Of a stretch of DNA of 59,161 nucleotides, positions 1 to 59,161 are shown piece by piece. Source of the stretch: Bacteriovoracaceae bacterium (lineage in GTDB: Bacteria; Bdellovibrionota; Bacteriovoracia; Bacteriovoracales; Bacteriovoracaceae); contig JAIEMA010000041.1 in the NCBI GenBank assembly GCA_019752535.1, positions 1 to 59,161 of the forward strand. Direction: 5' to 3'. Positions within the stretch are counted from its first letter, which is position 1; each line of letters begins with the position of its first letter. The notes below the pieces were generated by a model, which saw only the letters and a list, made by a program, of their open reading frames with translations, had not been told where the DNA came from and did not search any database. The translations under genes and the position numbers were made by a program.

Positions 1-13
1 AGTTAGGACATTC

Positions 14-1597
14 ATGGCCAAAGAACTTGTGATCAATCAGACTCACAATGAGTGCCGTATTGCGCTCATTGAGAATGGTGAGATCCTCGACTTCCTGGTG
101 GAGCGCCAAGCGCCTCACCGCAAACACGCAACCGTGGGCGATATCTATTTAGGTAAAGTCTTACGAGTGCTTCCCGGTATGCAATCTGCTTTCATTGATA
201 TCGGCCTTGATCGGGCCGCTTTCTTGTATGTGGATGATGCCTACATTCCGACTCTTGAAGAACAAAGAGCGGCGATGGAGAAAGCGCAGACGGGAGAAGC
301 TCCCACGCCAAGAAGATTGGGTGAAGTTATTCCCGATGAACTCTCAAGTCTCACAGAAACCGTGGATATGAAGTTTCGCCCGGATGTGAAAATCCAAGAC
401 TTCTTAAATGAGGGCGATGAGATTGTGGTTCAAATTGCAAAAGAGCCGATTTCAACCAAAGGCCCAAGAGTCACTCGTCATATCACGCTTGCGGGTCGCC
501 ACATTGTCTATATGCCTTTCATCGAACACACTGGTGTCTCACGCAGAATTGAGAGTGAAGAAGAGAGAAAGCGTCTCAAGGATGTGCTGGATAGTATTCG
601 TCCTGAAGGGTGCGGGATTATCGCTAGAACTGTCGCCGAAGGGCAGAGCTATAAAGTCTTAAAGAATGACTACAATATGCTCGTGAAGCTTTGGAAAGAT
701 ACGCAAAAAAAATTAGAGAAATCAAAAGCTCCTTGTGAGCTTCATCAAGATCTCACCTTTGTTCAACGTGCACTTCGGGACATCACCGATGAAGATGTTG
801 ATCAGATTGTTGTCGATTCTAAACAAGTCATGCGCCAGGTGGATAAATTTACCAAAAATTATCTTCCGAATCTTAAGGCGAAACTTAAAATGCATGACGG
901 AGAGATTCCTGTCTTTGAGCATTTGGGGATTGATCTTGAAATTGAGCGCGCCCTATCAAACCAAGTCTTCTTAAAATCCGGTGGCTCGATCAATATCGAT
1001 CAAACTGAAGCACTGGTTTCAATCGATGTGAATACTGGAAAATTTGTCGGTAAAAAAACGCTTGAAGAGACGATTGTGAAAACCAATCTGGAAGCGGTTA
1101 AAGAGATTGCTTATCAGTTACGAGTGAGAAATTGTGGCGGTATCATCATTATCGATTTCATTGATATGGAAAAGGAAGAGAACCGTCAGGCGGTTTACTC
1201 TGCTCTTCTTGAAGCCCTGAAGAAAGATCGCTCAAAAACTAACGTTCTTCCGATTTCTGGTCTTGGTCTGGTCGAGATGACTCGCAAACGCACGAGGGAT
1301 ACTCTTATTCGCACCATGTGTGAGACTTGCCCATATTGTGAAGGAGTGGGGAGAGTAAAGAGTGTAGAAACTGTGAGCTATGAGATCATCCGCGAAGCAG
1401 GGAAGACGCTGAAGCGCACGAAGGCGACCAAGGTCACCATTTTTGCGCATCCAGAAGTCTGTGCGAGATTATCGAGTGAAGATTTCGGCATGATTGAAAT
1501 GATGGAAGAGAGTTACCAGAAAACGCTCTTAATTCGAGCTGACAATAATTATCATATCGAGCAGTATGAGATTTATTCTCATGAGACCAAAGAATAA
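14..1597 (+). CDS. rng: Ribonuclease G (RNase E/G family)
   Basis: Single-strand-specific endoribonuclease that matures 16S rRNA 5' ends and decays mRNA in the cytoplasm. The 527-residue length fits RNase G without the long RNase E degradosome tail. An S1 domain occupies roughly residues 36-165. The catalytic metal-binding aspartates are seen as D338 (SIDVNTGK) and D381 (IIIIDFIDM), 43 residues apart as in E. coli RNase E D303/D346. The zinc-link is C439-P-Y-C442 followed by EGVG. ATG at 14 has AGGA at 6-9. The upstream neighbour is outside the window; the gene converges on the exchanger, with 6 bp between the stops. Confidence 0.95.
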   Translation: MAKELVINQTHNECRIALIENGEILDFLVERQAPHRKHATVGDIYLGKVLRVLPGMQSAFIDIGLDRAAFLYVDDAYIPTLEEQRAAMEKAQTGEAPTPRRLGEVIPDELSSLTETVDMKFRPDVKIQDFLNEGDEIVVQIAKEPISTKGPRVTRHITLAGRHIVYMPFIEHTGVSRRIESEEERKRLKDVLDSIRPEGCGIIARTVAEGQSYKVLKNDYNMLVKLWKDTQKKLEKSKAPCELHQDLTFVQRALRDITDEDVDQIVVDSKQVMRQVDKFTKNYLPNLKAKLKMHDGEIPVFEHLGIDLEIERALSNQVFLKSGGSINIDQTEALVSIDVNTGKFVGKKTLEETIVKTNLEAVKEIAYQLRVRNCGGIIIIDFIDMEKEENRQAVYSALLEALKKDRSKTNVLPISGLGLVEMTRKRTRDTLIRTMCETCPYCEGVGRVKSVETVSYEIIREAGKTLKRTKATKVTIFAHPEVCARLSSEDFGMIEMMEESYQKTLLIRADNNYHIEQYEIYSHETKE

Positions 1598-1603
1598 AAA
1601 ATC

Positions 1604-2572
1604 TCAAATTGTTGTTGTCACAAGATAACCGATGTACGCGATATAGGTGATTAATAGAATTGATCCTTCAATTCTATTAATGCGACCTTTTCCTATGAAA
1701 CCGTAAGCAAATATAAATAATAAAACTGTAAATAAAAACATGACTAAGCCATCCCTGTGGACAATATCTCCCCCAAAAGAGAGAGGTTTTACAGTGCCGG
1801 CTATTCCAACTACGGCCAGAGAATTGAACAGGTTTGATCCAATAACATTTCCTAAAGCAATGTCAGGTTCACCTTTTCGAGATGCCACTATCGATGATGC
1901 AAGTTCTGGAAGAGATGTTCCAATGGCAACAATTGTAAGCCCAATAGTCGTGTCAGGAATGCCAAGTATCGTCGCAAAGCCAATTGCCCCATATATTAAA
2001 ACTCTAGAACTGATAATCAGTAAGGCTAGTCCAATCAATAAATAAAAATAGGATTTCTTGATTGATGAATGGTGTAAACTCTGAAGCTCTACATTCATTT
2101 CCTGTGAGAAAGAATCGTTTTTATTTTGCATTCCATTTTTAACAGTCCACAAGACGAGAGAAACAAAAAGTAAAATATGGATAATGGCATCAAAACGACT
2201 AAGATGATAATCAAGGATGAGAAGTATTGAGATTATTGTCACTACAATTAAAATTGGAATTTCACGTCTTACGATTTGGGAATTGACAGCTATAGGCGAT
2301 AAAATGGCAGTTACACCTAAGATGAGACCAATATTCGTAATATTTGACCCAACAGCATTGCCCATCGCTATTTCGGAGTTTCCCTGATAGGAGGCCATCA
2401 TTGAAACAATCAATTCTGGAGCTGAAGTTCCAAATCCAACGATGATCATTCCTATTAATAGGGGTGGCACTCCATAGTACTTAGCCACCCCCGATGAACC
2501 ATCTACAAATTTATCAGCACTCCAAACAAGAGCGATGAGACCCAATACAACACATAAAACATACATTAACAT
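1604..2572 (-). CDS. CaCA-family calcium/sodium (or proton) antiporter, YrbG-like
   Basis: Inner-membrane cation exchanger of about ten membrane segments and 322 residues. Both signature alpha repeats are visible: GFGTSAPELIVSMMAS with GNAVGSNITN near residues 47-82, and AIGTSLPELASSIVAS with GNVIGSNLFN near residues 215-252. These repeats carry the acidic and Ser/Thr ion ligands. It is last of three leftward genes, 19 bp after the release-factor-like gene, so probably co-transcribed. The ion pair exchanged cannot be read from sequence. An in-frame ATG two codons in is an alternative start. Confidence 0.9.
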   Translation of the reverse strand: MLMYVLCVVLGLIALVWSADKFVDGSSGVAKYYGVPPLLIGMIIVGFGTSAPELIVSMMASYQGNSEIAMGNAVGSNITNIGLILGVTAILSPIAVNSQIVRREIPILIVVTIISILLILDYHLSRFDAIIHILLFVSLVLWTVKNGMQNKNDSFSQEMNVELQSLHHSSIKKSYFYLLIGLALLIISSRVLIYGAIGFATILGIPDTTIGLTIVAIGTSLPELASSIVASRKGEPDIALGNVIGSNLFNSLAVVGIAGTVKPLSFGGDIVHRDGLVMFLFTVLLFIFAYGFIGKGRINRIEGSILLITYIAYIGYLVTTTI

Positions 2573-2591
2573 TTAAAATGAACCTTATAAA

Positions 2592-3623
2592 TTAAGAAAC
2601 GAGAAGCGCTCTTCCTTCTGGCATGAAACGTCTTGGGACGACGTGCACATTAATTCCTTTGCCTATAGCTAGTTCAACAAGATCATCGAGTATGTCATCA
2701 TCTTTCGTATTTTTTTGTGATTTATTCAGTTTTGTAAATCCAGTCACCGGGTCTATTTCTCCGAAATAGATATCCTCAAGTGAAACATACAATTTTGAGA
2801 TCTCTTGATTTATTATTTTTGAGCAAACCATCGTAAGGTCTAGGTCAGAGCTTTTTGCTGTCTTAGAATAATCTGAGACCAAATCAGTGAAATATGAATC
2901 AACGTTTTTCAAAAGCCTCATTCTAGATAATGCTATTGCATTCCTTGGATAGCCTGAATTAAGTGAATCTGGCATGTATATGACTGGTAATTTTAAGTCA
3001 GCCCAAAACTTTTCATTGCTTAAGGCAGAAGACTCGAGTCCCGTAATCGTTATGAACTTCTCTTTACCATTGCTGGCCTCTATGACATCTCTTTTTATAA
3101 ATAAGAGGAATTCATTAAGTGTTGATTTAGAAATATTCTCAAACCATAAGCCTCTCTTCTGGGTTGAGGAAGGGATATAGCTTTCAATAATTTCATCTGA
3201 GTCGACTGAGATTCTGTATAGAGTGGCTCCACTATTATGAAAGTGCAAAAGCATGTTCTCTTGATGGCTCTCGATACAAGCGACAATGGGTTTTACGTGA
3301 AATGATTTTGCGACGATAACTCTTGGCTGCACCTTCATGCTAAGTGGAACAATCTTAATCATTTTGTCGGTATAATAGATGGCAATAGAGTGAGCTCCCG
3401 TGATCTTCCACCTCTCCCATAAAGGAGTTTCAAATTTCATTATTGGGTACCCATCTTTCTCTCTTAGCTTGTTGGCAACATCTGTTAGGGTTTTGAAAAT
3501 AATCGCAAAAGGGACCAGGTTCATTTTCATTGGAATAAATATTGAGGTCAGTGGTGCTTGAGAATTTGCGTACTTTTGAAGTTCTAAGAGGTCATATTGT
3601 AGGTTTTTCATTTTGGTCTCCAT
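2592..3623 (-). CDS. Release-factor-like protein of the bacterial archaeo-eukaryotic RF (baeRF) type
   Basis: 343-residue soluble protein without signal peptide. I see the order typical of baeRF proteins: an N-terminal domain, a segment FHVKPIVACIESHQENMLLH (around residue 110) like the FHLKPL...NDRYYVLALS motif, a middle segment reading as the usual GVDYLxPxYRE region (GKEKFITITGLE), and a C-terminal eL30-like end ELAIGKGINVHVVPRRFMPE. Relatives of this fold are eRF1/Pelota and the hibernation factor Balon; no GGQ tripeptide is seen, so peptide release is not implied. ATG lies 1 bp after the stop of the upstream small lipoprotein, which suggests translational coupling. Family call is from motif memory; the role is unknown. 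Confidence 0.6.
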   Translation of the reverse strand: METKMKNLQYDLLELQKYANSQAPLTSIFIPMKMNLVPFAIIFKTLTDVANKLREKDGYPIMKFETPLWERWKITGAHSIAIYYTDKMIKIVPLSMKVQPRVIVAKSFHVKPIVACIESHQENMLLHFHNSGATLYRISVDSDEIIESYIPSSTQKRGLWFENISKSTLNEFLLFIKRDVIEASNGKEKFITITGLESSALSNEKFWADLKLPVIYMPDSLNSGYPRNAIALSRMRLLKNVDSYFTDLVSDYSKTAKSSDLDLTMVCSKIINQEISKLYVSLEDIYFGEIDPVTGFTKLNKSQKNTKDDDILDDLVELAIGKGINVHVVPRRFMPEGRALLVS

Positions 3624-3624
3624 T

Positions 3625-3777
3625 TTATCGAATGAGTCTTTCTATATAGTTTTTTTCAATTGATTCTTGATCCCACTGAGGGCCAATACTGTGGTGTCTG
3701 CCTTGTTGTTGAGATGGGGGAATTGAAGAGCAAGAGAATATGAAAATAAATAAGGGTAACACCAAATACCTAGACAT
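3625..3777 (-). CDS. Very small putative lipoprotein (50 residues)
   Basis: Reads MSRYLVLPLFIFIFSCSS..., a basic start, a 10-residue hydrophobic core and a lipobox-like IFSC with cysteine at residue 16. The mature part would be about 35 polar residues rich in Q, S and H. An AAAGG ribosome site (complement of 3785-3789) sits 7 nt before ATG. It ends 1 bp before the release-factor-like gene. The lipobox is not ideal (F at -2), so it could instead be a leader peptide whose translation sets that of the next gene. No known family recognised. Confidence 0.6.
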   Translation of the reverse strand: MSRYLVLPLFIFIFSCSSIPPSQQQGRHHSIGPQWDQESIEKNYIERLIR

Positions 3778-3884
3778 AAAATTGCCTTTGTTATTTGGTC
3801 TTGTTCTTTATACCTAAACCGGGGTTTTAAGCCGTGCTGACGATTTAGGAACTCGTGATGAGTGAACTACTCCCCAATGATTAA

Positions 3885-3890
3885 ATTATA
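3885..3890 (-). promoter_or_regulatory. Possible -10 box for the leftward lipoprotein/baeRF/exchanger unit
   Basis: The complement reads TATAAT, a perfect sigma-70 -10 hexamer, about 110 bp before the small lipoprotein start. The -35 position has only an AT-rich sequence with no good TTGACA match, so this is weak support. The rest of 3778-3960 shows no gene. Confidence 0.3.
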
Positions 3891-3962
3891 GATGAGTGAA
3901 GGAAAATTAATATTCTATAATAAACAGAATGTTCTTCAGTTTTCTTGAAGTGTGATTCTCAT

Positions 3963-3993
3963 AAAAAAAAGCCTCCATCAGGAGGCTTTTTTT
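3963..3993 (-). terminator. Rho-independent terminator after the repeat protein
   Basis: GCCTCC (3971-3976), loop ATCA, GGAGGC (3981-3986), flanked by an A run (3963-3970) and a T run (3987-3993), so it can stop transcription in either direction. It lies 24 bp beyond the stop of the leftward gene ending at 4017. Confidence 0.85.
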
Positions 3994-4016
3994 ATTTCTA
4001 AAGTATAAGCGAAAAA

Positions 4017-4844
4017 CTAGCGACCTCTTCCACCACCGATACGACCTGCACCGTTTTGTGCAGCAACTTCATCAATCGTACGGTTTAAGTCCATAATCGA
4101 GCGGCGCGCTTCTTCAATCATTCCACGGTCAAGCATACGCTCGGCTTTCTTAAGGCCTCTCTGGATGTCACTAAACTGCATTGAATCCATCGTGATTTGA
4201 GTCGGCATTGGAGGATATGGATTGTATTGGATCCCTGCATTTAACAAACACTGGTTAGCTGAACTTGTGTTTCCAGAATTCGCCAAGTCATAACAGATGC
4301 TCTCGGTTCCATTCATAAAATCTTTGTTCGCAATAATCGCCACACAAGCAGCTCCATTCGTTGCATTCCAGCTAGCTACGCGTTCACACACGCGAGCTGC
4401 ACTTGGAACAATATAAGCATCACGAGCATTCTTTAAGGCTTCAACCGCCGCAGACGTGTTTCCAGAGTTTGCAAGATTGTAAGCCACGTTTAATGCTGAT
4501 TCATCAAATGAAGCATCAAGAGCATTGGCGACACATGCGATAGCATTCGTCGCATTCCATGAAGCCACGCGAGTACAAACGCGTGTGGTGTTGGCATCCA
4601 TGCGGCGATTCGCTCCAGTCTGCATAACTGAGAGAGAAGCGGATGTATTACCGGTGTTCGCTAAACCATAGGCGACATCAATAACGGCCTGATCAAAGCG
4701 TGAGCGAGAAATCACTTGAGCACAGCTTGCACCATTGGTTGAATTCCATGCGCTAATACGACGGCAAACATCAACTGGGCCATTGGCTTGGGCCATTGCA
4801 GCTGAAGAAGCGATAAGGGTTAAAGACAAGAGAAGGCGTTTCAT
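4017..4844 (-). CDS. Exported protein with three exact-period 63-residue Cys/Trp-Asn repeats
   Basis: Signal peptide of about 18 residues ending AMA. Three repeats follow, each beginning Cys-x-Arg-[Ile/Val], then W-N-[Ser/Ala]-T-N and a second Cys 14 residues after the first. The paired cysteines are C27/C41, C90/C104 and C153/C167, a spacing of exactly 63, which suggests one disulfide or metal site per repeat. Each repeat also holds an LAN[S/T]GNTS segment about 35 residues in. Residues 222-262 are probably helical and charged, and the tail is Gly/Arg-rich (GRIGGGRGR). Location is periplasmic or extracellular. I do not recognise the family. It stands alone, with its own terminator and divergent from the ribosomal operon. 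Confidence 0.8.
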   Translation of the reverse strand: MKRLLLSLTLIASSAAMAQANGPVDVCRRISAWNSTNGASCAQVISRSRFDQAVIDVAYGLANTGNTSASLSVMQTGANRRMDANTTRVCTRVASWNATNAIACVANALDASFDESALNVAYNLANSGNTSAAVEALKNARDAYIVPSAARVCERVASWNATNGAACVAIIANKDFMNGTESICYDLANSGNTSSANQCLLNAGIQYNPYPPMPTQITMDSMQFSDIQRGLKKAERMLDRGMIEEARRSIMDLNRTIDEVAAQNGAGRIGGGRGR

Positions 4845-4897
4845 AGGGGGCTCCTAGCTAAGATTAAAAAAGTTGATGCAATATATCATTTCTTCTA

Positions 4898-4918
4898 ACT
4901 CATTAAAATATAATGAGT
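4898..4918 (+). promoter_or_regulatory. Promoter -10 inside a perfect dyad before the S6-S18 operon
   Basis: TATAAT at 4909-4914 is a perfect -10 box. It sits in a perfect 8-bp inverted repeat, ACTCATTA (4898-4905) and TAATGAGT (4911-4918), with a 5-bp centre. No strong -35 is seen. A protein bound on the dyad would cover the -10. Confidence 0.5.
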
Positions 4919-4958
4919 AAATCTTATCCGTCGCGCAAACCTTCGAAAACATGGACTT

Positions 4959-5056
4959 CTATAGGGAGCGATGCTAGATTTCGTGCACATTTATTCGGTT
5001 TTCCACTCGCTCATAGCAATTAAGACTATGGGCATAATTATATCCCAGGAGGAACC
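4959..5056 (+). promoter_or_regulatory. Structured leader of the S6-S18 operon, candidate autoregulatory RNA
   Basis: CTAT (4959-4962) and GAGCGA (4966-4971) can pair with TCGCTC (5007-5012) and ATAG (5013-5016), leaving AGG bulged. GCTCATAG (5009-5016) can instead pair with CTATGGGC (5026-5033), 7 of 8 positions, so the two helices exclude each other. GGTTTT (4997-5002) can pair with GGAACC (5051-5056) next to the AGGAGG ribosome site (5047-5052). S6:S18 complexes are known to bind a leader motif in their own mRNA in many bacteria; whether this is a variant of that motif is inference. Confidence 0.45.
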
Positions 5057-5692
5057 ATGATCTACGAAACGGCGATCGTCGTGAAGCCCGATGCTACGGA
5101 AGAAGCTGTTGCTTCGGCCAAAAACATCATCACAGAAACAGTAAAAGAGTTCGGAGGAGAAATCCTTGTGAGCGACGCATGGGGTGTGAAGACATTCGCA
5201 CAAGCCTTTGAGTCAGGTCTCAGAAAAGGTAATTTCTTTTACTTCATGTATCAGTCTAAAGGGACTGCCAACATGGAACTTGAGCGTAAGCTTCGTATCA
5301 ACGAAGGTGTTGTTCGCTCAATCATCGTAAAACTTGGTGATGATTCTCAAAAAGATGAAATCGTTAAGAATTACAAAAACCCTAACCACACTCAATCTGC
5401 TGCAGCTTCTGCAAACATTGAAGAAGGTGACGAAGGCGGAGACGAGGGCGGCGGTGATAAAGAGAAGCGCATGTATTCAAAGCGCAAGTCTTGTTACTTC
5501 TCTGCAATGAAAACTTCTCCAGACTGGAAAGACCCTAAGTCATACGGTTGGTTAGTGAATGAGTTTGGAAAAATTTCTCCAGCTCGTATCACTGGATTAA
5601 CTCCTAAGTTCCAACGCAAAGCTTGCGATGCTATTAAGCGCGGCCGTGCAATGGGTCTTATCAGTTATACTTCTGGCGATATCGCTAGATAA
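5057..5692 (+). CDS. rpsF/rpsR: Fused 30S ribosomal proteins S6 and S18 in one polypeptide
   Basis: Residues 1 to about 100 are S6 (bS6): MIYETAIVVKPD start, WGVKTFAQAF, GNFFYFMY. Residues 101-138 are a low-complexity linker ending in an acidic Gly-rich stretch (EEGDEGGDEGGGDK). Residues 139-211 are S18 (bS18): KRKSCYFSA, GKISPARITGLTPKFQRKAC, AIKRGRAMGLISYT. The frame is unbroken. S6 and S18 normally come from separate genes and bind each other before entering the 30S platform, so a fusion is structurally plausible. AGGAGG at 5047-5052 serves the start. Met139 (5471) could restart S18 alone, but only weak GA-rich sequence precedes it. Neighbours YybS, L9 and DnaB keep the classic operon order; no ssb gene lies between. 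Confidence 0.95.
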   Translation: MIYETAIVVKPDATEEAVASAKNIITETVKEFGGEILVSDAWGVKTFAQAFESGLRKGNFFYFMYQSKGTANMELERKLRINEGVVRSIIVKLGDDSQKDEIVKNYKNPNHTQSAAASANIEEGDEGGDEGGGDKEKRMYSKRKSCYFSAMKTSPDWKDPKSYGWLVNEFGKISPARITGLTPKFQRKACDAIKRGRAMGLISYTSGDIAR

Positions 5693-5703
5693 TCTGAGGA
5701 ACA

Positions 5704-6672
5704 ATGACCACAGAAATCCTTCAACAACCTAAACTCGGAATCTCACGCTGGCTTCTTCTAGGAGCCTCTAGTGTCGTCCTATGTTTAAGTTATTTGATGG
5801 CCATCTTTACTCCATTCCCATTGGCGATTGCCACTGTGTTGTATGGACGTATGCGTGGCTATTCATTAATGTTGGCGGGACTTCTGCTTTGTGTCGCTCT
5901 TGGAGCTTCTGGAGTTCTAGATTACACTCTTGCTTCATCTTATTTTCTTTTGTCATTTTTCGCTGTTGTTATTTCTGAAACGATGTTGCGTTCATGGAAA
6001 CCAGTAAGGTCTCTCGTCGCAACTGGAATTGTCTTTTTAGTTTTATTTGCTGGTGGTCTCACTAGTTATGTAAAAGCTGAGAAGAAAACAATTATGGAAA
6101 TTGCGACAATTGAAGTTTCAAAAGTGATTACGAAGCTTGAAGAAGCAAAAAAAGCAGGAACATTTCAACAAGATCTCTCTGATCTTGGACTTGCAAGACC
6201 TGCTGGGGAAATTGCTCAAGAAATCTTGAGAACAATTCCAGGCTATCTTGTGATGGGCGTGTTTTTTATCTTATGGGTGAATACCTATTTAGTTTTAAAA
6301 GGACGTCGCCTTCTTCAGCCTGCCGTTACGCATGAGTTTGATGAAAATCATTTGCTCTCATTTAAAGTTCCATTCGCTGGAGCATATGTGGTGGCAATTT
6401 CTCTTGCTATGGCCGTTTGGGGAAATCAGCTCATCCCAGTATGGGGTGAGGTCATTGGAATGCTTTTATTGCAAACAATTGGTGTCTTTTATTTCTTCCA
6501 AGGTTTTGGAGTTACTCTTAACTTCCTCAACCATTTTCAAATATTAGGATTTCTCCGCACGATCTTCGTGATGGGTGTAGTCTTTTTTATTCCGTGGATG
6601 GTGGCGGTGTTGGGAATTTTCGACACTTGGTTTGATTTTAATAACAAATTTAAAAAGAAAGTTTCAAATTAA
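5704..6672 (+). CDS. YybS-like DUF2232 multi-pass membrane protein
   Basis: 322 residues with about seven to eight hydrophobic segments; a short charged stretch near residues 120-160 (KKTIMEIATIEVSKVITKLE) lies between two halves. The LPXXGVFYFFQGFGVTLNFL-like part near residue 255 and the position between S18 and L9 match the YybS/DUF2232 proteins found in this operon in Firmicutes and deltaproteobacteria. Function unknown; suggested only as an inner-membrane protein. It starts 11 bp after the fusion gene, with a GAGGA site at 5696-5700, and ends 9 bp before rplI. Confidence 0.7.
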   Translation: MTTEILQQPKLGISRWLLLGASSVVLCLSYLMAIFTPFPLAIATVLYGRMRGYSLMLAGLLLCVALGASGVLDYTLASSYFLLSFFAVVISETMLRSWKPVRSLVATGIVFLVLFAGGLTSYVKAEKKTIMEIATIEVSKVITKLEEAKKAGTFQQDLSDLGLARPAGEIAQEILRTIPGYLVMGVFFILWVNTYLVLKGRRLLQPAVTHEFDENHLLSFKVPFAGAYVVAISLAMAVWGNQLIPVWGEVIGMLLLQTIGVFYFFQGFGVTLNFLNHFQILGFLRTIFVMGVVFFIPWMVAVLGIFDTWFDFNNKFKKKVSN

Positions 6673-6681
6673 GGAGCTGTT

Positions 6682-7266
6682 ATGAAGGTTATCCTTCTCG
6701 AAAAAGTAAAAAATGTCGGCAATATCGGCCAAATCGTAAGCGTAGCTGAAGGCTTCGCACGTAACTTCCTTCTTCCACGTAAGTTCGCTTTAGTGGCTGA
6801 TGAGAAAAACTCTAACGTTCTTAAAGATCGCCAAAAAGCGCTTTCTAAGAAAATCGAAGCTGAGCAAGCTGGAGCAAAAGAAATCAAGAAGAAGCTTGAT
6901 GGCACAACTATTGAGATGATCAAGAAAGTCGGTCAGAACGGAAAACTTTTCGGATCTGTGACTACTCTTGATATCAGCAAAGAGCTTGAGTCAAAAGGCA
7001 TTCACGTTGAGCGCCGTTTGATCAACATCGAAGGTGCAGTAAAAAGCATGGGAACTTACGATTGTAAGGCCCGCCTTTTTGGTAACGATGTCGTTGCTAA
7101 CTTTAAACTTAAGATCATGATCGATCCTGTTCAGGCCGAAGAGTTAAAGAAAGCTGCTGCTGAAGCTGCTAAGCGCAACGCTGATAAGAAAGCGGCTAAG
7201 ATCGCTGCTGAAGCTGCTGCTAAAGCTGCTGAAGAAGCTGCTCTTGCTGCTAACAACGAAGAATAA
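6682..7266 (+). CDS. rplI: 50S ribosomal protein L9 with extended Ala/Lys tail
   Basis: Binds 23S rRNA and spans the L1 stalk side of the ribosome. The first 150 residues are typical: MKVILLEKVKNVGNIGQIVS, GFARNFLLPRKFA, the long central helix, then NGKLFGSVTTLDI. Normal length is near 150; here about 44 more residues of Ala, Lys and Glu (KKAAAEAAKRNADKKAAK and on) form a probable extra helix. AAGGAG lies before the ATG. An efficient terminator follows 27 bp downstream. Confidence 0.95.
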   Translation: MKVILLEKVKNVGNIGQIVSVAEGFARNFLLPRKFALVADEKNSNVLKDRQKALSKKIEAEQAGAKEIKKKLDGTTIEMIKKVGQNGKLFGSVTTLDISKELESKGIHVERRLINIEGAVKSMGTYDCKARLFGNDVVANFKLKIMIDPVQAEELKKAAAEAAKRNADKKAAKIAAEAAAKAAEEAALAANNEE

Positions 7267-7293
7267 AATTCTTACAAAAGCTAACGCTTTTAG

Positions 7294-7324
7294 AAGGCCC
7301 CGAAAGGGGCCTTTCTTTTTTTGT
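7294..7324 (+). terminator. Rho-independent terminator after rplI
   Basis: AAGGCCCC, GAAA tetraloop, GGGGCCTT (7294-7313), then a T-rich tract. The same 20-nt core recurs at 46692 and 47857. It should uncouple dnaB from the ribosomal genes at least in part. Confidence 0.9.
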
Positions 7325-7325
7325 T

Positions 7326-7353
7326 TTGGCACAACGTCCGTTGCTCGTATGCC
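7326..7353 (+). promoter_or_regulatory. Weak candidate promoter for dnaB
   Basis: TTGGCA (7326-7331), 16-bp spacer, TATGCC (7348-7353). Placed just after the rplI terminator and 22 bp before the dnaB ATG. The -10 is poor, so this is only a candidate. Confidence 0.3.
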
Positions 7354-7375
7354 TCTTGAATGGCAATCTAGATAA

Positions 7376-8722
7376 ATGTCTAACGATAAAATCACCCAAG
7401 AACTTCCTCACGATTACACTGCTGAAAAAGCTGTGCTCGGCTCTCTTTTGATTGATAACAGATCTTTTGATGAGATCAGTGATCTTTCACTAAAAGCCGA
7501 TGATTTCTACCATCCACAATATGGAATGATTTTCGAAGCGATTCGTGATTTGCATGTTGGCACTCAGCCTTTTGATCTAGTGACAGTAAGCTCAAAGCTT
7601 AATGACATGGGCAAACTTGAGCGAGTGGGCGGACAGAGTGCGCTGGTTGCTCTTGCTGAAGATGTGCCTTCAGCTGCGAACATTGGAGCTTATGCTAAAT
7701 CAGTAAAACAGAAAGCTGTCTTAAGAGAAGTGGTGAGAGCGGCTTCGCGAGTGGTCCAAGCGGGAACAAATTTTACTGGGGATGTGGATGATTTCTTAGG
7801 TGAGGTGGAATCTAGTTTCTTTAAACTCACGAATCAGGCCAAGAAAAATTCCATGCGCTCTCTTAAAGAGTCTTTGCATGAGAGTTTAAAAGATCTTGAG
7901 CGCTCTAATCGCGCCAAGGGTGAAATAACTGGAATGCCGACTGGCTTTCCTTCAATTGATAGAAAACTTTTAGGTCTTCAGCCCGGTCAACTTATCGTTA
8001 TTGCCGCCCGACCTGGTGTGGGTAAAACATCTCTTGTGCTTAATTGGGCGGTCAATGGCTGCAAGCAATCAGGTCTTCCTGTCGCGATCTATTCGATGGA
8101 GATGTTAACCAACGAATTAGGTTTGAGAATTTTATCCAGTGAAGCCAATATCGATTCAAGAAAAATTCGCACAAAAGATTTTGGCCCCCATGACATGAAG
8201 AACATGTTCTCGGCCGTGCAACAACTCTCTCGATTACCCATCGTCATCAATGATTCAGGTGCTACCACACTGATTGATATTCGCTCTCAGTGTCGCCGTC
8301 TTAAGGCCGAACAAGGTCTTGGCATGATCATCATCGATTACCTTCAACTTATGCAGCCCCATATCCGTAAGCCTTCTCGTGAACAAGAAATTTCGGAAAT
8401 CTCAAGGGGACTTAAAGAGCTCGCTAAAGAATTGGGCTGTCCCATTATTGCGCTCTCTCAGCTCAATCGTTCTTCAGAATCAAGAACGGATAAACGACCT
8501 CAGCTTTCAGACCTTCGCGAATCAGGAGCCATTGAGCAGGATGCCGATATTGTGTGTTTGATTCATCGTCCAGATATGGGTGATCCTAATTCATCGAAGA
8601 AAGGAATTGCGACCGTGATCGTCGCCAAAAACCGTGCTGGTGAACCTGGAGATGTGGATCTGGCATGGATTGCATCGCAAACTAAATTCGCTGAGCTCGA
8701 TTTTCAGCGTCCAGAGGCTTAA
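7376..8722 (+). CDS. dnaB: Replicative DNA helicase DnaB
   Basis: Hexameric 5'-3' helicase at the replication fork. 448 residues, usual length. N-terminal DnaG-interacting domain begins PHDYTAEKAVLGSLLID. The RecA-like motor starts near residue 180: Walker A ARPGVGKTS (about 211-219), Walker B MIIIDYLQLM, and the SDLRESGAIEQDAD motif near residue 380, ending with VAKNRAGEPG. No intein. pabB follows 2 bp after the stop. Confidence 0.97.
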   Translation: MSNDKITQELPHDYTAEKAVLGSLLIDNRSFDEISDLSLKADDFYHPQYGMIFEAIRDLHVGTQPFDLVTVSSKLNDMGKLERVGGQSALVALAEDVPSAANIGAYAKSVKQKAVLREVVRAASRVVQAGTNFTGDVDDFLGEVESSFFKLTNQAKKNSMRSLKESLHESLKDLERSNRAKGEITGMPTGFPSIDRKLLGLQPGQLIVIAARPGVGKTSLVLNWAVNGCKQSGLPVAIYSMEMLTNELGLRILSSEANIDSRKIRTKDFGPHDMKNMFSAVQQLSRLPIVINDSGATTLIDIRSQCRRLKAEQGLGMIIIDYLQLMQPHIRKPSREQEISEISRGLKELAKELGCPIIALSQLNRSSESRTDKRPQLSDLRESGAIEQDADIVCLIHRPDMGDPNSSKKGIATVIVAKNRAGEPGDVDLAWIASQTKFAELDFQRPEA

Positions 8723-8724
8723 AG

Positions 8725-9930
8725 ATGTGGTCCCTTTTCGCTCAAGGGCAGAAAGGGGAGTTCCTCTATTGCTTTAAACCCCATCTTGCACGCCTGCATT
8801 ACCGTCATCATTCACTTGATCTTTTATCAGGAAGAAAGCTTCCTGGTGGAATTGCTTCTTTTCTTGAATCTCTTCATGAAATTCCTCTGAATGCGACATT
8901 TGCGAAACCAAAAGTTTTGCATCTTCTCTATGAGCTTGGTCATTTGTTTCACGGACAAGCGGACTTGGTTCCAGGCCATCTCCCGCTGGCCATTGAGATT
9001 GAATATCTTAAGGCCAAAAGAATTAAGCTTGATGATTTGTGGAAGCATGAAGTGAATCCACCGCGATTGAAGTTTTTGCAAGTGCCCACTTGGGATGAAT
9101 ATAAATTGGCTTTTGAAAAGATTCACTCAGAACTTATTTCAGGCAACTGCTATCAAGTGAATCTCACGGCCCCTTTTTATCTTTCTTGGAAAAATGATCA
9201 CAGACCTTCAGATTTTATACGTCATCTCTGGAGTAAGCCTGAACGCATTAGCGCCTACGCGCACGCCACTTGGCTCTCGACAATGGGAAAACTCCTTCTC
9301 AGTAATTCCCCCGAGTGTCTGGTGCAAAGGAAAGTGTGTGAGAGTGGTGTGGAGCTCTACTCCATGCCCATCAAAGGCACGCAGGCGATTCAAAAATCTC
9401 CTAAGGCCGCCTGGAATGAACTACGCCAATCAAAAAAAGATTTAGGTGAATTGAATATGATCACTGATCTTATTCGCAACGATCTCTCTCGCGTGGCGAA
9501 ACCTCAGGCGCAAGTCATCTCAAAACAAAAAGCTCTTCAAGTGCCAGGGCTGATGCATCAGTACTCCATCGTGGGTTGTCCTGTTCCAGAGAGTACAAGT
9601 TGGGGGCAAGTCTTAGAGTGTCTCTTTCCAGGTGGCAGTGTGACGGGTGCACCTAAAAAACGTGTGCTTGATATTATTCATGAAGTTGAGACTGAGACTC
9701 GTGGACATTATTGTGGTTCCACTTGGCTTGCTTATGGAAAAACTTTGGCGAGTTCTATTAACATTCGTACGGCCGAACTTGATATGGGTCAGAAAGAAAT
9801 GAAGTATGGGGCCGGTGGGGGAATCACTCTTCAAAGTGATGAGAGTGGTGAGTTCGAAGAGATGCTGCGCAAGAGCGAGAGTTTTCTGTCACCCTTTTTA
9901 CCCCAAAATATTAGGCCAAGAGTAGTGTAA
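8725..9930 (+). CDS. pabB: Aminodeoxychorismate synthase component I
   Basis: Chorismate-utilising enzyme that makes 4-amino-4-deoxychorismate for folate. 401 residues. The C-terminal catalytic domain shows SPECLVQR, PIKGTQ (K217, the PabB-type lysine that TrpE lacks), DLIRNDLSRVAKP, FPGGSVTGAPKKR and YGAGGGITLQSD...E. The first 115 residues are a weakly conserved N-terminal part. No glutamine amidotransferase (pabA) or lyase (pabC) lies next to it. Coupled to dnaB by a 2-bp gap. Confidence 0.85.
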   Translation: MWSLFAQGQKGEFLYCFKPHLARLHYRHHSLDLLSGRKLPGGIASFLESLHEIPLNATFAKPKVLHLLYELGHLFHGQADLVPGHLPLAIEIEYLKAKRIKLDDLWKHEVNPPRLKFLQVPTWDEYKLAFEKIHSELISGNCYQVNLTAPFYLSWKNDHRPSDFIRHLWSKPERISAYAHATWLSTMGKLLLSNSPECLVQRKVCESGVELYSMPIKGTQAIQKSPKAAWNELRQSKKDLGELNMITDLIRNDLSRVAKPQAQVISKQKALQVPGLMHQYSIVGCPVPESTSWGQVLECLFPGGSVTGAPKKRVLDIIHEVETETRGHYCGSTWLAYGKTLASSINIRTAELDMGQKEMKYGAGGGITLQSDESGEFEEMLRKSESFLSPFLPQNIRPRVV

Positions 9931-9995
9931 TTCTAAGGGATTATGCCCCTATTATTTTGTACTTCTAACATCATCTTACATAGAGGGTTAGTTGT

Positions 9996-10070
9996 TTGAC
10001 TTAGTTTTTAACCCCTAGATACGCTGTCGGCATCTCAGTCATGGAATGACTGGGGTCAACGTTCAAGGAG
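9996..10070 (+). promoter_or_regulatory. Promoter candidate and 5'-UTR hairpin before the 68-residue protein
   Basis: TTGACT (9996-10001) with a 16-bp spacer to GATACG is a possible promoter with a weak -10. CAGTCAT (10036-10042), GGA, ATGACTG (10046-10052) is a perfect 7-bp hairpin. AAGGAG (10065-10070) is the ribosome site, 6 nt from ATG. Confidence 0.4.
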
Positions 10071-10076
10071 TTAAGA

Positions 10077-10283
10077 ATGCAACCAGTAAGCCCAGAAGTG
10101 GCAAACGAAGTTCAAAAGAAAGTTAGTCTTGAGTCTCTTTCTCAAATGACTGGTTTTCCAGTTGAGCTTATTCAACAAGAGCTTTTCCTCGGTCAAACTC
10201 CTGAAGAGGGAGTAAGTCTTGAGGAGCTTCGCTCGGCCATGCTGAATTTTATTGATTCAACGTTACTTAACGACAAAGAATAA
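10077..10283 (+). CDS. Small acidic protein of unknown function (68 residues)
   Basis: No signal peptide or membrane segment. The middle part SQMTGFPVELIQQELFLG reads like a helix-turn-helix-like or short helical bundle, and the rest is acidic helix (EEGVSLEELRSAMLNF). Strong AAGGAG site, a hairpin in the 5' UTR and its own terminator 24 bp downstream make this a well-delimited single-gene transcript. It precedes motAB but is separated from it by the terminator. Not recognised. Confidence 0.7.
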   Translation: MQPVSPEVANEVQKKVSLESLSQMTGFPVELIQQELFLGQTPEEGVSLEELRSAMLNFIDSTLLNDKE

Positions 10284-10306
10284 TCCGACTAAAAAACTTC
10301 GACTTC

Positions 10307-10336
10307 AAAAAAGCCGCGCCAGACGCGGCTTTTTTT
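10307..10336 (+). terminator. Rho-independent terminator after the 68-residue protein
   Basis: GCCGCG (10313-10318), loop CCAGA, CGCGGC (10324-10329), A run before and T run to 10336. Confidence 0.9.
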
Positions 10337-10341
10337 ATACC

Positions 10342-10369
10342 TAAAATTCATCTCAATATATTCCGATAC
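10342..10369 (+). promoter_or_regulatory. Candidate sigma-28 (FliA) promoter of motAB
   Basis: TAAA (10342-10345), 16 nt, TCCGATAC (10362-10369), matching the FliA consensus TAAA-N15-GCCGATAA at 6 of 8 -10 positions with one extra spacer base. The same 16-nt spacing appears at three other sites here (23349, 30056, 46746). The gene served encodes a flagellar stator, which sigma-28 commonly controls. Confidence 0.55.
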
Positions 10370-10402
10370 TTAAACTAATAAACTTTCTCTGGGACGAATT
10401 TT

Positions 10403-11167
10403 ATGGATTTAGCTTCCGTCGTTGGCTTTGCTCTCGCGTTCGTATCGATCATGTGGTCGATCTGGTTGGGTGGATCATTCATCATCTTCGTCGACGTACC
10501 CTCAATCGTTCTCATTTTCGGTGGTGTGGCCGCTACAACTATGATCAAGTGGCCGATGGAAGTATTAAAAGATTCGATAAAAATTTATCTCAAAGTTATT
10601 TTCGGTTCAGCAGCAAGCCCGAAAGCCATGATTGATGAAATCATCAAGCTCGGTGAGATCGCACGTAGAGAATCAGTGTTCGCACTAGAGAAAGTTCCAG
10701 TCGAAGATAAGTTTCTCAAAAAGGCAGTGACTCTTGCAGCCGATAACAGACCACCAGAAATTATTTCATCTGTTTTGGGTCTTGAGATTGCAGCAATGGA
10801 AGAGCGACATGGAAAAGGCGCAGATGTGATGGACGGTATCGGAGCCGATGGTCCCGCGATGGGAATGGTCGGAACACTGATGGGTCTGGTGCAGATGTTA
10901 CAAAACATGTCTGATCCAAGCTCAATCGGTCCCGCTATGGCGGTTGCTCTCCTCACAACATTCTACGGTGCGATTATTGCGAACGTTTTCTGTTTGCCAG
11001 TAGCGATTAAGTTAAAAGCTCGCTCAAAAGAAGAATCAGCTCGTATGAATATTATTGTCGCCGGTGTTTTAGGAATTGTCGCCGGAGAAAACCCGCGCAC
11101 AATCCGTGAAAAATTAGAATCGTTCTTGCCACCAAAAGAGCGAACAGTAGAAGAGAAGAAGGAGTAA
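10403..11167 (+). CDS. motA: Flagellar stator protein MotA (PomA-like)
   Basis: Inner-membrane stator subunit that couples ion flow to flagellar rotation. 254 residues, the length of PomA rather than E. coli MotA (295). It starts MDLASVVGFAL, then FVDVPSIVLIFGG, and has the conserved proline-containing helix GPAMGMVGTLMGLVQML (about 152-168), GPAMAVALLTTFYGAI and GENPRTIREKL near the C-terminus. Four membrane segments. GGGACG precedes ATG. motB begins 2 bp after the stop. Confidence 0.93.
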   Translation: MDLASVVGFALAFVSIMWSIWLGGSFIIFVDVPSIVLIFGGVAATTMIKWPMEVLKDSIKIYLKVIFGSAASPKAMIDEIIKLGEIARRESVFALEKVPVEDKFLKKAVTLAADNRPPEIISSVLGLEIAAMEERHGKGADVMDGIGADGPAMGMVGTLMGLVQMLQNMSDPSSIGPAMAVALLTTFYGAIIANVFCLPVAIKLKARSKEESARMNIIVAGVLGIVAGENPRTIREKLESFLPPKERTVEEKKE

Positions 11168-11169
11168 TC

Positions 11170-11946
11170 ATGTCAAAGTGTCCTCCTTGTAAAGCTGGTG
11201 CACCCGCATGGATGGCGTCCTTCGCCGACATGTGTACGCTTCTCTTGACATTTTTCGTTTTGCTTTTATCTTTCGCTAAAACTGAAACTGCAAAATATGA
11301 AGCAGCGATGGGATCTGTACGTAATGCATTTGGTGGTAACGTTTTAAAAGCTGGCGAAGTCTTGCGCCCTGGTAAGTCGCCTGATGATGCTCCAACGATG
11401 ATCGAGTCTGATCAATCTCCGCGTCCGTTTCCTATTGAGTTTCTCACGTCTGAAGGCATGCTGGATAAGCATGAGGTGAACCGTGAGAGTGATACGCAAC
11501 TTGCGCAAGTCAAACTGATGCTTAAAGAAAATGACCTGGCCCAAGAAGTGGATGTTTATGAAAAACCGGAATCCATTGAAGTTCGACTTAAAGACAAATT
11601 TACTTTTAAAGACGGCTCAACAACGATTCAGTCTGCAGATACACAAATCTTTGAGCGCCTAATTACGATGCTTAAAAATAATCCATGGAACTTAATCGTA
11701 GAAGGTCATGCTGCTAAGAGTGAGACTAAGGATCCATGGTCACTTTCATCCTTGCGTGCCATTGCTGTCGCACAAGTTCTGATGGCCAGAGGTATATCTC
11801 CAGAAAGAGTGACGGTTGTGTTTTACGGCGATTCCCGCCCTCAAATCAACACATCGAATGATCCTAACATAAACGATCGCCGTGTTGATTTCATGATTAG
11901 AAAAGCGGATCTGCGCCAAGAAGGGAAGAAGGTCCGTGCAGAATGA
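11170..11946 (+). CDS. motB: Flagellar stator protein MotB (PomB-like)
   Basis: Single N-terminal membrane helix with the ion-binding aspartate D20 in SFADMCTLLLTFFVLL. The start MSKCPPCKAGAPAWM resembles the CPP...PxWM head of PomB. A plug/linker region follows, then an OmpA-like peptidoglycan-binding domain (about 135-245) with LIVEGHAAKSE and NDRRVDFMI. Length 258 is slightly short for MotB. Whether the ion is sodium or proton cannot be decided. Its last 11 bp overlap the next gene. Confidence 0.93.
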   Translation: MSKCPPCKAGAPAWMASFADMCTLLLTFFVLLLSFAKTETAKYEAAMGSVRNAFGGNVLKAGEVLRPGKSPDDAPTMIESDQSPRPFPIEFLTSEGMLDKHEVNRESDTQLAQVKLMLKENDLAQEVDVYEKPESIEVRLKDKFTFKDGSTTIQSADTQIFERLITMLKNNPWNLIVEGHAAKSETKDPWSLSSLRAIAVAQVLMARGISPERVTVVFYGDSRPQINTSNDPNINDRRVDFMIRKADLRQEGKKVRAE

Positions 11947-12799
11947 TTTTATAGATTGGTGCCCATTGGAGGATTATTCCTCTGGTGAGCAGTGTCTAAA
12001 AAATGTGTTCAAAATTTCAGGTCAACTCATTAAGAAGCATGCGATCCCTAAGAAGTGGTTAGAGAAGAAAATTGATTCTAAACAAGTCTTAAGTCTTCCA
12101 CTTAGTCTCATCAATCGAAGCGAAATTTATCCTCTCTATCATGGGCCAAAGGTTTTCATCTTATGTGAAGACCAAAATATTCTTGCCCTTCATAAGCCCA
12201 CAGGAATCCACACTCATCCCCATGGCTATGAAGAATCTCCCAATATTGTCTCCTGGCTCTGCTCTCAAGGCTTAAGCGCCCTCACGTTGGTGAATAGAGA
12301 GAATATGGATCGAGGATGTCTCTATCGCTTAGATGAGGGCACATCTGGTCTCATGCTCTACGCAAAAAACAATGAAACGTATCTCAAGGTGAGAGCTGAT
12401 TTTGGAAGCTTTTTTAAAAAAAAGAGCTATCTGTGTTTGGTAAAAGGCAACCCAGGTTCAGCAGAAAGTGTAGAGCATTTTTTATCTCCCTTTGGTCCTA
12501 AAGGTGCACAGATGAAAGTCTCAAGCAGCGGTCAGCGAGCGAGACTGAGCTATCGCACTCTCAAATGTGAGAATAATATAAGTCTCGTTCAAGTCGATCT
12601 CGATTCAGGACTCAGGCATCAGATCAGAGTACAAATGTCTTATTTGGGGTTTCCACTCATTGGTGACACTCTTTATGGTGGCGAGAAAGCTGCGCGTATG
12701 TTTCTACACTGCTATCAATATGAGACCATGGATAAGATCTATGAAGATAAAAATCTGGATCTATTTGACAGTGTCTTTAACCTGAACGGTTTGCTTTAA
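11936..12799 (+). CDS. RluA-family pseudouridine synthase
   Basis: Converts uridine to pseudouridine in rRNA or tRNA. 287 residues. Catalytic motif YRLDEGTSGLMLYAK (Asp near residue 130, where HRLDxxTSG is usual), early motif ILALHKPTGIHTHP and late motif SGLRHQIRVQMSYLGFPLIGD. The first 70 residues are not an obvious S4 domain. The target base is not predictable. It starts at GTG 11936 inside motB, so it may share the stator transcript; its 3' end overlaps the convergent gene by 39 bp. Confidence 0.85.
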   Translation: MQNDFIDWCPLEDYSSGEQCLKNVFKISGQLIKKHAIPKKWLEKKIDSKQVLSLPLSLINRSEIYPLYHGPKVFILCEDQNILALHKPTGIHTHPHGYEESPNIVSWLCSQGLSALTLVNRENMDRGCLYRLDEGTSGLMLYAKNNETYLKVRADFGSFFKKKSYLCLVKGNPGSAESVEHFLSPFGPKGAQMKVSSSGQRARLSYRTLKCENNISLVQVDLDSGLRHQIRVQMSYLGFPLIGDTLYGGEKAARMFLHCYQYETMDKIYEDKNLDLFDSVFNLNGLL

Positions 12800-13243
12800 A
12801 TGATCCATGATCGCTTGAGGTGAATTGAGTGTAGCAAGTTTTGCTACGTATTTTCCTTCAGAGATAGCGTTGATTTCCATTTTCGAATGTTCAAGTTTCA
12901 CATGAACAATAAAAACTTTTTCTAAAATATCATTCTGGGATCTCTTCGCAAGTTCAACCATGTGATTCGCAAGCTGACGATAAAGTGCCGCTTGAAGCTC
13001 TTGTGGCTGAGCCTTGAGTTGAGTTTCATCTATGATGACTTCGAGATTATTGTCGTTACAGCTCAACTTCCAGCTCGCAGGAGACTCTTTTTCAAGCTTC
13101 ACCAAAGCCGCACGACAGACGGTTGGGTTAAGTTTTTCGTCCCTCATAAGAGGGAATCTGCCCTTGGATTGCAACCAGACGGCAATAAACATTAATAAGC
13201 CGATGGCAAAAATAGGTTTTTTCATTAAGAAATTCAGAAACAT
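12761..13243 (-). CDS. Single-pass membrane-anchored protein of unknown function
   Basis: 160 residues. Hydrophobic segment near residues 8-24 (KPIFAIGLLMFIAVWL), then a charged domain with two cysteines (C43, C59) that could bond outside the membrane. No lipobox. An in-frame ATG six codons later (13225, MKKPIF) is as likely a start, since neither has a clear ribosome site. Convergent overlap of 39 bp with the pseudouridine synthase. Not recognised. Confidence 0.65.
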   Translation of the reverse strand: MFLNFLMKKPIFAIGLLMFIAVWLQSKGRFPLMRDEKLNPTVCRAALVKLEKESPASWKLSCNDNNLEVIIDETQLKAQPQELQAALYRQLANHMVELAKRSQNDILEKVFIVHVKLEHSKMEINAISEGKYVAKLATLNSPQAIMDHLKQTVQVKDTVK

Positions 13244-13332
13244 AGAAGAATTATCTCAGGATTATCGCAAAATGGAACTCAAGTTATTCGCAAAAAGACC
13301 GATCAGATAGGTCAAGAAATAAAAAGGTTTTT

Positions 13333-14283
13333 ATGTCAGATAAGGTCTTGAAATTAGATGCGTTAGTGTGGGAGCAACTGGCCAAGTTCGCTCATCTTGA
13401 GTCTCAAAAATCATGGGAAAATATAGCCCAAGAGTTAGGGATGTCTCAGACCGAAGGCAGACGCCTGATGGTGGCCATTAAAGATGCTCAAAGTGAACTC
13501 CTCACAAGAACTGGCGAAGGCGAAGATGTTTTTCAAGCATGGAACTGGAGTCACTGGTGTCAGCTGACTCATATTTTGGAAGAAATTGTTTCAAGAGAAG
13601 AGTCAAAAGATCTTAAGCCACTTATCGTTCCACTTTTAAAGCAGCAGAGACAACATCCGGCCTATCCGGTCTATGTTCAGCTCAGACAGCGCTGGCAAGA
13701 GTTAACTCGCTCGCATAAACCTTTCCTCGTCAAAGAGGATAGTGACTTTAAAGAACACAAAACTCAAATCATTGAAGAGGCGATTCTCGCTGACGACACT
13801 ATATTGGTCGAATGTCTTGGAGGAAAACTTTTAAGTTTAATTCCATGCAAGCTCACTTTCCTTGAGGGAGCGCTGACTTTGATCGCAGAAGAGTCGCATG
13901 ATCATGGTCTACTCGCTCTTCCATTGAGTGAAATTGGAAATATTAAACGCGCCAATAAAACGAAAAAAGCTCGCGCGAATGTGCATGAGGTTTCAGAGTT
14001 TATTGCTGCGCTTCGTTCGATGTCTGAGAGTGAAATGCGTCTTGTCTTAAAAATTAAAAATCCTGAAAAATTCAATTTAATGCCCGACTATCACTTTCTT
14101 GGAAAACCCTGTCTTGTGACTAACGCAGAAGGTGAATTAATCTGGGCTGCCTGGGTCGAGCCTTGTGATGAGCTCTATTCTTGGATTTTTGAGATGGATC
14201 AACATGTAGAAATACTTGAACCCAGTGAATTCATCTTAGATTACGCTGCATTCTGTGAGGAAAAATCCCGAAAAATGGCGTAG
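13333..14283 (+). CDS. Putative WYL-domain-like transcriptional regulator
   Basis: 316 residues, soluble. The N-terminal part KSWENIAQELGMSQTEGRRLM looks like a DNA-binding helix-turn-helix. Residues about 150-215 resemble a WYL domain (KLLSLIPCKLTFLEGALTLI, then LPLSEIGNIKRA), and the C-terminus resembles the WCX extension (EMRLVLKIKNPE, DELYSWIFEMDQHVEILEPS). The central Trp-Tyr-Leu triplet itself is not kept, so ligand binding is uncertain. AAAGG site 5 nt from ATG. First of a tight rightward operon through 16563. Confidence 0.5.
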   Translation: MSDKVLKLDALVWEQLAKFAHLESQKSWENIAQELGMSQTEGRRLMVAIKDAQSELLTRTGEGEDVFQAWNWSHWCQLTHILEEIVSREESKDLKPLIVPLLKQQRQHPAYPVYVQLRQRWQELTRSHKPFLVKEDSDFKEHKTQIIEEAILADDTILVECLGGKLLSLIPCKLTFLEGALTLIAEESHDHGLLALPLSEIGNIKRANKTKKARANVHEVSEFIAALRSMSESEMRLVLKIKNPEKFNLMPDYHFLGKPCLVTNAEGELIWAAWVEPCDELYSWIFEMDQHVEILEPSEFILDYAAFCEEKSRKMA

Positions 14284-14292
14284 TGTAGGTGC

Positions 14293-14856
14293 ATGTCTAA
14301 AAAACGTCCATCGCTCCTTCACTGGCTCTCCTTTCTTCCGGCCCTCGCTTATTGGTGGCTAGAGGAAACTCAACCTTTAGAGATTGCTCTTGGTGTGGGT
14401 ATGGGCCTCGCTCTTCTCGAAATTGTCATCGAAAAAATTTACAGCGGCAAAATCCACACACTCACGCGTTTAAATTTCGGCATCATTATCATGTTAGGTT
14501 TTGTTTCAGTTTTTGCGAAAGAAGGCGTCTGGTTTAAATTGCAACCCACGATAACGGGTTATGTGTGTGCGACGTGGCTCACTCTCAATCAGGTGAAGGG
14601 AAACACAATGATTCTTGAAGCCATGGAGGAGATGGGTCGACCGTGGCCATTTCCAAAAGAATGGATCAGAGATTTTGAAAAACATATTATTGGATTTTGC
14701 TACGGTTATGGAACTTTCATGGCTTATTGGGCGATTTGGGGAACCACTTCTCAATGGGCTTTTTGGAAGACCGGAGGTCAGTACATGACGTTTGGAGTTT
14801 TCATGACCCTTGAGTTTATTTGGCTTCGAAGAAAAATGAAAAAGGCCGTGAAATGA
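14293..14856 (+). CDS. Septation protein A (YciB/IspZ)-like membrane protein
   Basis: 187 residues, about five membrane segments. The stretch EGVWFKLQPTITGYVCATWL matches the DxxFIKWKPTVIYWLFA signature of YciB, an inner-membrane protein linked to septum and envelope formation. The order of hydrophobic segments also fits. Divergent elsewhere. It starts 9 bp after the WYL-like gene and its stop overlaps the next start (ATGA). Confidence 0.6.
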   Translation: MSKKRPSLLHWLSFLPALAYWWLEETQPLEIALGVGMGLALLEIVIEKIYSGKIHTLTRLNFGIIIMLGFVSVFAKEGVWFKLQPTITGYVCATWLTLNQVKGNTMILEAMEEMGRPWPFPKEWIRDFEKHIIGFCYGYGTFMAYWAIWGTTSQWAFWKTGGQYMTFGVFMTLEFIWLRRKMKKAVK

Positions 14857-15401
14857 AAAAAAATATTGCCGTATTTTGTGGAGCGAGACTTGGCGTGAGG
14901 CACTCTCGCAGAGAATCTGCTGAGGAGCTTATGCAAGCCTTTCACAAAGAGGGTTGGGGTCTTGTTTACGGCGGTGGGAAAGTGGGAATCATGGGAGTGC
15001 TTGCCGATGAAATGCTGAGACTCGGTGGAGAGGTGGTCGGTGTGATTCCTCGACGTTTAATGGAGTGGGAAGTCGGGCATACGGGTCTTAAAGATCTGCG
15101 TATCGTTGAAGATATGCATACCCGAAAGCGCATGATGTATGAATCTTCTGATGCCTTTGTGATTCTTCCTGGTGGCATCGGGACGATGGATGAATTTTTT
15201 GAAATCTTAACTTGGAAGCAGTTAGGTGAGCATAAAAAACCGATCATTCTTTTTAATCATGAAGCTTACTACGATGGACTTCTTCAGTGGTTTTCCAGAG
15301 CTGTTGAAGAAGGCTATTACACACAAGATCAGATGGAATTGTTTCATGTAGAAACTACGCAAAATGGATTGACCCAATTCCTTAAAGAGAGCTGGAAGTG
15401 A
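14853..15401 (+). CDS. LOG-family protein (cytokinin riboside monophosphate phosphoribohydrolase-like)
   Basis: 182 residues with Rossmann-like fold. Signature PGGIGTMDEFFE (around residue 108) and GLVYGGGKVGIMG, with MKKNIAVFCGA at the start, are the TIGR00730/LOG hallmarks. Members cleave nucleoside 5'-monophosphates at the N-glycosidic bond; the bacterial substrate is often unknown. ATG at 14853 overlaps the previous stop (ATGA), which decides the start over an upstream in-frame ATG at 14820. Confidence 0.85.
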   Translation: MKKNIAVFCGARLGVRHSRRESAEELMQAFHKEGWGLVYGGGKVGIMGVLADEMLRLGGEVVGVIPRRLMEWEVGHTGLKDLRIVEDMHTRKRMMYESSDAFVILPGGIGTMDEFFEILTWKQLGEHKKPIILFNHEAYYDGLLQWFSRAVEEGYYTQDQMELFHVETTQNGLTQFLKESWK

Positions 15402-15838
15402 GACTAGAGCTTTGTGATCATACTGATCCCAAAATCGCTCAAGAGATCGTTGAGATTGTAAAAAAATATTATCCCGATACTGCTTGGCCTTTAACTTTAG
15501 AGAAACTTCTTCAGAGTAAAGTGAAATACTATTTCGCTTTTGATGGTGATAAAAAAATTGGCATGAGTGGTATAGATTTTAAAACTCCAACCTTGGCAGA
15601 GACTGTGAAAACAGTCGTCTTTAAAGAATTTAGAGGTCAAGGTCTTGGAGAGAAACTCTCTCAAGCGATTGAAGATGAGTGCCGCTCTCAAGGTGTAAAA
15701 AAAGTCATGTCGACTATCTATACTTTTAATCATGTCATGGTTGCGATCAAATTAAAGCAAGGCTATCGCATTGAAGGACTTCATCCTGATCACGAGAAAG
15801 AGGGATTTCATGAGTATAGTCTTGGGAAAAAATTGTGA
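15398..15838 (+). CDS. GNAT-family N-acetyltransferase
   Basis: 146 residues. The acetyl-CoA-binding loop is seen as VVFKEFRGQGLGEKLSQAIEDE (R/Q-x-x-G-x-G/A type), after a beta strand with IGMSGIDF, and the C-terminal YTFNHVMVAIKLKQGYRIEG matches the last GNAT motif. Substrate unknown. GTG start overlaps the LOG gene stop (GTGA). Confidence 0.8.
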   Translation: MRLELCDHTDPKIAQEIVEIVKKYYPDTAWPLTLEKLLQSKVKYYFAFDGDKKIGMSGIDFKTPTLAETVKTVVFKEFRGQGLGEKLSQAIEDECRSQGVKKVMSTIYTFNHVMVAIKLKQGYRIEGLHPDHEKEGFHEYSLGKKL

Positions 15839-16563
15839 TGTGGCCATTTTCAAGTAAACCAGAAAAATATCTTAATACTTTTGCCATCCATGAAGTTGAA
15901 TGGCTCGCCTGTAGCATTTCTTCCACACAGTACTTAGACTTTCTTCCTAATATCCGCTTTGAAGTGAGAAATTCCCATCACTCTCTTTTGGCTTCATGGG
16001 GCTTAAAGCAAAAAGAGTGTCGCTGGGATATTTGGCAGGAGACTCAACATCAAAAAGGTCAAACCTCTTTGATAAAGCCCAAAGTCTTTGATCCTTTTTT
16101 TCTTTTTACTCATCTCTGTTTTGAATCTTCATTTGAGAATTTGAAAAGTTCAGCTCTTTCCGGAAATAGTGGAGTGACTACTCCAGACCTCACGCAAGAA
16201 GGAAGGGCCCTTCAGTGGCTTCAGACAAGTTTTAAAGTTTTAACTGGAGCTCTTGAAAAGTGTGAGAAGAATACGGATCAATTAATCCAAGCTTCTTTTT
16301 ATCTGGGAAGAAAAACTTCAAATGAGCCGATGCTTTTTCGCGCTGTTATTTTCAATTTAGATATTACCGCCCTCTTTGATGAAGACGGTGCTCTTGGTGT
16401 GATTGTTTTTGATGATAAGAATTTAGGCGCGGGCTCAAGTCGCACGCCAGCGCTTGAGGCGAAGTTTAAGGCCCTAAAGCCTCCAGTCCTTGATGAGTTC
16501 ATTCGCCTCACCCATAGCTGCATGAAGGCCACGGAAGCTCGCTATTTGGTCTCTAAGTCCTAG
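15838..16563 (+). CDS. Protein of unknown function in the WYL-LOG-GNAT operon
   Basis: 241 residues, no signal peptide or membrane helix. Begins MWPFSSKPEKYLNTF; aromatic-rich N-terminal half (WxxxKxxxCRWDIWQET), acidic C-terminal half with FDEDGALGVIVFDDKNLG. Start ATG overlaps the GNAT stop by one base; GTG 15835 is an alternative. Not recognised; operon position is the only clue. Confidence 0.65.
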   Translation: MWPFSSKPEKYLNTFAIHEVEWLACSISSTQYLDFLPNIRFEVRNSHHSLLASWGLKQKECRWDIWQETQHQKGQTSLIKPKVFDPFFLFTHLCFESSFENLKSSALSGNSGVTTPDLTQEGRALQWLQTSFKVLTGALEKCEKNTDQLIQASFYLGRKTSNEPMLFRAVIFNLDITALFDEDGALGVIVFDDKNLGAGSSRTPALEAKFKALKPPVLDEFIRLTHSCMKATEARYLVSKS

Positions 16564-16630
16564 TAATTTCAAGACTTATCTAGAATCTGCCTCTTGCCGC
16601 TAAGCCTCTTTATTGGTAAACCTGCCTGCT

Positions 16631-18031
16631 ATGGAACAAAACGCTTCTGAGACAAATTCTATTCGCGTCGGCGATCTTGATTTTCCTCCAAGAAAAGTCT
16701 GGATGAAAACCTACGGCTGTCAGATGAATTATCACGACAGTGAGCGCATGCTCTCTCATCTTGAGAAGCTCAATTTCACTGCCACTGATGATCAAGGAGA
16801 AGCTGATCTCGTTTTGTTCAACACCTGTGCGATCAGGGATCTGGCCAATCAAAAGTTTTACTCTCATCTTGGAGAAACAAAGCCTTTGATTCAAAAGAAA
16901 GACGTCATCGTCGCAGCTGCAGGCTGTATCGCTCAAACTGAAGGCAAAGATCTCATTAAAAAATATAAGCAACTCAATTTTGCTTTCGGAACTGATGTGA
17001 TTGACAACATCGGTGAGATGGTTTATCGCGCCTATGCGGGAGATAAGCCATTTTCTGTCACGACTTGGGATCGTTCAGAGAATTATTCTATTGAGACAAA
17101 AATTACTCACGGCTCACCACAAGCCTTTGTGAATATCATTAAAGGTTGCGATAAATTTTGCAGCTATTGCATTGTCCCTTTCACAAGAGGTCGTGAGAAG
17201 TCGCGTCGCTTGGATGAAGTGGTCAAAGATGTAAAACGCTTGGTGGAGTTTTCAGGCATTCAAGAAGTCACTCTATTAGGTCAAAACGTAAATTCATACG
17301 GAAAAGATAATGGTGAATCACTCGCTCAACTTCTTGGTGAGCTAGATAAAATCGAAGGTCTTGAACTTGTGAGATACACCACAAGTCATCCTTATGATGT
17401 CTCTGATGAGCTCGTTGCGGCTCATGGCACTTTAAAGAAGCTGGCGAATCATCTTCATCTTCCAGTTCAGTCGGGATCAAACACTGTTCTTCAAAGAATG
17501 TTGCGCGAGTATTCTGTAGAGCACTATTTGGGGCTTATTGAGAAAATGCGTCAGGCCAATCCTCAAATGGTGATCACTTCTGACATCATTGCAGGTTTTC
17601 CTAATGAGACAGAAGAAGAGCATCAAGCCACACTCGAATTGCTCAAAAAAGCCAAGTTTGATTTCGTTTATGCCTACGCTTATTCTGCTCGCAAAGGAAC
17701 AAAAGCGGCTAGAGGCGAAGATGTCCTCACAGATGACATTCGTGGAAGAAGACTTCGTGAAGTGATGGATGTTCAAGAGGACGTTCAAGCTGAAGTGAGA
17801 AAAGGCATGGAAGGCAAAACCTATCGCATGCTGGTTGTTGAGAAGGGCTCATTTAAAGGTGAAACAAAGTGGACGGGACGCACGTCTTGTAATCGCTTAG
17901 TCCACTTCACTCCAAGTGATGAGACAGATTATCTTTGGCACTGGGTGGATGTAGAAGTTCTCACGACCACAGCTTTTTCATGCCAAGGAAAACTTGTCGC
18001 TGATTTTGGTAAGAACAACGGCCGTGCTTAA
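16631..18031 (+). CDS. miaB: tRNA-2-methylthio-N6-dimethylallyladenosine synthase MiaB
   Basis: Radical-SAM methylthiotransferase acting on A37 of tRNAs. The N-terminal UPF0004 domain starts KTYGCQMNYHDSERM with cluster cysteines near residues 28, 64 and 98 (NTCAIRD, AAAGCIAQ). The radical SAM motif is GCDKFCSYCIVPFTRG (C-x3-C-x2-C). The C-terminal TRAM domain reads YRMLVVEKGS...GRTSCNRLVHF. Start at ATG 16631 is preferred; a TTG at 16613 lies six codons upstream. The 3' end overlaps the YbaN-like gene. Confidence 0.95.
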   Translation: MEQNASETNSIRVGDLDFPPRKVWMKTYGCQMNYHDSERMLSHLEKLNFTATDDQGEADLVLFNTCAIRDLANQKFYSHLGETKPLIQKKDVIVAAAGCIAQTEGKDLIKKYKQLNFAFGTDVIDNIGEMVYRAYAGDKPFSVTTWDRSENYSIETKITHGSPQAFVNIIKGCDKFCSYCIVPFTRGREKSRRLDEVVKDVKRLVEFSGIQEVTLLGQNVNSYGKDNGESLAQLLGELDKIEGLELVRYTTSHPYDVSDELVAAHGTLKKLANHLHLPVQSGSNTVLQRMLREYSVEHYLGLIEKMRQANPQMVITSDIIAGFPNETEEEHQATLELLKKAKFDFVYAYAYSARKGTKAARGEDVLTDDIRGRRLREVMDVQEDVQAEVRKGMEGKTYRMLVVEKGSFKGETKWTGRTSCNRLVHFTPSDETDYLWHWVDVEVLTTTAFSCQGKLVADFGKNNGRA

Positions 18032-18383
18032 ACCCATTTATTTTATCTGTGGCTGGATTTTTTTCTGCTTAGGGATTGTGGGAGCTTTTTTACCTATTCT
18101 TCCCACTACTCCTTTTTTGCTGCTTGCCGCTTTTTGTTTTAATAAATCTTCTCCTCGCTTCCATTCTTGGCTTCTTAGCATGCCTGTTTTTGGTGCAGCC
18201 ATTCAAGACTGGAACTTACGCCGCGTGATCCGTCCCAAGGCGAAGATTCTTTGTGTCAGCATGATCATCCTGAGCTTGATGGTGATCTGGCGAAGTGCGA
18301 ACATTAATATCTACGTTCAAAGTTGTGTCAGTTTGATTTTGGTTTCTGTCGCGAGTTTCGTGGCCACTCGCAAGATGACTTGA
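18024..18383 (+). CDS. YbaN-like DUF454 small membrane protein
   Basis: About 119 residues with three to four hydrophobic segments. The motif GIVGAFLPILPTTPFLLLAAFCF followed by SSPRFHSWL is the hallmark of DUF454/YbaN proteins. Function unknown; inner membrane. GTG 18024 overlaps miaB by 8 bp; TTG 17994 is an alternative start. The last 168 bp are overlapped on the other strand by the hydroxylase gene, an unusually deep convergent overlap. Confidence 0.75.
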   Translation: MLKPIYFICGWIFFCLGIVGAFLPILPTTPFLLLAAFCFNKSSPRFHSWLLSMPVFGAAIQDWNLRRVIRPKAKILCVSMIILSLMVIWRSANINIYVQSCVSLILVSVASFVATRKMT

Positions 18384-19136
18384 AACTTTAATGTGTCCGA
18401 TCCAAGTGTTCATCACTTTATCCCAAAAAACTAAGTACAAAGAATAGTTCCCTCGATGCTTGAGATGATGTTGTCCATGAGTTGAAGGATGGTTGAACCA
18501 TTTGAATGGCACTTTGTTGAGAGTTTCTCTTGAAAAGATGTCATGGCCAAGATGCCCATGAATATTCAGCAGAATACTCAGCATATTAAAGAGAGGTGGA
18601 ATACTCCAATGCATAGGGAAAATCATTATCGCTGAAATGAAAATAAAGGATTCAACAAAGGCTTCAGCGACATTGAACGAGAGTGCAGCCCATGGAGTAG
18701 GGTAGACTGATTGATGATGAATCGAATGAAAATTTTTGTAGAGTTTTGGATGATGCATGAGTCGATGAGTCCAGTAGAACCAAGTATCATGCCAAAAAAA
18801 GAGAATAACAAAGCTTGAGGCAAACCAGAAGTAACTGTGTTGATGGATGTCCCAATAGATTTTTGAGATCGCTAATTCTTTTCCTACGGTGACAAGAGCT
18901 AAAGTGGGAATCAAAAAAATGATTCCACTTTTAAGGGAGTGAGCAATTTCTCTTGAAATTTCTTTAAAACCTTGAGGTTTTGGAGAATGTCTTCTGAGGT
19001 TGAGATACCTTTTGAATACCCATTGAATAGCAAGCCATCCGAGTCCGGCAGCTAAAAAGTAGCGAGTCGTATTCATGGCCCACTGTGTGAGCATAAATCG
19101 AGTTATTCCCCATTCTGCGACCAAATCCATGGACAA
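18216..19136 (-). CDS. Fatty acid hydroxylase / sterol desaturase family membrane protein
   Basis: Non-haem di-iron membrane oxygenase. 306 residues. Histidine clusters HDTWFYWTHRLMHH, NFHSIHHQS, HGHLGH and STHGQHHLKHRG provide the iron ligands; four or so membrane segments surround them. Homologues usually end soon after the FWDKVMNTW segment (DRLFGT in relatives). Here about 53 further polar residues rich in D, H, N and T are read antisense through the YbaN-like gene, and that tail is probably not part of the catalytic fold. Start ATG 19136 has AGGAGG (complement of 19138-19143) close by. The TetR gene diverges. Confidence 0.85.
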   Translation of the reverse strand: MSMDLVAEWGITRFMLTQWAMNTTRYFLAAGLGWLAIQWVFKRYLNLRRHSPKPQGFKEISREIAHSLKSGIIFLIPTLALVTVGKELAISKIYWDIHQHSYFWFASSFVILFFWHDTWFYWTHRLMHHPKLYKNFHSIHHQSVYPTPWAALSFNVAEAFVESFIFISAIMIFPMHWSIPPLFNMLSILLNIHGHLGHDIFSRETLNKVPFKWFNHPSTHGQHHLKHRGNYSLYLVFWDKVMNTWIGHIKVSSHLASGHETRDRNQNQTDTTLNVDINVRTSPDHHQAQDDHADTKNLRLGTDHAA

Positions 19137-19160
19137 CCTCCTGGTTTCTCTGTCTTAATA

Positions 19161-19194
19161 ATACGAGTAAAAGCTCATATTCTGAAACTCGCAT
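19161..19194. promoter_or_regulatory. Inverted repeat between hydroxylase and TetR genes, likely operator
   Basis: ATACGAGT (19161-19168) and ACTCGCAT (19187-19194) form a dyad with 7 of 8 matched positions and an 18-bp centre, in the 74-bp divergent intergenic region. The position over both likely promoters suits a TetR operator. Confidence 0.5.
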
Positions 19195-19210
19195 TCTTTA
19201 GGAGTTGTTT

Positions 19211-19834
19211 ATGGTGAAAAAAAAAGTCAGTCATTCCAAGAACAAAGCGCCCAAACAGGCGCGCTCAAAAGATACCGTTGAAACTATTTTGAAAGCGGCT
19301 ACTCGCATTCTTGGGAAAGAGGGTCCTGAGGGACTCAATACAAATTTGATAGCAAAAGTTGCCGGTGTCTCGGTGGGATCGCTTTATCAATATTTCAGAA
19401 ATAAAGAATCAGTCATTCATGAACTCTTGCTTAGAATTCTTGATGGGGGACTAGAGAGCTCACTTAAAGTTCTAGATGAAGACATTGAACCCGAGGCGAT
19501 GATTAAGAAATTAGTTGATGTGACTTTGACATCTCTTGATAAGCAAGGCCCATGGGCCCTTTATGTTTTAGAAGCAGCCCCTAAGCTTTTAGGCACAAAA
19601 AGATTCCAGCAAGTCGATGAGATGCTGATTCCAAAAGTTTTAAATAAAGCACGAGAAAAGGGGATAAAACTCAGACCCGTCAATCCTGAGATGGCCCTCT
19701 TCCTTTGCATTCAAGTCATTCGTGTTTCTGGATGGAGTCTTGTGAAGGATAAAGGCCAAAAGATGAATCGTGAGGTCATAGCGAGAGAGTTGACTGATTT
19801 GCTTTGCCGCTACCTTTTGCCGGATACGAATTAA
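19211..19834 (+). CDS. TetR-family transcriptional regulator
   Basis: 207 residues. The helix-turn-helix is clear: ILKAATRILGKEGPEGLNTN then IAKVAGVSVGSLYQYFRNKE (about residues 28-75). The C-terminal ligand domain is generic. GGAG (19201-19204) six nt before ATG 19211 decides the start. Divergent from the fatty acid hydroxylase, with an inverted repeat between, so it probably represses that gene and itself in response to a lipid-like ligand; this is inference from context. Confidence 0.9.
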   Translation: MVKKKVSHSKNKAPKQARSKDTVETILKAATRILGKEGPEGLNTNLIAKVAGVSVGSLYQYFRNKESVIHELLLRILDGGLESSLKVLDEDIEPEAMIKKLVDVTLTSLDKQGPWALYVLEAAPKLLGTKRFQQVDEMLIPKVLNKAREKGIKLRPVNPEMALFLCIQVIRVSGWSLVKDKGQKMNREVIARELTDLLCRYLLPDTN

Positions 19835-19860
19835 GAGATGTTTTGAGTTAAAATGGAGTC

Positions 19861-20460
19861 ATGAGATGGATTTTCATGATGCTCCTCTTCTGCCAGTCTG
19901 CGCTGGCGAGTTATGTAGAACTGAGTGCCAATTACTGGCAGTCACGCCAGATTTATGGACAAAGTGAAGAGTCTTCCAATTTATCACAAACGTATTCTGG
20001 CGCGTGGGCTTGGTACTTGTGGCAGTTTACCGGCTTTGAGTTTTCGGCCCAAAGACAGAGAAACTTGATCACTGACAATGAGCCCTCTACCGTTTCCGGG
20101 GGCGATATTATTGTGAGCTCTCGAAATGAAGTCGTCACTGACACGTTCTCAATTGGAATAAAGCAGTCTCTGGCAACAAGTAAATCGCGAATCATACCTG
20201 CTTTAACTCTTGGCTACGCCAAACAGATCATTAATAGCAGTACTCGTTATGTCGTTGATCAAAGTGGGACCGTTTCAAAATATACACTTGAGTCTAAAGA
20301 GCAAAATGTGGATTCTTGTTTCTTGGGCGCCTCGCTTAGATTAAGATTGACTGAGTTTTCGGGAATAACTTCAAGCTTTAAGTCAATTATGGCCAATTGT
20401 AATACGGCGAAGTTCTCTAACAACACCCAGGTGACGGCCGGACTTTCATGGATTTTTTAA
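19861..20460 (+). CDS. Small outer-membrane beta-barrel-like protein
   Basis: 199 residues. Signal peptide MRWIFMMLLFCQSALAS (cleavage after ALA). The mature part alternates polar and hydrophobic residues in amphipathic strands and ends TAGLSWIF with a C-terminal Phe, as barrel proteins do. The size suits an 8-stranded barrel. Two cysteines near the end (C153, C180) are unusual for barrels. Function unknown. Overlaps the next gene by 13 bp. Confidence 0.65.
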   Translation: MRWIFMMLLFCQSALASYVELSANYWQSRQIYGQSEESSNLSQTYSGAWAWYLWQFTGFEFSAQRQRNLITDNEPSTVSGGDIIVSSRNEVVTDTFSIGIKQSLATSKSRIIPALTLGYAKQIINSSTRYVVDQSGTVSKYTLESKEQNVDSCFLGASLRLRLTEFSGITSSFKSIMANCNTAKFSNNTQVTAGLSWIF

Positions 20461-21500
20461 AAATATTTTTTCTTCTTGTAATCATCTCTGGCTGTGGCAC
20501 AACAAAGTACGTTGTGAAACAGGGATGGGGACAGCTATCTCTGCAGTGGAGTGGTATTCCTAATGAAAAAGTTTTAAACGATCCAAAAATTTCGGAAGAC
20601 ATTAAATTTAAAATTCGTCTTATCGAAGACGCTAAAGCTTTTTTCACCCATTATTTTGAACACAAGTCTCAAGGCATCTACACCAAGACTGTCTTCTTGG
20701 ATGAGAAGGCCGTGAGCTATCTTGTGATAGCCTCAAAACCCGATGACGTTGAAGCGTTTGAACACAGCTTTCCTTTTGTAGGCTCATTTCCTTACTTAGG
20801 CTTTTTTTCTAAAAGTGATGCCAAAGATTTCAAAGAAGATTTAGAAGAGGACGGTCTGGTGACTTACGTTCGTCCAGTGTTGGCTTACTCCACCCTGGGT
20901 TACTTTGAAGATCGTATCCTTTCATCTTTTTTTGAATATGAAGAAGTGGAGCTCGTTGAGCTTGTTTTTCATGAAATGTTTCACACTCTCTTCTTTGCAA
21001 AAAATGAAGTGGAGCTAAATGAAAATCTCGCTAGCTATTTTGCCCATGATCTTTTAGATGAGTACTACAAGGATAGCCCAAAGCTTAAAAAATATCGTGA
21101 AGATGAATTGAGTCGTGAGGTATTACATAAGAAACTTGTAAGATATGCCCAGGAATTGAAAGAAGAGTTCAAAAAAATGAAACCTAATCTAAGTGCTCAA
21201 AGGGCCAATGAGCATACCAGACGTTTTGTGCATGAACTTTTAATTCCTGCCATTAATGAGGCCTGTGCCTCTCAGGGGTGGGAAGGAGAGGCTTGCCCTA
21301 ACCAAGAAGAGAAGTGGAATCAGGCTCGACTGGCCGCTCTGCTGACTTATGAGGAAGAACAAGATTTTTTAAGAGAGCTTTCAGACAAAAAATCTTTGTC
21401 ACTGCGCGCGTTTTTTCAGCAGATTGAATCATGGTACGCTTCCTGGAAGAAGGGTAAGCAAAAAGACGATTTTACAACTTATTTGCGTCAGCAACTTTAA
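20448..21500 (+). CDS. Lipoprotein zinc aminopeptidase (DUF2265/Aminopep family)
   Basis: 350 residues. Lipobox ISGC with C16, then GxxKYVVKQGWGQLSL, a family signature. Zinc site HEMFH at 175-179, followed by ELNENLASYF, which supplies the third ligand in the family pattern NE..A..F. Predicted periplasmic, membrane-anchored aminopeptidase. Starts inside the barrel gene (13 bp overlap) and is followed after 2 bp by glutathione synthetase, suggesting one operon. Confidence 0.8.
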   Translation: MDFLKIFFLLVIISGCGTTKYVVKQGWGQLSLQWSGIPNEKVLNDPKISEDIKFKIRLIEDAKAFFTHYFEHKSQGIYTKTVFLDEKAVSYLVIASKPDDVEAFEHSFPFVGSFPYLGFFSKSDAKDFKEDLEEDGLVTYVRPVLAYSTLGYFEDRILSSFFEYEEVELVELVFHEMFHTLFFAKNEVELNENLASYFAHDLLDEYYKDSPKLKKYREDELSREVLHKKLVRYAQELKEEFKKMKPNLSAQRANEHTRRFVHELLIPAINEACASQGWEGEACPNQEEKWNQARLAALLTYEEEQDFLRELSDKKSLSLRAFFQQIESWYASWKKGKQKDDFTTYLRQQL

Positions 21501-21502
21501 TC

Positions 21503-22444
21503 ATGAAACATTTTTTCTACATAGATCCACTTGAAAAACTGAACACAAAAAAAGACTCCACCCTTATGTTGGCCCTAACCATGCAGCAAATGGGAATGGA
21601 TTGTTTCTTAATTTTCGAGAAAGACCTCTCATGGGGCAATTCGGCCACAAAACTCAAAACTTTTCGCTTCGATGGTGAGTTTAACGGAGCGTATTTAAAA
21701 ACGTTCTCATTAAAGGAAGAGATTTTACAAACTCCAACTCAATCAGATGTCATTCACATGCGCCTTGATCCACCTTTTGATGGCCGCTACTTGCGCTACC
21801 TCTGGATTCTCGATCAATGGGAAAGGATGGGAGTTAAAGTGGTGAACCGTCCACGCGGGATTATGCAGTTTAATGAAAAGCTCCTGGCCTACCAGCAAAC
21901 GGGCTCAGTCAGCAGCTGGGTGGGCGAGGATGTGTCGAGTTTTAAAAGTTTTGTCGAGCTTCTTAAAAAAGAGAAAGTTCAAGAAATCGTATTAAAGCCC
22001 CTGGACCTCTACTCTGGTATTGGCGTGGAGAAATGGTCGATTGATCATGCTGATCTTGATAAACGCTTTAAGGCGAAGGCTTTAGAGCTTCAAGGACCTA
22101 TTGTGGCCCAAGCTTTCATGCCTGAAGTTTTAAAAGGTGAGATTCGCGCTCTTTATTTTAAGGGGCAGCATATTGGAAGCATTCTTAAAAAGCCCAAGGC
22201 CGGTGAGTTTATCTCCAACATCGCTCAAGGCGCAGCTTTTGAGGCCATTGAACTCTCTTCAACACTTCAGAAAAAATGTGAAGCAATTTGTGCAACCTTA
22301 ACGCTTGAGGGTGTCGATTGGGTGGCATTCGATATTCTGGGCGAGACGCCGACAGAAGTGAATATAACATGTCCGGGATTGTTAGTTGAAGTCAGCCACG
22401 CTCACGGAAAAAATCTCGCGAGCGTGATTGCAAAAATGATCTAG
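21503..22444 (+). CDS. gshB: Glutathione synthetase, GshB type
   Basis: ATP-grasp ligase joining gamma-glutamylcysteine and glycine. 313 residues, normal length. Seen: KKDSTLMLALTMQQMG, HMRLDPPFDGRYL, NRPRGIMQFNEKL, LKPLDLYSGIGV (the ATP-grasp loop, where GGxG is usual), GEIRALYF, NIAQGA and VNITCPGLL. No gshA in the window. Its TAG stop is shared with the convergent lipoprotein gene through CTAG at 22441-22444. Confidence 0.85.
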   Translation: MKHFFYIDPLEKLNTKKDSTLMLALTMQQMGMDCFLIFEKDLSWGNSATKLKTFRFDGEFNGAYLKTFSLKEEILQTPTQSDVIHMRLDPPFDGRYLRYLWILDQWERMGVKVVNRPRGIMQFNEKLLAYQQTGSVSSWVGEDVSSFKSFVELLKKEKVQEIVLKPLDLYSGIGVEKWSIDHADLDKRFKAKALELQGPIVAQAFMPEVLKGEIRALYFKGQHIGSILKKPKAGEFISNIAQGAAFEAIELSSTLQKKCEAICATLTLEGVDWVAFDILGETPTEVNITCPGLLVEVSHAHGKNLASVIAKMI

Positions 22445-23295
22445 AAGTCTTGGGTGACGTCTGTGGCAAGTTCAACTTGTACACCCCAGCAGCCTGTGTT
22501 GGGATGAGCTGAAACCGGACAGTAAGTTGCATTTGTTCCGCCATACCACTGACATGAACTATCTGAGTTCACGTTCTCGACAACGATTGCATGACCAACA
22601 ATATTTCCACCAGTGTTTCTTCCTGGGTTTTGACCCAAGCTCCAATCAAGGACAGGAGAATAATTATTTCGTGAAATTTGCGAAATGGTTTTTCTACCGT
22701 ATGTAGAGCCCAAAGAATAAACACCACTATTGAGATAGATGTCGCGGATACCGACTTGAAGAGTGAGTTTGTTGTACGTCGGCTGCTGGCTCTTTGGATA
22801 ATTTCTTCCATAACAAGTACGAATACCACTGTTGTTACTCGTGATCACAAAAGCTTCAGAGACGGGATCAAGAACTTTGACTTTCACTTTGAAGCGTTGA
22901 TCGGAAGCAAAAATTCCCGAGTTGTTTGAAGTTAGTGCGACGAAGTCACCCATGGTGTAAGCCGTGCTGCCTTGATTTGTATCAATGTCACCAGGAACCA
23001 CACCGATTGACCAAGATTGGCCACCGGCCATAATGGCTTTAAATGAATAAACGTTGGCCGAAGGTCCACCTGTTGTTGTGCCACCAGTTGATCCAGTTGT
23101 TCCGCTAGTCGTCGTGCCACCTGTTGTTCCAGACGTTGTTGTGCCACCTGTGGTTGAGCCACCTGCAGTGGATCCGACTGTGAAGCCTACTGGGCTGCTG
23201 CTACTCGATCCCGATGAAGAGGTCTTTTCTTGGCAAGCCGCAAGGATCGCAAGAAGAGTAAAAGGGAGTACCAGTTTCGACATAAAATGTTTCAT
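22441..23295 (-). CDS. Lipoprotein with Thr/Gly/Ser linker
   Basis: Signal peptide with lipobox LAAC (Cys at residue 20 of the 23295 start). It is followed by a Ser/Gly/Thr-rich tether of about 60 residues with repeated TTGGTTTSGTT-like units, then a globular beta domain of about 200 residues with four cysteines (CYGRNYP, CQWYGG, TYCPV, GCWGVQ). It looks like a surface protein held away from the outer membrane. Start 23295 is chosen because AAAGG lies 8 nt upstream; ATG 23301 and 23283 are alternatives. A sigma-28-like promoter lies 54 bp upstream. Not recognised. Confidence 0.75.
   Translation of the reverse strand: MKHFMSKLVLPFTLLAILAACQEKTSSSGSSSSSPVGFTVGSTAGGSTTGGTTTSGTTGGTTTSGTTGSTGGTTTGGPSANVYSFKAIMAGGQSWSIGVVPGDIDTNQGSTAYTMGDFVALTSNNSGIFASDQRFKVKVKVLDPVSEAFVITSNNSGIRTCYGRNYPKSQQPTYNKLTLQVGIRDIYLNSGVYSLGSTYGRKTISQISRNNYSPVLDWSLGQNPGRNTGGNIVGHAIVVENVNSDSSCQWYGGTNATYCPVSAHPNTGCWGVQVELATDVTQDF
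23061..23170. repeat. Imperfect tandem repeat encoding the Thr/Gly linker
   Basis: Several near-copies of GTTGTGCCACCTGTTG-like units, on the complement coding for TTGGTTTSG. Repeat number could vary between strains by slippage. Confidence 0.6.
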
Positions 23296-23348
23296 AAGCA
23301 TGGCCTTTCAAAAATGCTTGAAGGTTTTTTAAACCTAATTCATCGAAC

Positions 23349-23376
23349 TTATCGGATAAAGCCCGCTCAAACTTGA
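23349..23376 (-). promoter_or_regulatory. Candidate sigma-28 promoter of the linker lipoprotein
   Basis: On the complement: TCAAGTTT, then 12 nt, then TCCGATAA. The FliA consensus is TAAAGTTT-N11-GCCGATAA, so 7 of 8 match in each box, with one extra spacer base, as at the other sites in this window. Confidence 0.5.
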
Positions 23377-23477
23377 TCGTGGCTTCTGGATATTGTGCTA
23401 AGTTGTTGTATTTCGTAGAGAAAGGTAAATAAAATCAGCTCTTTACCTCGCCCCACGGCCGTTGCTATGATTGATTC

Positions 23478-23969
23478 GTGCTAAAGAAGGACCTTTTCAC
23501 TCTTATTCAACTCTTGCTGCCACGTTGCCACTCCTTGGCGATGTGTTTGCTCCCTGACGACTTGCAGGCCCAACAGCTTGTCATTGATGCGTTCACGCAA
23601 ACCCTCTTAAAAGAAAAACAGGTTTGGCTCATGAAAGAGTGGGCAGGCGAAGATAAAAAATCTCAAATGCAAATGCGTAAGCAGTTTTTAAAATCGATGT
23701 TTAAATCGATTATTAATCTCGGCATCAAGCGCTCGACTCAAATTGCGACTCCCTATGAAGGCAGAGAATTTAAAGAGTTCTATCACATGGACCCTTTAAC
23801 TCGAGCTGTGGCTTGGTTGCGCTTTCAGCAAGGCTGGCCTTTAGATGAGATCGAAAAAGGCTTGGGACTCAAGAGACACCAGGTAATTGAGAAAATTCAT
23901 AATTCACGCTTTTTACTAATGGGCCAACCTCCCCATTGGATGCCGTCGAATAAAGAGGCACAAGTATGA
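23478..23969 (+). CDS. Degenerate ECF-sigma-like protein
   Basis: 163 residues. The arrangement is that of a sigma-70 family protein: an N-terminal helical part (DDLQAQQLVIDAFTQTLLKE) like region 2, then a helix-turn-helix near the end, DPLTRAVAWLRFQQGWPLDE followed by IEKGLGLKRHQVIEKIHNSR, like region 4. The -10-recognition residues of region 2 are not obvious, so it may not be a working sigma factor. GTG start. Its stop overlaps the next start (ATGA), and that gene looks like an anti-sigma factor, which supports the call. Confidence 0.5.
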   Translation: MLKKDLFTLIQLLLPRCHSLAMCLLPDDLQAQQLVIDAFTQTLLKEKQVWLMKEWAGEDKKSQMQMRKQFLKSMFKSIINLGIKRSTQIATPYEGREFKEFYHMDPLTRAVAWLRFQQGWPLDEIEKGLGLKRHQVIEKIHNSRFLLMGQPPHWMPSNKEAQV

Positions 23970-24265
23970 TTGATCACGAACATTTCGCTAGAAAGGTTCC
24001 GGCTTACTTTGATGGAACTCTAAGAGACTCAGAGAAAACTGAATTTGAAGCGTACGTAGGAACTCATCCGGAGTTTGCTCAATACTTTAGACAAAAAGAA
24101 GCCGAACAAAATACTTTAAAGCTCAGGGTCCCTGATGCTTTGTTGGAAGCTTCGGAGACAGAGTCTCTTGAAGGTGAAATTAAAGAAATTATCGGTAATT
24201 TATTTGTCGAAGACGATGCTCGTCTCACGAAGAAAGTCAGCAACTGGCTCAAAGAGCGTCTTTAA
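23966..24265 (+). CDS. Small anti-sigma-like protein
   Basis: 99 residues, soluble. VPAYFDGTLRDSEKTEFEAY then HPEFAQYFRQ matches the helical anti-sigma fold (LSAYLDGELSxEExxxxxxHL), but the zinc Cys/His pattern is missing: no CxxC. No membrane helix. Translationally coupled to the sigma-like gene. Stop shared with the convergent TonB-like gene through TTAA at 24262-24265. Confidence 0.5.
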   Translation: MIDHEHFARKVPAYFDGTLRDSEKTEFEAYVGTHPEFAQYFRQKEAEQNTLKLRVPDALLEASETESLEGEIKEIIGNLFVEDDARLTKKVSNWLKERL

Positions 24266-25125
24266 GTATTATTCACAGTAAATGTATAGAACACGACGAA
24301 TTCGCCATCGCGATTGCGAAGAATTTTAGGCGGATTAGGTAGGGTCAACATTGATTTCAAGATGTCTTCAAACATCGCTTGAAGTTTATCGGCTTGAGTC
24401 CAACGAAGCATTTTAATTTGTTTAATATTGCCATCAGAATCAAATGTCACTCTGCCAGTCATCACGTGCTTGCCTTCGGGCATGAGCATTTGGAGAGAAT
24501 ATTTTTTCTCGTAGTCTCGCACATTAAGCATGATTGAATTGACGTATTTCTCCATCATTCTTTTTTGGAAGCCATAGAACATGAGCTCAAACTCATTGAG
24601 TTCATCCATCGCCACACCCTCAGGCACCTCCACTTGCATATTCATCAAACTTTTTGAAAGTGTAGGAGAGCCTGCAAGAGAGGAAGCTCCACCACTTTGA
24701 GTGCGAGCGGCTACTTGCTTCACCGGCTCTTGTCTCATCATGAGTTGATCAAGAGCTTTTGGTCTCATTGAGGGTTTATAGGGATTGGTTTGTGAGGCTT
24801 GCTTTTGAGTGACAGGAGGAAACTTCTTCGGAAGCGCTTTTACTTGTTTGTCAGTCACGGGTTGGAAAAAATCGTTTTGAGCTTTTTCCGCTTTCGTTTT
24901 GCTGATCAAAACTCGATCTTTGAGTTTTGAGTTTTTCTCACCCACAGTACGTATAGTTCTGAGGTCTTTAATTTTAAAAGTATGATCGTGGTATTCTTTG
25001 ATTTCTTCTAACGGTTTTTGCCAATTGAAGTGAGCTAAAAGTGTGAATAAATGAAGAGCGATAACAGCTAGGGCAAGCGCTGCTAAGGGGAGATCGACCG
25101 AGACTGTGAGACGACGATCTTGCAC
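24262..25125 (-). CDS. TonB-like energy-transducer family protein
   Basis: 287 residues from the chosen start. One N-terminal membrane helix (LPLAALALAVIALHLFTLLA), a basic/Pro-rich periplasmic part with PPVTQKQ and a C-terminal TonB-like domain: MTGRVTFDSDGNIKQIKML, then LPNPPKIL and GEFVVFYTFTV. GTG 25125 has GGAGG 4 nt upstream; the frame is open up to ATG 25260, but those 45 residues look non-coding. Probably couples inner-membrane force to an outer-membrane partner, or works in gliding/secretion complexes. No exbB/exbD adjacent. Confidence 0.65.
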   Translation of the reverse strand: MQDRRLTVSVDLPLAALALAVIALHLFTLLAHFNWQKPLEEIKEYHDHTFKIKDLRTIRTVGEKNSKLKDRVLISKTKAEKAQNDFFQPVTDKQVKALPKKFPPVTQKQASQTNPYKPSMRPKALDQLMMRQEPVKQVAARTQSGGASSLAGSPTLSKSLMNMQVEVPEGVAMDELNEFELMFYGFQKRMMEKYVNSIMLNVRDYEKKYSLQMLMPEGKHVMTGRVTFDSDGNIKQIKMLRWTQADKLQAMFEDILKSMLTLPNPPKILRNRDGEFVVFYTFTVNNT

Positions 25126-25319
25126 GAATCCTCCAGACGGGGAAAGATTACCAAATTCGCTGGGTAATGGGCAATCTCTCGGTAAGCTAAACTCTAGAAA
25201 TAAGGGGAAACCGAGTAAGAAAGACAGGTTTTGCCCCGCTTGACGCTCAAGAAGTCTCATTGAGAGAATAGAGCTGCCTTCTGGATGAGGGCGTAAACGA
25301 TGATAAGGATGTTATCTCT

Positions 25320-26654
25320 ATGAAAAAATTACACTCACTCCCACTTGAAAAGATTCTGCTTTTTTGTGGGTTTTCACTCGCTTTAACACTTGCAGGTTTC
25401 TGGCAGTATCAACATAACGTCGGTGAATCAGAAAAAATCTCTCGTGTGCAAAATGGTGTGAGCACATGTTTTAGTCGTGTCACTCAATCTTTCACGGCTG
25501 CCATGATTAAAGAATTTACTTCTCCTTATTTGAAGCGCGATTTTATGGCGCTCTCAGATGAGTGTCTGCGTGAAGGAACTAAAGCTTCTGGTCTAGAAGT
25601 AGCGACACTTCCAAAAGCTGGGGCCACATTTAATGATTTGATCTCTGAAGTTTATTGGTTTCATGAAAAAGTGGTGAAGGTTCTTGGAAGTGTGAATGTT
25701 GTTCCACAAAACCAAGCGCCAATGCAGGCCATTTCTGAGAAGTATGCCAAAGTTGAAGGGTTGAAGCTTGATCTTCAAGACCAACTTGATTTGATTGTCT
25801 CTCAGTACCGTGAAGCTCGCTTAAGAGATGAAGTTTTAGTGGGATGTGCTTTTTTACTTTTCATTGCTTCGTTAGGAGTCTTAGGTTTAAAAGAGGCAAG
25901 CCTTCTTAACCATAAACGCTCAATGGAGAAACAAGCTCTCTCTCTGCTTAATGCTGGCCACTCACAAGTGGGAGCGATGGTAGATCAATTAGTACAAAAG
26001 GCTTTGACTGGACAAGGGATGCCAATCTCTTCACAAGTCTTCTCTGATTATCATTCAAATATTCTTGAGCAGCTCTCCTACAGAAAGCCTGATCTTGTTA
26101 TTCCTGAAATAGCCCAAGAGCCAGTGGCTGAGATGAGAGTAGAAAATAAAGTGGAAGCTTCAAAAGAAGTGATCATTCCAGAAATTGATGCCCGAAAAAT
26201 TCTGACCTCTCAAGCCATCAGACTGAAGGCTGAGATGGAAGTTCAAGAGGCAATGATTCAAGCCGATGCAGAAATGCTCGCCCAATTAGTGCAAGCTTTT
26301 GGTCAACGTTTTGCTAGCGGTAAAGTTAAACTGATTGGTAAGCGTGAAAATGATACCTATCGCATTTGCATCGTTGGCAGTGAAGTTTGCTTTAATGCCT
26401 CAGAGTTGAATTATACTTCGAAATCAGATGCATCTATGGATGGTGTCGATGTGAATCTCATTATCGCGATGGATATTATTCGTGAAAACTCAATCAATGC
26501 TGAAATTAAAAATCAAAAAGACACAAATGGAGTTTTGATTGGCTCTTCAGTAGAAATTACTCTGCCAATGAATCCAAATAGAACTTTGGTAAATATTGTT
26601 AGAGGGAAGAAGAAAGATTTAGCTAAGGCGCTAAGCCCAGCTCAATTCAATTAA
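25320..26654 (+). CDS. Two-pass membrane protein resembling a degenerate sensor
   Basis: 444 residues. Membrane helices near residues 12-29 and 172-190 enclose a periplasmic domain of about 140 residues with conserved-looking cysteines (C49, C78). The cytoplasmic half has a helical stretch with MEVQEAMIQADAEMLAQL, then a beta-rich end (GVLIGSSVEITLPMNPN) that faintly recalls a histidine-kinase ATPase domain without its N and G boxes. Divergent from the TonB-like gene. Function not known. Confidence 0.55.
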   Translation: MKKLHSLPLEKILLFCGFSLALTLAGFWQYQHNVGESEKISRVQNGVSTCFSRVTQSFTAAMIKEFTSPYLKRDFMALSDECLREGTKASGLEVATLPKAGATFNDLISEVYWFHEKVVKVLGSVNVVPQNQAPMQAISEKYAKVEGLKLDLQDQLDLIVSQYREARLRDEVLVGCAFLLFIASLGVLGLKEASLLNHKRSMEKQALSLLNAGHSQVGAMVDQLVQKALTGQGMPISSQVFSDYHSNILEQLSYRKPDLVIPEIAQEPVAEMRVENKVEASKEVIIPEIDARKILTSQAIRLKAEMEVQEAMIQADAEMLAQLVQAFGQRFASGKVKLIGKRENDTYRICIVGSEVCFNASELNYTSKSDASMDGVDVNLIIAMDIIRENSINAEIKNQKDTNGVLIGSSVEITLPMNPNRTLVNIVRGKKKDLAKALSPAQFN

Positions 26655-27091
26655 GGAAATTCTAAAACAAACGTGACGGGGCCATCGTTTAAAAGTTCAA
26701 CTTTCATCTCGGCCCCGAAGCGACCTTCTTGAACTTTCAGATCCTGCGCCTTTAATAATTTATTGAATTCAGACCACATCAAACGCGCTTCACCTGGGTG
26801 AAGCGAGTTCTCAAAGCTTGGTCTATGTCCTCCATCTCCCGTCCAGCTCAATGTGAATTGAGAGACCGAAAGGACTTCACCATTAATTTGCGAAACATTG
26901 AGATTCATCTTTCCAGCTTCATCATTAAAGCAGCGAAGCTTGGCGATCCGTTCTGTGGCCCGGGGAAGAATGTCGCGAGTGTCACCCTGCTCAAAACAGA
27001 TAAAGAGAAGTAAACCATTTTTGATGGCGCCGATCGTTTCATTATCGACTGAGACTTTTGCCCAATGAACTCGTTGAATGACAAGTTTCAT
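26651..27091 (-). CDS. dtd: D-aminoacyl-tRNA deacylase
   Basis: Hydrolyses D-amino acids mischarged on tRNA. 146 residues, normal. Both active-site motifs are present: SQFTL (about 77-81) and the Gly-cisPro motif in NDGPVTF (near residue 135). Begins MKLVIQRVHWAKVSVDN. One base overlaps the start-proximal methyltransferase-like gene, so the two are probably co-transcribed leftward. Shares TTAA stop with the sensor-like gene. Confidence 0.93.
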   Translation of the reverse strand: MKLVIQRVHWAKVSVDNETIGAIKNGLLLFICFEQGDTRDILPRATERIAKLRCFNDEAGKMNLNVSQINGEVLSVSQFTLSWTGDGGHRPSFENSLHPGEARLMWSEFNKLLKAQDLKVQEGRFGAEMKVELLNDGPVTFVLEFP

Positions 27092-29940
27092 TACTGCTCC
27101 AAGATGAGCTGCTGGCGAAAACTTTCTTCAAGAAACTTACTCGTTTCAGAAAGTAGAGTTCCAAAGATTTTGTGTTGAGCTCTGGCCTGCTGAACTAAAT
27201 TCTTCACTTCACTCAAAGCAGGGAGCCTGATCGCCTTAAGAACCATACCTAGCGGACGTCCATGGCACATTTGTAAAATGAATTGGCCGAAAAGAAGTAA
27301 TTCTTCCTCAGAGTGGAGTCTTAATACTGCTTTTTTATCGTTAAATATTTCTAGGAACCAAGTCTTAAGATCACCCTCAACTTGCGCCCGGAGCTCAATC
27401 TTAGTGACAGGTGAGTTTAAATCAATGGCCTCAAGACTTTGAATGAACTCAACATAAACATCCGGATGGGCGGGCTGAAGAAGTGGGTAAGCCTTAAGTG
27501 CGCCTAGTGACTCCTGAAGAGACGGATTTTCGAAATTCACTTTTGAGCTTAAGCGAGAATCACTCAACTGAGTTGTCAGCTGCTCAAGTGTTTGTTCAAA
27601 CTCAACAAGGCTACTTAAAACGTCACAAGCATAGCGAGGGAACAATCCATTGCCCGTCTGGCAGAACATATTTAAGCGTTCTTGGAGTTCTTGAGGGTGA
27701 GTCGCAATAAGTTTCTCCGCATTCCATCTGAACATCTCAAGAGTACTCTTAAGGCTTTCAGGAAGGAATTCTCCACGAGAGAACCACTTAGGAACTAACA
27801 TTTTAGAGAGTTGGCCCTTTACCTTTGTCGTCGAACCATTAAAGGTGAGGTTCACAATTTGTCTGCCAACAGCTGATTCAAAATATTTTCTCAAAACATT
27901 GGGATCCATTCCATTATGTTTTGGAGCAATCAGGAAGTATTGGCACAGAGATGAGCCATTCTCGTAGTAAATAGAACGTAAAGTGCTCACTGGGTGAATG
28001 CTTAAGCGAGTGTCTCCCTGCTGTCGCAAGTCCACCATTAAGAAGGTGGCGCCTTCGCGACGAAGACCAATTCCCATAGCATTAGAAGCTTGCCACTCTT
28101 CTGGATCAAGATGTCTTAATTCAAAAACAGTATCCAGTGGGATACAGCTTGAAATCAGTGCTTTAAAAAACTTTGGATGCGTCACTCTTGATTGATCTTC
28201 ATTCATTGAGTGAATCAAGTGACCATCAAGGATTGCATCTTGGAAAAATTCTAATCTAAATCCTCGACCCCATTCCTGCTGCCACATCGCTGGAGTGTCT
28301 TCAAGGTGAGAGAGATAAAAACCGCGGAGGAGTTCTGTAATATCAGAGAACTCATGGAAGGACTCCATATCGGCCGTAAAACGGAAATAGGAAACAGATT
28401 CTTTTTGATCAAGGCTTGGTGCTTTTGAGCGACGTCTAAAAGCATACAGCCAGCTTCCTAATTCACCTTTGCCTTTCACGCCATCCATTTCAAAGACAGC
28501 TTTTAGCTCTAAGTTTTGAAGCACGCCTTGAAGTCTTTCACGCTGGCTTGGAGCAAACAAACTTTTACTCGCAAGAACGAACAGCCATCCACCCGTTTTC
28601 AGAGTTTCAAGCTGCTCATCTAATTGCCCCATCATCCAATGATAAGGATTATTTTTTGGAAGGTGAGTCAGGTTTAAAACAGTTCGATCATAGGTCGAAG
28701 TAGAGAATGGAGTTTCAAGACCTAGGAGTCCACGCTGGGGAGTTGCACTTTTTCTATTTTGAAAATGGCAGCTCATGATCTTACTGATGAAATTGACTGG
28801 CTCTTGATTTTGACTGTCAGAAATTTCTGCCAAGAAAGTCATGAATTGAAGCTCATTGAGCATCTTCATAAACAGACCAGACTCAAATTCTTTGCCTTTA
28901 AAATCCGGGCAGAGAACTTGATCCCATTTCAGATGCTTATTGTTGTACTGGGCCAGCCAGTGAGAGAGCGCCAATGATTCCATATAATCACCGCTGTATT
29001 TGCAGCTGATGATTTCAAGTTCATCTGGAGTATGAAATTTATTATGTATTTCAGGCTCACGGCTCTCGGCCCAAAGAGGCAAGTTGATGAGTAATGAATT
29101 AAGGAATAAACCGAAATTTAAATGTGAGAGAGCATGAGAATAAACTTTGCCCGTCTGATCATCTTGTACTCTTGGAGAGGTGATTTTTACTAATTCGGTG
29201 ATAGAGATTTTTCCCGCATTCTCCATCCAATCATCAAGAGCTGCTGTGAATTCTTCACCGGGGCGATACCAGCTGAAGACGTTTGATTCAAGCACTTGAG
29301 ATTTGAGTTCACGTTTGGTGCCCACTTGAAATATTTGCGACAACCAGTGATTCGGGTTTCTGGCTTCTTTACTTGTGGCCGTGAGCCCAGTTTGTTTGGC
29401 CAGCACACTGATAAAGCGCATTTTAAAGAGAGTGATGACGGCCACTCTTGAAGCAAAGATATCAAGAAACTTACTCAGAGCTGCGGGCTGCTCAGAGGCC
29501 TCAAGGTGAGTAAGAGTCCAGAAGCTCGTGAGATCATCCAACTCTGGGCAGTGCATTCCACGATCTTTGGCATAGGCCAAAAATTCAGAATAAATGCGCA
29601 TCTTTAGTGAGCGGTTAAATTGCTGAGTCTTTAAAAGTTTTAAGACATCTAATTGGATGCGTTGCTCTAATCTAAGGTATCCACCTGATATTTTTGAAGG
29701 AAGTGAATCCCCACGCCATCCTTGGGTAAGAAACTTCTCGGGGCTGAAATCCGTGCAGGCCGTATCGGCAGGAGATTTCATCAAAGTTTTAGGGCCATTA
29801 TTAAAAGTGGGGAATTTGCTCTTTGACTTGAGGGCTTTGCTCTTAATGGAGTCCGCTAACCGGCTTGCCGGAGTAGGTTCTTCGATTTTTTCTGTTCCAC
29901 TCACCAACCAGTGGCCAGCGAGAAAGGGCTTATGATTCAA
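27091..29940 (-). CDS. Large degenerate N6-DNA-methyltransferase-like protein
   Basis: 949 residues, soluble. The middle part follows the order of type I/Eco57I-like N6-adenine methylases: a motif I position VLCPDFKGKEFESGLFMKML (DPACGSG lost), a motif IV position DRTVLNLTHLPKNNPYHWMM where NPP[FY] is replaced by NLTH, then LETLKTGGWLFVLASKSLF and GELGSWLYAFRRR, like the GGxxxxVLP...ILVF end. A C-terminal segment SAVGRQIVNLTFNGSTTK then KGQLSKMLVPKW resembles restriction specificity (target-recognition) domains. Catalysis is therefore unlikely. TTG start has AGGA 6 nt upstream. No nuclease gene lies nearby. Confidence 0.55.
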   Translation of the reverse strand: MNHKPFLAGHWLVSGTEKIEEPTPASRLADSIKSKALKSKSKFPTFNNGPKTLMKSPADTACTDFSPEKFLTQGWRGDSLPSKISGGYLRLEQRIQLDVLKLLKTQQFNRSLKMRIYSEFLAYAKDRGMHCPELDDLTSFWTLTHLEASEQPAALSKFLDIFASRVAVITLFKMRFISVLAKQTGLTATSKEARNPNHWLSQIFQVGTKRELKSQVLESNVFSWYRPGEEFTAALDDWMENAGKISITELVKITSPRVQDDQTGKVYSHALSHLNFGLFLNSLLINLPLWAESREPEIHNKFHTPDELEIISCKYSGDYMESLALSHWLAQYNNKHLKWDQVLCPDFKGKEFESGLFMKMLNELQFMTFLAEISDSQNQEPVNFISKIMSCHFQNRKSATPQRGLLGLETPFSTSTYDRTVLNLTHLPKNNPYHWMMGQLDEQLETLKTGGWLFVLASKSLFAPSQRERLQGVLQNLELKAVFEMDGVKGKGELGSWLYAFRRRSKAPSLDQKESVSYFRFTADMESFHEFSDITELLRGFYLSHLEDTPAMWQQEWGRGFRLEFFQDAILDGHLIHSMNEDQSRVTHPKFFKALISSCIPLDTVFELRHLDPEEWQASNAMGIGLRREGATFLMVDLRQQGDTRLSIHPVSTLRSIYYENGSSLCQYFLIAPKHNGMDPNVLRKYFESAVGRQIVNLTFNGSTTKVKGQLSKMLVPKWFSRGEFLPESLKSTLEMFRWNAEKLIATHPQELQERLNMFCQTGNGLFPRYACDVLSSLVEFEQTLEQLTTQLSDSRLSSKVNFENPSLQESLGALKAYPLLQPAHPDVYVEFIQSLEAIDLNSPVTKIELRAQVEGDLKTWFLEIFNDKKAVLRLHSEEELLLFGQFILQMCHGRPLGMVLKAIRLPALSEVKNLVQQARAQHKIFGTLLSETSKFLEESFRQQLILEQ

Positions 29941-29950
29941 AAGCGGTCCT

Positions 29951-29975
29951 CAATGAAAATCATTGAAATTTCAAT
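29951..29975. promoter_or_regulatory. Two overlapping palindromes before the methyltransferase-like gene
   Basis: CAATGA-AAA-TCATTG (29951-29965) and ATTGAAATTTCAAT (29962-29975) are both perfect dyads that share bases. They lie within 35 bp of the leftward TTG start, near or downstream of any promoter. Confidence 0.4.
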
Positions 29976-30055
29976 ATTTTAGGAAGGGCTATTAGAAATG
30001 GAGTGAATTCGTTTGTCATGAAAAAAAACCTCTCATTTCCTGATATTTGAAACGC

Positions 30056-30083
30056 TAAAGCTTTGAAGTTGCATGACCGATAA
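30056..30083 (+). promoter_or_regulatory. Candidate sigma-28 promoter of the 133-residue protein
   Basis: TAAA (30056-30059), 16 nt, ACCGATAA (30076-30083), 7 of 8 to the FliA -10. TAAAGCTTT also resembles the extended TAAAGTTT. A perfect AGGGC-TAG-GCCCT hairpin (30098-30110) would start close to the 5' end of the transcript. Confidence 0.55.
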
Positions 30084-30147
30084 GTCAGAACAGTTATAGG
30101 GCTAGGCCCTTAAACAAAATATTTTTGCGTCAAAGCAGGAGATCCCT

Positions 30148-30549
30148 ATGGAAAAGGGTTTTAACGATCAAGAACTAGCAGACATCATGAGTGAGATTGA
30201 GAGTCTCGAGAAAGAGTATGCTGATGAAGATCAAGAAGTCGATCACACTGAGCCTGAAGTTCTTCAGAAGTTGGCCGAAGCGCCAGTCGAGAAGACGGTA
30301 CTCCCTACTAATCATGAAGAGAAGGTTGTTCCTATGAAAAAGCCAGCCCCTGAAGCCAAAGTCCATGCACACGCACCGGCCAATCTCACTTTCCAAGTCA
30401 CTGGTCAGATGACAGTCAATCTTGGATTTGAAGTGAATGGTCAGTCAGTTCTTCTCGCCATTTCAGAAGATGGACTTGTCATCGAAACTGAATCGGGTGC
30501 GAAATTTACTCTTCCATTAAATAAAGAAGCAGCTAAGAAAGCTGCTTAA
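30148..30549 (+). CDS. Acidic protein of unknown function with C-terminal beta domain
   Basis: 133 residues, no signal peptide. N-terminal 60 residues are strongly acidic helix (IESLEKEYADEDQEVDH), then a Pro/Ala/His linker, then a beta-rich end of about 55 residues, ANLTFQVTGQMTVNLGFEVN and IETESGAKFTLPLN, closing with a basic AAKKAA. AGGAG precedes ATG. The sigma-28-like promoter suggests expression with motility genes. Its stop overlaps the rsmD start by one base, which would put rsmD and coaD on the same transcript. Not recognised. Confidence 0.7.
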   Translation: MEKGFNDQELADIMSEIESLEKEYADEDQEVDHTEPEVLQKLAEAPVEKTVLPTNHEEKVVPMKKPAPEAKVHAHAPANLTFQVTGQMTVNLGFEVNGQSVLLAISEDGLVIETESGAKFTLPLNKEAAKKAA

Positions 30550-31133
30550 TGTCCCTCTCTCTTCTGGGAGGACGGGCCCGCGGCTTTGTCCTCCAATCAC
30601 CTCCGGATAATATTACTCGTCCTACCGGTGTTCTATTAAAGCGCAAACTTTTTGACTGGCGACAGAATTGGGAAGGACTCAATTTTGTCGATCTGTGTGC
30701 TGGTTCAGGAAGCATGGGTCTTGAGGCACTCTCTCGCGGAGCTCAAAACGTTTGGCTCAATGAAATGAGCAAAGTTTCTTATCGAGTGCTAGAAAAAAAT
30801 GTCAAAAATTGGCACGATAAACAAGGTCTTGATGAAGGCCAACAGTTGCACTTAAGCCAGTTGGATTTTCGCTCTTTCCTTGAGCGTTTGCGCTCCAATC
30901 CGTCAGTTGAAAATGAGCAAACAGTTCTTTTTTTTGACCCCCCTTGGGAGCAACATTCTTTGTATGAGGATTTTTGGAAAAGAGTCAGTGGTTTCCCTGG
31001 AGAGCTGTGGGTGGAGAGTGATGATCAAAAAGGTGTGCGCCTAGTCGAGCAGAAAAAGCACTTGAGTAGCCTCGTCAAGGAGGTCACCCATGGTCAACAT
31101 TGGGTGCTAGTAGGAAGGGCTTTGCCGCGCTAA
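30549..31133 (+). CDS. rsmD: 16S rRNA (guanine966-N2)-methyltransferase RsmD
   Basis: 194 residues. SAM site VDLCAGSGSMGLEALSRGA, catalytic motif FFDPPWEQHS (DPPY type), and start GGRARGFVLQSPPDNITRPT with the family RPT turn. Acts on 16S rRNA in the assembled 30S particle. ATG is in TAATG with the preceding stop. Followed by coaD, the usual partner. Confidence 0.92.
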   Translation: MSLSLLGGRARGFVLQSPPDNITRPTGVLLKRKLFDWRQNWEGLNFVDLCAGSGSMGLEALSRGAQNVWLNEMSKVSYRVLEKNVKNWHDKQGLDEGQQLHLSQLDFRSFLERLRSNPSVENEQTVLFFDPPWEQHSLYEDFWKRVSGFPGELWVESDDQKGVRLVEQKKHLSSLVKEVTHGQHWVLVGRALPR

Positions 31134-31164
31134 ACTTAAATCAGACTTAAACAAGGACTTGCTT

Positions 31165-31644
31165 GTGAGAACCGCCATCTATGCCGGGACGTTTGATCCA
31201 TTTACTAATGGTCATTTAGACATTGTTCAAAGAGCGATCGGTCTATTTGATGAGATTACTTTGCTTGTGGCCGTTTCGCCCACCAAGAAGCCGACACTTT
31301 CTCAAGAGAAGCGGGTTGAAATTCTGAACCAACTTTTTAAGTCTGAGAAAAAAATTAAAGTGGATTGCTGGGACGGACTAGTTGTTGATTACGCTCGCAA
31401 AAATAATATTCCCTTCATCGTGCGTGGTTTACGACCGACTGGAGATTTTGAAGTCGAGTTTCAGATGGCTTCAATGAATCGCAAAATAAATTCTAATCTA
31501 GATACCGTCTTTTTGATGACCAGTGAAAAGCTGTATTATATTTCTTCATCATTGGTGAAAGAAGTTTGGCAGCACGGTGGAGATATTTCAGCTTTCGTTC
31601 CTTCTATTGTTTTAGAAGAGTTGAATAAAATTAAAGGGAAATGA
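31165..31644 (+). CDS. coaD: Phosphopantetheine adenylyltransferase
   Basis: Fourth step of CoA synthesis: 4'-phosphopantetheine plus ATP gives dephospho-CoA. 159 residues. Nucleotidyl-transferase motif AGTFDPFTNGHLDIV, substrate residues FIVRGLRPTGDFEVE, and the ISSSLVKE ATP loop near residue 130. GTG 31165 fits AAGGA at 31153-31157; TTG 31159 is too close to that site. Confidence 0.95.
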   Translation: MRTAIYAGTFDPFTNGHLDIVQRAIGLFDEITLLVAVSPTKKPTLSQEKRVEILNQLFKSEKKIKVDCWDGLVVDYARKNNIPFIVRGLRPTGDFEVEFQMASMNRKINSNLDTVFLMTSEKLYYISSSLVKEVWQHGGDISAFVPSIVLEELNKIKGK

Positions 31645-31648
31645 TTTC

Positions 31649-32860
31649 ATGCTACTAAGTTCAAGAGTTAAAGGCGTCTCTGATAGTATCACTCAGCAGC
31701 TTAACGAAAAGGCTCAGAACCTCGCTGAAGAGGGACAAATTATTTATAATTTGTCGGCCGGTCAGTTGCCGATTAAGCCGCCGCAAGAATTTATTGAAAA
31801 AATTCAACAACAACTCAATTTCTTAAAGAGCTATCAGTATTCCCCTGTGACCGGTATCCCAGAGTTAAAAAAGAAAATTCTTTCTCAGCATTTTGAAAAA
31901 AGAAAAATCGAAGGTGAGGGATTGGATGTGATTGTCTCGAATGGATCGAAGCAATCAATTTATATTGCATTAGGTGCCATCTTAGATCCAGGTGATGAAG
32001 TTATTTTACTGGCTCCCTACTGGGTGAGTTATCCCGAGATGATAAAATTTTGGGGCGGCATTCCCGTTCCAGTGAAAAGTAATGTCTACGATGCCTTTAG
32101 TCCGGTGCTTGAAGATATCGCCAAAGTCATCACCCCAAGAACGAAAGCCATTATTATTAACAGCCCTAATAATCCGGCCGGCATTCATTATCCAGAAAAA
32201 TGGATGAAGGCTTTTGCGGCTTTAATGAAAGAGCATTCTGAAGTTTGGCTGCTCTCTGACGAAGTTTACAGTGATCTCAGCTATTTTGATCCTGAGCCCA
32301 CCTATTTCTATCAGCACGAGCCTTCTCTCATTGAGAGAACAATGTCTTTTGGTGCGATTTCAAAATCCCTGGCCGCCACAGGATTAAGACTCGGATGGAC
32401 GATTGCACCTAAGAGTGCTGTCTCGGCCATGGGCAAAATCCAAGGTCAAACCACTTCAGGGGCGAGCGCTCTCATCCAAAGAGCACTTGTGGATTTTGAT
32501 TTCTCTCAATTGGGAAGATTTTTAGAACCAGTTAAAGTTCATCTTCGTCGTTCGGCCAATATGATTCGTGAAAAACTTCGCGCTTCTGATTTACCTAATC
32601 TTTGGTACCAATCTCACTCGGCATTTTACTTCATGCTGGATTTCTCTCGGACCCCGATGTTTGCTCGATTTGCAGGGGAGCATCCAGAGAATGATTATTC
32701 TAAGGAAATTTGTCAGGAAATCCTTGAGACTCTTGGTATTGCCCTGGTCCCTGGAACAGATTTCGGTCTACCTAATTCCGCAAGGATGAGTCTCACGATG
32801 GAAGAGGTTCCCTTTCAAGAAGCCATCAACAAACTTGTGACCTATCTCATCACTCCATAA
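31649..32860 (+). CDS. Class I/II aminotransferase, aspartate aminotransferase-like
   Basis: PLP-dependent transaminase, 403 residues. Seen: VSNGSKQSIYIALGAILDPGDEV, INSPNNPAGIHY, SDEVYSDLSYF, and the PLP lysine in FGAISKSLAATGLRLGW (about residue 238). The C-terminal arginine region (SARMSLTM) is conserved. Likely aspartate or aromatic substrate, as in the 1-beta group of bacterial AspATs. Begins 4 bp after coaD. Confidence 0.85.
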   Translation: MLLSSRVKGVSDSITQQLNEKAQNLAEEGQIIYNLSAGQLPIKPPQEFIEKIQQQLNFLKSYQYSPVTGIPELKKKILSQHFEKRKIEGEGLDVIVSNGSKQSIYIALGAILDPGDEVILLAPYWVSYPEMIKFWGGIPVPVKSNVYDAFSPVLEDIAKVITPRTKAIIINSPNNPAGIHYPEKWMKAFAALMKEHSEVWLLSDEVYSDLSYFDPEPTYFYQHEPSLIERTMSFGAISKSLAATGLRLGWTIAPKSAVSAMGKIQGQTTSGASALIQRALVDFDFSQLGRFLEPVKVHLRRSANMIREKLRASDLPNLWYQSHSAFYFMLDFSRTPMFARFAGEHPENDYSKEICQEILETLGIALVPGTDFGLPNSARMSLTMEEVPFQEAINKLVTYLITP

Positions 32861-32928
32861 GAGGCAGTTTTCGCCAGGATAGGGGACGGCGCACCAGCGA
32901 TTTACAATAAGAGCTGGAGTTGTCTTCT

Positions 32929-33888
32929 ATGAATCGATACTTGCTCCAAATACTCAGTCTCTTGGGATGTCTTATCCTGGTGTCGTGCTCTGCCTCGAAA
33001 GACGAAAAAGTCGTCGATGCTATTGATTCTGCTCTCTACCATCTCTCGCAAGGAACTCCAGATTGTCAAAAAGCGATCGATGCTTTGGAAGATGTGGGAA
33101 GACAAAACTCTAATCCACGCTACATTCAAACTCTTGCGAGCGCTTATGCCTGTCGAGGTGGATTTAGTGAATTACAATTCTTTCATGAAATTAGCTCAGT
33201 TGATTCATCCAATTTTTTAAAGTCGATAGCAACTCTCACGACTTCATCACAGGGCAGTGCTGACAGTGATGAGTTTACTGATCTTCAAACAGCGATCGAT
33301 CTTATTCTTTACAGCGGCTCCCGCACGACACCTTCTGCTGATGAGACAAAAAATGTTTTTGGCAATCGCCATGGAACAAATTTAAATCTGCAAGCTCTCT
33401 ACATGATTATCGTTCAGCTCGGCCGTTACGTGAGCTGGTATGGAAATACAGATGCGACTGGAGCGAAGGGTGCAGGAGGCAATGGAAACACCTGCTTCTT
33501 TGATTACTCGCCTGTCCCTTTGGCCCTTGCCACGAGCTATGGCGGAGCGAATGCCTGTACCGCTGGAAACACGGGCAGTGACTCACTTGATTATGTCTTA
33601 GCGACAACAGCTGTGGCGAAGACAAGACTTTGTTATGGGGCGATGCTGGTGAATAACTTAGTGGATATTCTCGCCAATACCACTCTTTCAAGTAACACTT
33701 CGATTGGAGATATCTCAACTCTCTATACAGACATCCAGCCTTATATCACGAGTGCTTCTTTGCTGGATCCTGGCATGCCAGCTTTCATAGCCACTCTCTC
33801 TCAATCTGATTGTGAAACCAGTGTCACGGCCAGTGACAGTGTGGTGCAACTTTATTTTGCCTCCATCTTTGAAGGAGGCTTGCCTTGA
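32929..33888 (+). CDS. Lipoprotein of unknown function
   Basis: 319 residues. Lipobox ILVSC (Cys near residue 20), then SASKDEK. The first 110 mature residues may be TPR-like helices (DCQKAIDALEDVGRQNSNPR then YIQTLASAYACRGG), the rest is Ser/Thr/Gly-rich with several cysteines (NTCFFDY, ANACTAG, TRLCYG, SDCETS). GGAG 9 nt before ATG 32929 decides the start. It overlaps the next gene by 4 bp; the pair probably forms a lipoprotein/barrel unit. Confidence 0.7.
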   Translation: MNRYLLQILSLLGCLILVSCSASKDEKVVDAIDSALYHLSQGTPDCQKAIDALEDVGRQNSNPRYIQTLASAYACRGGFSELQFFHEISSVDSSNFLKSIATLTTSSQGSADSDEFTDLQTAIDLILYSGSRTTPSADETKNVFGNRHGTNLNLQALYMIIVQLGRYVSWYGNTDATGAKGAGGNGNTCFFDYSPVPLALATSYGGANACTAGNTGSDSLDYVLATTAVAKTRLCYGAMLVNNLVDILANTTLSSNTSIGDISTLYTDIQPYITSASLLDPGMPAFIATLSQSDCETSVTASDSVVQLYFASIFEGGLP

Positions 33889-35000
33889 GGTTTGCTCTTC
33901 TTCTGTGGCTTATGACTTTCTCCGCTCTCGCTTTTGAAGCACCTGTGGGTGTGCGCTCTCCGAGAGGACTACTTATGGGAGATGCCTGGACGGCCGTGAA
34001 TAATGATGAGTACACACTTTTTTATAATCCGGCTTCACTTGGTAGACACTCTCATGATTTAACCATGTATCCCTTCAATCCCCAGATTAATGGGCCCAAT
34101 GTCCTAAGCGATTTGAAAAAGTTTCAAGACATGCCAAGTACTCCGACTGGAGTGGCCGATGTCATCATGGATTATCCCGTCCACTTAGGGACAAGTCTTG
34201 TGCCGGGTGTGAAACTTTTTAATTTTGGATTTAGCTATATTGCGAGCGAATCAGCGGATCTCCTTTTAAGAAATAAAATTCACCCTACACTCGATGTGGA
34301 TTACAGATCTGATAGAGGATTTGCCACTGGCTTTGCCATACCTCTGGGGCCTGGAAGAATAAGTGGCAAGAGCATTTCTGGGACTCAGACGAATCTAGGA
34401 GTTGGAGCGAAGTATATCAAGCGAAGAGGTCTCTACGATTCTTATGCTTTAACGGGCACAGACTTGTTGGATTATATCAATTCCAACTCTGACACTAACG
34501 ACATCATCAATCAGCTTGGATTAGTGCAAGGGGATGCTTGGGGTTTTGATGCGGGAGTTGAGCATGTCGTGAGAGAAGGTCCCAATCAATGGGTGTTTGG
34601 TTTAGCTGCTCTTGATATTGGTGGAACGAAATTTAATGTTGCGAGTAATCCCAATAAAAAAGTTGTCGCCAACAATAAAGACCAGGTCAATCTTGGAGCG
34701 GCATGGTTATACCGCACAGCACTTTTTCGCGGCACTTTTTCTCTCGATATTCGTGGGCTCACTCAAGAGATGGAGATGTTAGAACGTTTAAGAACGGGTT
34801 TTGAAATTGGTATCCCTGGAATTAGTTTTCTTGGAGGGATTAACTCCGGTTATTACTCCTACGGTCTCGGTTTAGACTTAGGTGTCATGAAACTAACAGC
34901 TGGATTCTATGGTTTAGAGGTCGGTGGGGCCTATAATCGCACCCAGAGTAAAAGATTTGTCATATATCTGAGTTTATTCGACTTTTCATTTGATGCCTGA
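33885..35000 (+). CDS. PorV/FadL-like outer-membrane barrel protein
   Basis: 371 residues. Signal peptide ending ALAFEA, then SPRGLLMGDAWTAVNNDEYTLFYNPASL, which matches the head motif of PorV/UPF0164-type barrels (GxAxxAxAxDxxAxYxNPAGL). Amphipathic strands follow, with glycine turns, and the chain ends LFDFSFDA. TTG start overlaps the lipoprotein stop (TTGA). Possible role: outer-membrane anchor for surface or secreted proteins; inference only. Confidence 0.7.
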   Translation: MRFALLLWLMTFSALAFEAPVGVRSPRGLLMGDAWTAVNNDEYTLFYNPASLGRHSHDLTMYPFNPQINGPNVLSDLKKFQDMPSTPTGVADVIMDYPVHLGTSLVPGVKLFNFGFSYIASESADLLLRNKIHPTLDVDYRSDRGFATGFAIPLGPGRISGKSISGTQTNLGVGAKYIKRRGLYDSYALTGTDLLDYINSNSDTNDIINQLGLVQGDAWGFDAGVEHVVREGPNQWVFGLAALDIGGTKFNVASNPNKKVVANNKDQVNLGAAWLYRTALFRGTFSLDIRGLTQEMEMLERLRTGFEIGIPGISFLGGINSGYYSYGLGLDLGVMKLTAGFYGLEVGGAYNRTQSKRFVIYLSLFDFSFDA

Positions 35001-35060
35001 GCATTCTATCATTTGGGCAAGGAACCAACGGACGGTTTCTTTTTATGCCCAGGAGTGCTT

Positions 35061-36380
35061 TTGAACAAGACTTTCATTCTGGACACCAACGTCCTTTTAC
35101 TCGATCCAAGTGCTATCAATAAATTCGGCCCTCAAAACAAAGTCTTCATTCCGCTGACGGTTGTTGAAGAGCTGGATAAATTCAAAAAAGATCAAAACGA
35201 AATCGGGCGAAACGCTCGCTACTTCGCCAGACTCATCGATGGATTAAGAAGCAAGGGCTCCTTAATGCAAGGGGTGGCCTTAGAGAATGGTGGCACACTT
35301 GTAATCAGTGTGGTCAAAGATCGCCGAGTCGCTCAGGGTGAGGGCTTAAATCCTCTCGTAAATGATAATCTTATCCTCGCTAGTGCTGTCGCTTTAAAAG
35401 ATGCCGGCGAGAGCGTCACTCTTATTACCAAAGACATCAATCTTCGCTTGAAGAGTGATGCAGTAGGAGTGAAGGCGGAAGATTACGAAACAACTGATAT
35501 CTCAATTGATGAACTCTATTCTGGTCAGCGTACTGTAGAGATGGATCTAGAGAAGATTGAAGTTTTTGAAAAAGAGCGCTTCCTAAAAATTGAGCCAGGT
35601 GAAATCGTGAGCGTTTATCCAAATGAATATCTCATTTTGGTTGATCGCAATAATCCTTTCAAGAAAGCTCTGGGCCGCTACCACTTTAGAAAAGGTGGAA
35701 TTGTTCCTCTCATTAAGCCCAAAGAAGGGGTATGGGGGATTCATCCAAAAAACATCGAGCAACAATTTGCACTGGATGCGCTTTTAAACAACGAAATCAA
35801 TTTGGTTTCTCTTGTGGGTAAAGCGGGAACAGGTAAAACGCTCTTAGCGATCGCTGCAGGTCTTGAGTGTGCGATTACAAAACAAAATTACAGCCGTGTG
35901 CTGGTTTCTCGCCCTATCGTTCCTATGGGACGTGATCTTGGCTTCTTGCCAGGTGATATCAACGAGAAGCTCGGTCCGTGGATGCAGCCGATTTTCGATA
36001 ACATTGATTTCCTTTTCGGTAATCAGCGCGCACGTAACGAGATGACTACTTGGGATGAGCTTATCAATCAAGGTCTCTTGCATGTTGAGCCTTTAACATA
36101 CATCCGTGGTCGCTCTCTACCGGGTCAATTCATGATTGTGGATGAAGCTCAAAACTTAACTCCACATGAAATTAAAACCATCATCACTCGCGCAGGCGAA
36201 GGAACTAAGATCGTTCTCACTGGCGACAGTGAGCAGATTGATAATCCTTATCTTGATTCAATCAACAATGGCCTTGTGTATTGTATCGATAGACTAAAGG
36301 GTGAAGACATTGTGGCCCACTCGAAACTTCAAGTTGGCGAGCGCTCTCCGCTCTCTGAGATTGCCTCGAAGTTGCTATGA
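35061..36380 (+). CDS. PIN domain-PhoH ATPase fusion (PhoH2/YlaK type)
   Basis: 439 residues. N-terminal PIN nuclease domain: FILDTNVLLLDPSAI, PLTVVEELDKFK, NDNLILASAV and TLITKDINLRLK supply the acidic residues. A linker of about 80 residues follows, then the PhoH helicase-like ATPase: LVGKAGTGKTLLA (Walker A), SRPIVPMGRDLGFLPGD, MIVDEAQNLTPHE (Walker B), VLTGDSEQID. Members unwind and cut RNA. TTG 35061 has AGGAG 5 nt upstream (35051-35055). Overlaps the PilZ gene by 4 bp. Confidence 0.88.
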   Translation: MNKTFILDTNVLLLDPSAINKFGPQNKVFIPLTVVEELDKFKKDQNEIGRNARYFARLIDGLRSKGSLMQGVALENGGTLVISVVKDRRVAQGEGLNPLVNDNLILASAVALKDAGESVTLITKDINLRLKSDAVGVKAEDYETTDISIDELYSGQRTVEMDLEKIEVFEKERFLKIEPGEIVSVYPNEYLILVDRNNPFKKALGRYHFRKGGIVPLIKPKEGVWGIHPKNIEQQFALDALLNNEINLVSLVGKAGTGKTLLAIAAGLECAITKQNYSRVLVSRPIVPMGRDLGFLPGDINEKLGPWMQPIFDNIDFLFGNQRARNEMTTWDELINQGLLHVEPLTYIRGRSLPGQFMIVDEAQNLTPHEIKTIITRAGEGTKIVLTGDSEQIDNPYLDSINNGLVYCIDRLKGEDIVAHSKLQVGERSPLSEIASKLL

Positions 36381-36949
36381 TCACTGAGCGCGGGTATCAA
36401 AGAGCGCATTTGCGTGCTCCTTACAAAGAGCCTGTGCTTTTCGGTGATGAGGGATTTGTTCATAAAGGCCGCTCTCTGAATATTTCGGAGGGCGGATTGC
36501 TCCTCGATCAAGTTCCAAGTTTTCCGGCCAATGAAGCCGTGCCTCTTATGATTCATTTGCCTAATTATCCCTATTTCAAAAATTTCTCACTTTTAAAGAT
36601 GCAGACTTTTGCCAAAGACATTTTTCCTACCAAAGTCATTAGAGTTCAAGGTCAGATGGTGAGAAGAATAGGCAATACCTCAAACGTAGATGACATTTTT
36701 AAACCAAGATTTGGTATTAAGTTTATTAATCTGGGTGGGCATGAGCAAAAAATGATCGGTGATTATGTTTCAGTGTTTGCGAGTAATTTGATCTACCTGC
36801 AAATGCTCATTGATTCATGGAATACGGATGAAGATATCCGTCTCAAGACCCGCGCACTGGCGGATTTATTGGGCTATGAAGAAATTGAAAAATTAGCTGA
36901 ACTGAGACATCAAGTCATGCACGATTACCGCTCGCTTCAGTGGCTCTAG
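36377..36949 (+). CDS. PilZ-domain protein
   Basis: 190 residues. PilZ pattern: YQRAHLRAP (R-x3-R-type start, QRxxxR), LNISEGGLLL (D/N-x-S-x-x-G, with Asn for the usual Asp), and PRFGIKFINL. PilZ domains bind cyclic di-GMP; the ligand arginines seem kept. The C-terminal 60 residues are helical. Coupled to the PIN-PhoH gene (ATGA overlap). Shares CTAG stop with the convergent lipoprotein gene. Confidence 0.75.
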   Translation: MITERGYQRAHLRAPYKEPVLFGDEGFVHKGRSLNISEGGLLLDQVPSFPANEAVPLMIHLPNYPYFKNFSLLKMQTFAKDIFPTKVIRVQGQMVRRIGNTSNVDDIFKPRFGIKFINLGGHEQKMIGDYVSVFASNLIYLQMLIDSWNTDEDIRLKTRALADLLGYEEIEKLAELRHQVMHDYRSLQWL

Positions 36950-37473
36950 AGAGTATCGTTAAATACCGCACATTCTTTTTTGGCGATGGGATTCTTGAAA
37001 GTGCGACCTTCAAAGATTACGACTTTGCAGTGTTTTTCTGAATACTGCTTTTTGGGTTTATTAATATCGCTATCTTTTTTGACTCCTGTTTCTCCGAAGT
37101 TACATTCAATCTTCGCTTCAGCAACAAGTTCGCGAGTGATCTTATTTAAAATTTGAACATGATAAGTTTCCAGATAATAAGCCCAGTAACCCACAAAGCG
37201 AGCAGCCTTAAAATACTGTGAATCGGTGAGTGAGATTTGAGGATCAAGATTTCCCATTCCCGGCATTTCTTTTTTGAGAACTTCCATATTTTCTTGAGTT
37301 CCCCAAAGACATAAAGCTCCTCTTCCAAAATTGTTTGAAAGATCTTCTAGATTTTTTGATTGAACAGCGAATTGAGAGTTGATCAACACACTCATGGGAT
37401 TGTCTTTGTAGCCATACATGTCTTGCATGCAACCAACGAGGCTTAAAAGGAGAGTGAGCAGGACAAATTTCAT
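36946..37473 (-). CDS. Small lipoprotein of unknown function
   Basis: 175 residues. Signal peptide MKFVLLTLLLSLVGC with lipobox LVGC (Cys15). The mature part has an aromatic segment GYWAYYLETYHV, three further cysteines beside ALCLWG, IECNFG and KHCKVV, and ends ECAVFNDTL. Not recognised. Single leftward gene between the PilZ gene and the next leftward small gene. Confidence 0.7.
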   Translation of the reverse strand: MKFVLLTLLLSLVGCMQDMYGYKDNPMSVLINSQFAVQSKNLEDLSNNFGRGALCLWGTQENMEVLKKEMPGMGNLDPQISLTDSQYFKAARFVGYWAYYLETYHVQILNKITRELVAEAKIECNFGETGVKKDSDINKPKKQYSEKHCKVVIFEGRTFKNPIAKKECAVFNDTL

Positions 37474-37552
37474 GGGCTAAAACCTTTCGAATAAAAGTTC
37501 GAGCCCATTATGCCTTGAAAATAAGTTCTACAGGTCTAAGCTTGTAAAAACT

Positions 37553-37849
37553 TCATACGGGATCAGGATGAGTCAGTGATGACAATCTCTGGATCGCCGC
37601 TTGGAAGTTTTCATCGGCCCTGGCCGCTAGTTCCCCAACTAGTAACTGGACCTTAAGAGAATACTCATTGCCGTAATTTTGCTCTGAAAACTCCTCTAGA
37701 AGGTACTGAGCTTCGCTTTCAAGCTGAGTGATACTCTCTAGACTCTTCAGGTAGCCTTTATACTCAGCAGCTGTACGCTCTTTGTCTCTCTTCTCTCTCT
37801 GGGCTGCTAAATCAATTACCGTGGCCCCAGTGTTTCCTATAATGTCCAT
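37553..37849 (-). CDS. Small helical cytoplasmic protein of unknown function
   Basis: 98 residues from MDIIGNTGATVIDLAAQREK. Mostly charged helix, probably coiled coil (ESITQLESEAQYLLEEFSEQ, then ELAARADENFQAAIQRL). The start at 37849 follows a GAGAGGGG stretch; an ATG nine codons upstream (37876) is possible but has its purine run too close. Not recognised. Confidence 0.55.
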   Translation of the reverse strand: MDIIGNTGATVIDLAAQREKRDKERTAAEYKGYLKSLESITQLESEAQYLLEEFSEQNYGNEYSLKVQLLVGELAARADENFQAAIQRLSSLTHPDPV

Positions 37850-37936
37850 TTCCCCTCTCTTTGCTGAAAGTGGCATCCTTGCCGCTTTCTTTTAAAAATC
37901 CCCCAACCACTTGTTGAGCAAGCCTGATGCCAGACA

Positions 37937-38149
37937 TTGCCGGATAAACAGTGGTGTTCTGAGACTTATAGAGAGTGCGTCTCAGAAGCTCAAGAAGACC
38001 CTGAGGGTGTCCGGCTAAGTTGTAAAAAATACTGTGATTCTGTGCGAAAAACGAGAAGAAAAAGACCCATTCTTACGCATTCTTTCATTGGGACAGAGAG
38101 TCAATTTGGCCCAAATAGCATAAAAAAAGGCCCCATTTCTGGGGCCTAA
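37937..38149 (+). CDS. Doubtful small cysteine-containing frame
   Basis: 70 codons from TTG; protein-like early part CSETYRECVSEAQEDPEG and CKKYC (C-x6-C and C-x3-C). Against it: only a TTG start, no ribosome site, and the end runs into the peroxiredoxin terminator hairpin. Could be a remnant or chance. Confidence 0.25.
   Translation: MPDKQWCSETYRECVSEAQEDPEGVRLSCKKYCDSVRKTRRKRPILTHSFIGTESQFGPNSIKKGPISGA
38122..38147 (-). terminator. Rho-independent terminator after the peroxiredoxin gene
   Basis: On the complement: AGGCCCC, loop AGAAAT, GGGGCCT, then seven T (complement of 38122-38128). It lies 29 bp beyond the leftward gene's stop. Confidence 0.85.
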
Positions 38150-38175
38150 TTGTGTCCGAATGAAAAGATCAGGTA

Positions 38176-38760
38176 TTACGCGTTCTTTTTGAACCAAGAT
38201 TTTGATCCAGCAGTATCTGGCTTCATCGTATCTGCGCCTTTCTTCCAGTTAGCAGGGCAAACTTCACCAGACTTCGCTGTGAACTGATAAGCCTCTACCA
38301 AGCGAAGAGTCTCATCTACGCTACGACCGACTGAAAGGTTATTGATTGTAGAGTGTTGAATCACGTCTTTGTCATCGATGATGAACAAACCGCGAAGAGC
38401 AACTTCTTCGCCAACAAGAACTTCATAGTCACGAGCGACTTTCTTGTTAAGATCAGCAATGATTGGGAATTTTACTTCGCCAAGGCCGCCATCTTTACGG
38501 TCTTGCTTCGTCCAAGCAAGGTGAGAGAAATAGCTATCGACTGAACAAGCGATTAACTCACAGCCGATTGATTTAAATTTTTCTGCTGCATCAGAGTAAG
38601 CAATGATTTCAGTAGGGCATACGAAAGTGAAATCGAGTGGGTAGAAAAATAAAACTTTCCACTTTCCTTTGTAATCATCGAGAGAAATTGTTTTATTTTC
38701 TCCGTTAACAAGAGCTGGTGCTTTGAAATATGGAGCTGGATTTCCTACTAAACGAGCCAT
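38176..38760 (-). CDS. Typical 2-Cys peroxiredoxin (AhpC/Prx1 type)
   Basis: Reduces hydrogen peroxide and organic peroxides. 194 residues. Peroxidatic C48 in DFTFVCPTE, resolving C168 in GEVCPANW, and GGLG at 91-94, a feature of overoxidation-sensitive Prx1 enzymes, though the C-terminal YF motif is replaced by SKSWFKKNA. No ahpF is adjacent. Divergent from clpP with dyad elements in the 227-bp region between. Confidence 0.92.
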
Positions 38761-38822
38761 GATGATCTCCTTGCGGTGAGTTGTATTAAATGAGTCAAGT
38801 GCCCAAGAGACTAGGCCCGTAC

Positions 38823-38898
38823 CCAGGGAAATTCAAGACAATCTGCTTCCACCCGGCAATCTTGTCTAACTAATAAAGATCATTTCCCTGGAAATGAT
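38823..38898. promoter_or_regulatory. Nested and overlapping dyads between peroxiredoxin and clpP
   Basis: CCAGGGAAAT (38823-38832) and ATTTCCCTGG (38882-38891) are a perfect 10-bp inverted repeat; AGACAA/TTGTCT (38836-38841, 38862-38867) nests inside. The right arm is also half of ATCATTTCC-CT-GGAAATGAT (38879-38898), a perfect 9-bp-arm palindrome. The layout suggests several copies of one operator for a regulator acting on both divergent genes. Confidence 0.5.
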
Positions 38899-38987
38899 TT
38901 CCGGTTAAATTTAAGCTCAAGATTTAAGACGTAACAGCCGAAAAGTCCGAACATCTTAGTCAATCAATATTGAAGAAAGGATCTCGC

Positions 38988-39605
38988 ATGGATATCAAGG
39001 CATACATACCAAACCCCATCGTTATTGAACAAACGGCAAGAGGTGAGCGCCAATATGATATCTACTCACGACTTTTGCTCGATAGAATTGTTTTCTTGGG
39101 CACAGAAGTGAACGATACAGTGGCCAATCTTTTAGTCGCGCAGTTTTTATTTTTAGAACAAAGTGATTCGGAAGCTCCGATTCATTTTTATATCAACTCA
39201 CCAGGTGGATCGGTCTACGCCGGCCTTGGTATCTACGATATCATGCAACACGTAGCTTGCCCGGTGTACACCTACTGTGTGGGCATGGCCGCTTCAATGG
39301 GATCAATCCTTCTGCAAGCCGGTGAGCCCGGTCATCGCTACTCAATGCCTCATTCACGCATCATGATTCACCAACCTTTGGGTGGAGCTCGTGGACAAGC
39401 GTCTGATATTGAAATTCAAGCCAAAGAAGTCCTGGATCTGAAGCGCCAGCTCTATGAAATCTATGTGAAACATACTGGTAAAAAATATGACGTGGTTGAG
39501 AAAGCCTGTGACCGTGACAATTATTTAAGTCCGTCTCAAGCTAAAGAATTTGGTTTGATTGATAACATCATTGATCCCAAGGGCAAGACGAAGAAAGAAG
39601 CATAA
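38988..39605 (+). CDS. clpP: ATP-dependent Clp protease proteolytic subunit
   Basis: 205 residues. Catalytic Ser103 in GMAASMGS, His128 in MIHQPLGG, with Asp in the ACDRDNYLS region. Forms the 14-mer chamber capped by ClpX. AAAGGA 6 nt before ATG 38988 decides the start. clpX follows after 46 bp; the trigger factor gene, often upstream, is absent here. Confidence 0.97.
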
Positions 39606-39651
39606 TAATTTGAGTTCTAAAGATAGTGAACTTTTAGATTGAAGGAATGAC

Positions 39652-40971
39652 ATGACCACGAAGGATAAAACAGGCGGAACAAATTACGGCGCTCTAAACT
39701 GTAATTTCTGTGGAAAAACTCAGAAAGAAGTCAAAAAGCTTATTGCTGGACCTGGTGTCTATATCTGTGATGAGTGTATTGAACTTTGTAATGATATTAT
39801 CTACGAAGATTCGGTTAAAACCGTCACCAAAACGGCCGTGGATAATGTGCCTAAGCCGCATGAAATTAAGCTTCACCTTGATAATTATGTGATCGGCCAA
39901 GATCGCGCGAAAAAAATTATCTCGGTTGCCGTTCATAATCACTATAAGAGAATTTCTCATCGCCCTTCTGGTCGTGATGGAGATGAAGTTGAACTCGCGA
40001 AATCAAACATTCTCCTTGCAGGACCTACTGGTTCAGGTAAGACACTGATTGCTCAATCGCTTGCAAAATACTTAAACGTACCTTTCGCGATTGCTGATGC
40101 CACGACTCTGACTGAAGCGGGTTATGTGGGTGAGGACGTTGAGAACATTATCTTGGCTCTTCTTCAAAGCTGTGACTTTGATGTTGAGCGCGCTCAGCGC
40201 GGTATCGTTTACGTGGATGAGATCGATAAGATTGCTCGTAAGTCTGAGAACCCATCCATCACTCGCGATGTGAGTGGTGAAGGCGTTCAGCAAGCCCTCT
40301 TGAAATTGATGGAAGGCTCAGTCTCAAACGTTCCACCTAAGGGCGGAAGAAAGCATCCTCAACAGGAATACATTCAAGTTGATACACGCAACATCCTCTT
40401 CATTGTGGCCGGTGCGTTCGTGGGTCTCGATAAAATTATCGAGCAGCGTATGACTAAAAATAAAGCTGTGGGTCTCACAAAGAAAGAGAACACTGAGAAG
40501 AAAACTTTCGTGGAATCCCTCGGTGGAATTGAGCCTGGGGATCTTGTGCGCTTTGGACTCATTCCAGAGTTCATCGGCCGTCTTCCAGTCAACGCTATGC
40601 TTGAAGAACTTGATGAAGAAGCCTTGATGCAAATTTTAACGGCGCCAAAAAATGCGATCGTGAAGCAGTATCAAAAATTATTTGAATTTGACGGCATCGA
40701 GCTTGAATTTGAAGAAGACGCTCTTCGTGAAGTGGCGAAAACAGCTTTGAAGCGTAAAACAGGTGCTCGCGGCCTTCGTGCCATCTTAGAGCAAGTGATG
40801 TTGGATGTGATGTATGACCTTCCAAATAATGAGAAGGTTGCTAAATGTGTGATCACTAAAGATTCAATCATCGGTGAAGGGAAGCCTCACTTGATTGAAG
40901 GTGAGCGCAAAAAGCGCGGCGAAGGGAAGTCGACGGTTAAGACAGCCAAAAAAATAGAGAATGCTTCTTAA
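39652..40971 (+). CDS. clpX: ATP-dependent Clp protease ATP-binding subunit ClpX
   Basis: 439 residues. N-terminal zinc-binding domain with CNFCGK and CDECIELC, then AAA+ core: [12 protein letters not shown] (Walker A), [10 protein letters not shown] (pore GYVG), VYVDEIDKI (Walker B), and the sensor-2 GARGLRAI. Ends in a Lys-rich tail. Followed immediately by a strong terminator. Confidence 0.97.
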
Positions 40972-40973
40972 TT

Positions 40974-41002
40974 AAAAAACCCGCCGAAAGGCGGGTTTTT
41001 TG
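40974..41002 (+). terminator. Rho-independent terminator after clpX
   Basis: CCCGCC (40980-40985), GAAA tetraloop, GGCGGG (40990-40995), flanked by A and T runs. Confidence 0.92.
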
Positions 41003-41040
41003 TTTTAATTCATAAATGAACTTATTCAATAGCCTTATTA

Positions 41041-41066
41041 CTTCTCGCTAGAATCAAAGTGAGAAG
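41041..41066. promoter_or_regulatory. Inverted repeat upstream of the Rha-like gene
   Basis: CTTCTC (41041-41046) and GAGAAG (41061-41066), 14-bp spacer, 39 bp before the Rha-like ATG. Possible operator. Confidence 0.3.
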
Positions 41067-41104
41067 ACGATTACTTTCCCATGTTAAAAAAACTGGAGGA
41101 AAGT

Positions 41105-41575
41105 ATGAGTGATGACTTTAGAATTGATGTTCCTTTTGAAGCGAAACCACCTCGATTAAAGGATCTCATTAACAACCATGTTATGGGTGATGTTTGGGTA
41201 AGAGATACTCCCTTTGGGCCAGTGACGGATTCATTAAAAATTGCTGAAAAATTCGAGATTGAACATAAAAATGTGATCCGTGCGATCAAGAAATGCAAGT
41301 TGGAGCTAGGAACACAGCTCAGATTTGAGCTGTGTAAAAACATAATAGAAAACAGTTACTTAGGTGGTCCCAAAGGTCGAGAAACAAAGCGAATCAAATA
41401 CGACATTACAGAGTTTGGTCTAACCTTATTACTGCTTTATATTAATACACCCAAAGCCAGACTCATTTCTGCTGAGATTCTCTATCGATTTTTTGTTCTC
41501 AAAAGCTATTTGTCAGAAATGAGTGAAAATCAGATAGGTGCAATCAGAGGGCATTATCGCAAAAAGGTGAAATAA
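41105..41575 (+). CDS. Rha-family (phage-type) regulatory protein
   Basis: 156 residues. Rha pattern: GPVTDSLKIAEKFEIEHKNV, IRAIKKC, then KYDITEFGLTLLLLYINTPK and RLISAEILYRFF. Rha proteins are winged-helix-like DNA-binding proteins of temperate phages and islands. GGAGG 5 nt before ATG 41105 decides the start. Stands alone between the clpX terminator and a hairpin, with no other phage gene near, so it looks like a domesticated or recently gained gene. Confidence 0.7.
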   Translation: MSDDFRIDVPFEAKPPRLKDLINNHVMGDVWVRDTPFGPVTDSLKIAEKFEIEHKNVIRAIKKCKLELGTQLRFELCKNIIENSYLGGPKGRETKRIKYDITEFGLTLLLLYINTPKARLISAEILYRFFVLKSYLSEMSENQIGAIRGHYRKKVK

Positions 41576-41598
41576 GAAATTAATAGCAGGATTACTAG

Positions 41599-41630
41599 AA
41601 GTAAGTCCTACTCTTGAGCAGGACTTACTT
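41599..41630. terminator. Long hairpin between convergent Rha-like and UDG-like genes
   Basis: AAGTAAGTCCTACTC (41599-41613) and GAGCAGGACTTACTT (41616-41630): 14 of 15 positions pair. No T run follows on either strand, so it may be a bidirectional 3'-end structure rather than a classic terminator. Confidence 0.5.
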
Positions 41631-41636
41631 GATGAG

Positions 41637-43982
41637 TTAGGCAACTTTAAACAATTCCAAAATTTTTATCCACACAAGTCCTGGATCAATATCCACTCGA
41701 CGAAGGTACAGAGGGATCTTCTCTCCTGGCATTCTCAGTTTGTTGTCACGGATTTTACGGATAAGAATCTCAGTTCCATCTCCCTCAAATGAGAGATTAC
41801 TCTTTTGCTTCCACGCCCATGCAGGAGCGACAACAGCAAAAGCAAAACCTCTAAACTGATCATTGGCCGCAATTACGCTATCGCCAGATGTTCCTTCCCA
41901 TGTGCGAGCATAGAAAGAGAGATGAGAGCGAGGGATGTTGGCACGTGAGCCAGAGATTTTATTTCCTTTAAAGATTTTAAGCTTTGCAATCTCACTGCCC
42001 GCTTCAACAATTCCCTTCACACCATTAGTGCGGTTGATTTTCACCACTGGAATTGGCGAGCCCTTAACCAGTCGAGTGACTTCACTAATCGCAGCGGCGC
42101 CATCAGCAATGATAAGCTTTGGCGATCCAGACTTGAGAGCAGCACTGATCAGCGCTTCACGATAAGTGGCCGTGCTCTTTAAGACTTCCTGCCAGTCACT
42201 GGCCGTGGCTTGATCCATGCCGAAAGGAACGGTTTTAAGCACAAGATACTTATCAGAGACTCCTAAATCATTCATGAGACCTTGAAGATACTGGCCTCGT
42301 TCACCCGTTAGAGCACGAGCTGTAATCAAATCATCATATCCGATTGGATCGGCAATAATGAGGACTTCAGGATTCTTAAAAGTTCCACGGTAGTGACCAA
42401 AGTCTCCAATATCTGGATGCGTTTTCACGTAGTAAGCATCGATACCATTTTTTGAAAAACTCATACCCGGCTTAGTTTTGTAGACTTCTTTAAGATCGAG
42501 ATTCTCTTTCATGAGTCTCGCAAATTCCTCGCCTGGGCCTTGATCAAACGTGTAGCGAAGAGCAAGACTTCTTGGGCGAGTGGTGAAGAGCTCTTCATTT
42601 GAGAATGCTTGAGCAGGAGTCGCCTCTGTCATCTCTTTAATCTTTGCCATATCAAAACGGGCACGGTCTCTCGTTCCGAAAACAATGACGTGATTATTGC
42701 CACTCATGCGAGAAGCGGTTGAGACCGGAACCATACGCGTACCTGGAGTTCCGAAGTCATAATACTCTGGGCCAATGTCCGCACGAGAGTATTTATAAGC
42801 TTCACCACGAGAGAAATTGTTTTTCATGTCAGGATCTGCTGGAATCTTCCAGCCCGCTTCAACGTAAGGCTGAAGAACCTTAAGTTTCTTGCCCACAGCT
42901 TCAGAGGCTTGCGAGTTCGTCATCATACTGAGACTTGTCGGATGGGGAAGTTCCACCACTAAAACATCTTGAGAGATGCGAGTTCCATCATTGAGCGGTA
43001 GAGCTTTAAGTGAGCGAGTGATCTTGTTATTAATTTTAATTTCATCAAGCTCAAATCCCCCAAGTTGTGCGGGGTGAAGGATACCATTCTTAAGAGGGCC
43101 ACCCTTAGAGAAAACCATCTTTGAAATGTAAGTGGCTTCGTTATCCTTTAAATCTTTCTTTGCTGCTGCTTGATCAGCTTCATTGGTGTAATCAACTTTT
43201 CTTCCCATCACTTCTTGATAAAGGTCTCTGCCTTGATCATTCAAAAGAGCAGGGTATTCAAAATTTCCGCCAGCATACTCAATGCTGATCTCTGGAACTT
43301 GAATGCTTTTGATTTGCTTACTCAAGCGAGTGCCGACTTCAGCACCCTTTGATTCGATAAAAGTGGCGATCGCGTCGTTAGCGGCTCCACCGAAAGTTAC
43401 GATGAGTTTCAGTGAGTCGCGGTTATTGCGAATGATCCAATCGATAAGATTGTTTCTCCATTTGGCGGCCGGAGAGTCTTGATCATGGCTAATGAGCCAA
43501 AAGCTGTTATCTAAGAGACGAGCGAATGAGATGCGGGCCTCACCTGCAGATTTTAAAACATAAGGCGTATCAAACGCTCCGTACTGACCTTTGATCGTGA
43601 AGGCATAAGTATTAATGAAAGCCGCGCCTTCATTCACACCAAAGTAAGCGGCAAGATCTTGCGCGCGTCCACCAAAACCTGCCGTGGCTGGACGACCAGC
43701 GGCTTCTGCAATGTGGGTGGCATCTTGACCGATGAAGAGAATCTTCACGGAGTTGGCTTTCTGTAACATTCTCCACGGCACGGGGCCAAAGGCCGGACGG
43801 AATTTTTGCTCTCCCATAATTTGCTCAGACATCGCTGGCATATTAGGAATCGCGGCCGTGAGATCAATCAGCTCTTTTCCCATCTTTGTTTTTGGATCAG
43901 GCCCCGCATCATAAGACCATCTAGGCATGGCGGCCCAAGTGGATTGAGAAATGAGGGCTAAAACTAGGGCTAACTTTTTCAT
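41637..43982 (-). CDS. Exported protein with uracil-DNA-glycosylase-like (UDG superfamily) fold
   Basis: 781 residues. Signal peptide MKKLALVLALISQSTWA. Residues 80-125 read as the family-4/5 UDG motif: ILFIGQD (GEAPG position), then GRPATAGFGGRAQDL (GRPFVGxAGxxL) and AAFINTYAF (xYITNVVK). SLKLIVTFGGAANDAI (191-206) matches the ALGxxAxxxL strand, and ELPHPTSLSM (345-353) the HPSxL active-site motif. Around 536-590 a second, weaker copy is seen (VLIIADPIGYDD, GERGQYLQGLMNDLGV). The FeS cysteines of family 4 are absent. Exported UDG-fold proteins are unexpected; catalysis is unproven because the GEAPG acid is changed. Confidence 0.6.
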   Translation of the reverse strand: MKKLALVLALISQSTWAAMPRWSYDAGPDPKTKMGKELIDLTAAIPNMPAMSEQIMGEQKFRPAFGPVPWRMLQKANSVKILFIGQDATHIAEAAGRPATAGFGGRAQDLAAYFGVNEGAAFINTYAFTIKGQYGAFDTPYVLKSAGEARISFARLLDNSFWLISHDQDSPAAKWRNNLIDWIIRNNRDSLKLIVTFGGAANDAIATFIESKGAEVGTRLSKQIKSIQVPEISIEYAGGNFEYPALLNDQGRDLYQEVMGRKVDYTNEADQAAAKKDLKDNEATYISKMVFSKGGPLKNGILHPAQLGGFELDEIKINNKITRSLKALPLNDGTRISQDVLVVELPHPTSLSMMTNSQASEAVGKKLKVLQPYVEAGWKIPADPDMKNNFSRGEAYKYSRADIGPEYYDFGTPGTRMVPVSTASRMSGNNHVIVFGTRDRARFDMAKIKEMTEATPAQAFSNEELFTTRPRSLALRYTFDQGPGEEFARLMKENLDLKEVYKTKPGMSFSKNGIDAYYVKTHPDIGDFGHYRGTFKNPEVLIIADPIGYDDLITARALTGERGQYLQGLMNDLGVSDKYLVLKTVPFGMDQATASDWQEVLKSTATYREALISAALKSGSPKLIIADGAAAISEVTRLVKGSPIPVVKINRTNGVKGIVEAGSEIAKLKIFKGNKISGSRANIPRSHLSFYARTWEGTSGDSVIAANDQFRGFAFAVVAPAWAWKQKSNLSFEGDGTEILIRKIRDNKLRMPGEKIPLYLRRVDIDPGLVWIKILELFKVA

Positions 43983-44199
43983 ACAAAATCCTGGGAAACG
44001 GTGACGTTATGACTATTTAATGTGGTGCTCATCTCACACAATCTTGCAGGGGTGGAGAGGGCCTTGAAATTATTACAAATAAGATTTAGTTGAGAGAAAG
44101 AGTTACCTAGTAGGTCTTTATATTATTTCAATGATTTATACGTGTTTAAATAAAAATACAGCGAGGTTGAAATTGCCTCCCTTTTTTTTCTACCAATAT

Positions 44200-44251
44200 T
44201 TCCCATCTACATGGGAGAATCTTATTAAGGTTCTCTACAGCTTAAGAGAAC
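44200..44251 (+). promoter_or_regulatory. Two dyads in the upstream region of lon
   Basis: TCCCAT-ctac-ATGGGA (44201-44216) and GTTCTCT (44230-44236) with AGAGAAC (44245-44251), the latter 23 bp before ATG. The 291-bp intergenic region also has ACCTA-G-TAGGT (44105-44115). No CIRCE or sigma-32 box is obvious. I see no gene in 43983-44273. Confidence 0.4.
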
Positions 44252-44273
44252 AGCATGTGGCGCAGGAGGTGCT

Positions 44274-46682
44274 ATGTCCGACAAGAAGTCAGAAGCCAGT
44301 AACAGCTTTCCACTCTTACCTTTGAGGGATGTCATTATCTTTCCTCATATGGTTGTTCCTCTCTTCGTAGGACGCGAGAAATCCATCGCTGCTCTCGAGA
44401 AGGCAGCCAAAGCCGGTAACGAACTCTTCCTCGTCACACAAAAAGACGCTTCAGTTCTTAATCCTGAACGCGAAGACGTGTATGACATCGGAACAGTCGT
44501 TAGCATCATCCAAATGCTTCGCCTCCCGGATAACACTGTTAAGGTGTTAATCGAAGGTAAGTATCGTGCACGCATTGATAACTTCAAATGTCTTGATGAA
44601 GGATACTTTGTTGATGTCTCTAAGTGTGGTGATGTCCTCGATAATGAAGTTGAAACTGAAGCGAGCATGCGTTCAGTGAAAAACATCTTCGAGCAGTACG
44701 TAAAACTTAATAAGCGCATTCCGCCTGAGTTGCTCATGAGCATCTCAAGCATCAATGATCCAAGCCGTCTTGCGGACATCATCGTAGCTCACCTCACTAT
44801 GAAGATTCCTGAGAAGCAAGAGATCTTGAATGCCACAAATGTTGATACTCGCTTGCAACTTCTTTTAGAGAAGATGCAGGGTGAAATCGAAATCATTAAC
44901 GTTGAAAAGCGCATCCGTTCTCGAGTGAAGACTCAGATGGAGAAGTCTCAGAAAGAGTACTATTTGAATGAGCAGATGAATGCCATCCAAAAAGAACTTG
45001 GCAACAAAGACGACAAGTCTGATATCTCTGAGATGGAAGACAAGCTTAAAGCGAAGATGATGCCTGATGAGGCTAAAGAGAAGACGGCTAAAGAGATCAG
45101 AAAACTCAAGAGCATGTCTCCGATGTCAGCTGAAGCAGCGGTTGTACGTAATTACGTCGACTGGATGCTCTCACTTCCATGGGGCGAGTTCTCTGAAGAT
45201 GATAACTCAGTCACAAAAGCCAAAGAGATCCTTGATGAGGACCACTTCGGATTAAATGATGTGAAAGAGCGTATCGTCGAATATCTTGCTGTTCGCTCAC
45301 TCACTAAGAATGACACTCGCGGCACTTTATTGTGTCTTGCTGGTCCTCCAGGTGTGGGTAAAACATCAATCGCGACTTCACTTGCAACCTCTCTAGGTCG
45401 CAAATTCGTCCGCATCTCCCTTGGTGGCGTGCGTGATGAAGCTGAAATCCGCGGTCACCGTCGTACCTACGTCGGAGCGATGCCAGGAAAAATTATTCAA
45501 GCTTTAAAGAAAGCCGGAACATCAAATCCAGTGATCCTTTTGGATGAGATCGATAAGATGTCTTCTGACTTCCGAGGCGATCCAGCAGCAGCGATGCTTG
45601 AAGTGTTGGATCCAGCTCAGAATAAGAATTTTGGTGATCACTATATCGAATCTGAATATGACCTCTCAAAAGTCATGTTCATCATGACGGCTAACGATAT
45701 CGGCCAGATCCCGGGCCCTCTTCGTGACCGTATGGAAATGATTCATATTGCTGGTTACACGCCTGACGAGAAAATGCAGATTGCGAAGAAGTATCTTCTT
45801 CCAAAAGCTGTCGAGAGCCACGGCCTTAAGGATTATCCAGTGACTGTTGCTGATAAGACTTTAAGCCAAGTTGTTCGCGGCTATACTCGTGAAGCCGGTG
45901 TACGTGAACTTGAGCGCCAAATGAACACTATCGCTCGTAAGATTGCAACTGAGGTTGTGACGACTGATGTGAAAGAAGGCCGCAAGTTTACAATTAATGA
46001 GAAGAACCTTGAAACATACTTAGGCCCAGTGAAGTATGACAAAAACGTCCGTGAGGAACTTCCTCAGGTCGGTCTTGTGAATGGTCTTGCATGGACATCT
46101 GTCGGCGGCGATATGTTGAATATCGAAGTCGTGACTGTTCCAGGCAATGGCAAAATCCAAGTGACTGGTAAGCTTGGCGAAGTTATGCAGGAATCGGCGA
46201 AAGCTGCTTACTCATATGTTCGCTCAATCTCTAATCGCTTAGGGATTGATCACGAGTGGTACAACAAGAATGATATCCATATTCACGTTCCAGATGGCGC
46301 GACTCCAAAAGACGGTCCATCAGCGGGTGTGACGATGGCGACGGCCCTGACTTCTGCTATCGCAAATATCCCGGTTCGACAGGACGTAGCGATGACGGGT
46401 GAGATCAGCCTTCGCGGAAGAGTGCTTCCGATCGGTGGATTAAAAGAGAAGATCTTGGCCGCTAAACAGGCCGGCATCACAACTGTGATCTGCCCTGAGA
46501 AAAACCGCAAAGATCTTGGAAAAATCCCTGATGAGATTAAAGATGGAATCGAAATCCACTGCGTCTCAGAAGCGGAAGAAGTTCTTCGCATCGCCTTGAA
46601 CCTTTCTAAGCCAGAAGAGTTCATGAAAACGAGAGCGCTTAAAGTGCTTGAGGGTGATGGAGCTTTAGAAGTCGCAAACTAA
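44274..46682 (+). CDS. lon: Lon protease
   Basis: ATP-dependent serine-lysine protease, 802 residues. N-domain starts PLLPLRDVIIFPHMVVPLFV. AAA+ Walker A GPPGVGKTSIA, Walker B VILLDEIDKM. Protease domain catalytic S683 in DGPSAGV and K726 in GLKEKIL, 43 apart as in E. coli S679/K722. AGGAGG 4 nt before ATG. It is separated from clpPX by two genes. Confidence 0.97.
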   Translation: MSDKKSEASNSFPLLPLRDVIIFPHMVVPLFVGREKSIAALEKAAKAGNELFLVTQKDASVLNPEREDVYDIGTVVSIIQMLRLPDNTVKVLIEGKYRARIDNFKCLDEGYFVDVSKCGDVLDNEVETEASMRSVKNIFEQYVKLNKRIPPELLMSISSINDPSRLADIIVAHLTMKIPEKQEILNATNVDTRLQLLLEKMQGEIEIINVEKRIRSRVKTQMEKSQKEYYLNEQMNAIQKELGNKDDKSDISEMEDKLKAKMMPDEAKEKTAKEIRKLKSMSPMSAEAAVVRNYVDWMLSLPWGEFSEDDNSVTKAKEILDEDHFGLNDVKERIVEYLAVRSLTKNDTRGTLLCLAGPPGVGKTSIATSLATSLGRKFVRISLGGVRDEAEIRGHRRTYVGAMPGKIIQALKKAGTSNPVILLDEIDKMSSDFRGDPAAAMLEVLDPAQNKNFGDHYIESEYDLSKVMFIMTANDIGQIPGPLRDRMEMIHIAGYTPDEKMQIAKKYLLPKAVESHGLKDYPVTVADKTLSQVVRGYTREAGVRELERQMNTIARKIATEVVTTDVKEGRKFTINEKNLETYLGPVKYDKNVREELPQVGLVNGLAWTSVGGDMLNIEVVTVPGNGKIQVTGKLGEVMQESAKAAYSYVRSISNRLGIDHEWYNKNDIHIHVPDGATPKDGPSAGVTMATALTSAIANIPVRQDVAMTGEISLRGRVLPIGGLKEKILAAKQAGITTVICPEKNRKDLGKIPDEIKDGIEIHCVSEAEEVLRIALNLSKPEEFMKTRALKVLEGDGALEVAN

Positions 46683-46689
46683 AAAAAAG

Positions 46690-46715
46690 AAAAGGCCCCG
46701 AAAGGGGCCTTTTTT
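46690..46715 (+). terminator. Rho-independent terminator after lon
   Basis: AAAAGGCCCC-GAAA-GGGGCCTTTT (46690-46713) and further T. Same core as at 7294 and 47857. Confidence 0.92.
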
Positions 46716-46745
46716 GATTTCAGCAAGTTAGAATCTAATTGTTAG

Positions 46746-46773
46746 TAAATTTATTTTAATCAAAGACCGATAA
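46746..46773 (+). promoter_or_regulatory. Candidate sigma-28 promoter of the metallopeptidase-like gene
   Basis: TAAA (46746-46749), 16 nt, ACCGATAA (46766-46773), same spacing and -10 as at 30056. The start would fall about 7 nt later, at the ATG at 46780, implying a leaderless mRNA; no ribosome site precedes that ATG. Confidence 0.55.
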
Positions 46774-46779
46774 AAAATT

Positions 46780-47841
46780 ATGATCGGAGCTCTTACTCTT
46801 CTCATTAGCTTTTACGGTTATGCGGATGGAATTAAAAGTCCTATCCGTAAAACCTGTGAAAATCCACCTGCACCTGTAAGCCGTGCAAGAGACTTAATCA
46901 ATAATTGCAATTCAATTCTTTATAATCATCAATCAGCAGAAACAACAACTTTAGCTCATAATGTGATCGATATTCTCAATCGCTTCAAAGATGATCCGGA
47001 ATTTAGAATTGAAAAAGACAAAGAATTACTCTTGGCGATCGGTAAGCTAACAGATGCGATTGATGGATCAAATGTAGAAAGATTCAAACCAAGGAATCAG
47101 CTTTCAAATGATATCAAAGAGCTCGCTTTGAATTTTCAATCGCAGTCCTCTAGAGCCGCAAATCCTGAGAGCTATTACAAATCAATCAAGCAAGTAATCT
47201 CTCAAACGAGTCAAGGTGAGAGGCTTATTAATTGCTTTGAAAAAAATCCAGATAAAGGAATTAAAGGGTTTGAAGTTAAATTTATTAATAACAACACTCG
47301 AAGCCCTGGAAATGATCAGGCAGCTTATCTCGATTATGTGACTGACAAAAGTGATCCTCAGAAAAGAGTCAATCTTGTGATGAATATAGACTATAGAACA
47401 AATCCGATAGCTGCGATTTCAATGGTTGCACACGAGATGCAACATGCCTGTAATGGAGCGAAGGTATGTGGACCTTTGAAGCAGTGTGAAGAAGAAGAAA
47501 TTTGTGATGAACTTGATTACACCATTATGGCCGATGAACTTATTGGGCATAAAGTGGAGTCAGACGTTTTTGATGAACTGGCTCTTAGTGCTCCAGAAGT
47601 GATGTGTAACTATAACTATGTCTCTAGTGGCAAGGTGCAAAACCTTGCGGAATACATGACTTCTTTGTATGAAAACTATCATTCTGGCGATCTCATTAAG
47701 CAACTTGCTCCAAGCTATATACGAGCTCAGCTTTGGCCAAGAGATCTCGTTTATAAAAATGTAGGTGGCTCAGTGGAGATAAATCCAAAACTCTCAGAGG
47801 CAATTAAAAGAGCTGGTGATCCGGATCAAAAAATTAAATAA
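46780..47841 (+). CDS. Exported HExxH metallopeptidase-like protein
   Basis: 353 residues. N-terminus MIGALTLLISFYGYADG is a short hydrophobic signal lacking a basic start. Zinc motif H218-E-M-Q-H222 in MVAHEMQHAC, and downstream acidic candidates in MADELIGHKVESDVFDEL could give the third ligand. Ten or so cysteines (CENPP, CNGAKVCGPLKQC, EEEICDEL) suggest disulfides. No family recognised. Possibly leaderless from a sigma-28-like promoter, terminated by a shared hairpin. Confidence 0.65.
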   Translation: MIGALTLLISFYGYADGIKSPIRKTCENPPAPVSRARDLINNCNSILYNHQSAETTTLAHNVIDILNRFKDDPEFRIEKDKELLLAIGKLTDAIDGSNVERFKPRNQLSNDIKELALNFQSQSSRAANPESYYKSIKQVISQTSQGERLINCFEKNPDKGIKGFEVKFINNNTRSPGNDQAAYLDYVTDKSDPQKRVNLVMNIDYRTNPIAAISMVAHEMQHACNGAKVCGPLKQCEEEEICDELDYTIMADELIGHKVESDVFDELALSAPEVMCNYNYVSSGKVQNLAEYMTSLYENYHSGDLIKQLAPSYIRAQLWPRDLVYKNVGGSVEINPKLSEAIKRAGDPDQKIK

Positions 47842-47854
47842 ACAACTTTAAAAG

Positions 47855-47880
47855 AAAAGGCCCCGAAAGGGGCCTTTTTT
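47855..47880. terminator. Bidirectional terminator between convergent genes
   Basis: AAAAGGCCCC-GAAA-GGGGCCTTTT (47855-47878), flanked by A-rich and T-rich runs. Serves the gene ending at 47841 and the one ending at 47884. Confidence 0.9.
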
Positions 47881-47883
47881 ATT

Positions 47884-48378
47884 TTAGATCATCAAATCAA
47901 TCAGGGCATTGGCGATAATTTTCTGCTCTAAGTTCGCACTTCCTCCCACTTCCGATTCCACTTGAACTCTCAGTTCTGCATCTTGAGAGAGATCCGTGAG
48001 ATAACTTCTCCACTCGGGCTGCTGAATATCTTGAATCTTTAAAATACGACCTGCTTCAAGATCGCTAAAGACTTGAGGCAGCTCATCTCTTAAAAGATCT
48101 TCTTGGGCGACTCCGCGATGAAGGGCCATGGTATGACGACTGAGTCCCATGGCTCCATAAACCATGGCATAGGCGCCAGCGCCTACTAAAGAGTATCCAA
48201 CGATATAGGAAGCCACGGCCGCTCCACCACCGGCCAAAGGGGCCACGGCCGTGGAAACGAGGCCATAATAGATTGTGGGGACACCGGCCGCTGAAGTGAT
48301 GACTCTTCTTGCGGTTTGGGCCTTAAGGGGCAGACTGATCACTAAACCAAGCACTAGGGCAGTTAAAATTGATCGCAT
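47884..48378 (-). CDS. Small exported protein of unknown function
   Basis: 164 residues. Signal peptide MRSILTALVLGLVISLPLKA with AQ cleavage. A Gly/Ala-rich hydrophobic stretch (LAGGGAAVASYIVGYSLVGAG, near residues 48-80) may insert in a membrane. The acidic C-terminal half is helical (LLRDELPQVFSDLEAGRILK). GGAGG (complement of 48383-48387 region) precedes ATG. Not recognised. Confidence 0.65.
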   Translation of the reverse strand: MRSILTALVLGLVISLPLKAQTARRVITSAAGVPTIYYGLVSTAVAPLAGGGAAVASYIVGYSLVGAGAYAMVYGAMGLSRHTMALHRGVAQEDLLRDELPQVFSDLEAGRILKIQDIQQPEWRSYLTDLSQDAELRVQVESEVGGSANLEQKIIANALIDLMI

Positions 48379-48521
48379 GAAACCTCCATTTTGAAGGCCC
48401 GAGCTTACCTTTTAAAACCTAATTAAGAAGGAAGCCTGTCGTTTTTACACACTCGCCCCATCATTTTCCATACTTAGGTTAATCTCTGAAGAATTTATTA
48501 ATCGATATGGAGTCGAATTTT

Positions 48522-51500
48522 ATGAAAAAGCGTTTATTGACGTCAGTCCTTTTATTTTCTCTTTCTCCTTCAATGGTGTTGGCCCAAAGCCTTCCCGATG
48601 AAGTCGATCATGTGCGCTACCAGAGCGTATTGCAGAATCTTCAAGGTCAACTCTCAGACGCTCGCGCATACGTGGCGAAACTTCAACAAGAGCAAGCCAC
48701 TCTTCGCCAAGACATTGAGCGCATGTCTCTTGATCGCCGCCAACTACCAGCAAGAAATGAGGAGTTAAGTCGCAATATTCAAAATCGCCAGGCGCAAATT
48801 GCGGGTCTTGAAAATGAAATCCGCTCGCTTTCAGTCACTGTTGATCGCATCGCCCAGGACTTGGGTAAACTTGAAGCTCAATTGAATCAAATGCGCCAAA
48901 GCTGGAGCCAAGAAGAGAATCGTCGTATCGCCATTACAAATCAATTCAATGCTGTCACTCAAGACCTTCGCCGTTTACAAGCTCAACTTGACCGTGAGGT
49001 CGGTGAAGAACGTGAATCAATGGCGCTTCTAGATCGCCTCACAAGAGAGATCAACGCTCTTCAGGGTCGCCGTCAAGATTTGGCGAACCAGCACCGTGAT
49101 CGTCAGGCCCAAAACCAAGCCGACCAAAGAGATCTTCCAGCTGTTCGCCGTCAGGCCGATCAGTTCAATGCCCAACTTCAAACGGCTAGCACACAGCTCG
49201 CTCCAGCTGAACAAGCGTTGACTCAAATCCAAGCTGATTTGAGAGCGAAAGAAGCTGAACTCGCGCAAGCCAACGCTTCCATTGCTCCTTTCCAAAAGAA
49301 AGTGGATGCGGCCGCGAGTGATCTTAAATCAAGTTCAGACGCTCTCGCCGCTCTTCAGAAATCATCAAGTGATGCTCAAGCTAATATTACAAGCATGGAG
49401 CAGAGAAAAGCTTCAGCTGGCACACAGATGACGAACCTTCAAAACGTGCGCTCATCTCAGAACTCTCAAGTGCTCGCCGCTCAAGCTGACCTTGATGCAA
49501 AGAATCTTGCGGCGTCTCAAGCGACTCAAAAACTTCAAATCACTCAACAAGCTCTTGAAGCAGCAAGAACTGAATTAAGAGAAGCGGCTCAGCGCGGGGA
49601 TCGCGCAGCGATGGCGCAGATTTCTCAAAAAATGAGAAACCTTGAGACTGTTTTAAGACGTGATCAAGAAGAGGCGTCGGCTGCTGGTCAAGTTGCGCTT
49701 CAAGCTCGTACAGTTCTAGAGCAAAAAACGGCGGCTTTAGCTGCCACTGATACTCAAATCTCAAATCTTCAAGCTTTCTTGAATACTGTTGATGCTGATA
49801 TTCAAAAAGAGAAAGACAAGATTGCGAGCAACGCCTCTCAAATCGAAACCCGCAAAAATGAAGTGGCTCAAAAAACACAAACGCTTAAAGCGGCTCAAGG
49901 TGAACTGGCGGCCGTCTCAGGGGATCGTGACCGTTTGGTTCCAGTCGTCAATCAATTGCGCGCCCAAGCGGCTCAAGCTCAGGCCAACAGAGATCGCATC
50001 GCAGGTGATGTTCAGCGTCTGCGTGATCAAGCCGCTCAGGCCAATGCAAGAGTCAATGATATTCAATCTTCAATTGCAACATTCCAGCAGGATATGCAGC
50101 GCTTAGAAAATCAAGCCGCTCTTGTGGGTCGTGATATTCAAGTCAAATCTCAGGAAGCTGACCGCGAGCAACGCTTGCTCGCTCGCATCCGCCAAGACCG
50201 CATTACTATTCAACAGCAAGTGGGATCTTTGCAGCAAAATGCGGATCAAATCTCTCGTGACCTTGATCAACAAGAGCGCACCACACGTGCCCTTGAAGCG
50301 GCCCTTCGCCAAAAAGAGACGGAGAGAAATCAATTGGCCGGCTACCTCTCTGATAATCGCAGAAGCCTTGATCAAAACATTCAAAATCAAAATGCTCAGC
50401 AAACAGCGATGCAAAATGAGCAAGCTGAGCTTCAAAGAAATACGGAGCGTCTAGCGAACATCGATCGTGATTTCACAGTCGCTCAAAGCCGAATCTCTCA
50501 AGTGATGCAGGAGATCCCGACTGTTAATAATCAGATCTCTGCTTTAAGCACTCAGGTCTCTGGAGCTGACTCTCAATACCGTCAGCGTTTGGGTCTCTAC
50601 AATAAGTACTTGGGCGAAGCTCAAGGCTTGGGCGCAAGTCGCGGAACGGGCATTGGTTCAACGGATGGTCAAAAAGCGGGTGTGACTCTGGCCAATACAA
50701 CGGCTACAAAACTAGGTGTTCCAAGTGGATCTGAAGAAGGTCGCTTTGAAGCCCTTTTAAGAGGCTTAGTTCGCGGTGAGATCGCTGGCTTCAACACCGG
50801 TAGAGATCAGGGTCTAGCAAGCGCTGCAGACGCTTCTCGAGGCACTCAGGAAGGCACGGCCGCTGGCACACGTGAAGCTCGTGACTATGCTGAGCAGGTC
50901 TTAAAGCCACGCTACTATAACAATGAATTCACTCGTCGCTTAAATGATCCGGATATTAGAGATGAAGTCGTCTTGAAGCTCGCTTCAATTGCGAAGTCTC
51001 TCTTTGGTGAAGAAGGCCAGAAGAATCAAAAAGCTCTTCTTGCTGATATCCCTGTTGTTTCTTCTCAAGAGATGGCGCTCTCTCAATCGATTCAAACTTC
51101 TCTTGATGAGAGAATCACCTCTGCCATTAAAGAGCTCGCACGCTTAAGAGATGAGCAAACTCGCTTGGGTAATGCTCAAGCCGTCTACCTCTCTCCAGGA
51201 AACGTTGTCGCTCCAGTTGAGAGCAAAAACTGTGATGATGTCTACAAGAGAGTGGCCGATTTCGTGGCTGCTTGCCAGGCCTCATTTAAGAGTGAGTATA
51301 CGGATAAATACGTAGCGGCTCATAAGTCGAATTTCATGAGCAATTATGCTCAGTCATTCCAATCTGTCATCGCTCGCGAAAAAGAAGCGGTTATTCAGCG
51401 TGACTTTGCAGCGAACTACAAAGAAGGCGAGGCGGTGGCTCGTGCTGTTGGTCTTGCAGTCGGCAAACAAGAGGTTTACCAAGCTCGTTTTGCGGAAGCA

Positions 51501-52301
51501 CGCACTCAAGCTTATCAGACGACTTTGGCTTCTGAAGATGCTCGCGTGAAAACCTCTGCCACTTCAATGGTGGATGAATTATTCGCTGCTAACGGTGTGC
51601 CGGTTTTAAGTGAAGATCCACGTTTGAGCAGTAAGGATCGCTTCGGTATCTCTCCAGGGGCGGCTGTGTCGATGGATGTTGTGTTGAAGAATGCGGGCGC
51701 ACAGGCCACGGCTGAAGGCGGAGTGAAGGTCAGAATCCTTGAGATCTCTCCGATTCTTAACTCTCAAAGAACTCTTGCTCCATTGAAGTCTCTTCCGGCA
51801 AGAAAACTGGTTCGCACGCAAGCTGATTTCGGCTTGAAAGTTTCTGATCAAGCGGAGCCAGGCCAGAAGGTTCGCGTCGTCGCAGAACTCACTTACCCAG
51901 GTAATGACTATGCCGCGAGCCGTGTTCAAAAAGTGGAGATGCAAGAAGTGCTAGGATTGAATCCTAGTGCGACAGTTGATGTGAGCTTTGATGCAAACCC
52001 TACGGTTTCAGGCTTTTTGGGAATTACTAAAACTCATGATGTCGGTGTGAACCTAGGTGCTCTTTATAAGGGTCTCGATAAGGGTTATGACGTGACTCTT
52101 GAGGAAGTGGGATCAAACTTTGTGAGCTTTAAAGATAAAGATGACACAACTAAAGTCTTGGGTCAGGGGCAAAGTGAGAAAGCTGTTTTGAGCTACAAGC
52201 TTTCTAAGTCAGCTCGTGGGAAAGATGTCGTGTTAAAAGTTGTTGTGCGCTATGCCGGACAAGTTCTTGAAGAAAGAACCCTCAACATCAAGCCTCAGTA
52301 A
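48522..52301 (+). CDS. Giant exported coiled-coil protein (1259 residues)
   Basis: Signal peptide MKKRLLTSVLLFSLSPSMVLAQ. Residues about 25-690 are almost continuous coiled coil (Q, A, L, R-rich heptads, e.g. LRRLQAQLDREVGEERESM). A glycine-spaced segment near 700-790 (GIAGFNTGRDQGL-like G-x3-G patterns, TQEGTAAGTREA) follows, then mixed helix with CDDVYKRV and CQASF, and two beta-rich C-terminal domains (about 1025-1259). No membrane helix after the signal, so periplasmic or extracellular. GGAG lies 9 nt before ATG 48522; an ATG five codons upstream has none. Not recognised; a cell-length scaffold or tether is a guess. Confidence 0.75.
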   Translation: MKKRLLTSVLLFSLSPSMVLAQSLPDEVDHVRYQSVLQNLQGQLSDARAYVAKLQQEQATLRQDIERMSLDRRQLPARNEELSRNIQNRQAQIAGLENEIRSLSVTVDRIAQDLGKLEAQLNQMRQSWSQEENRRIAITNQFNAVTQDLRRLQAQLDREVGEERESMALLDRLTREINALQGRRQDLANQHRDRQAQNQADQRDLPAVRRQADQFNAQLQTASTQLAPAEQALTQIQADLRAKEAELAQANASIAPFQKKVDAAASDLKSSSDALAALQKSSSDAQANITSMEQRKASAGTQMTNLQNVRSSQNSQVLAAQADLDAKNLAASQATQKLQITQQALEAARTELREAAQRGDRAAMAQISQKMRNLETVLRRDQEEASAAGQVALQARTVLEQKTAALAATDTQISNLQAFLNTVDADIQKEKDKIASNASQIETRKNEVAQKTQTLKAAQGELAAVSGDRDRLVPVVNQLRAQAAQAQANRDRIAGDVQRLRDQAAQANARVNDIQSSIATFQQDMQRLENQAALVGRDIQVKSQEADREQRLLARIRQDRITIQQQVGSLQQNADQISRDLDQQERTTRALEAALRQKETERNQLAGYLSDNRRSLDQNIQNQNAQQTAMQNEQAELQRNTERLANIDRDFTVAQSRISQVMQEIPTVNNQISALSTQVSGADSQYRQRLGLYNKYLGEAQGLGASRGTGIGSTDGQKAGVTLANTTATKLGVPSGSEEGRFEALLRGLVRGEIAGFNTGRDQGLASAADASRGTQEGTAAGTREARDYAEQVLKPRYYNNEFTRRLNDPDIRDEVVLKLASIAKSLFGEEGQKNQKALLADIPVVSSQEMALSQSIQTSLDERITSAIKELARLRDEQTRLGNAQAVYLSPGNVVAPVESKNCDDVYKRVADFVAACQASFKSEYTDKYVAAHKSNFMSNYAQSFQSVIAREKEAVIQRDFAANYKEGEAVARAVGLAVGKQEVYQARFAEARTQAYQTTLASEDARVKTSATSMVDELFAANGVPVLSEDPRLSSKDRFGISPGAAVSMDVVLKNAGAQATAEGGVKVRILEISPILNSQRTLAPLKSLPARKLVRTQADFGLKVSDQAEPGQKVRVVAELTYPGNDYAASRVQKVEMQEVLGLNPSATVDVSFDANPTVSGFLGITKTHDVGVNLGALYKGLDKGYDVTLEEVGSNFVSFKDKDDTTKVLGQGQSEKAVLSYKLSKSARGKDVVLKVVVRYAGQVLEERTLNIKPQ

Positions 52302-52322
52302 ACAAAGCTTCCATAATTCGTT

Positions 52323-52351
52323 AAGCGGGACCCAAGAGGTCCCGCTTTTTT
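52323..52351 (+). terminator. Rho-independent terminator after the coiled-coil gene
   Basis: AAGCGGGACC (52323-52332), loop CAAGA, GGTCCCGCTT (52338-52347) and a T run. Confidence 0.92.
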
Positions 52352-52401
52352 ATTGACCTAATGAGCGAAGACTTTTAAATTGTGGTTCTTCTTTTATTAG
52401 A

Positions 52402-52477
52402 GGGCGTTTAGCTCAGCTGGGAGAGCGCTACCCTTACAAGGTAGATGTCGGCGGTTCGATCCCGTCAACGCCCACCA
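52402..52477 (+). tRNA. tRNA-Val, anticodon UAC
   Basis: Cloverleaf: acceptor GGGCGTT/AACGCCC, D arm with AGCTCAGCTGGGAGAGC, anticodon stem CTACC/GGTAG around CTTACAA (anticodon TAC, reading GUA/GUG/GUU codons), T arm with TTCGATC. Discriminator A and a genomically encoded CCA. 76 nt. Confidence 0.97.
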
Positions 52478-52533
52478 AATTCCACACACTTCACTGACTT
52501 CTGCCACTTTTTAGTGGGTCTAAAGTCACTATT

Positions 52534-52633
52534 TTAAGACGATCTTAATACAAAAAGCCAAAAATATTAATAACTTGCACGTTAGCTAAACGATTATTAA
52601 GATCATTCTCCGTATGCGTTTTATAATGATCTG
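52534..52633 (+). promoter_or_regulatory. Promoter with multiple dyads for the orphan response regulator
   Basis: TATAAT at 52623-52628 is a perfect -10. AGATCATT (52601-52608) and AATGATCT (52626-52633) form a perfect 8-bp inverted repeat spanning it. TTAAGA-CGA-TCTTAA (52534-52548) is a second dyad, and GATCTTAATA (52541-52550) is the perfect reverse complement of TATTAAGATC (52596-52605). Repeated AAGATC half-sites suggest autoregulation. Confidence 0.5.
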
Positions 52634-52651
52634 ACGAAAGGCAGTTTATTA

Positions 52652-53335
52652 ATGAAAAGATTTGTATCCATAATCGAAGATGAACAGGAGATCGGCGAGA
52701 GCTTGTCGATGTTCTTGCGTTCAAAAAAATTCGATGTGAAACATTATCTTAGCGCCGAAGACTTTTTCTCTGATCGCTCAGCGGAACCCCAAGCAATTTA
52801 TTTAGTGGATTGGAATCTTCCTGGAATTAAGGGAATTGATATTATTAAGACCATTCGAAAGCGCGACAAGCTCTCTCCCATCTTTATGCTTTCGGCTTAC
52901 AGCAAGAACCAAGAAATTGTAGAAGGTCTTAAGGCCGGTGCGGATGATTATCTCACTAAGCCTTTTGACTTTGATGCTCTGGCCGTTCGGATTGAGAATG
53001 CCTGGACAAAAATCAGCGGGATTGAAGGCGATCTCGTCTCTCATGGACTCAGACTTATTCCTGAGGCTCACTCGGTGATGAAAAATGGAGTCACCGTCAG
53101 TCTTACGGCCCGCGAGTATGTGATCTTCGCAAGGCTTTATAACACCGCCGATACCGTCAATAGAGAAGAGTTGATTAAAGAGTTTGATCAGAGTGAAAAG
53201 ATGACGGTTCGAAATATTGATGTGCACATTTTCTTTCTAAGAAAAAAACTCGCCAAAATTGATATGGCCGTCACAACGGTGTGGGGCAAGGGGTATAAGC
53301 TTCTGACTGAGTCCACTGCGGCAGTGGAAGCTTAA
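52652..53335 (+). CDS. OmpR/PhoB-family response regulator, orphan
   Basis: 227 residues. Receiver domain 1-118 with phospho-acceptor D53 (YLVDWNLPG), acidic E9/D10, Ser in FMLSAYS and K103 in TKPF. Winged-helix DNA-binding domain about 125-220, with VSLTAREYVIFARLY, MTVRNIDVHIFFLRKKL, TVWGKGYKL. No histidine kinase is adjacent. Shares TTAA stop with the convergent barrel gene. Confidence 0.92.
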   Translation: MKRFVSIIEDEQEIGESLSMFLRSKKFDVKHYLSAEDFFSDRSAEPQAIYLVDWNLPGIKGIDIIKTIRKRDKLSPIFMLSAYSKNQEIVEGLKAGADDYLTKPFDFDALAVRIENAWTKISGIEGDLVSHGLRLIPEAHSVMKNGVTVSLTAREYVIFARLYNTADTVNREELIKEFDQSEKMTVRNIDVHIFFLRKKLAKIDMAVTTVWGKGYKLLTESTAAVEA

Positions 53336-54561
53336 AACAACATCCTTAACCCAAGCTCAAATCTTCCCACTTTAGGTACGTTTCTTCCTGCCACCGTTTG
53401 TTGAACATTCACATAGACCGAAGCAGGCAGAATAAATTTCTTTTTTAAGAACGGCTGAATCGATGAAAGTGTGGCCGTCATTCTTGCCACGTGCTCAACG
53501 CGATCGGAGTTATAAGCTAAATACTCATTAGCATCACCGTAGACTGAATCATAGCGAGAGGACATTTGATAATTTAACAAATACGACGGTGTAAGTGAGA
53601 ACCAATCATTAAAAGAGTATGTGGCCGAAAGTGAGTAGTTTATCTTATCGCCATATTTCACATTGAAACTTCCACTTTGATCTGAGAGTTGAAAGTCTCT
53701 ACTCATTGGCACTCTTAAAGTTTTCGTTGCTGGGGCTTGATAGGTATAGCGAAATGTAGTGCCCATAGAAAACTTATCAGTGAATAAGTAGCCAGTCGCA
53801 CCTTCAGCAAATCCATCCCACTGCCCATCACCAAAGCCGATATCTTGCAAGAGATCGGGATCATCTTCGCGACCAGTAGGAGCAACAACTCCGCCAGTGA
53901 GGGCCACACCCCAAGTTCCTTCATCAATTAAGCGATACACAGTCCCAAGTTCAATGTCGCCGTAACCTTGACCCTGCCACGTGCCGATTTCGTCATACTT
54001 AAAAGTATTCACGACTACAGATTGAAGAAGGTTTCCGGTTGCTCCGGGAAGAGCGCCTGTAATATTTGAGAGAGTGCTATCAATATCACCTTGACCAGAT
54101 TGTTGAACTTGATCGGCCACTTGCTGGGCATTTGAGGCTTGCTTCTGCTGATACTTCATGTTCACTGTGGCCGTGTAGTAAGGAACGATTCCATAGACGG
54201 TCAATTTATCGTTGATCCCAAAACCGCCGCCAAAGCCATTGACCTGAACTTGAGCTTCAGCAGAAAGATTAAATTCACCGAAAGTCAGCTGATCATAGGC
54301 CTGAGGGTTAATGGCCCGTAACTGTTCGAAATAAAGAGCCGCTGCCGAACCTACTGATTCTAGGGTTTTAGCATTGGCATTGATGTCATAAGAGAGAGGG
54401 GTAACGGCTTGGGATTGGTTATAAGCAGCGTCGATCTTAGTGGTGTTCACATTACGGTACTCAAAGAGGCGAACCCCTTTAGGAAGCGTTCTCCACACCT
54501 GAGCGTAAGAGCTCGAAATCATGAGAGTAGAGCTTAAAATGAGCCACCCGATTAAACGCAT
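53332..54561 (-). CDS. Outer-membrane beta-barrel protein
   Basis: 409 residues. Signal peptide MRLIGWLILSSTLMISSSYAQ. Amphipathic strands with aromatic girdles (GDIELGTVYRL, FSMGTTFRYTYQ) and glycine turns (NGFGGGFGIND), ending GLRMLF with a C-terminal Phe. A Gln/Ala-rich loop near 140-175 (QQKQASNAQQVADQVQQSG). Channel or transporter role unknown. Divergent from the next lipoprotein. Confidence 0.75.
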   Translation of the reverse strand: MRLIGWLILSSTLMISSSYAQVWRTLPKGVRLFEYRNVNTTKIDAAYNQSQAVTPLSYDINANAKTLESVGSAAALYFEQLRAINPQAYDQLTFGEFNLSAEAQVQVNGFGGGFGINDKLTVYGIVPYYTATVNMKYQQKQASNAQQVADQVQQSGQGDIDSTLSNITGALPGATGNLLQSVVVNTFKYDEIGTWQGQGYGDIELGTVYRLIDEGTWGVALTGGVVAPTGREDDPDLLQDIGFGDGQWDGFAEGATGYLFTDKFSMGTTFRYTYQAPATKTLRVPMSRDFQLSDQSGSFNVKYGDKINYSLSATYSFNDWFSLTPSYLLNYQMSSRYDSVYGDANEYLAYNSDRVEHVARMTATLSSIQPFLKKKFILPASVYVNVQQTVAGRNVPKVGRFELGLRMLF

Positions 54562-54693
54562 AGTTAATGAACCTCAGTCTGGTTGATGAATCGATTTTAA
54601 GGTCAGAAAGCGCGGAGTAGGAAAAAAGGTGAGGGTTCGTGTAAAAAACACACGGTCGCCTCTATTGCTCAAAAAAACTCGTATGATGACAGC

Positions 54694-55752
54694 ATGAAAA
54701 TCATCTTCATCATCCTTCTTCTAGGTGTGGCCAGCTCTTGTGGTCAGAAATCTAAAGTGACTCCTCTCTTTAAGGCTATTCCTCTTAAAGAGTCACACGG
54801 TGATGGACAGTATGCCGTCTTTACAGTGAAGCTTCCTCTCTCTGATCAATCGATTGAAGTTTATAATTCTCCGATCGATCCCAACTCAGGACTCTCAAAA
54901 GTTCCACTCTTAGGTGATGTTTTAAGAATGCTCACTCAGGCCACTTTTAATATGGGCGCCAGCCTTGGTCTGGGAAAATCGCGCATCTCAATTAATCAGC
55001 CGATACCAGATTTGAACAGCCCCTACTTAAAATCACTCGTAGTTAAAAGAGTCTTCTTTCATATCGATCAGAAAAATATTTTAGAAGAAGCCCGTCCTCC
55101 TGGGATCTGGGGAAGATTCCGCAATCTTCTTCGCGGTCGAACGGCCTTGGATTTTAGTTTTATCCGTGAATTAAAAATTCGCTTAAAGATGGATAAAGAA
55201 GAAGGAGAGCCCGTAGACTTTACTCCAACAATCACTACTGATGATCAAGTCAATGAGAAGCCTGAAGCCAATGCCCTCCCGGATGAATTTGAGCCTATTG
55301 AATTATTGCACTATCGTCGTAAATACCGTTCACAAGTTTTAAGAAACTCAGAGCGTGGATCGATGTTTGTCATTTACACTCAAACACCTGTCCAGGTTCG
55401 TGCCTTTTTGAGACGTGATCCTGAACTCGCGGCCCTCATTAAAGAAATCGTGATTGTGAACAAATCAATTGTTTTAGAACTTACTGGTAAGCAGCTTGAG
55501 TCAGAAAAGTTTTTTCAATTGCTTGAAAAATACGAGAAAGAGATGGAGCAAAGTGGAATCACAAAAATTAACGATTGTGACGATGACACGTGTATGGATG
55601 TGAGAGTAAATGATCAAAATATGCTGCCTATTCTTTTGCAAGGCAACAAACTTAAAATCGAAACCATTATCGATTCCTCAAAAGTTCCGCCTAAGTCGTT
55701 TCAGCTTAAAGGATTTGTCGAATTTGAAGTGAAGTTAGACGTGCCGCTCTAA
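54694..55752 (+). CDS. Lipoprotein of unknown function
   Basis: 352 residues. Lipobox ASSC (Cys16), then GQKSKVTPLF. Repeated charged beta stretches (ELKIRLKMDKEEGEPVDFTP, GFVEFEVKLDVPL) and one segment KINDCDDDTCMDVRV with two cysteines. Precedes the TonB-dependent receptor by 46 bp and may be co-transcribed with it. Not recognised. Confidence 0.65.
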   Translation: MKIIFIILLLGVASSCGQKSKVTPLFKAIPLKESHGDGQYAVFTVKLPLSDQSIEVYNSPIDPNSGLSKVPLLGDVLRMLTQATFNMGASLGLGKSRISINQPIPDLNSPYLKSLVVKRVFFHIDQKNILEEARPPGIWGRFRNLLRGRTALDFSFIRELKIRLKMDKEEGEPVDFTPTITTDDQVNEKPEANALPDEFEPIELLHYRRKYRSQVLRNSERGSMFVIYTQTPVQVRAFLRRDPELAALIKEIVIVNKSIVLELTGKQLESEKFFQLLEKYEKEMEQSGITKINDCDDDTCMDVRVNDQNMLPILLQGNKLKIETIIDSSKVPPKSFQLKGFVEFEVKLDVPL

Positions 55753-55754
55753 TT

Positions 55755-55798
55755 GCGAATCATTTGCATTTGCGCTTTTCTTAGATTAATCTTCCGGC
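55755..55798 (+). promoter_or_regulatory. AT-rich repeats before the receptor, possible metal regulator site
   Basis: Tandem ATTTGC-ATTTGC in TTGCGAATCATTTGCATT and a palindrome AGATTAATCT (55783-55792). It recalls Fur/Zur-type sites but no complete consensus is present. Confidence 0.25.
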
Positions 55799-57694
55799 AT
55801 GTGGATTTTTATTTTATTACAATCTTTGTGTCTGGCCCAAACCTATCAGCTCAATCAAATTGATGTGCATGATACCCCGAGCTCTCTCTACCAATTCATT
55901 CCAAGCTCCTCCGTACTTAAAGGAGATGAGCTTCAAAGAAAACGCGAAACTTCTCTAGGTGATACTCTTCAAAAGGAAGCCGGCGTTTCAAGTTCAAGCT
56001 TTGGCCCCGGAGCCGCAAGGCCCGTCCTGCGCGGTTTAGATGGTGATAGAATTCGAGTTCTCCAAAACGGTTTAGGCTCCATGGATGCCTCTGCTCAAAG
56101 TGTGGATCACGGTGTGCCGGTTGATATGCTTAACACCGATCAAATTGATATTGTGAGAGGCCCCATGTCTCTTCTCTACGGCGCCTCTGCCGTGGGCGGG
56201 ATAGTGAATATCACCAATCAAAGAATTCATAGCTCATTTGAAGAGGGAGCTCTCTCTCAAATCGATCTGCGCCATGAGAGTGCTTATGGGGGTGGTGCAA
56301 GTGCTGCTCGTCTGGATTGGGGAAAAAATAATTGGATGACTCACTTTGATGGATCTTTCAGAGATATGGGAGATCAGCGCATTTCTGGAGGAGATCGTTT
56401 AAAAAATACTCAAGTCCAGCAGGAAACGGTAAGTGGGGGCTTTTCGAAAATTTTAAAGCGCGGCTACGTGGGCTTAAGTCTCAATCATTTTGGCTCTCAA
56501 TACGGATCTGTCGCAGAAGAGAGTGTGAGAATACATTTGAGACAAAATCGTTATGAGCTTGCGGGTGAATATAAGTTTGATGAAATGTTTTTTGATAAAA
56601 TTCGTTTCCGATCCGCCCAGGCGATGTACCGCCATGATGAATTTGAAGGGAAGACCGTCGGCACAGTATTTAAAAATGAAGGCAATGAAAGTCGCCTGGA
56701 AGTCATTCGCTCTAGAGGAGACTGGAATCATGTCATGGGCGTTCACTCACAGCTTTTCTCTTTCTCAGCTCAAGGGGATGAAGCCTATCTTCCCACAACA
56801 TTTAATGAACACTTCTCTCTTTTTACATATCACCAAAAAAAGTTAGACACCTCCACCTTCGATTTCGGGGGAAGAGTGGAAAATTCACTTGTAGATAAGA
56901 AATCATCCCAAGGCTTTGGTGAAAAAACGGATAGAGGATTTACAGGTCTCTCTGCGTCGGCTGGCTACAAAAAAAATTGGAATGAGAATTCTGTGGCCCT
57001 CACAGGAAGTTACACAGAGAGAGCACCAACCTTCCAAGAATTATTCTCTAATGGAGGGCATGTGGCCACAGGCACATTTGAGAGAGGAGATAAGAATCTT
57101 AAAAAAGAAAAATCTCGCTCAGTGGAACTCACGTTTGCTCGCAAAACGAGTGATTGGGATGGAAGGCTTTCAAGCTACATCCAGGATTTTGAAAATTATA
57201 TTGCTCTGGCCCCGACTGGTTCTGTTGATAGTGGTACTGGTTTTGACATTTATGATTACGAATCGGATGCAGCAAGAATATATGGGATGGAGACTGAAAA
57301 TACTTTCAAACTGAATCCCAATTGGAATCTCGTCGCTAAAGGTGACTGGGTGAGGGGAAAAAATCTTAAAACTGGAAAGAATCTTCCACGTCTCTCACCA
57401 GCAAGAGTGAGTATGGGATTAGAGTGGAGTCGAGAGAATTGGACTTTAGATACAGAGCTGCAACATGCTTTTGAGCAACAACACATCAATCCTAACGAAT
57501 CACGAACAGCTCAATACGATTTATTAAGCCTAGGTGCTCAGCGTGTGTTTGTCTTAGCGCAAATGAGTGTGACTGGCTTTTTACGTCTGAAAAATATTTT
57601 TGATGATCGTGCGAGGAATCACGTCTCGACAGTAAAAAACATCGCTCCTATGGCCGGGAGAAATATTGTTCTGGGAATGAACGCCGCTTGGTAG
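55799..57694 (+). CDS. TonB-dependent outer-membrane receptor, ZnuD-like
   Basis: 631 residues. Signal peptide ending LCLAQ, then a plug domain: LGDTLQKEAGVSSSSFGP, ARPVLRGLDGDRIRVLQNGL, DASAQSVDHGVPVD, IDIVRGPMSLLYGASAVGG. The barrel starts near residue 145 and ends LGMNAAW. The DASxQSxDHxVPVD segment is typical of zinc/heme receptors of the ZnuD type. A His-rich loop as in classic ZnuD is not obvious, so the substrate remains open. TonB-dependent uptake also requires a partner such as the TonB-like gene at 24262. Confidence 0.85.
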   Translation: MWIFILLQSLCLAQTYQLNQIDVHDTPSSLYQFIPSSSVLKGDELQRKRETSLGDTLQKEAGVSSSSFGPGAARPVLRGLDGDRIRVLQNGLGSMDASAQSVDHGVPVDMLNTDQIDIVRGPMSLLYGASAVGGIVNITNQRIHSSFEEGALSQIDLRHESAYGGGASAARLDWGKNNWMTHFDGSFRDMGDQRISGGDRLKNTQVQQETVSGGFSKILKRGYVGLSLNHFGSQYGSVAEESVRIHLRQNRYELAGEYKFDEMFFDKIRFRSAQAMYRHDEFEGKTVGTVFKNEGNESRLEVIRSRGDWNHVMGVHSQLFSFSAQGDEAYLPTTFNEHFSLFTYHQKKLDTSTFDFGGRVENSLVDKKSSQGFGEKTDRGFTGLSASAGYKKNWNENSVALTGSYTERAPTFQELFSNGGHVATGTFERGDKNLKKEKSRSVELTFARKTSDWDGRLSSYIQDFENYIALAPTGSVDSGTGFDIYDYESDAARIYGMETENTFKLNPNWNLVAKGDWVRGKNLKTGKNLPRLSPARVSMGLEWSRENWTLDTELQHAFEQQHINPNESRTAQYDLLSLGAQRVFVLAQMSVTGFLRLKNIFDDRARNHVSTVKNIAPMAGRNIVLGMNAAW

Positions 57695-57695
57695 T

Positions 57696-58076
57696 TTAGG
57701 GAGGAGTGAGAGCGATTTCAATTCCATACTTCGCTCCCTCTTCGTTCATGATGTGCTGAATTTCTTTAAAACTATACATCACACCGATCACGCTTATTTT
57801 TGTGTTCACAAGATCAATCTTGCAGGCATTGGTGCATTGGCAATCGCTTGAGTAAACCTCAAACACTTTGATAGGCGTTTTGTTTTTAAGCTCTGAGTAC
57901 CAAGAGAGGAAATCTGCAATCTTTTCGCGAAGTTTTTTGGCCAACTCAACACCAGAGTCTTTCTGAAGGTTATAGGTAAAGAGGCTCGTGTTTCGGGCCT
58001 TGCCATTAAAACTTAACTTAACCACTCCATTGGAGCGCAGTTTTAAGGTGTTTTGAAAACAAGTTGGGCAATACAT
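57696..58076 (-). CDS. Small zinc-ribbon-like protein
   Basis: 126 residues from MYCPTCFQNTLKLRSNGVVK, a CxxC at the start, with a second pair in SDCQCTNACKID that could complete a zinc site. The rest is a mixed alpha/beta domain (LAKKLREKIADFLSWYSELK). The frame is open for 36 further codons upstream, but that would run over the divergent start, so 58076 is preferred. Stop lies 1 bp from the receptor stop. Not recognised. Confidence 0.65.
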   Translation of the reverse strand: MYCPTCFQNTLKLRSNGVVKLSFNGKARNTSLFTYNLQKDSGVELAKKLREKIADFLSWYSELKNKTPIKVFEVYSSDCQCTNACKIDLVNTKISVIGVMYSFKEIQHIMNEEGAKYGIEIALTPP

Positions 58077-58151
58077 GAGATGATTATAGCGGAAAGACTG
58101 GCGCGCCACCAAGGGATTTACTATTATCAAATCACCTAGGAGATTTGAGTT

Positions 58152-59003
58152 ATGCAAAATGAATATCGTGACATTACAGGTCATGGCGGTCTTAAGCTAA
58201 AGGCATTGGTAAAGGAAAACGGAGCGCCGCTTTGGCTAATCGTCACGCATGGACTAGGTGAGCATTTTGGTAGACACCAACATTTCCTTAAACTCTTTGC
58301 CGGGCAATTTAATATTCTTATGTATGACTTAAGAGGTCATGGACGCTCAGAAGGTGAGAGAACCAATGTCGGTGAGTTTTCAGATTTTAGAAAAGATCTG
58401 CAATGTGTGGTTGAGTATTTAAAAACTGAATTTAACATGAAGCGCTTCATGGTCTTTGGGCACTCAATGGGCGGACTGATCACTGCTGATTGGATTCAAA
58501 ATGAAGCGAGAAGTGATCTTTATCCAGAGAAAGTTTTTTTAAGCTCTCCGCCGGTAGGGGCTCCTGGTATTTTAGGACCGATCTTTGGCAATGCTCCTTT
58601 AATGCTTTTAGGTGGCTTGGCGAATTTACCGATGACTATTCCGCTCAAAGGAATTTTAGATTTAAATCGCCTCTCTCATGATCCGCGTGTGCTGCAAAAT
58701 TATTTAAATGATGAGTATGTTGAATTGAAAGTTCATACCCATCTCTTCTTTCAATTATTAAAAACTTCCAGAGATGTGTTTTGCCGGCCCTTGAGAGTTT
58801 CTTGTCCTTTATATGCTTCAATCGGAACAGAAGATGGTCTAGTGAATGCATCGATGTTGATTAAGTATTTTACGACAATTGAAAAGAACACCAACCTCCT
58901 TAAAGTGGAGGGCGGCTATCATGAACTTCATAATGAAATTGAAAAATACCGCCAACCTTACTTCGAATTTTTACGTCACTCTTTAGTCGGCAAAGCGGAA
59001 TAA
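58152..59003 (+). CDS. Alpha/beta hydrolase, monoacylglycerol-lipase-like
   Basis: 283 residues. Nucleophile Ser in FGHSMGGLI (about residue 99), Asp in ASIGTEDGLVN, His in GGYHELHNE, and the oxyanion/cap head VTHGLGEHFGRHQ with DLRGHGRSEG. This set is typical of lysophospholipase/monoacylglycerol lipase proteins, which free glycerol and fatty acids. Cytoplasmic by absence of signal. The 3' end overlaps the M48 gene on the other strand by 28 bp. Confidence 0.88.
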   Translation: MQNEYRDITGHGGLKLKALVKENGAPLWLIVTHGLGEHFGRHQHFLKLFAGQFNILMYDLRGHGRSEGERTNVGEFSDFRKDLQCVVEYLKTEFNMKRFMVFGHSMGGLITADWIQNEARSDLYPEKVFLSSPPVGAPGILGPIFGNAPLMLLGGLANLPMTIPLKGILDLNRLSHDPRVLQNYLNDEYVELKVHTHLFFQLLKTSRDVFCRPLRVSCPLYASIGTEDGLVNASMLIKYFTTIEKNTNLLKVEGGYHELHNEIEKYRQPYFEFLRHSLVGKAE

Positions 59004-59161
59004 CCCATCGCCTTGAGTCTTTCGGCAAGTGGTGGATGAGAGTAATTCCAAGCAGCGTAAATGGGATCCACCACTAGAGTTCCGGCGTTACCACGATAAA
59101 GTTCCAGCAATGCATCGCCAAGATCTTGAGCAGATGTATGATTGACAGCATATTGGTCCGC
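58976..59161 (-). CDS. M48-family (Ste24-like) membrane peptidase, 3' end only
   Basis: The last 61 codons, cut by the window edge. ADQYAVNHTSAQDLGDALLE, then LYRGNAGTLVVDPIYAAWNY and SHPPLAERL match the C-terminal end of Ste24-like M48 metallopeptidases, which cut prenylated or other membrane proteins. The HExxH core lies outside the window. Ends inside the convergent hydrolase gene. Confidence 0.8.
   Translation of the reverse strand, partial: ADQYAVNHTSAQDLGDALLELYRGNAGTLVVDPIYAAWNYSHPPLAERLKAMGYSALPTKE

Follow-up and report, generated by a model that had tools for sequence, protein, structure and literature searches.

The leader RNA in front of rpsF is reportedly an S6:S18-responsive element, as described by Matelska 2013 and Fu 2014. 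In E. coli, repression of translation by S6:S18 through the rpsF leader was demonstrated in vivo (PMC4647458; Babina 2015), and this repression needs S6 and S18 together, neither protein being sufficient alone (PMC4647458). The two proteins pair with each other before they join the rRNA-S15 complex, and S18 K60 and R63, two basic residues in contact with C719/C720 of 16S rRNA, are required for binding of both rRNA and leader (PMC4647458). PMC2837039, citing Bubunenko, describes S6 as dispensable in E. coli. More generally, gene fusions tend to copy the first step of assembly (PMC4009401).

Here we describe a locus in which bS6 and bS18 are encoded as one protein. The window analyzed comprises 59,161 nucleotides of a contig from a member of the Bacteriovoracaceae. 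The S6:S18 heterodimer and its leader are known, and what is new is the permanent fusion of the two proteins and its spread through a whole bacterial class. No published report of an S6-S18 fusion was found in the open-licence literature searched. It is unusual for two ribosomal proteins, whose genes rank with the best conserved single genes, to stay fused across an entire class. In eukaryotic ubiquitin-ribosomal protein fusions, a ribosomal protein is likewise made within a fusion and is freed from ubiquitin by processing; the present fusion, by contrast, joins two ribosomal proteins, and a processing signal was not seen in it. We conclude that the S6:S18 heterodimer, elsewhere a building block of the 30S subunit and a feedback repressor, has probably become one chain.

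The fused gene and its product

A frame of 211 open codons (positions 5057-5692, forward strand), whose ATG start is preceded by AGGAGG, encodes a protein of 211 amino acids with a calculated mass of 23.4 kDa. The preliminary description of this DNA had placed a full S6 and a full S18 in this one frame, and this was borne out by Pfam and NCBIfam. Ribosomal_S6 (PF01250) matches residues 3-92 with 66.5 bits (cut-off 27), Ribosomal_S18 (PF01084) matches residues 153-202 with 51.3 bits (cut-off 21), and the equivalogs TIGR00166 and TIGR00165 were both matched above their cut-offs. The bS6 part (residues 1-111, 5057-5389) continues beyond the Pfam match into a C-terminal tail, IVKNYKNPNH, that is common to the free S6 of split relatives. 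It is followed by an acidic, glycine-rich linker (residues 112-138, 5390-5470), which differs in length among relatives and contains a 12-bp repeat at 5429-5451, and by the bS18 part (residues 139-211, 5471-5689), whose first residue M139 is an in-frame AUG. In a sequence search the S18 part matched solved S18 chains with an E value of 3.6e-17. The calculated isoelectric points are 5.9 for the S6 part, 4.1 for residues 112-134 and 10.2 for the S18 part.

In the whole source genome (3.49 Mb, 97.5% complete) a single S6 match and a single S18 match were obtained, both in frame 5057-5692, and no second copy of either was found. The fused gene is single-copy, and the earlier observation that a separate rpsR is missing holds genome-wide. 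Replacement of rpsF plus rpsR by a covalent S6-S18 pair is thus supported for the source genome. The absence of ssb, which had also been pointed out, does not set the locus apart, since other Bdellovibrionota lack ssb between rpsF and rpsR as well; in the genome G027, for example, rpsF is directly followed by rpsR. Downstream, the fused gene is adjoined by a gene for a DUF2232 membrane protein (5704-6672), followed by rplI (bL9; 6682-7266) and the replicative helicase gene dnaB (7376-8722), all on the forward strand. One RimK-family ligase above the cut-off is encoded in the source genome.

For structure prediction by AlphaFold, 63 fused sequences were used as input. The S6 domain was predicted with confidence (pLDDT about 90) and the S18 domain fairly, residues 112-138 appeared disordered (pLDDT below 50), and the pTM was 0.74, a value that hints at a docking of the two domains in the model. 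In a structure comparison the S6 part matched bS6 chains with Z scores of 13-16, S6 chains filling the match list. K194 and R197, which by eye correspond to E. coli S18 K60 and R63, are invariant in all 63 fused sequences. At the published S6-S18 contact, S6 Tyr48 is replaced by Gln and S18 Tyr23 by Trp in 63 of 63. The same Gln and Trp are found in split relatives within Bacteriovoracia; in the outgroups checked, S18 has Tyr, and so does S6 except for a Thr in G029. The fused protein thus resembles the bS6:bS18 heterodimer of E. coli, Bacillus and Thermus in its two domains, its RNA-binding residues and its place beside rplI, and differs from it in being one chain and in these two contact residues.

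Distribution and origin in Bacteriovoracia

Bacteriovoracia (the Bacteriovorax group) are mostly predatory bacteria. The source genome sits in this class, its named relatives being Bacteriovorax, Halobacteriovorax and Bacteriovoracaceae. When 129 Bacteriovoracia genomes were screened with a profile built from 21 fused proteins, 119 gave a match; all ten genomes without a match are less than 90% complete. A full-length, stop-free fusion is present in 110 of the 119. In two more (G011, G133) the fusion is interrupted by contig ends with the junction still covered, and in G050 the contig stops within the linker. Five of the 119 (G005, G022, G086, G087 and G091) encode S6 and S18 separately, both genes having a start and a stop of their own. 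When only genomes with at least 90% completeness and at most 5% contamination are counted, a match is present in 73 of 73, including the split genomes G022, G087 and G091 as well as the TAA-bearing G097. The fusion is thus conserved throughout the class and occurs in dozens of other genera, including genomes assembled into a single contig (G129) or two contigs (G006, rated 100% complete). For annotation this means that S6 or S18, if counted separately, will look absent from fused genomes.

In G097, a member of the fused clade, one in-frame TAA interrupts the linker (locus L136, reverse strand, about 701-703), and no AUG, GUG or UUG follows shortly after it from which S18 could be restarted. 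This TAA may reflect an error in the consensus; otherwise it would be a recent break accompanied by readthrough or an unusual start.

The search for fusions covered the Bdellovibrionota. In those members of the phylum outside the class that were examined in detail the genes are separate, and in some, e.g. G027 and G036, they are directly adjacent. A first hint had pointed to G027 and G036 as fusion carriers; both were rejected, as a stop lies between the genes in each. A phylum-wide S18 search gave, among the matches listed, no open frame longer than 155 amino acids outside the class. In the complete Bdellovibrio-type genome G029, rpsF and rpsR lie about 740 kb apart (loci L219 and L220) and the rpsF leader is kept. 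Three further Bdellovibrio-type genomes rated 95-99% complete (G164, G190 and G187, the last being one contig and 99% complete) yielded no convincing S18 match, even when the threshold was relaxed; in these, S18 may have diverged strongly or disappeared.

In an RpoB tree the split Bacteriovoracia genomes lie at the base of the class. A tree constrained to unite the fused genomes in one clade has a higher likelihood than that of a free quick search (p-AU 0.61), and the data thus fit a single origin of the fusion without proving it. The split genome G091 is informative with respect to the order of events. Its free S6 carries the tail LVKNYRSPF, ending KEGLVKNYRSPF..., and its free S18 starts with a hydrophilic N-terminal extension ending DFDKDKRMVMKRRSCWF; the two resemble the halves IVKNYKNP... 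and ...DKEKRMYSKRKSCYF of the fused linker. Given this resemblance, the simplest history would be that S18 first gained an N-terminal extension and that the intergenic stop was lost afterwards. The stop separating the neighbouring genes rpsF and rpsR would have been lost in an ancestor common to most Bacteriovoracia, creating one frame, and the linker would consist of the former S6 tail and the extension that S18 already had.

The linker and the fate of the fused chain

The linker is 15-31 residues long among relatives, with the frame open throughout. It is poorly conserved, and the conserved stretch 134-145 corresponds to the usual basic N-terminus of S18. The fusion might be a precursor from which a protease cutting in the linker releases ordinary S6 and S18, so that only their equal synthesis would be fixed. 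Such a cut would suit a linker that is predicted to be disordered, that varies in length and sequence as a cleavable spacer could, and that adjoins a Lys/Arg-rich stretch; moreover, eukaryotic ubiquitin-ribosomal protein fusions start as precursors (PMC10296562). However, no cleavage motif turned out to be conserved in the linkers of the fused sequences, and the ribosome needs no cut if S6 and S18 remain bound to each other. We regard processing of this kind, which the preliminary description had raised too, as rather unlikely.

A free S18 could also be produced, in addition to the fused chain, by internal initiation at AUG 139 or at another start codon in the linker. In the window, AUG139 is preceded by GGUGAU with a calculated anti-SD duplex of -6.0 kcal/mol, and most of the window's subclade retains this AUG. 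Across the fused genes, however, codon 139 is AUG in only 36 of 77; in the other 41 it encodes K, R, L, Q, N, I, A, T or G, and about 20 fused genes lack AUG, GUG and UUG throughout the linker. Furthermore, the mean duplex energy is -2.4 kcal/mol at AUG139, weaker than at other in-frame AUGs (-3.1 kcal/mol) and far from that of rpsF starts (-10.0 kcal/mol). With start codons so often missing and ribosome-binding sites so weak, internal initiation does not provide a class-wide route to free S18. The preliminary description had named it as a possible objection to a fused ribosomal protein; we now judge it very unlikely, although a little internal initiation may occur in the window itself.

Finally, a stop codon lost through sequencing or assembly error could be suspected, as the window is a contig from a draft genome of 76 contigs, but the junction recurs with differing linker lengths in at least 110 independently assembled genomes, near-complete ones included, so that this objection, likewise anticipated earlier, fails upon comparison with related genomes, more than 100 of which share the fusion, and its probability is negligible.

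Taken together, we consider it probable that the ribosomes of Bacteriovoracia contain a single uncleaved bS6-bS18 protein, acting as a covalent intermediate of 30S assembly and as a one-protein feedback repressor. The chain would fold as an intramolecular S6:S18 pair and join the 30S platform as one unit. By this route, the pairing that elsewhere precedes binding of S6 and S18 to rRNA would become permanent. The locus thereby offers natural tests of whether a gene fusion mimics the first step of ribosome assembly, of how S6, dispensable in E. coli, behaves when locked to S18, and of feedback by the S6:S18 dimer when it is carried out by a single chain.

A leader RNA in front of the fused gene

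Directly upstream of the fused gene lies an rpsF-type leader RNA (5006-5057, forward strand). It is the sole match in the window of a covariance model (R1) and scores 54.3 bits, the window sequence itself being among the sequences of the model. The leader begins with the 5' strand of a putative helix H1 (CUC, 5006-5008), followed by hairpin H2 (GCUCAUAG...CUAUGGGC, 5009-5033), an A/U spacer, a conserved CC and the AGGAGG ribosome-binding site, which would pair with the H1 strand. The same order is conserved upstream of the fused genes, namely CUC, a variable hairpin GCUC...GGGC, an A/U-rich spacer, CC and AGGAGG.

H2 is supported by covariation. In a core alignment of 36 sequences, 66 cells were changed on both sides of the helix as compared to 22.8 +/- 4.3 after shuffling, and the covariation score was 0.427, whereas sliding the partner strand gave no more than 0.149. 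The CUC:GAG pairs of H1 are present in 36 of 36 sequences. As H1 comprises only 3 bp and is nearly invariant, with one pair varying on one side only, covariation is silent on this helix. Of the CC preceding the 3' strand of H1, the second C is invariant and the first is conserved to at least 90% (alignment A4). RNAalifold found no structure in an earlier leader alignment that included long flanks, as the loops and spacers differ in length; the core-only alignment succeeded.

R1 also matched 16 of 16 further fused loci (L203-L218), some of them from genomes that also supplied model sequences, as well as the split G091. Weak matches were obtained directly before rpsF in the unfused outgroups G027 (E 0.014) and G029 (E 0.035). 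The E. coli rpsF leader was not matched by R1, and a search of Rfam over 4800-5800 with E values up to 10 returned chance hits only. By eye, the E. coli leader (L147) consists of UCCUU, GCCUCC...GGAGGC, UGAAUAAU, CC, GU and AAGGAG. It shares with the element described here an H1 strand directly followed by an H2 that starts with G, an A/U-rich spacer, the CC, a ribosome-binding site placed in the putative H1 and the same gene downstream. In contrast, H1 of the fused class consists only of CUC:GAG instead of UCCUU:AAGGA as in E. coli and similarly in several outgroups, and the element of the fused class lacks an Rfam match.

By analogy with E. coli, the fused gene is likely preceded by a switch of the S6:S18-sensing type, its effector now being one chain. 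Chains in excess over rRNA would bind the retained leader and turn off their own translation. As the chain itself would bind the leader, the repressor would no longer depend on two proteins having to meet. The earlier suggestion that feedback control may be altered is backed by the conserved rpsF-type leader, and an effect on control itself would follow from the analogy with E. coli.

Among the genomes with separate rpsF and rpsR, G022 (L145), G086 (L141) and G087 (L140) have lost the rpsF-type leader, which is kept in their fused relatives and in more distant outgroups. Thus, the leader is not indispensable in the class. On the other side of the leader, a divergent gene (4017-4844, reverse strand) encodes 275 amino acids with a signal-like start and without a Pfam match; its product contains three internal repeats around 'VC.R.ASWN.TN...C' and 'LANTGNTS'.
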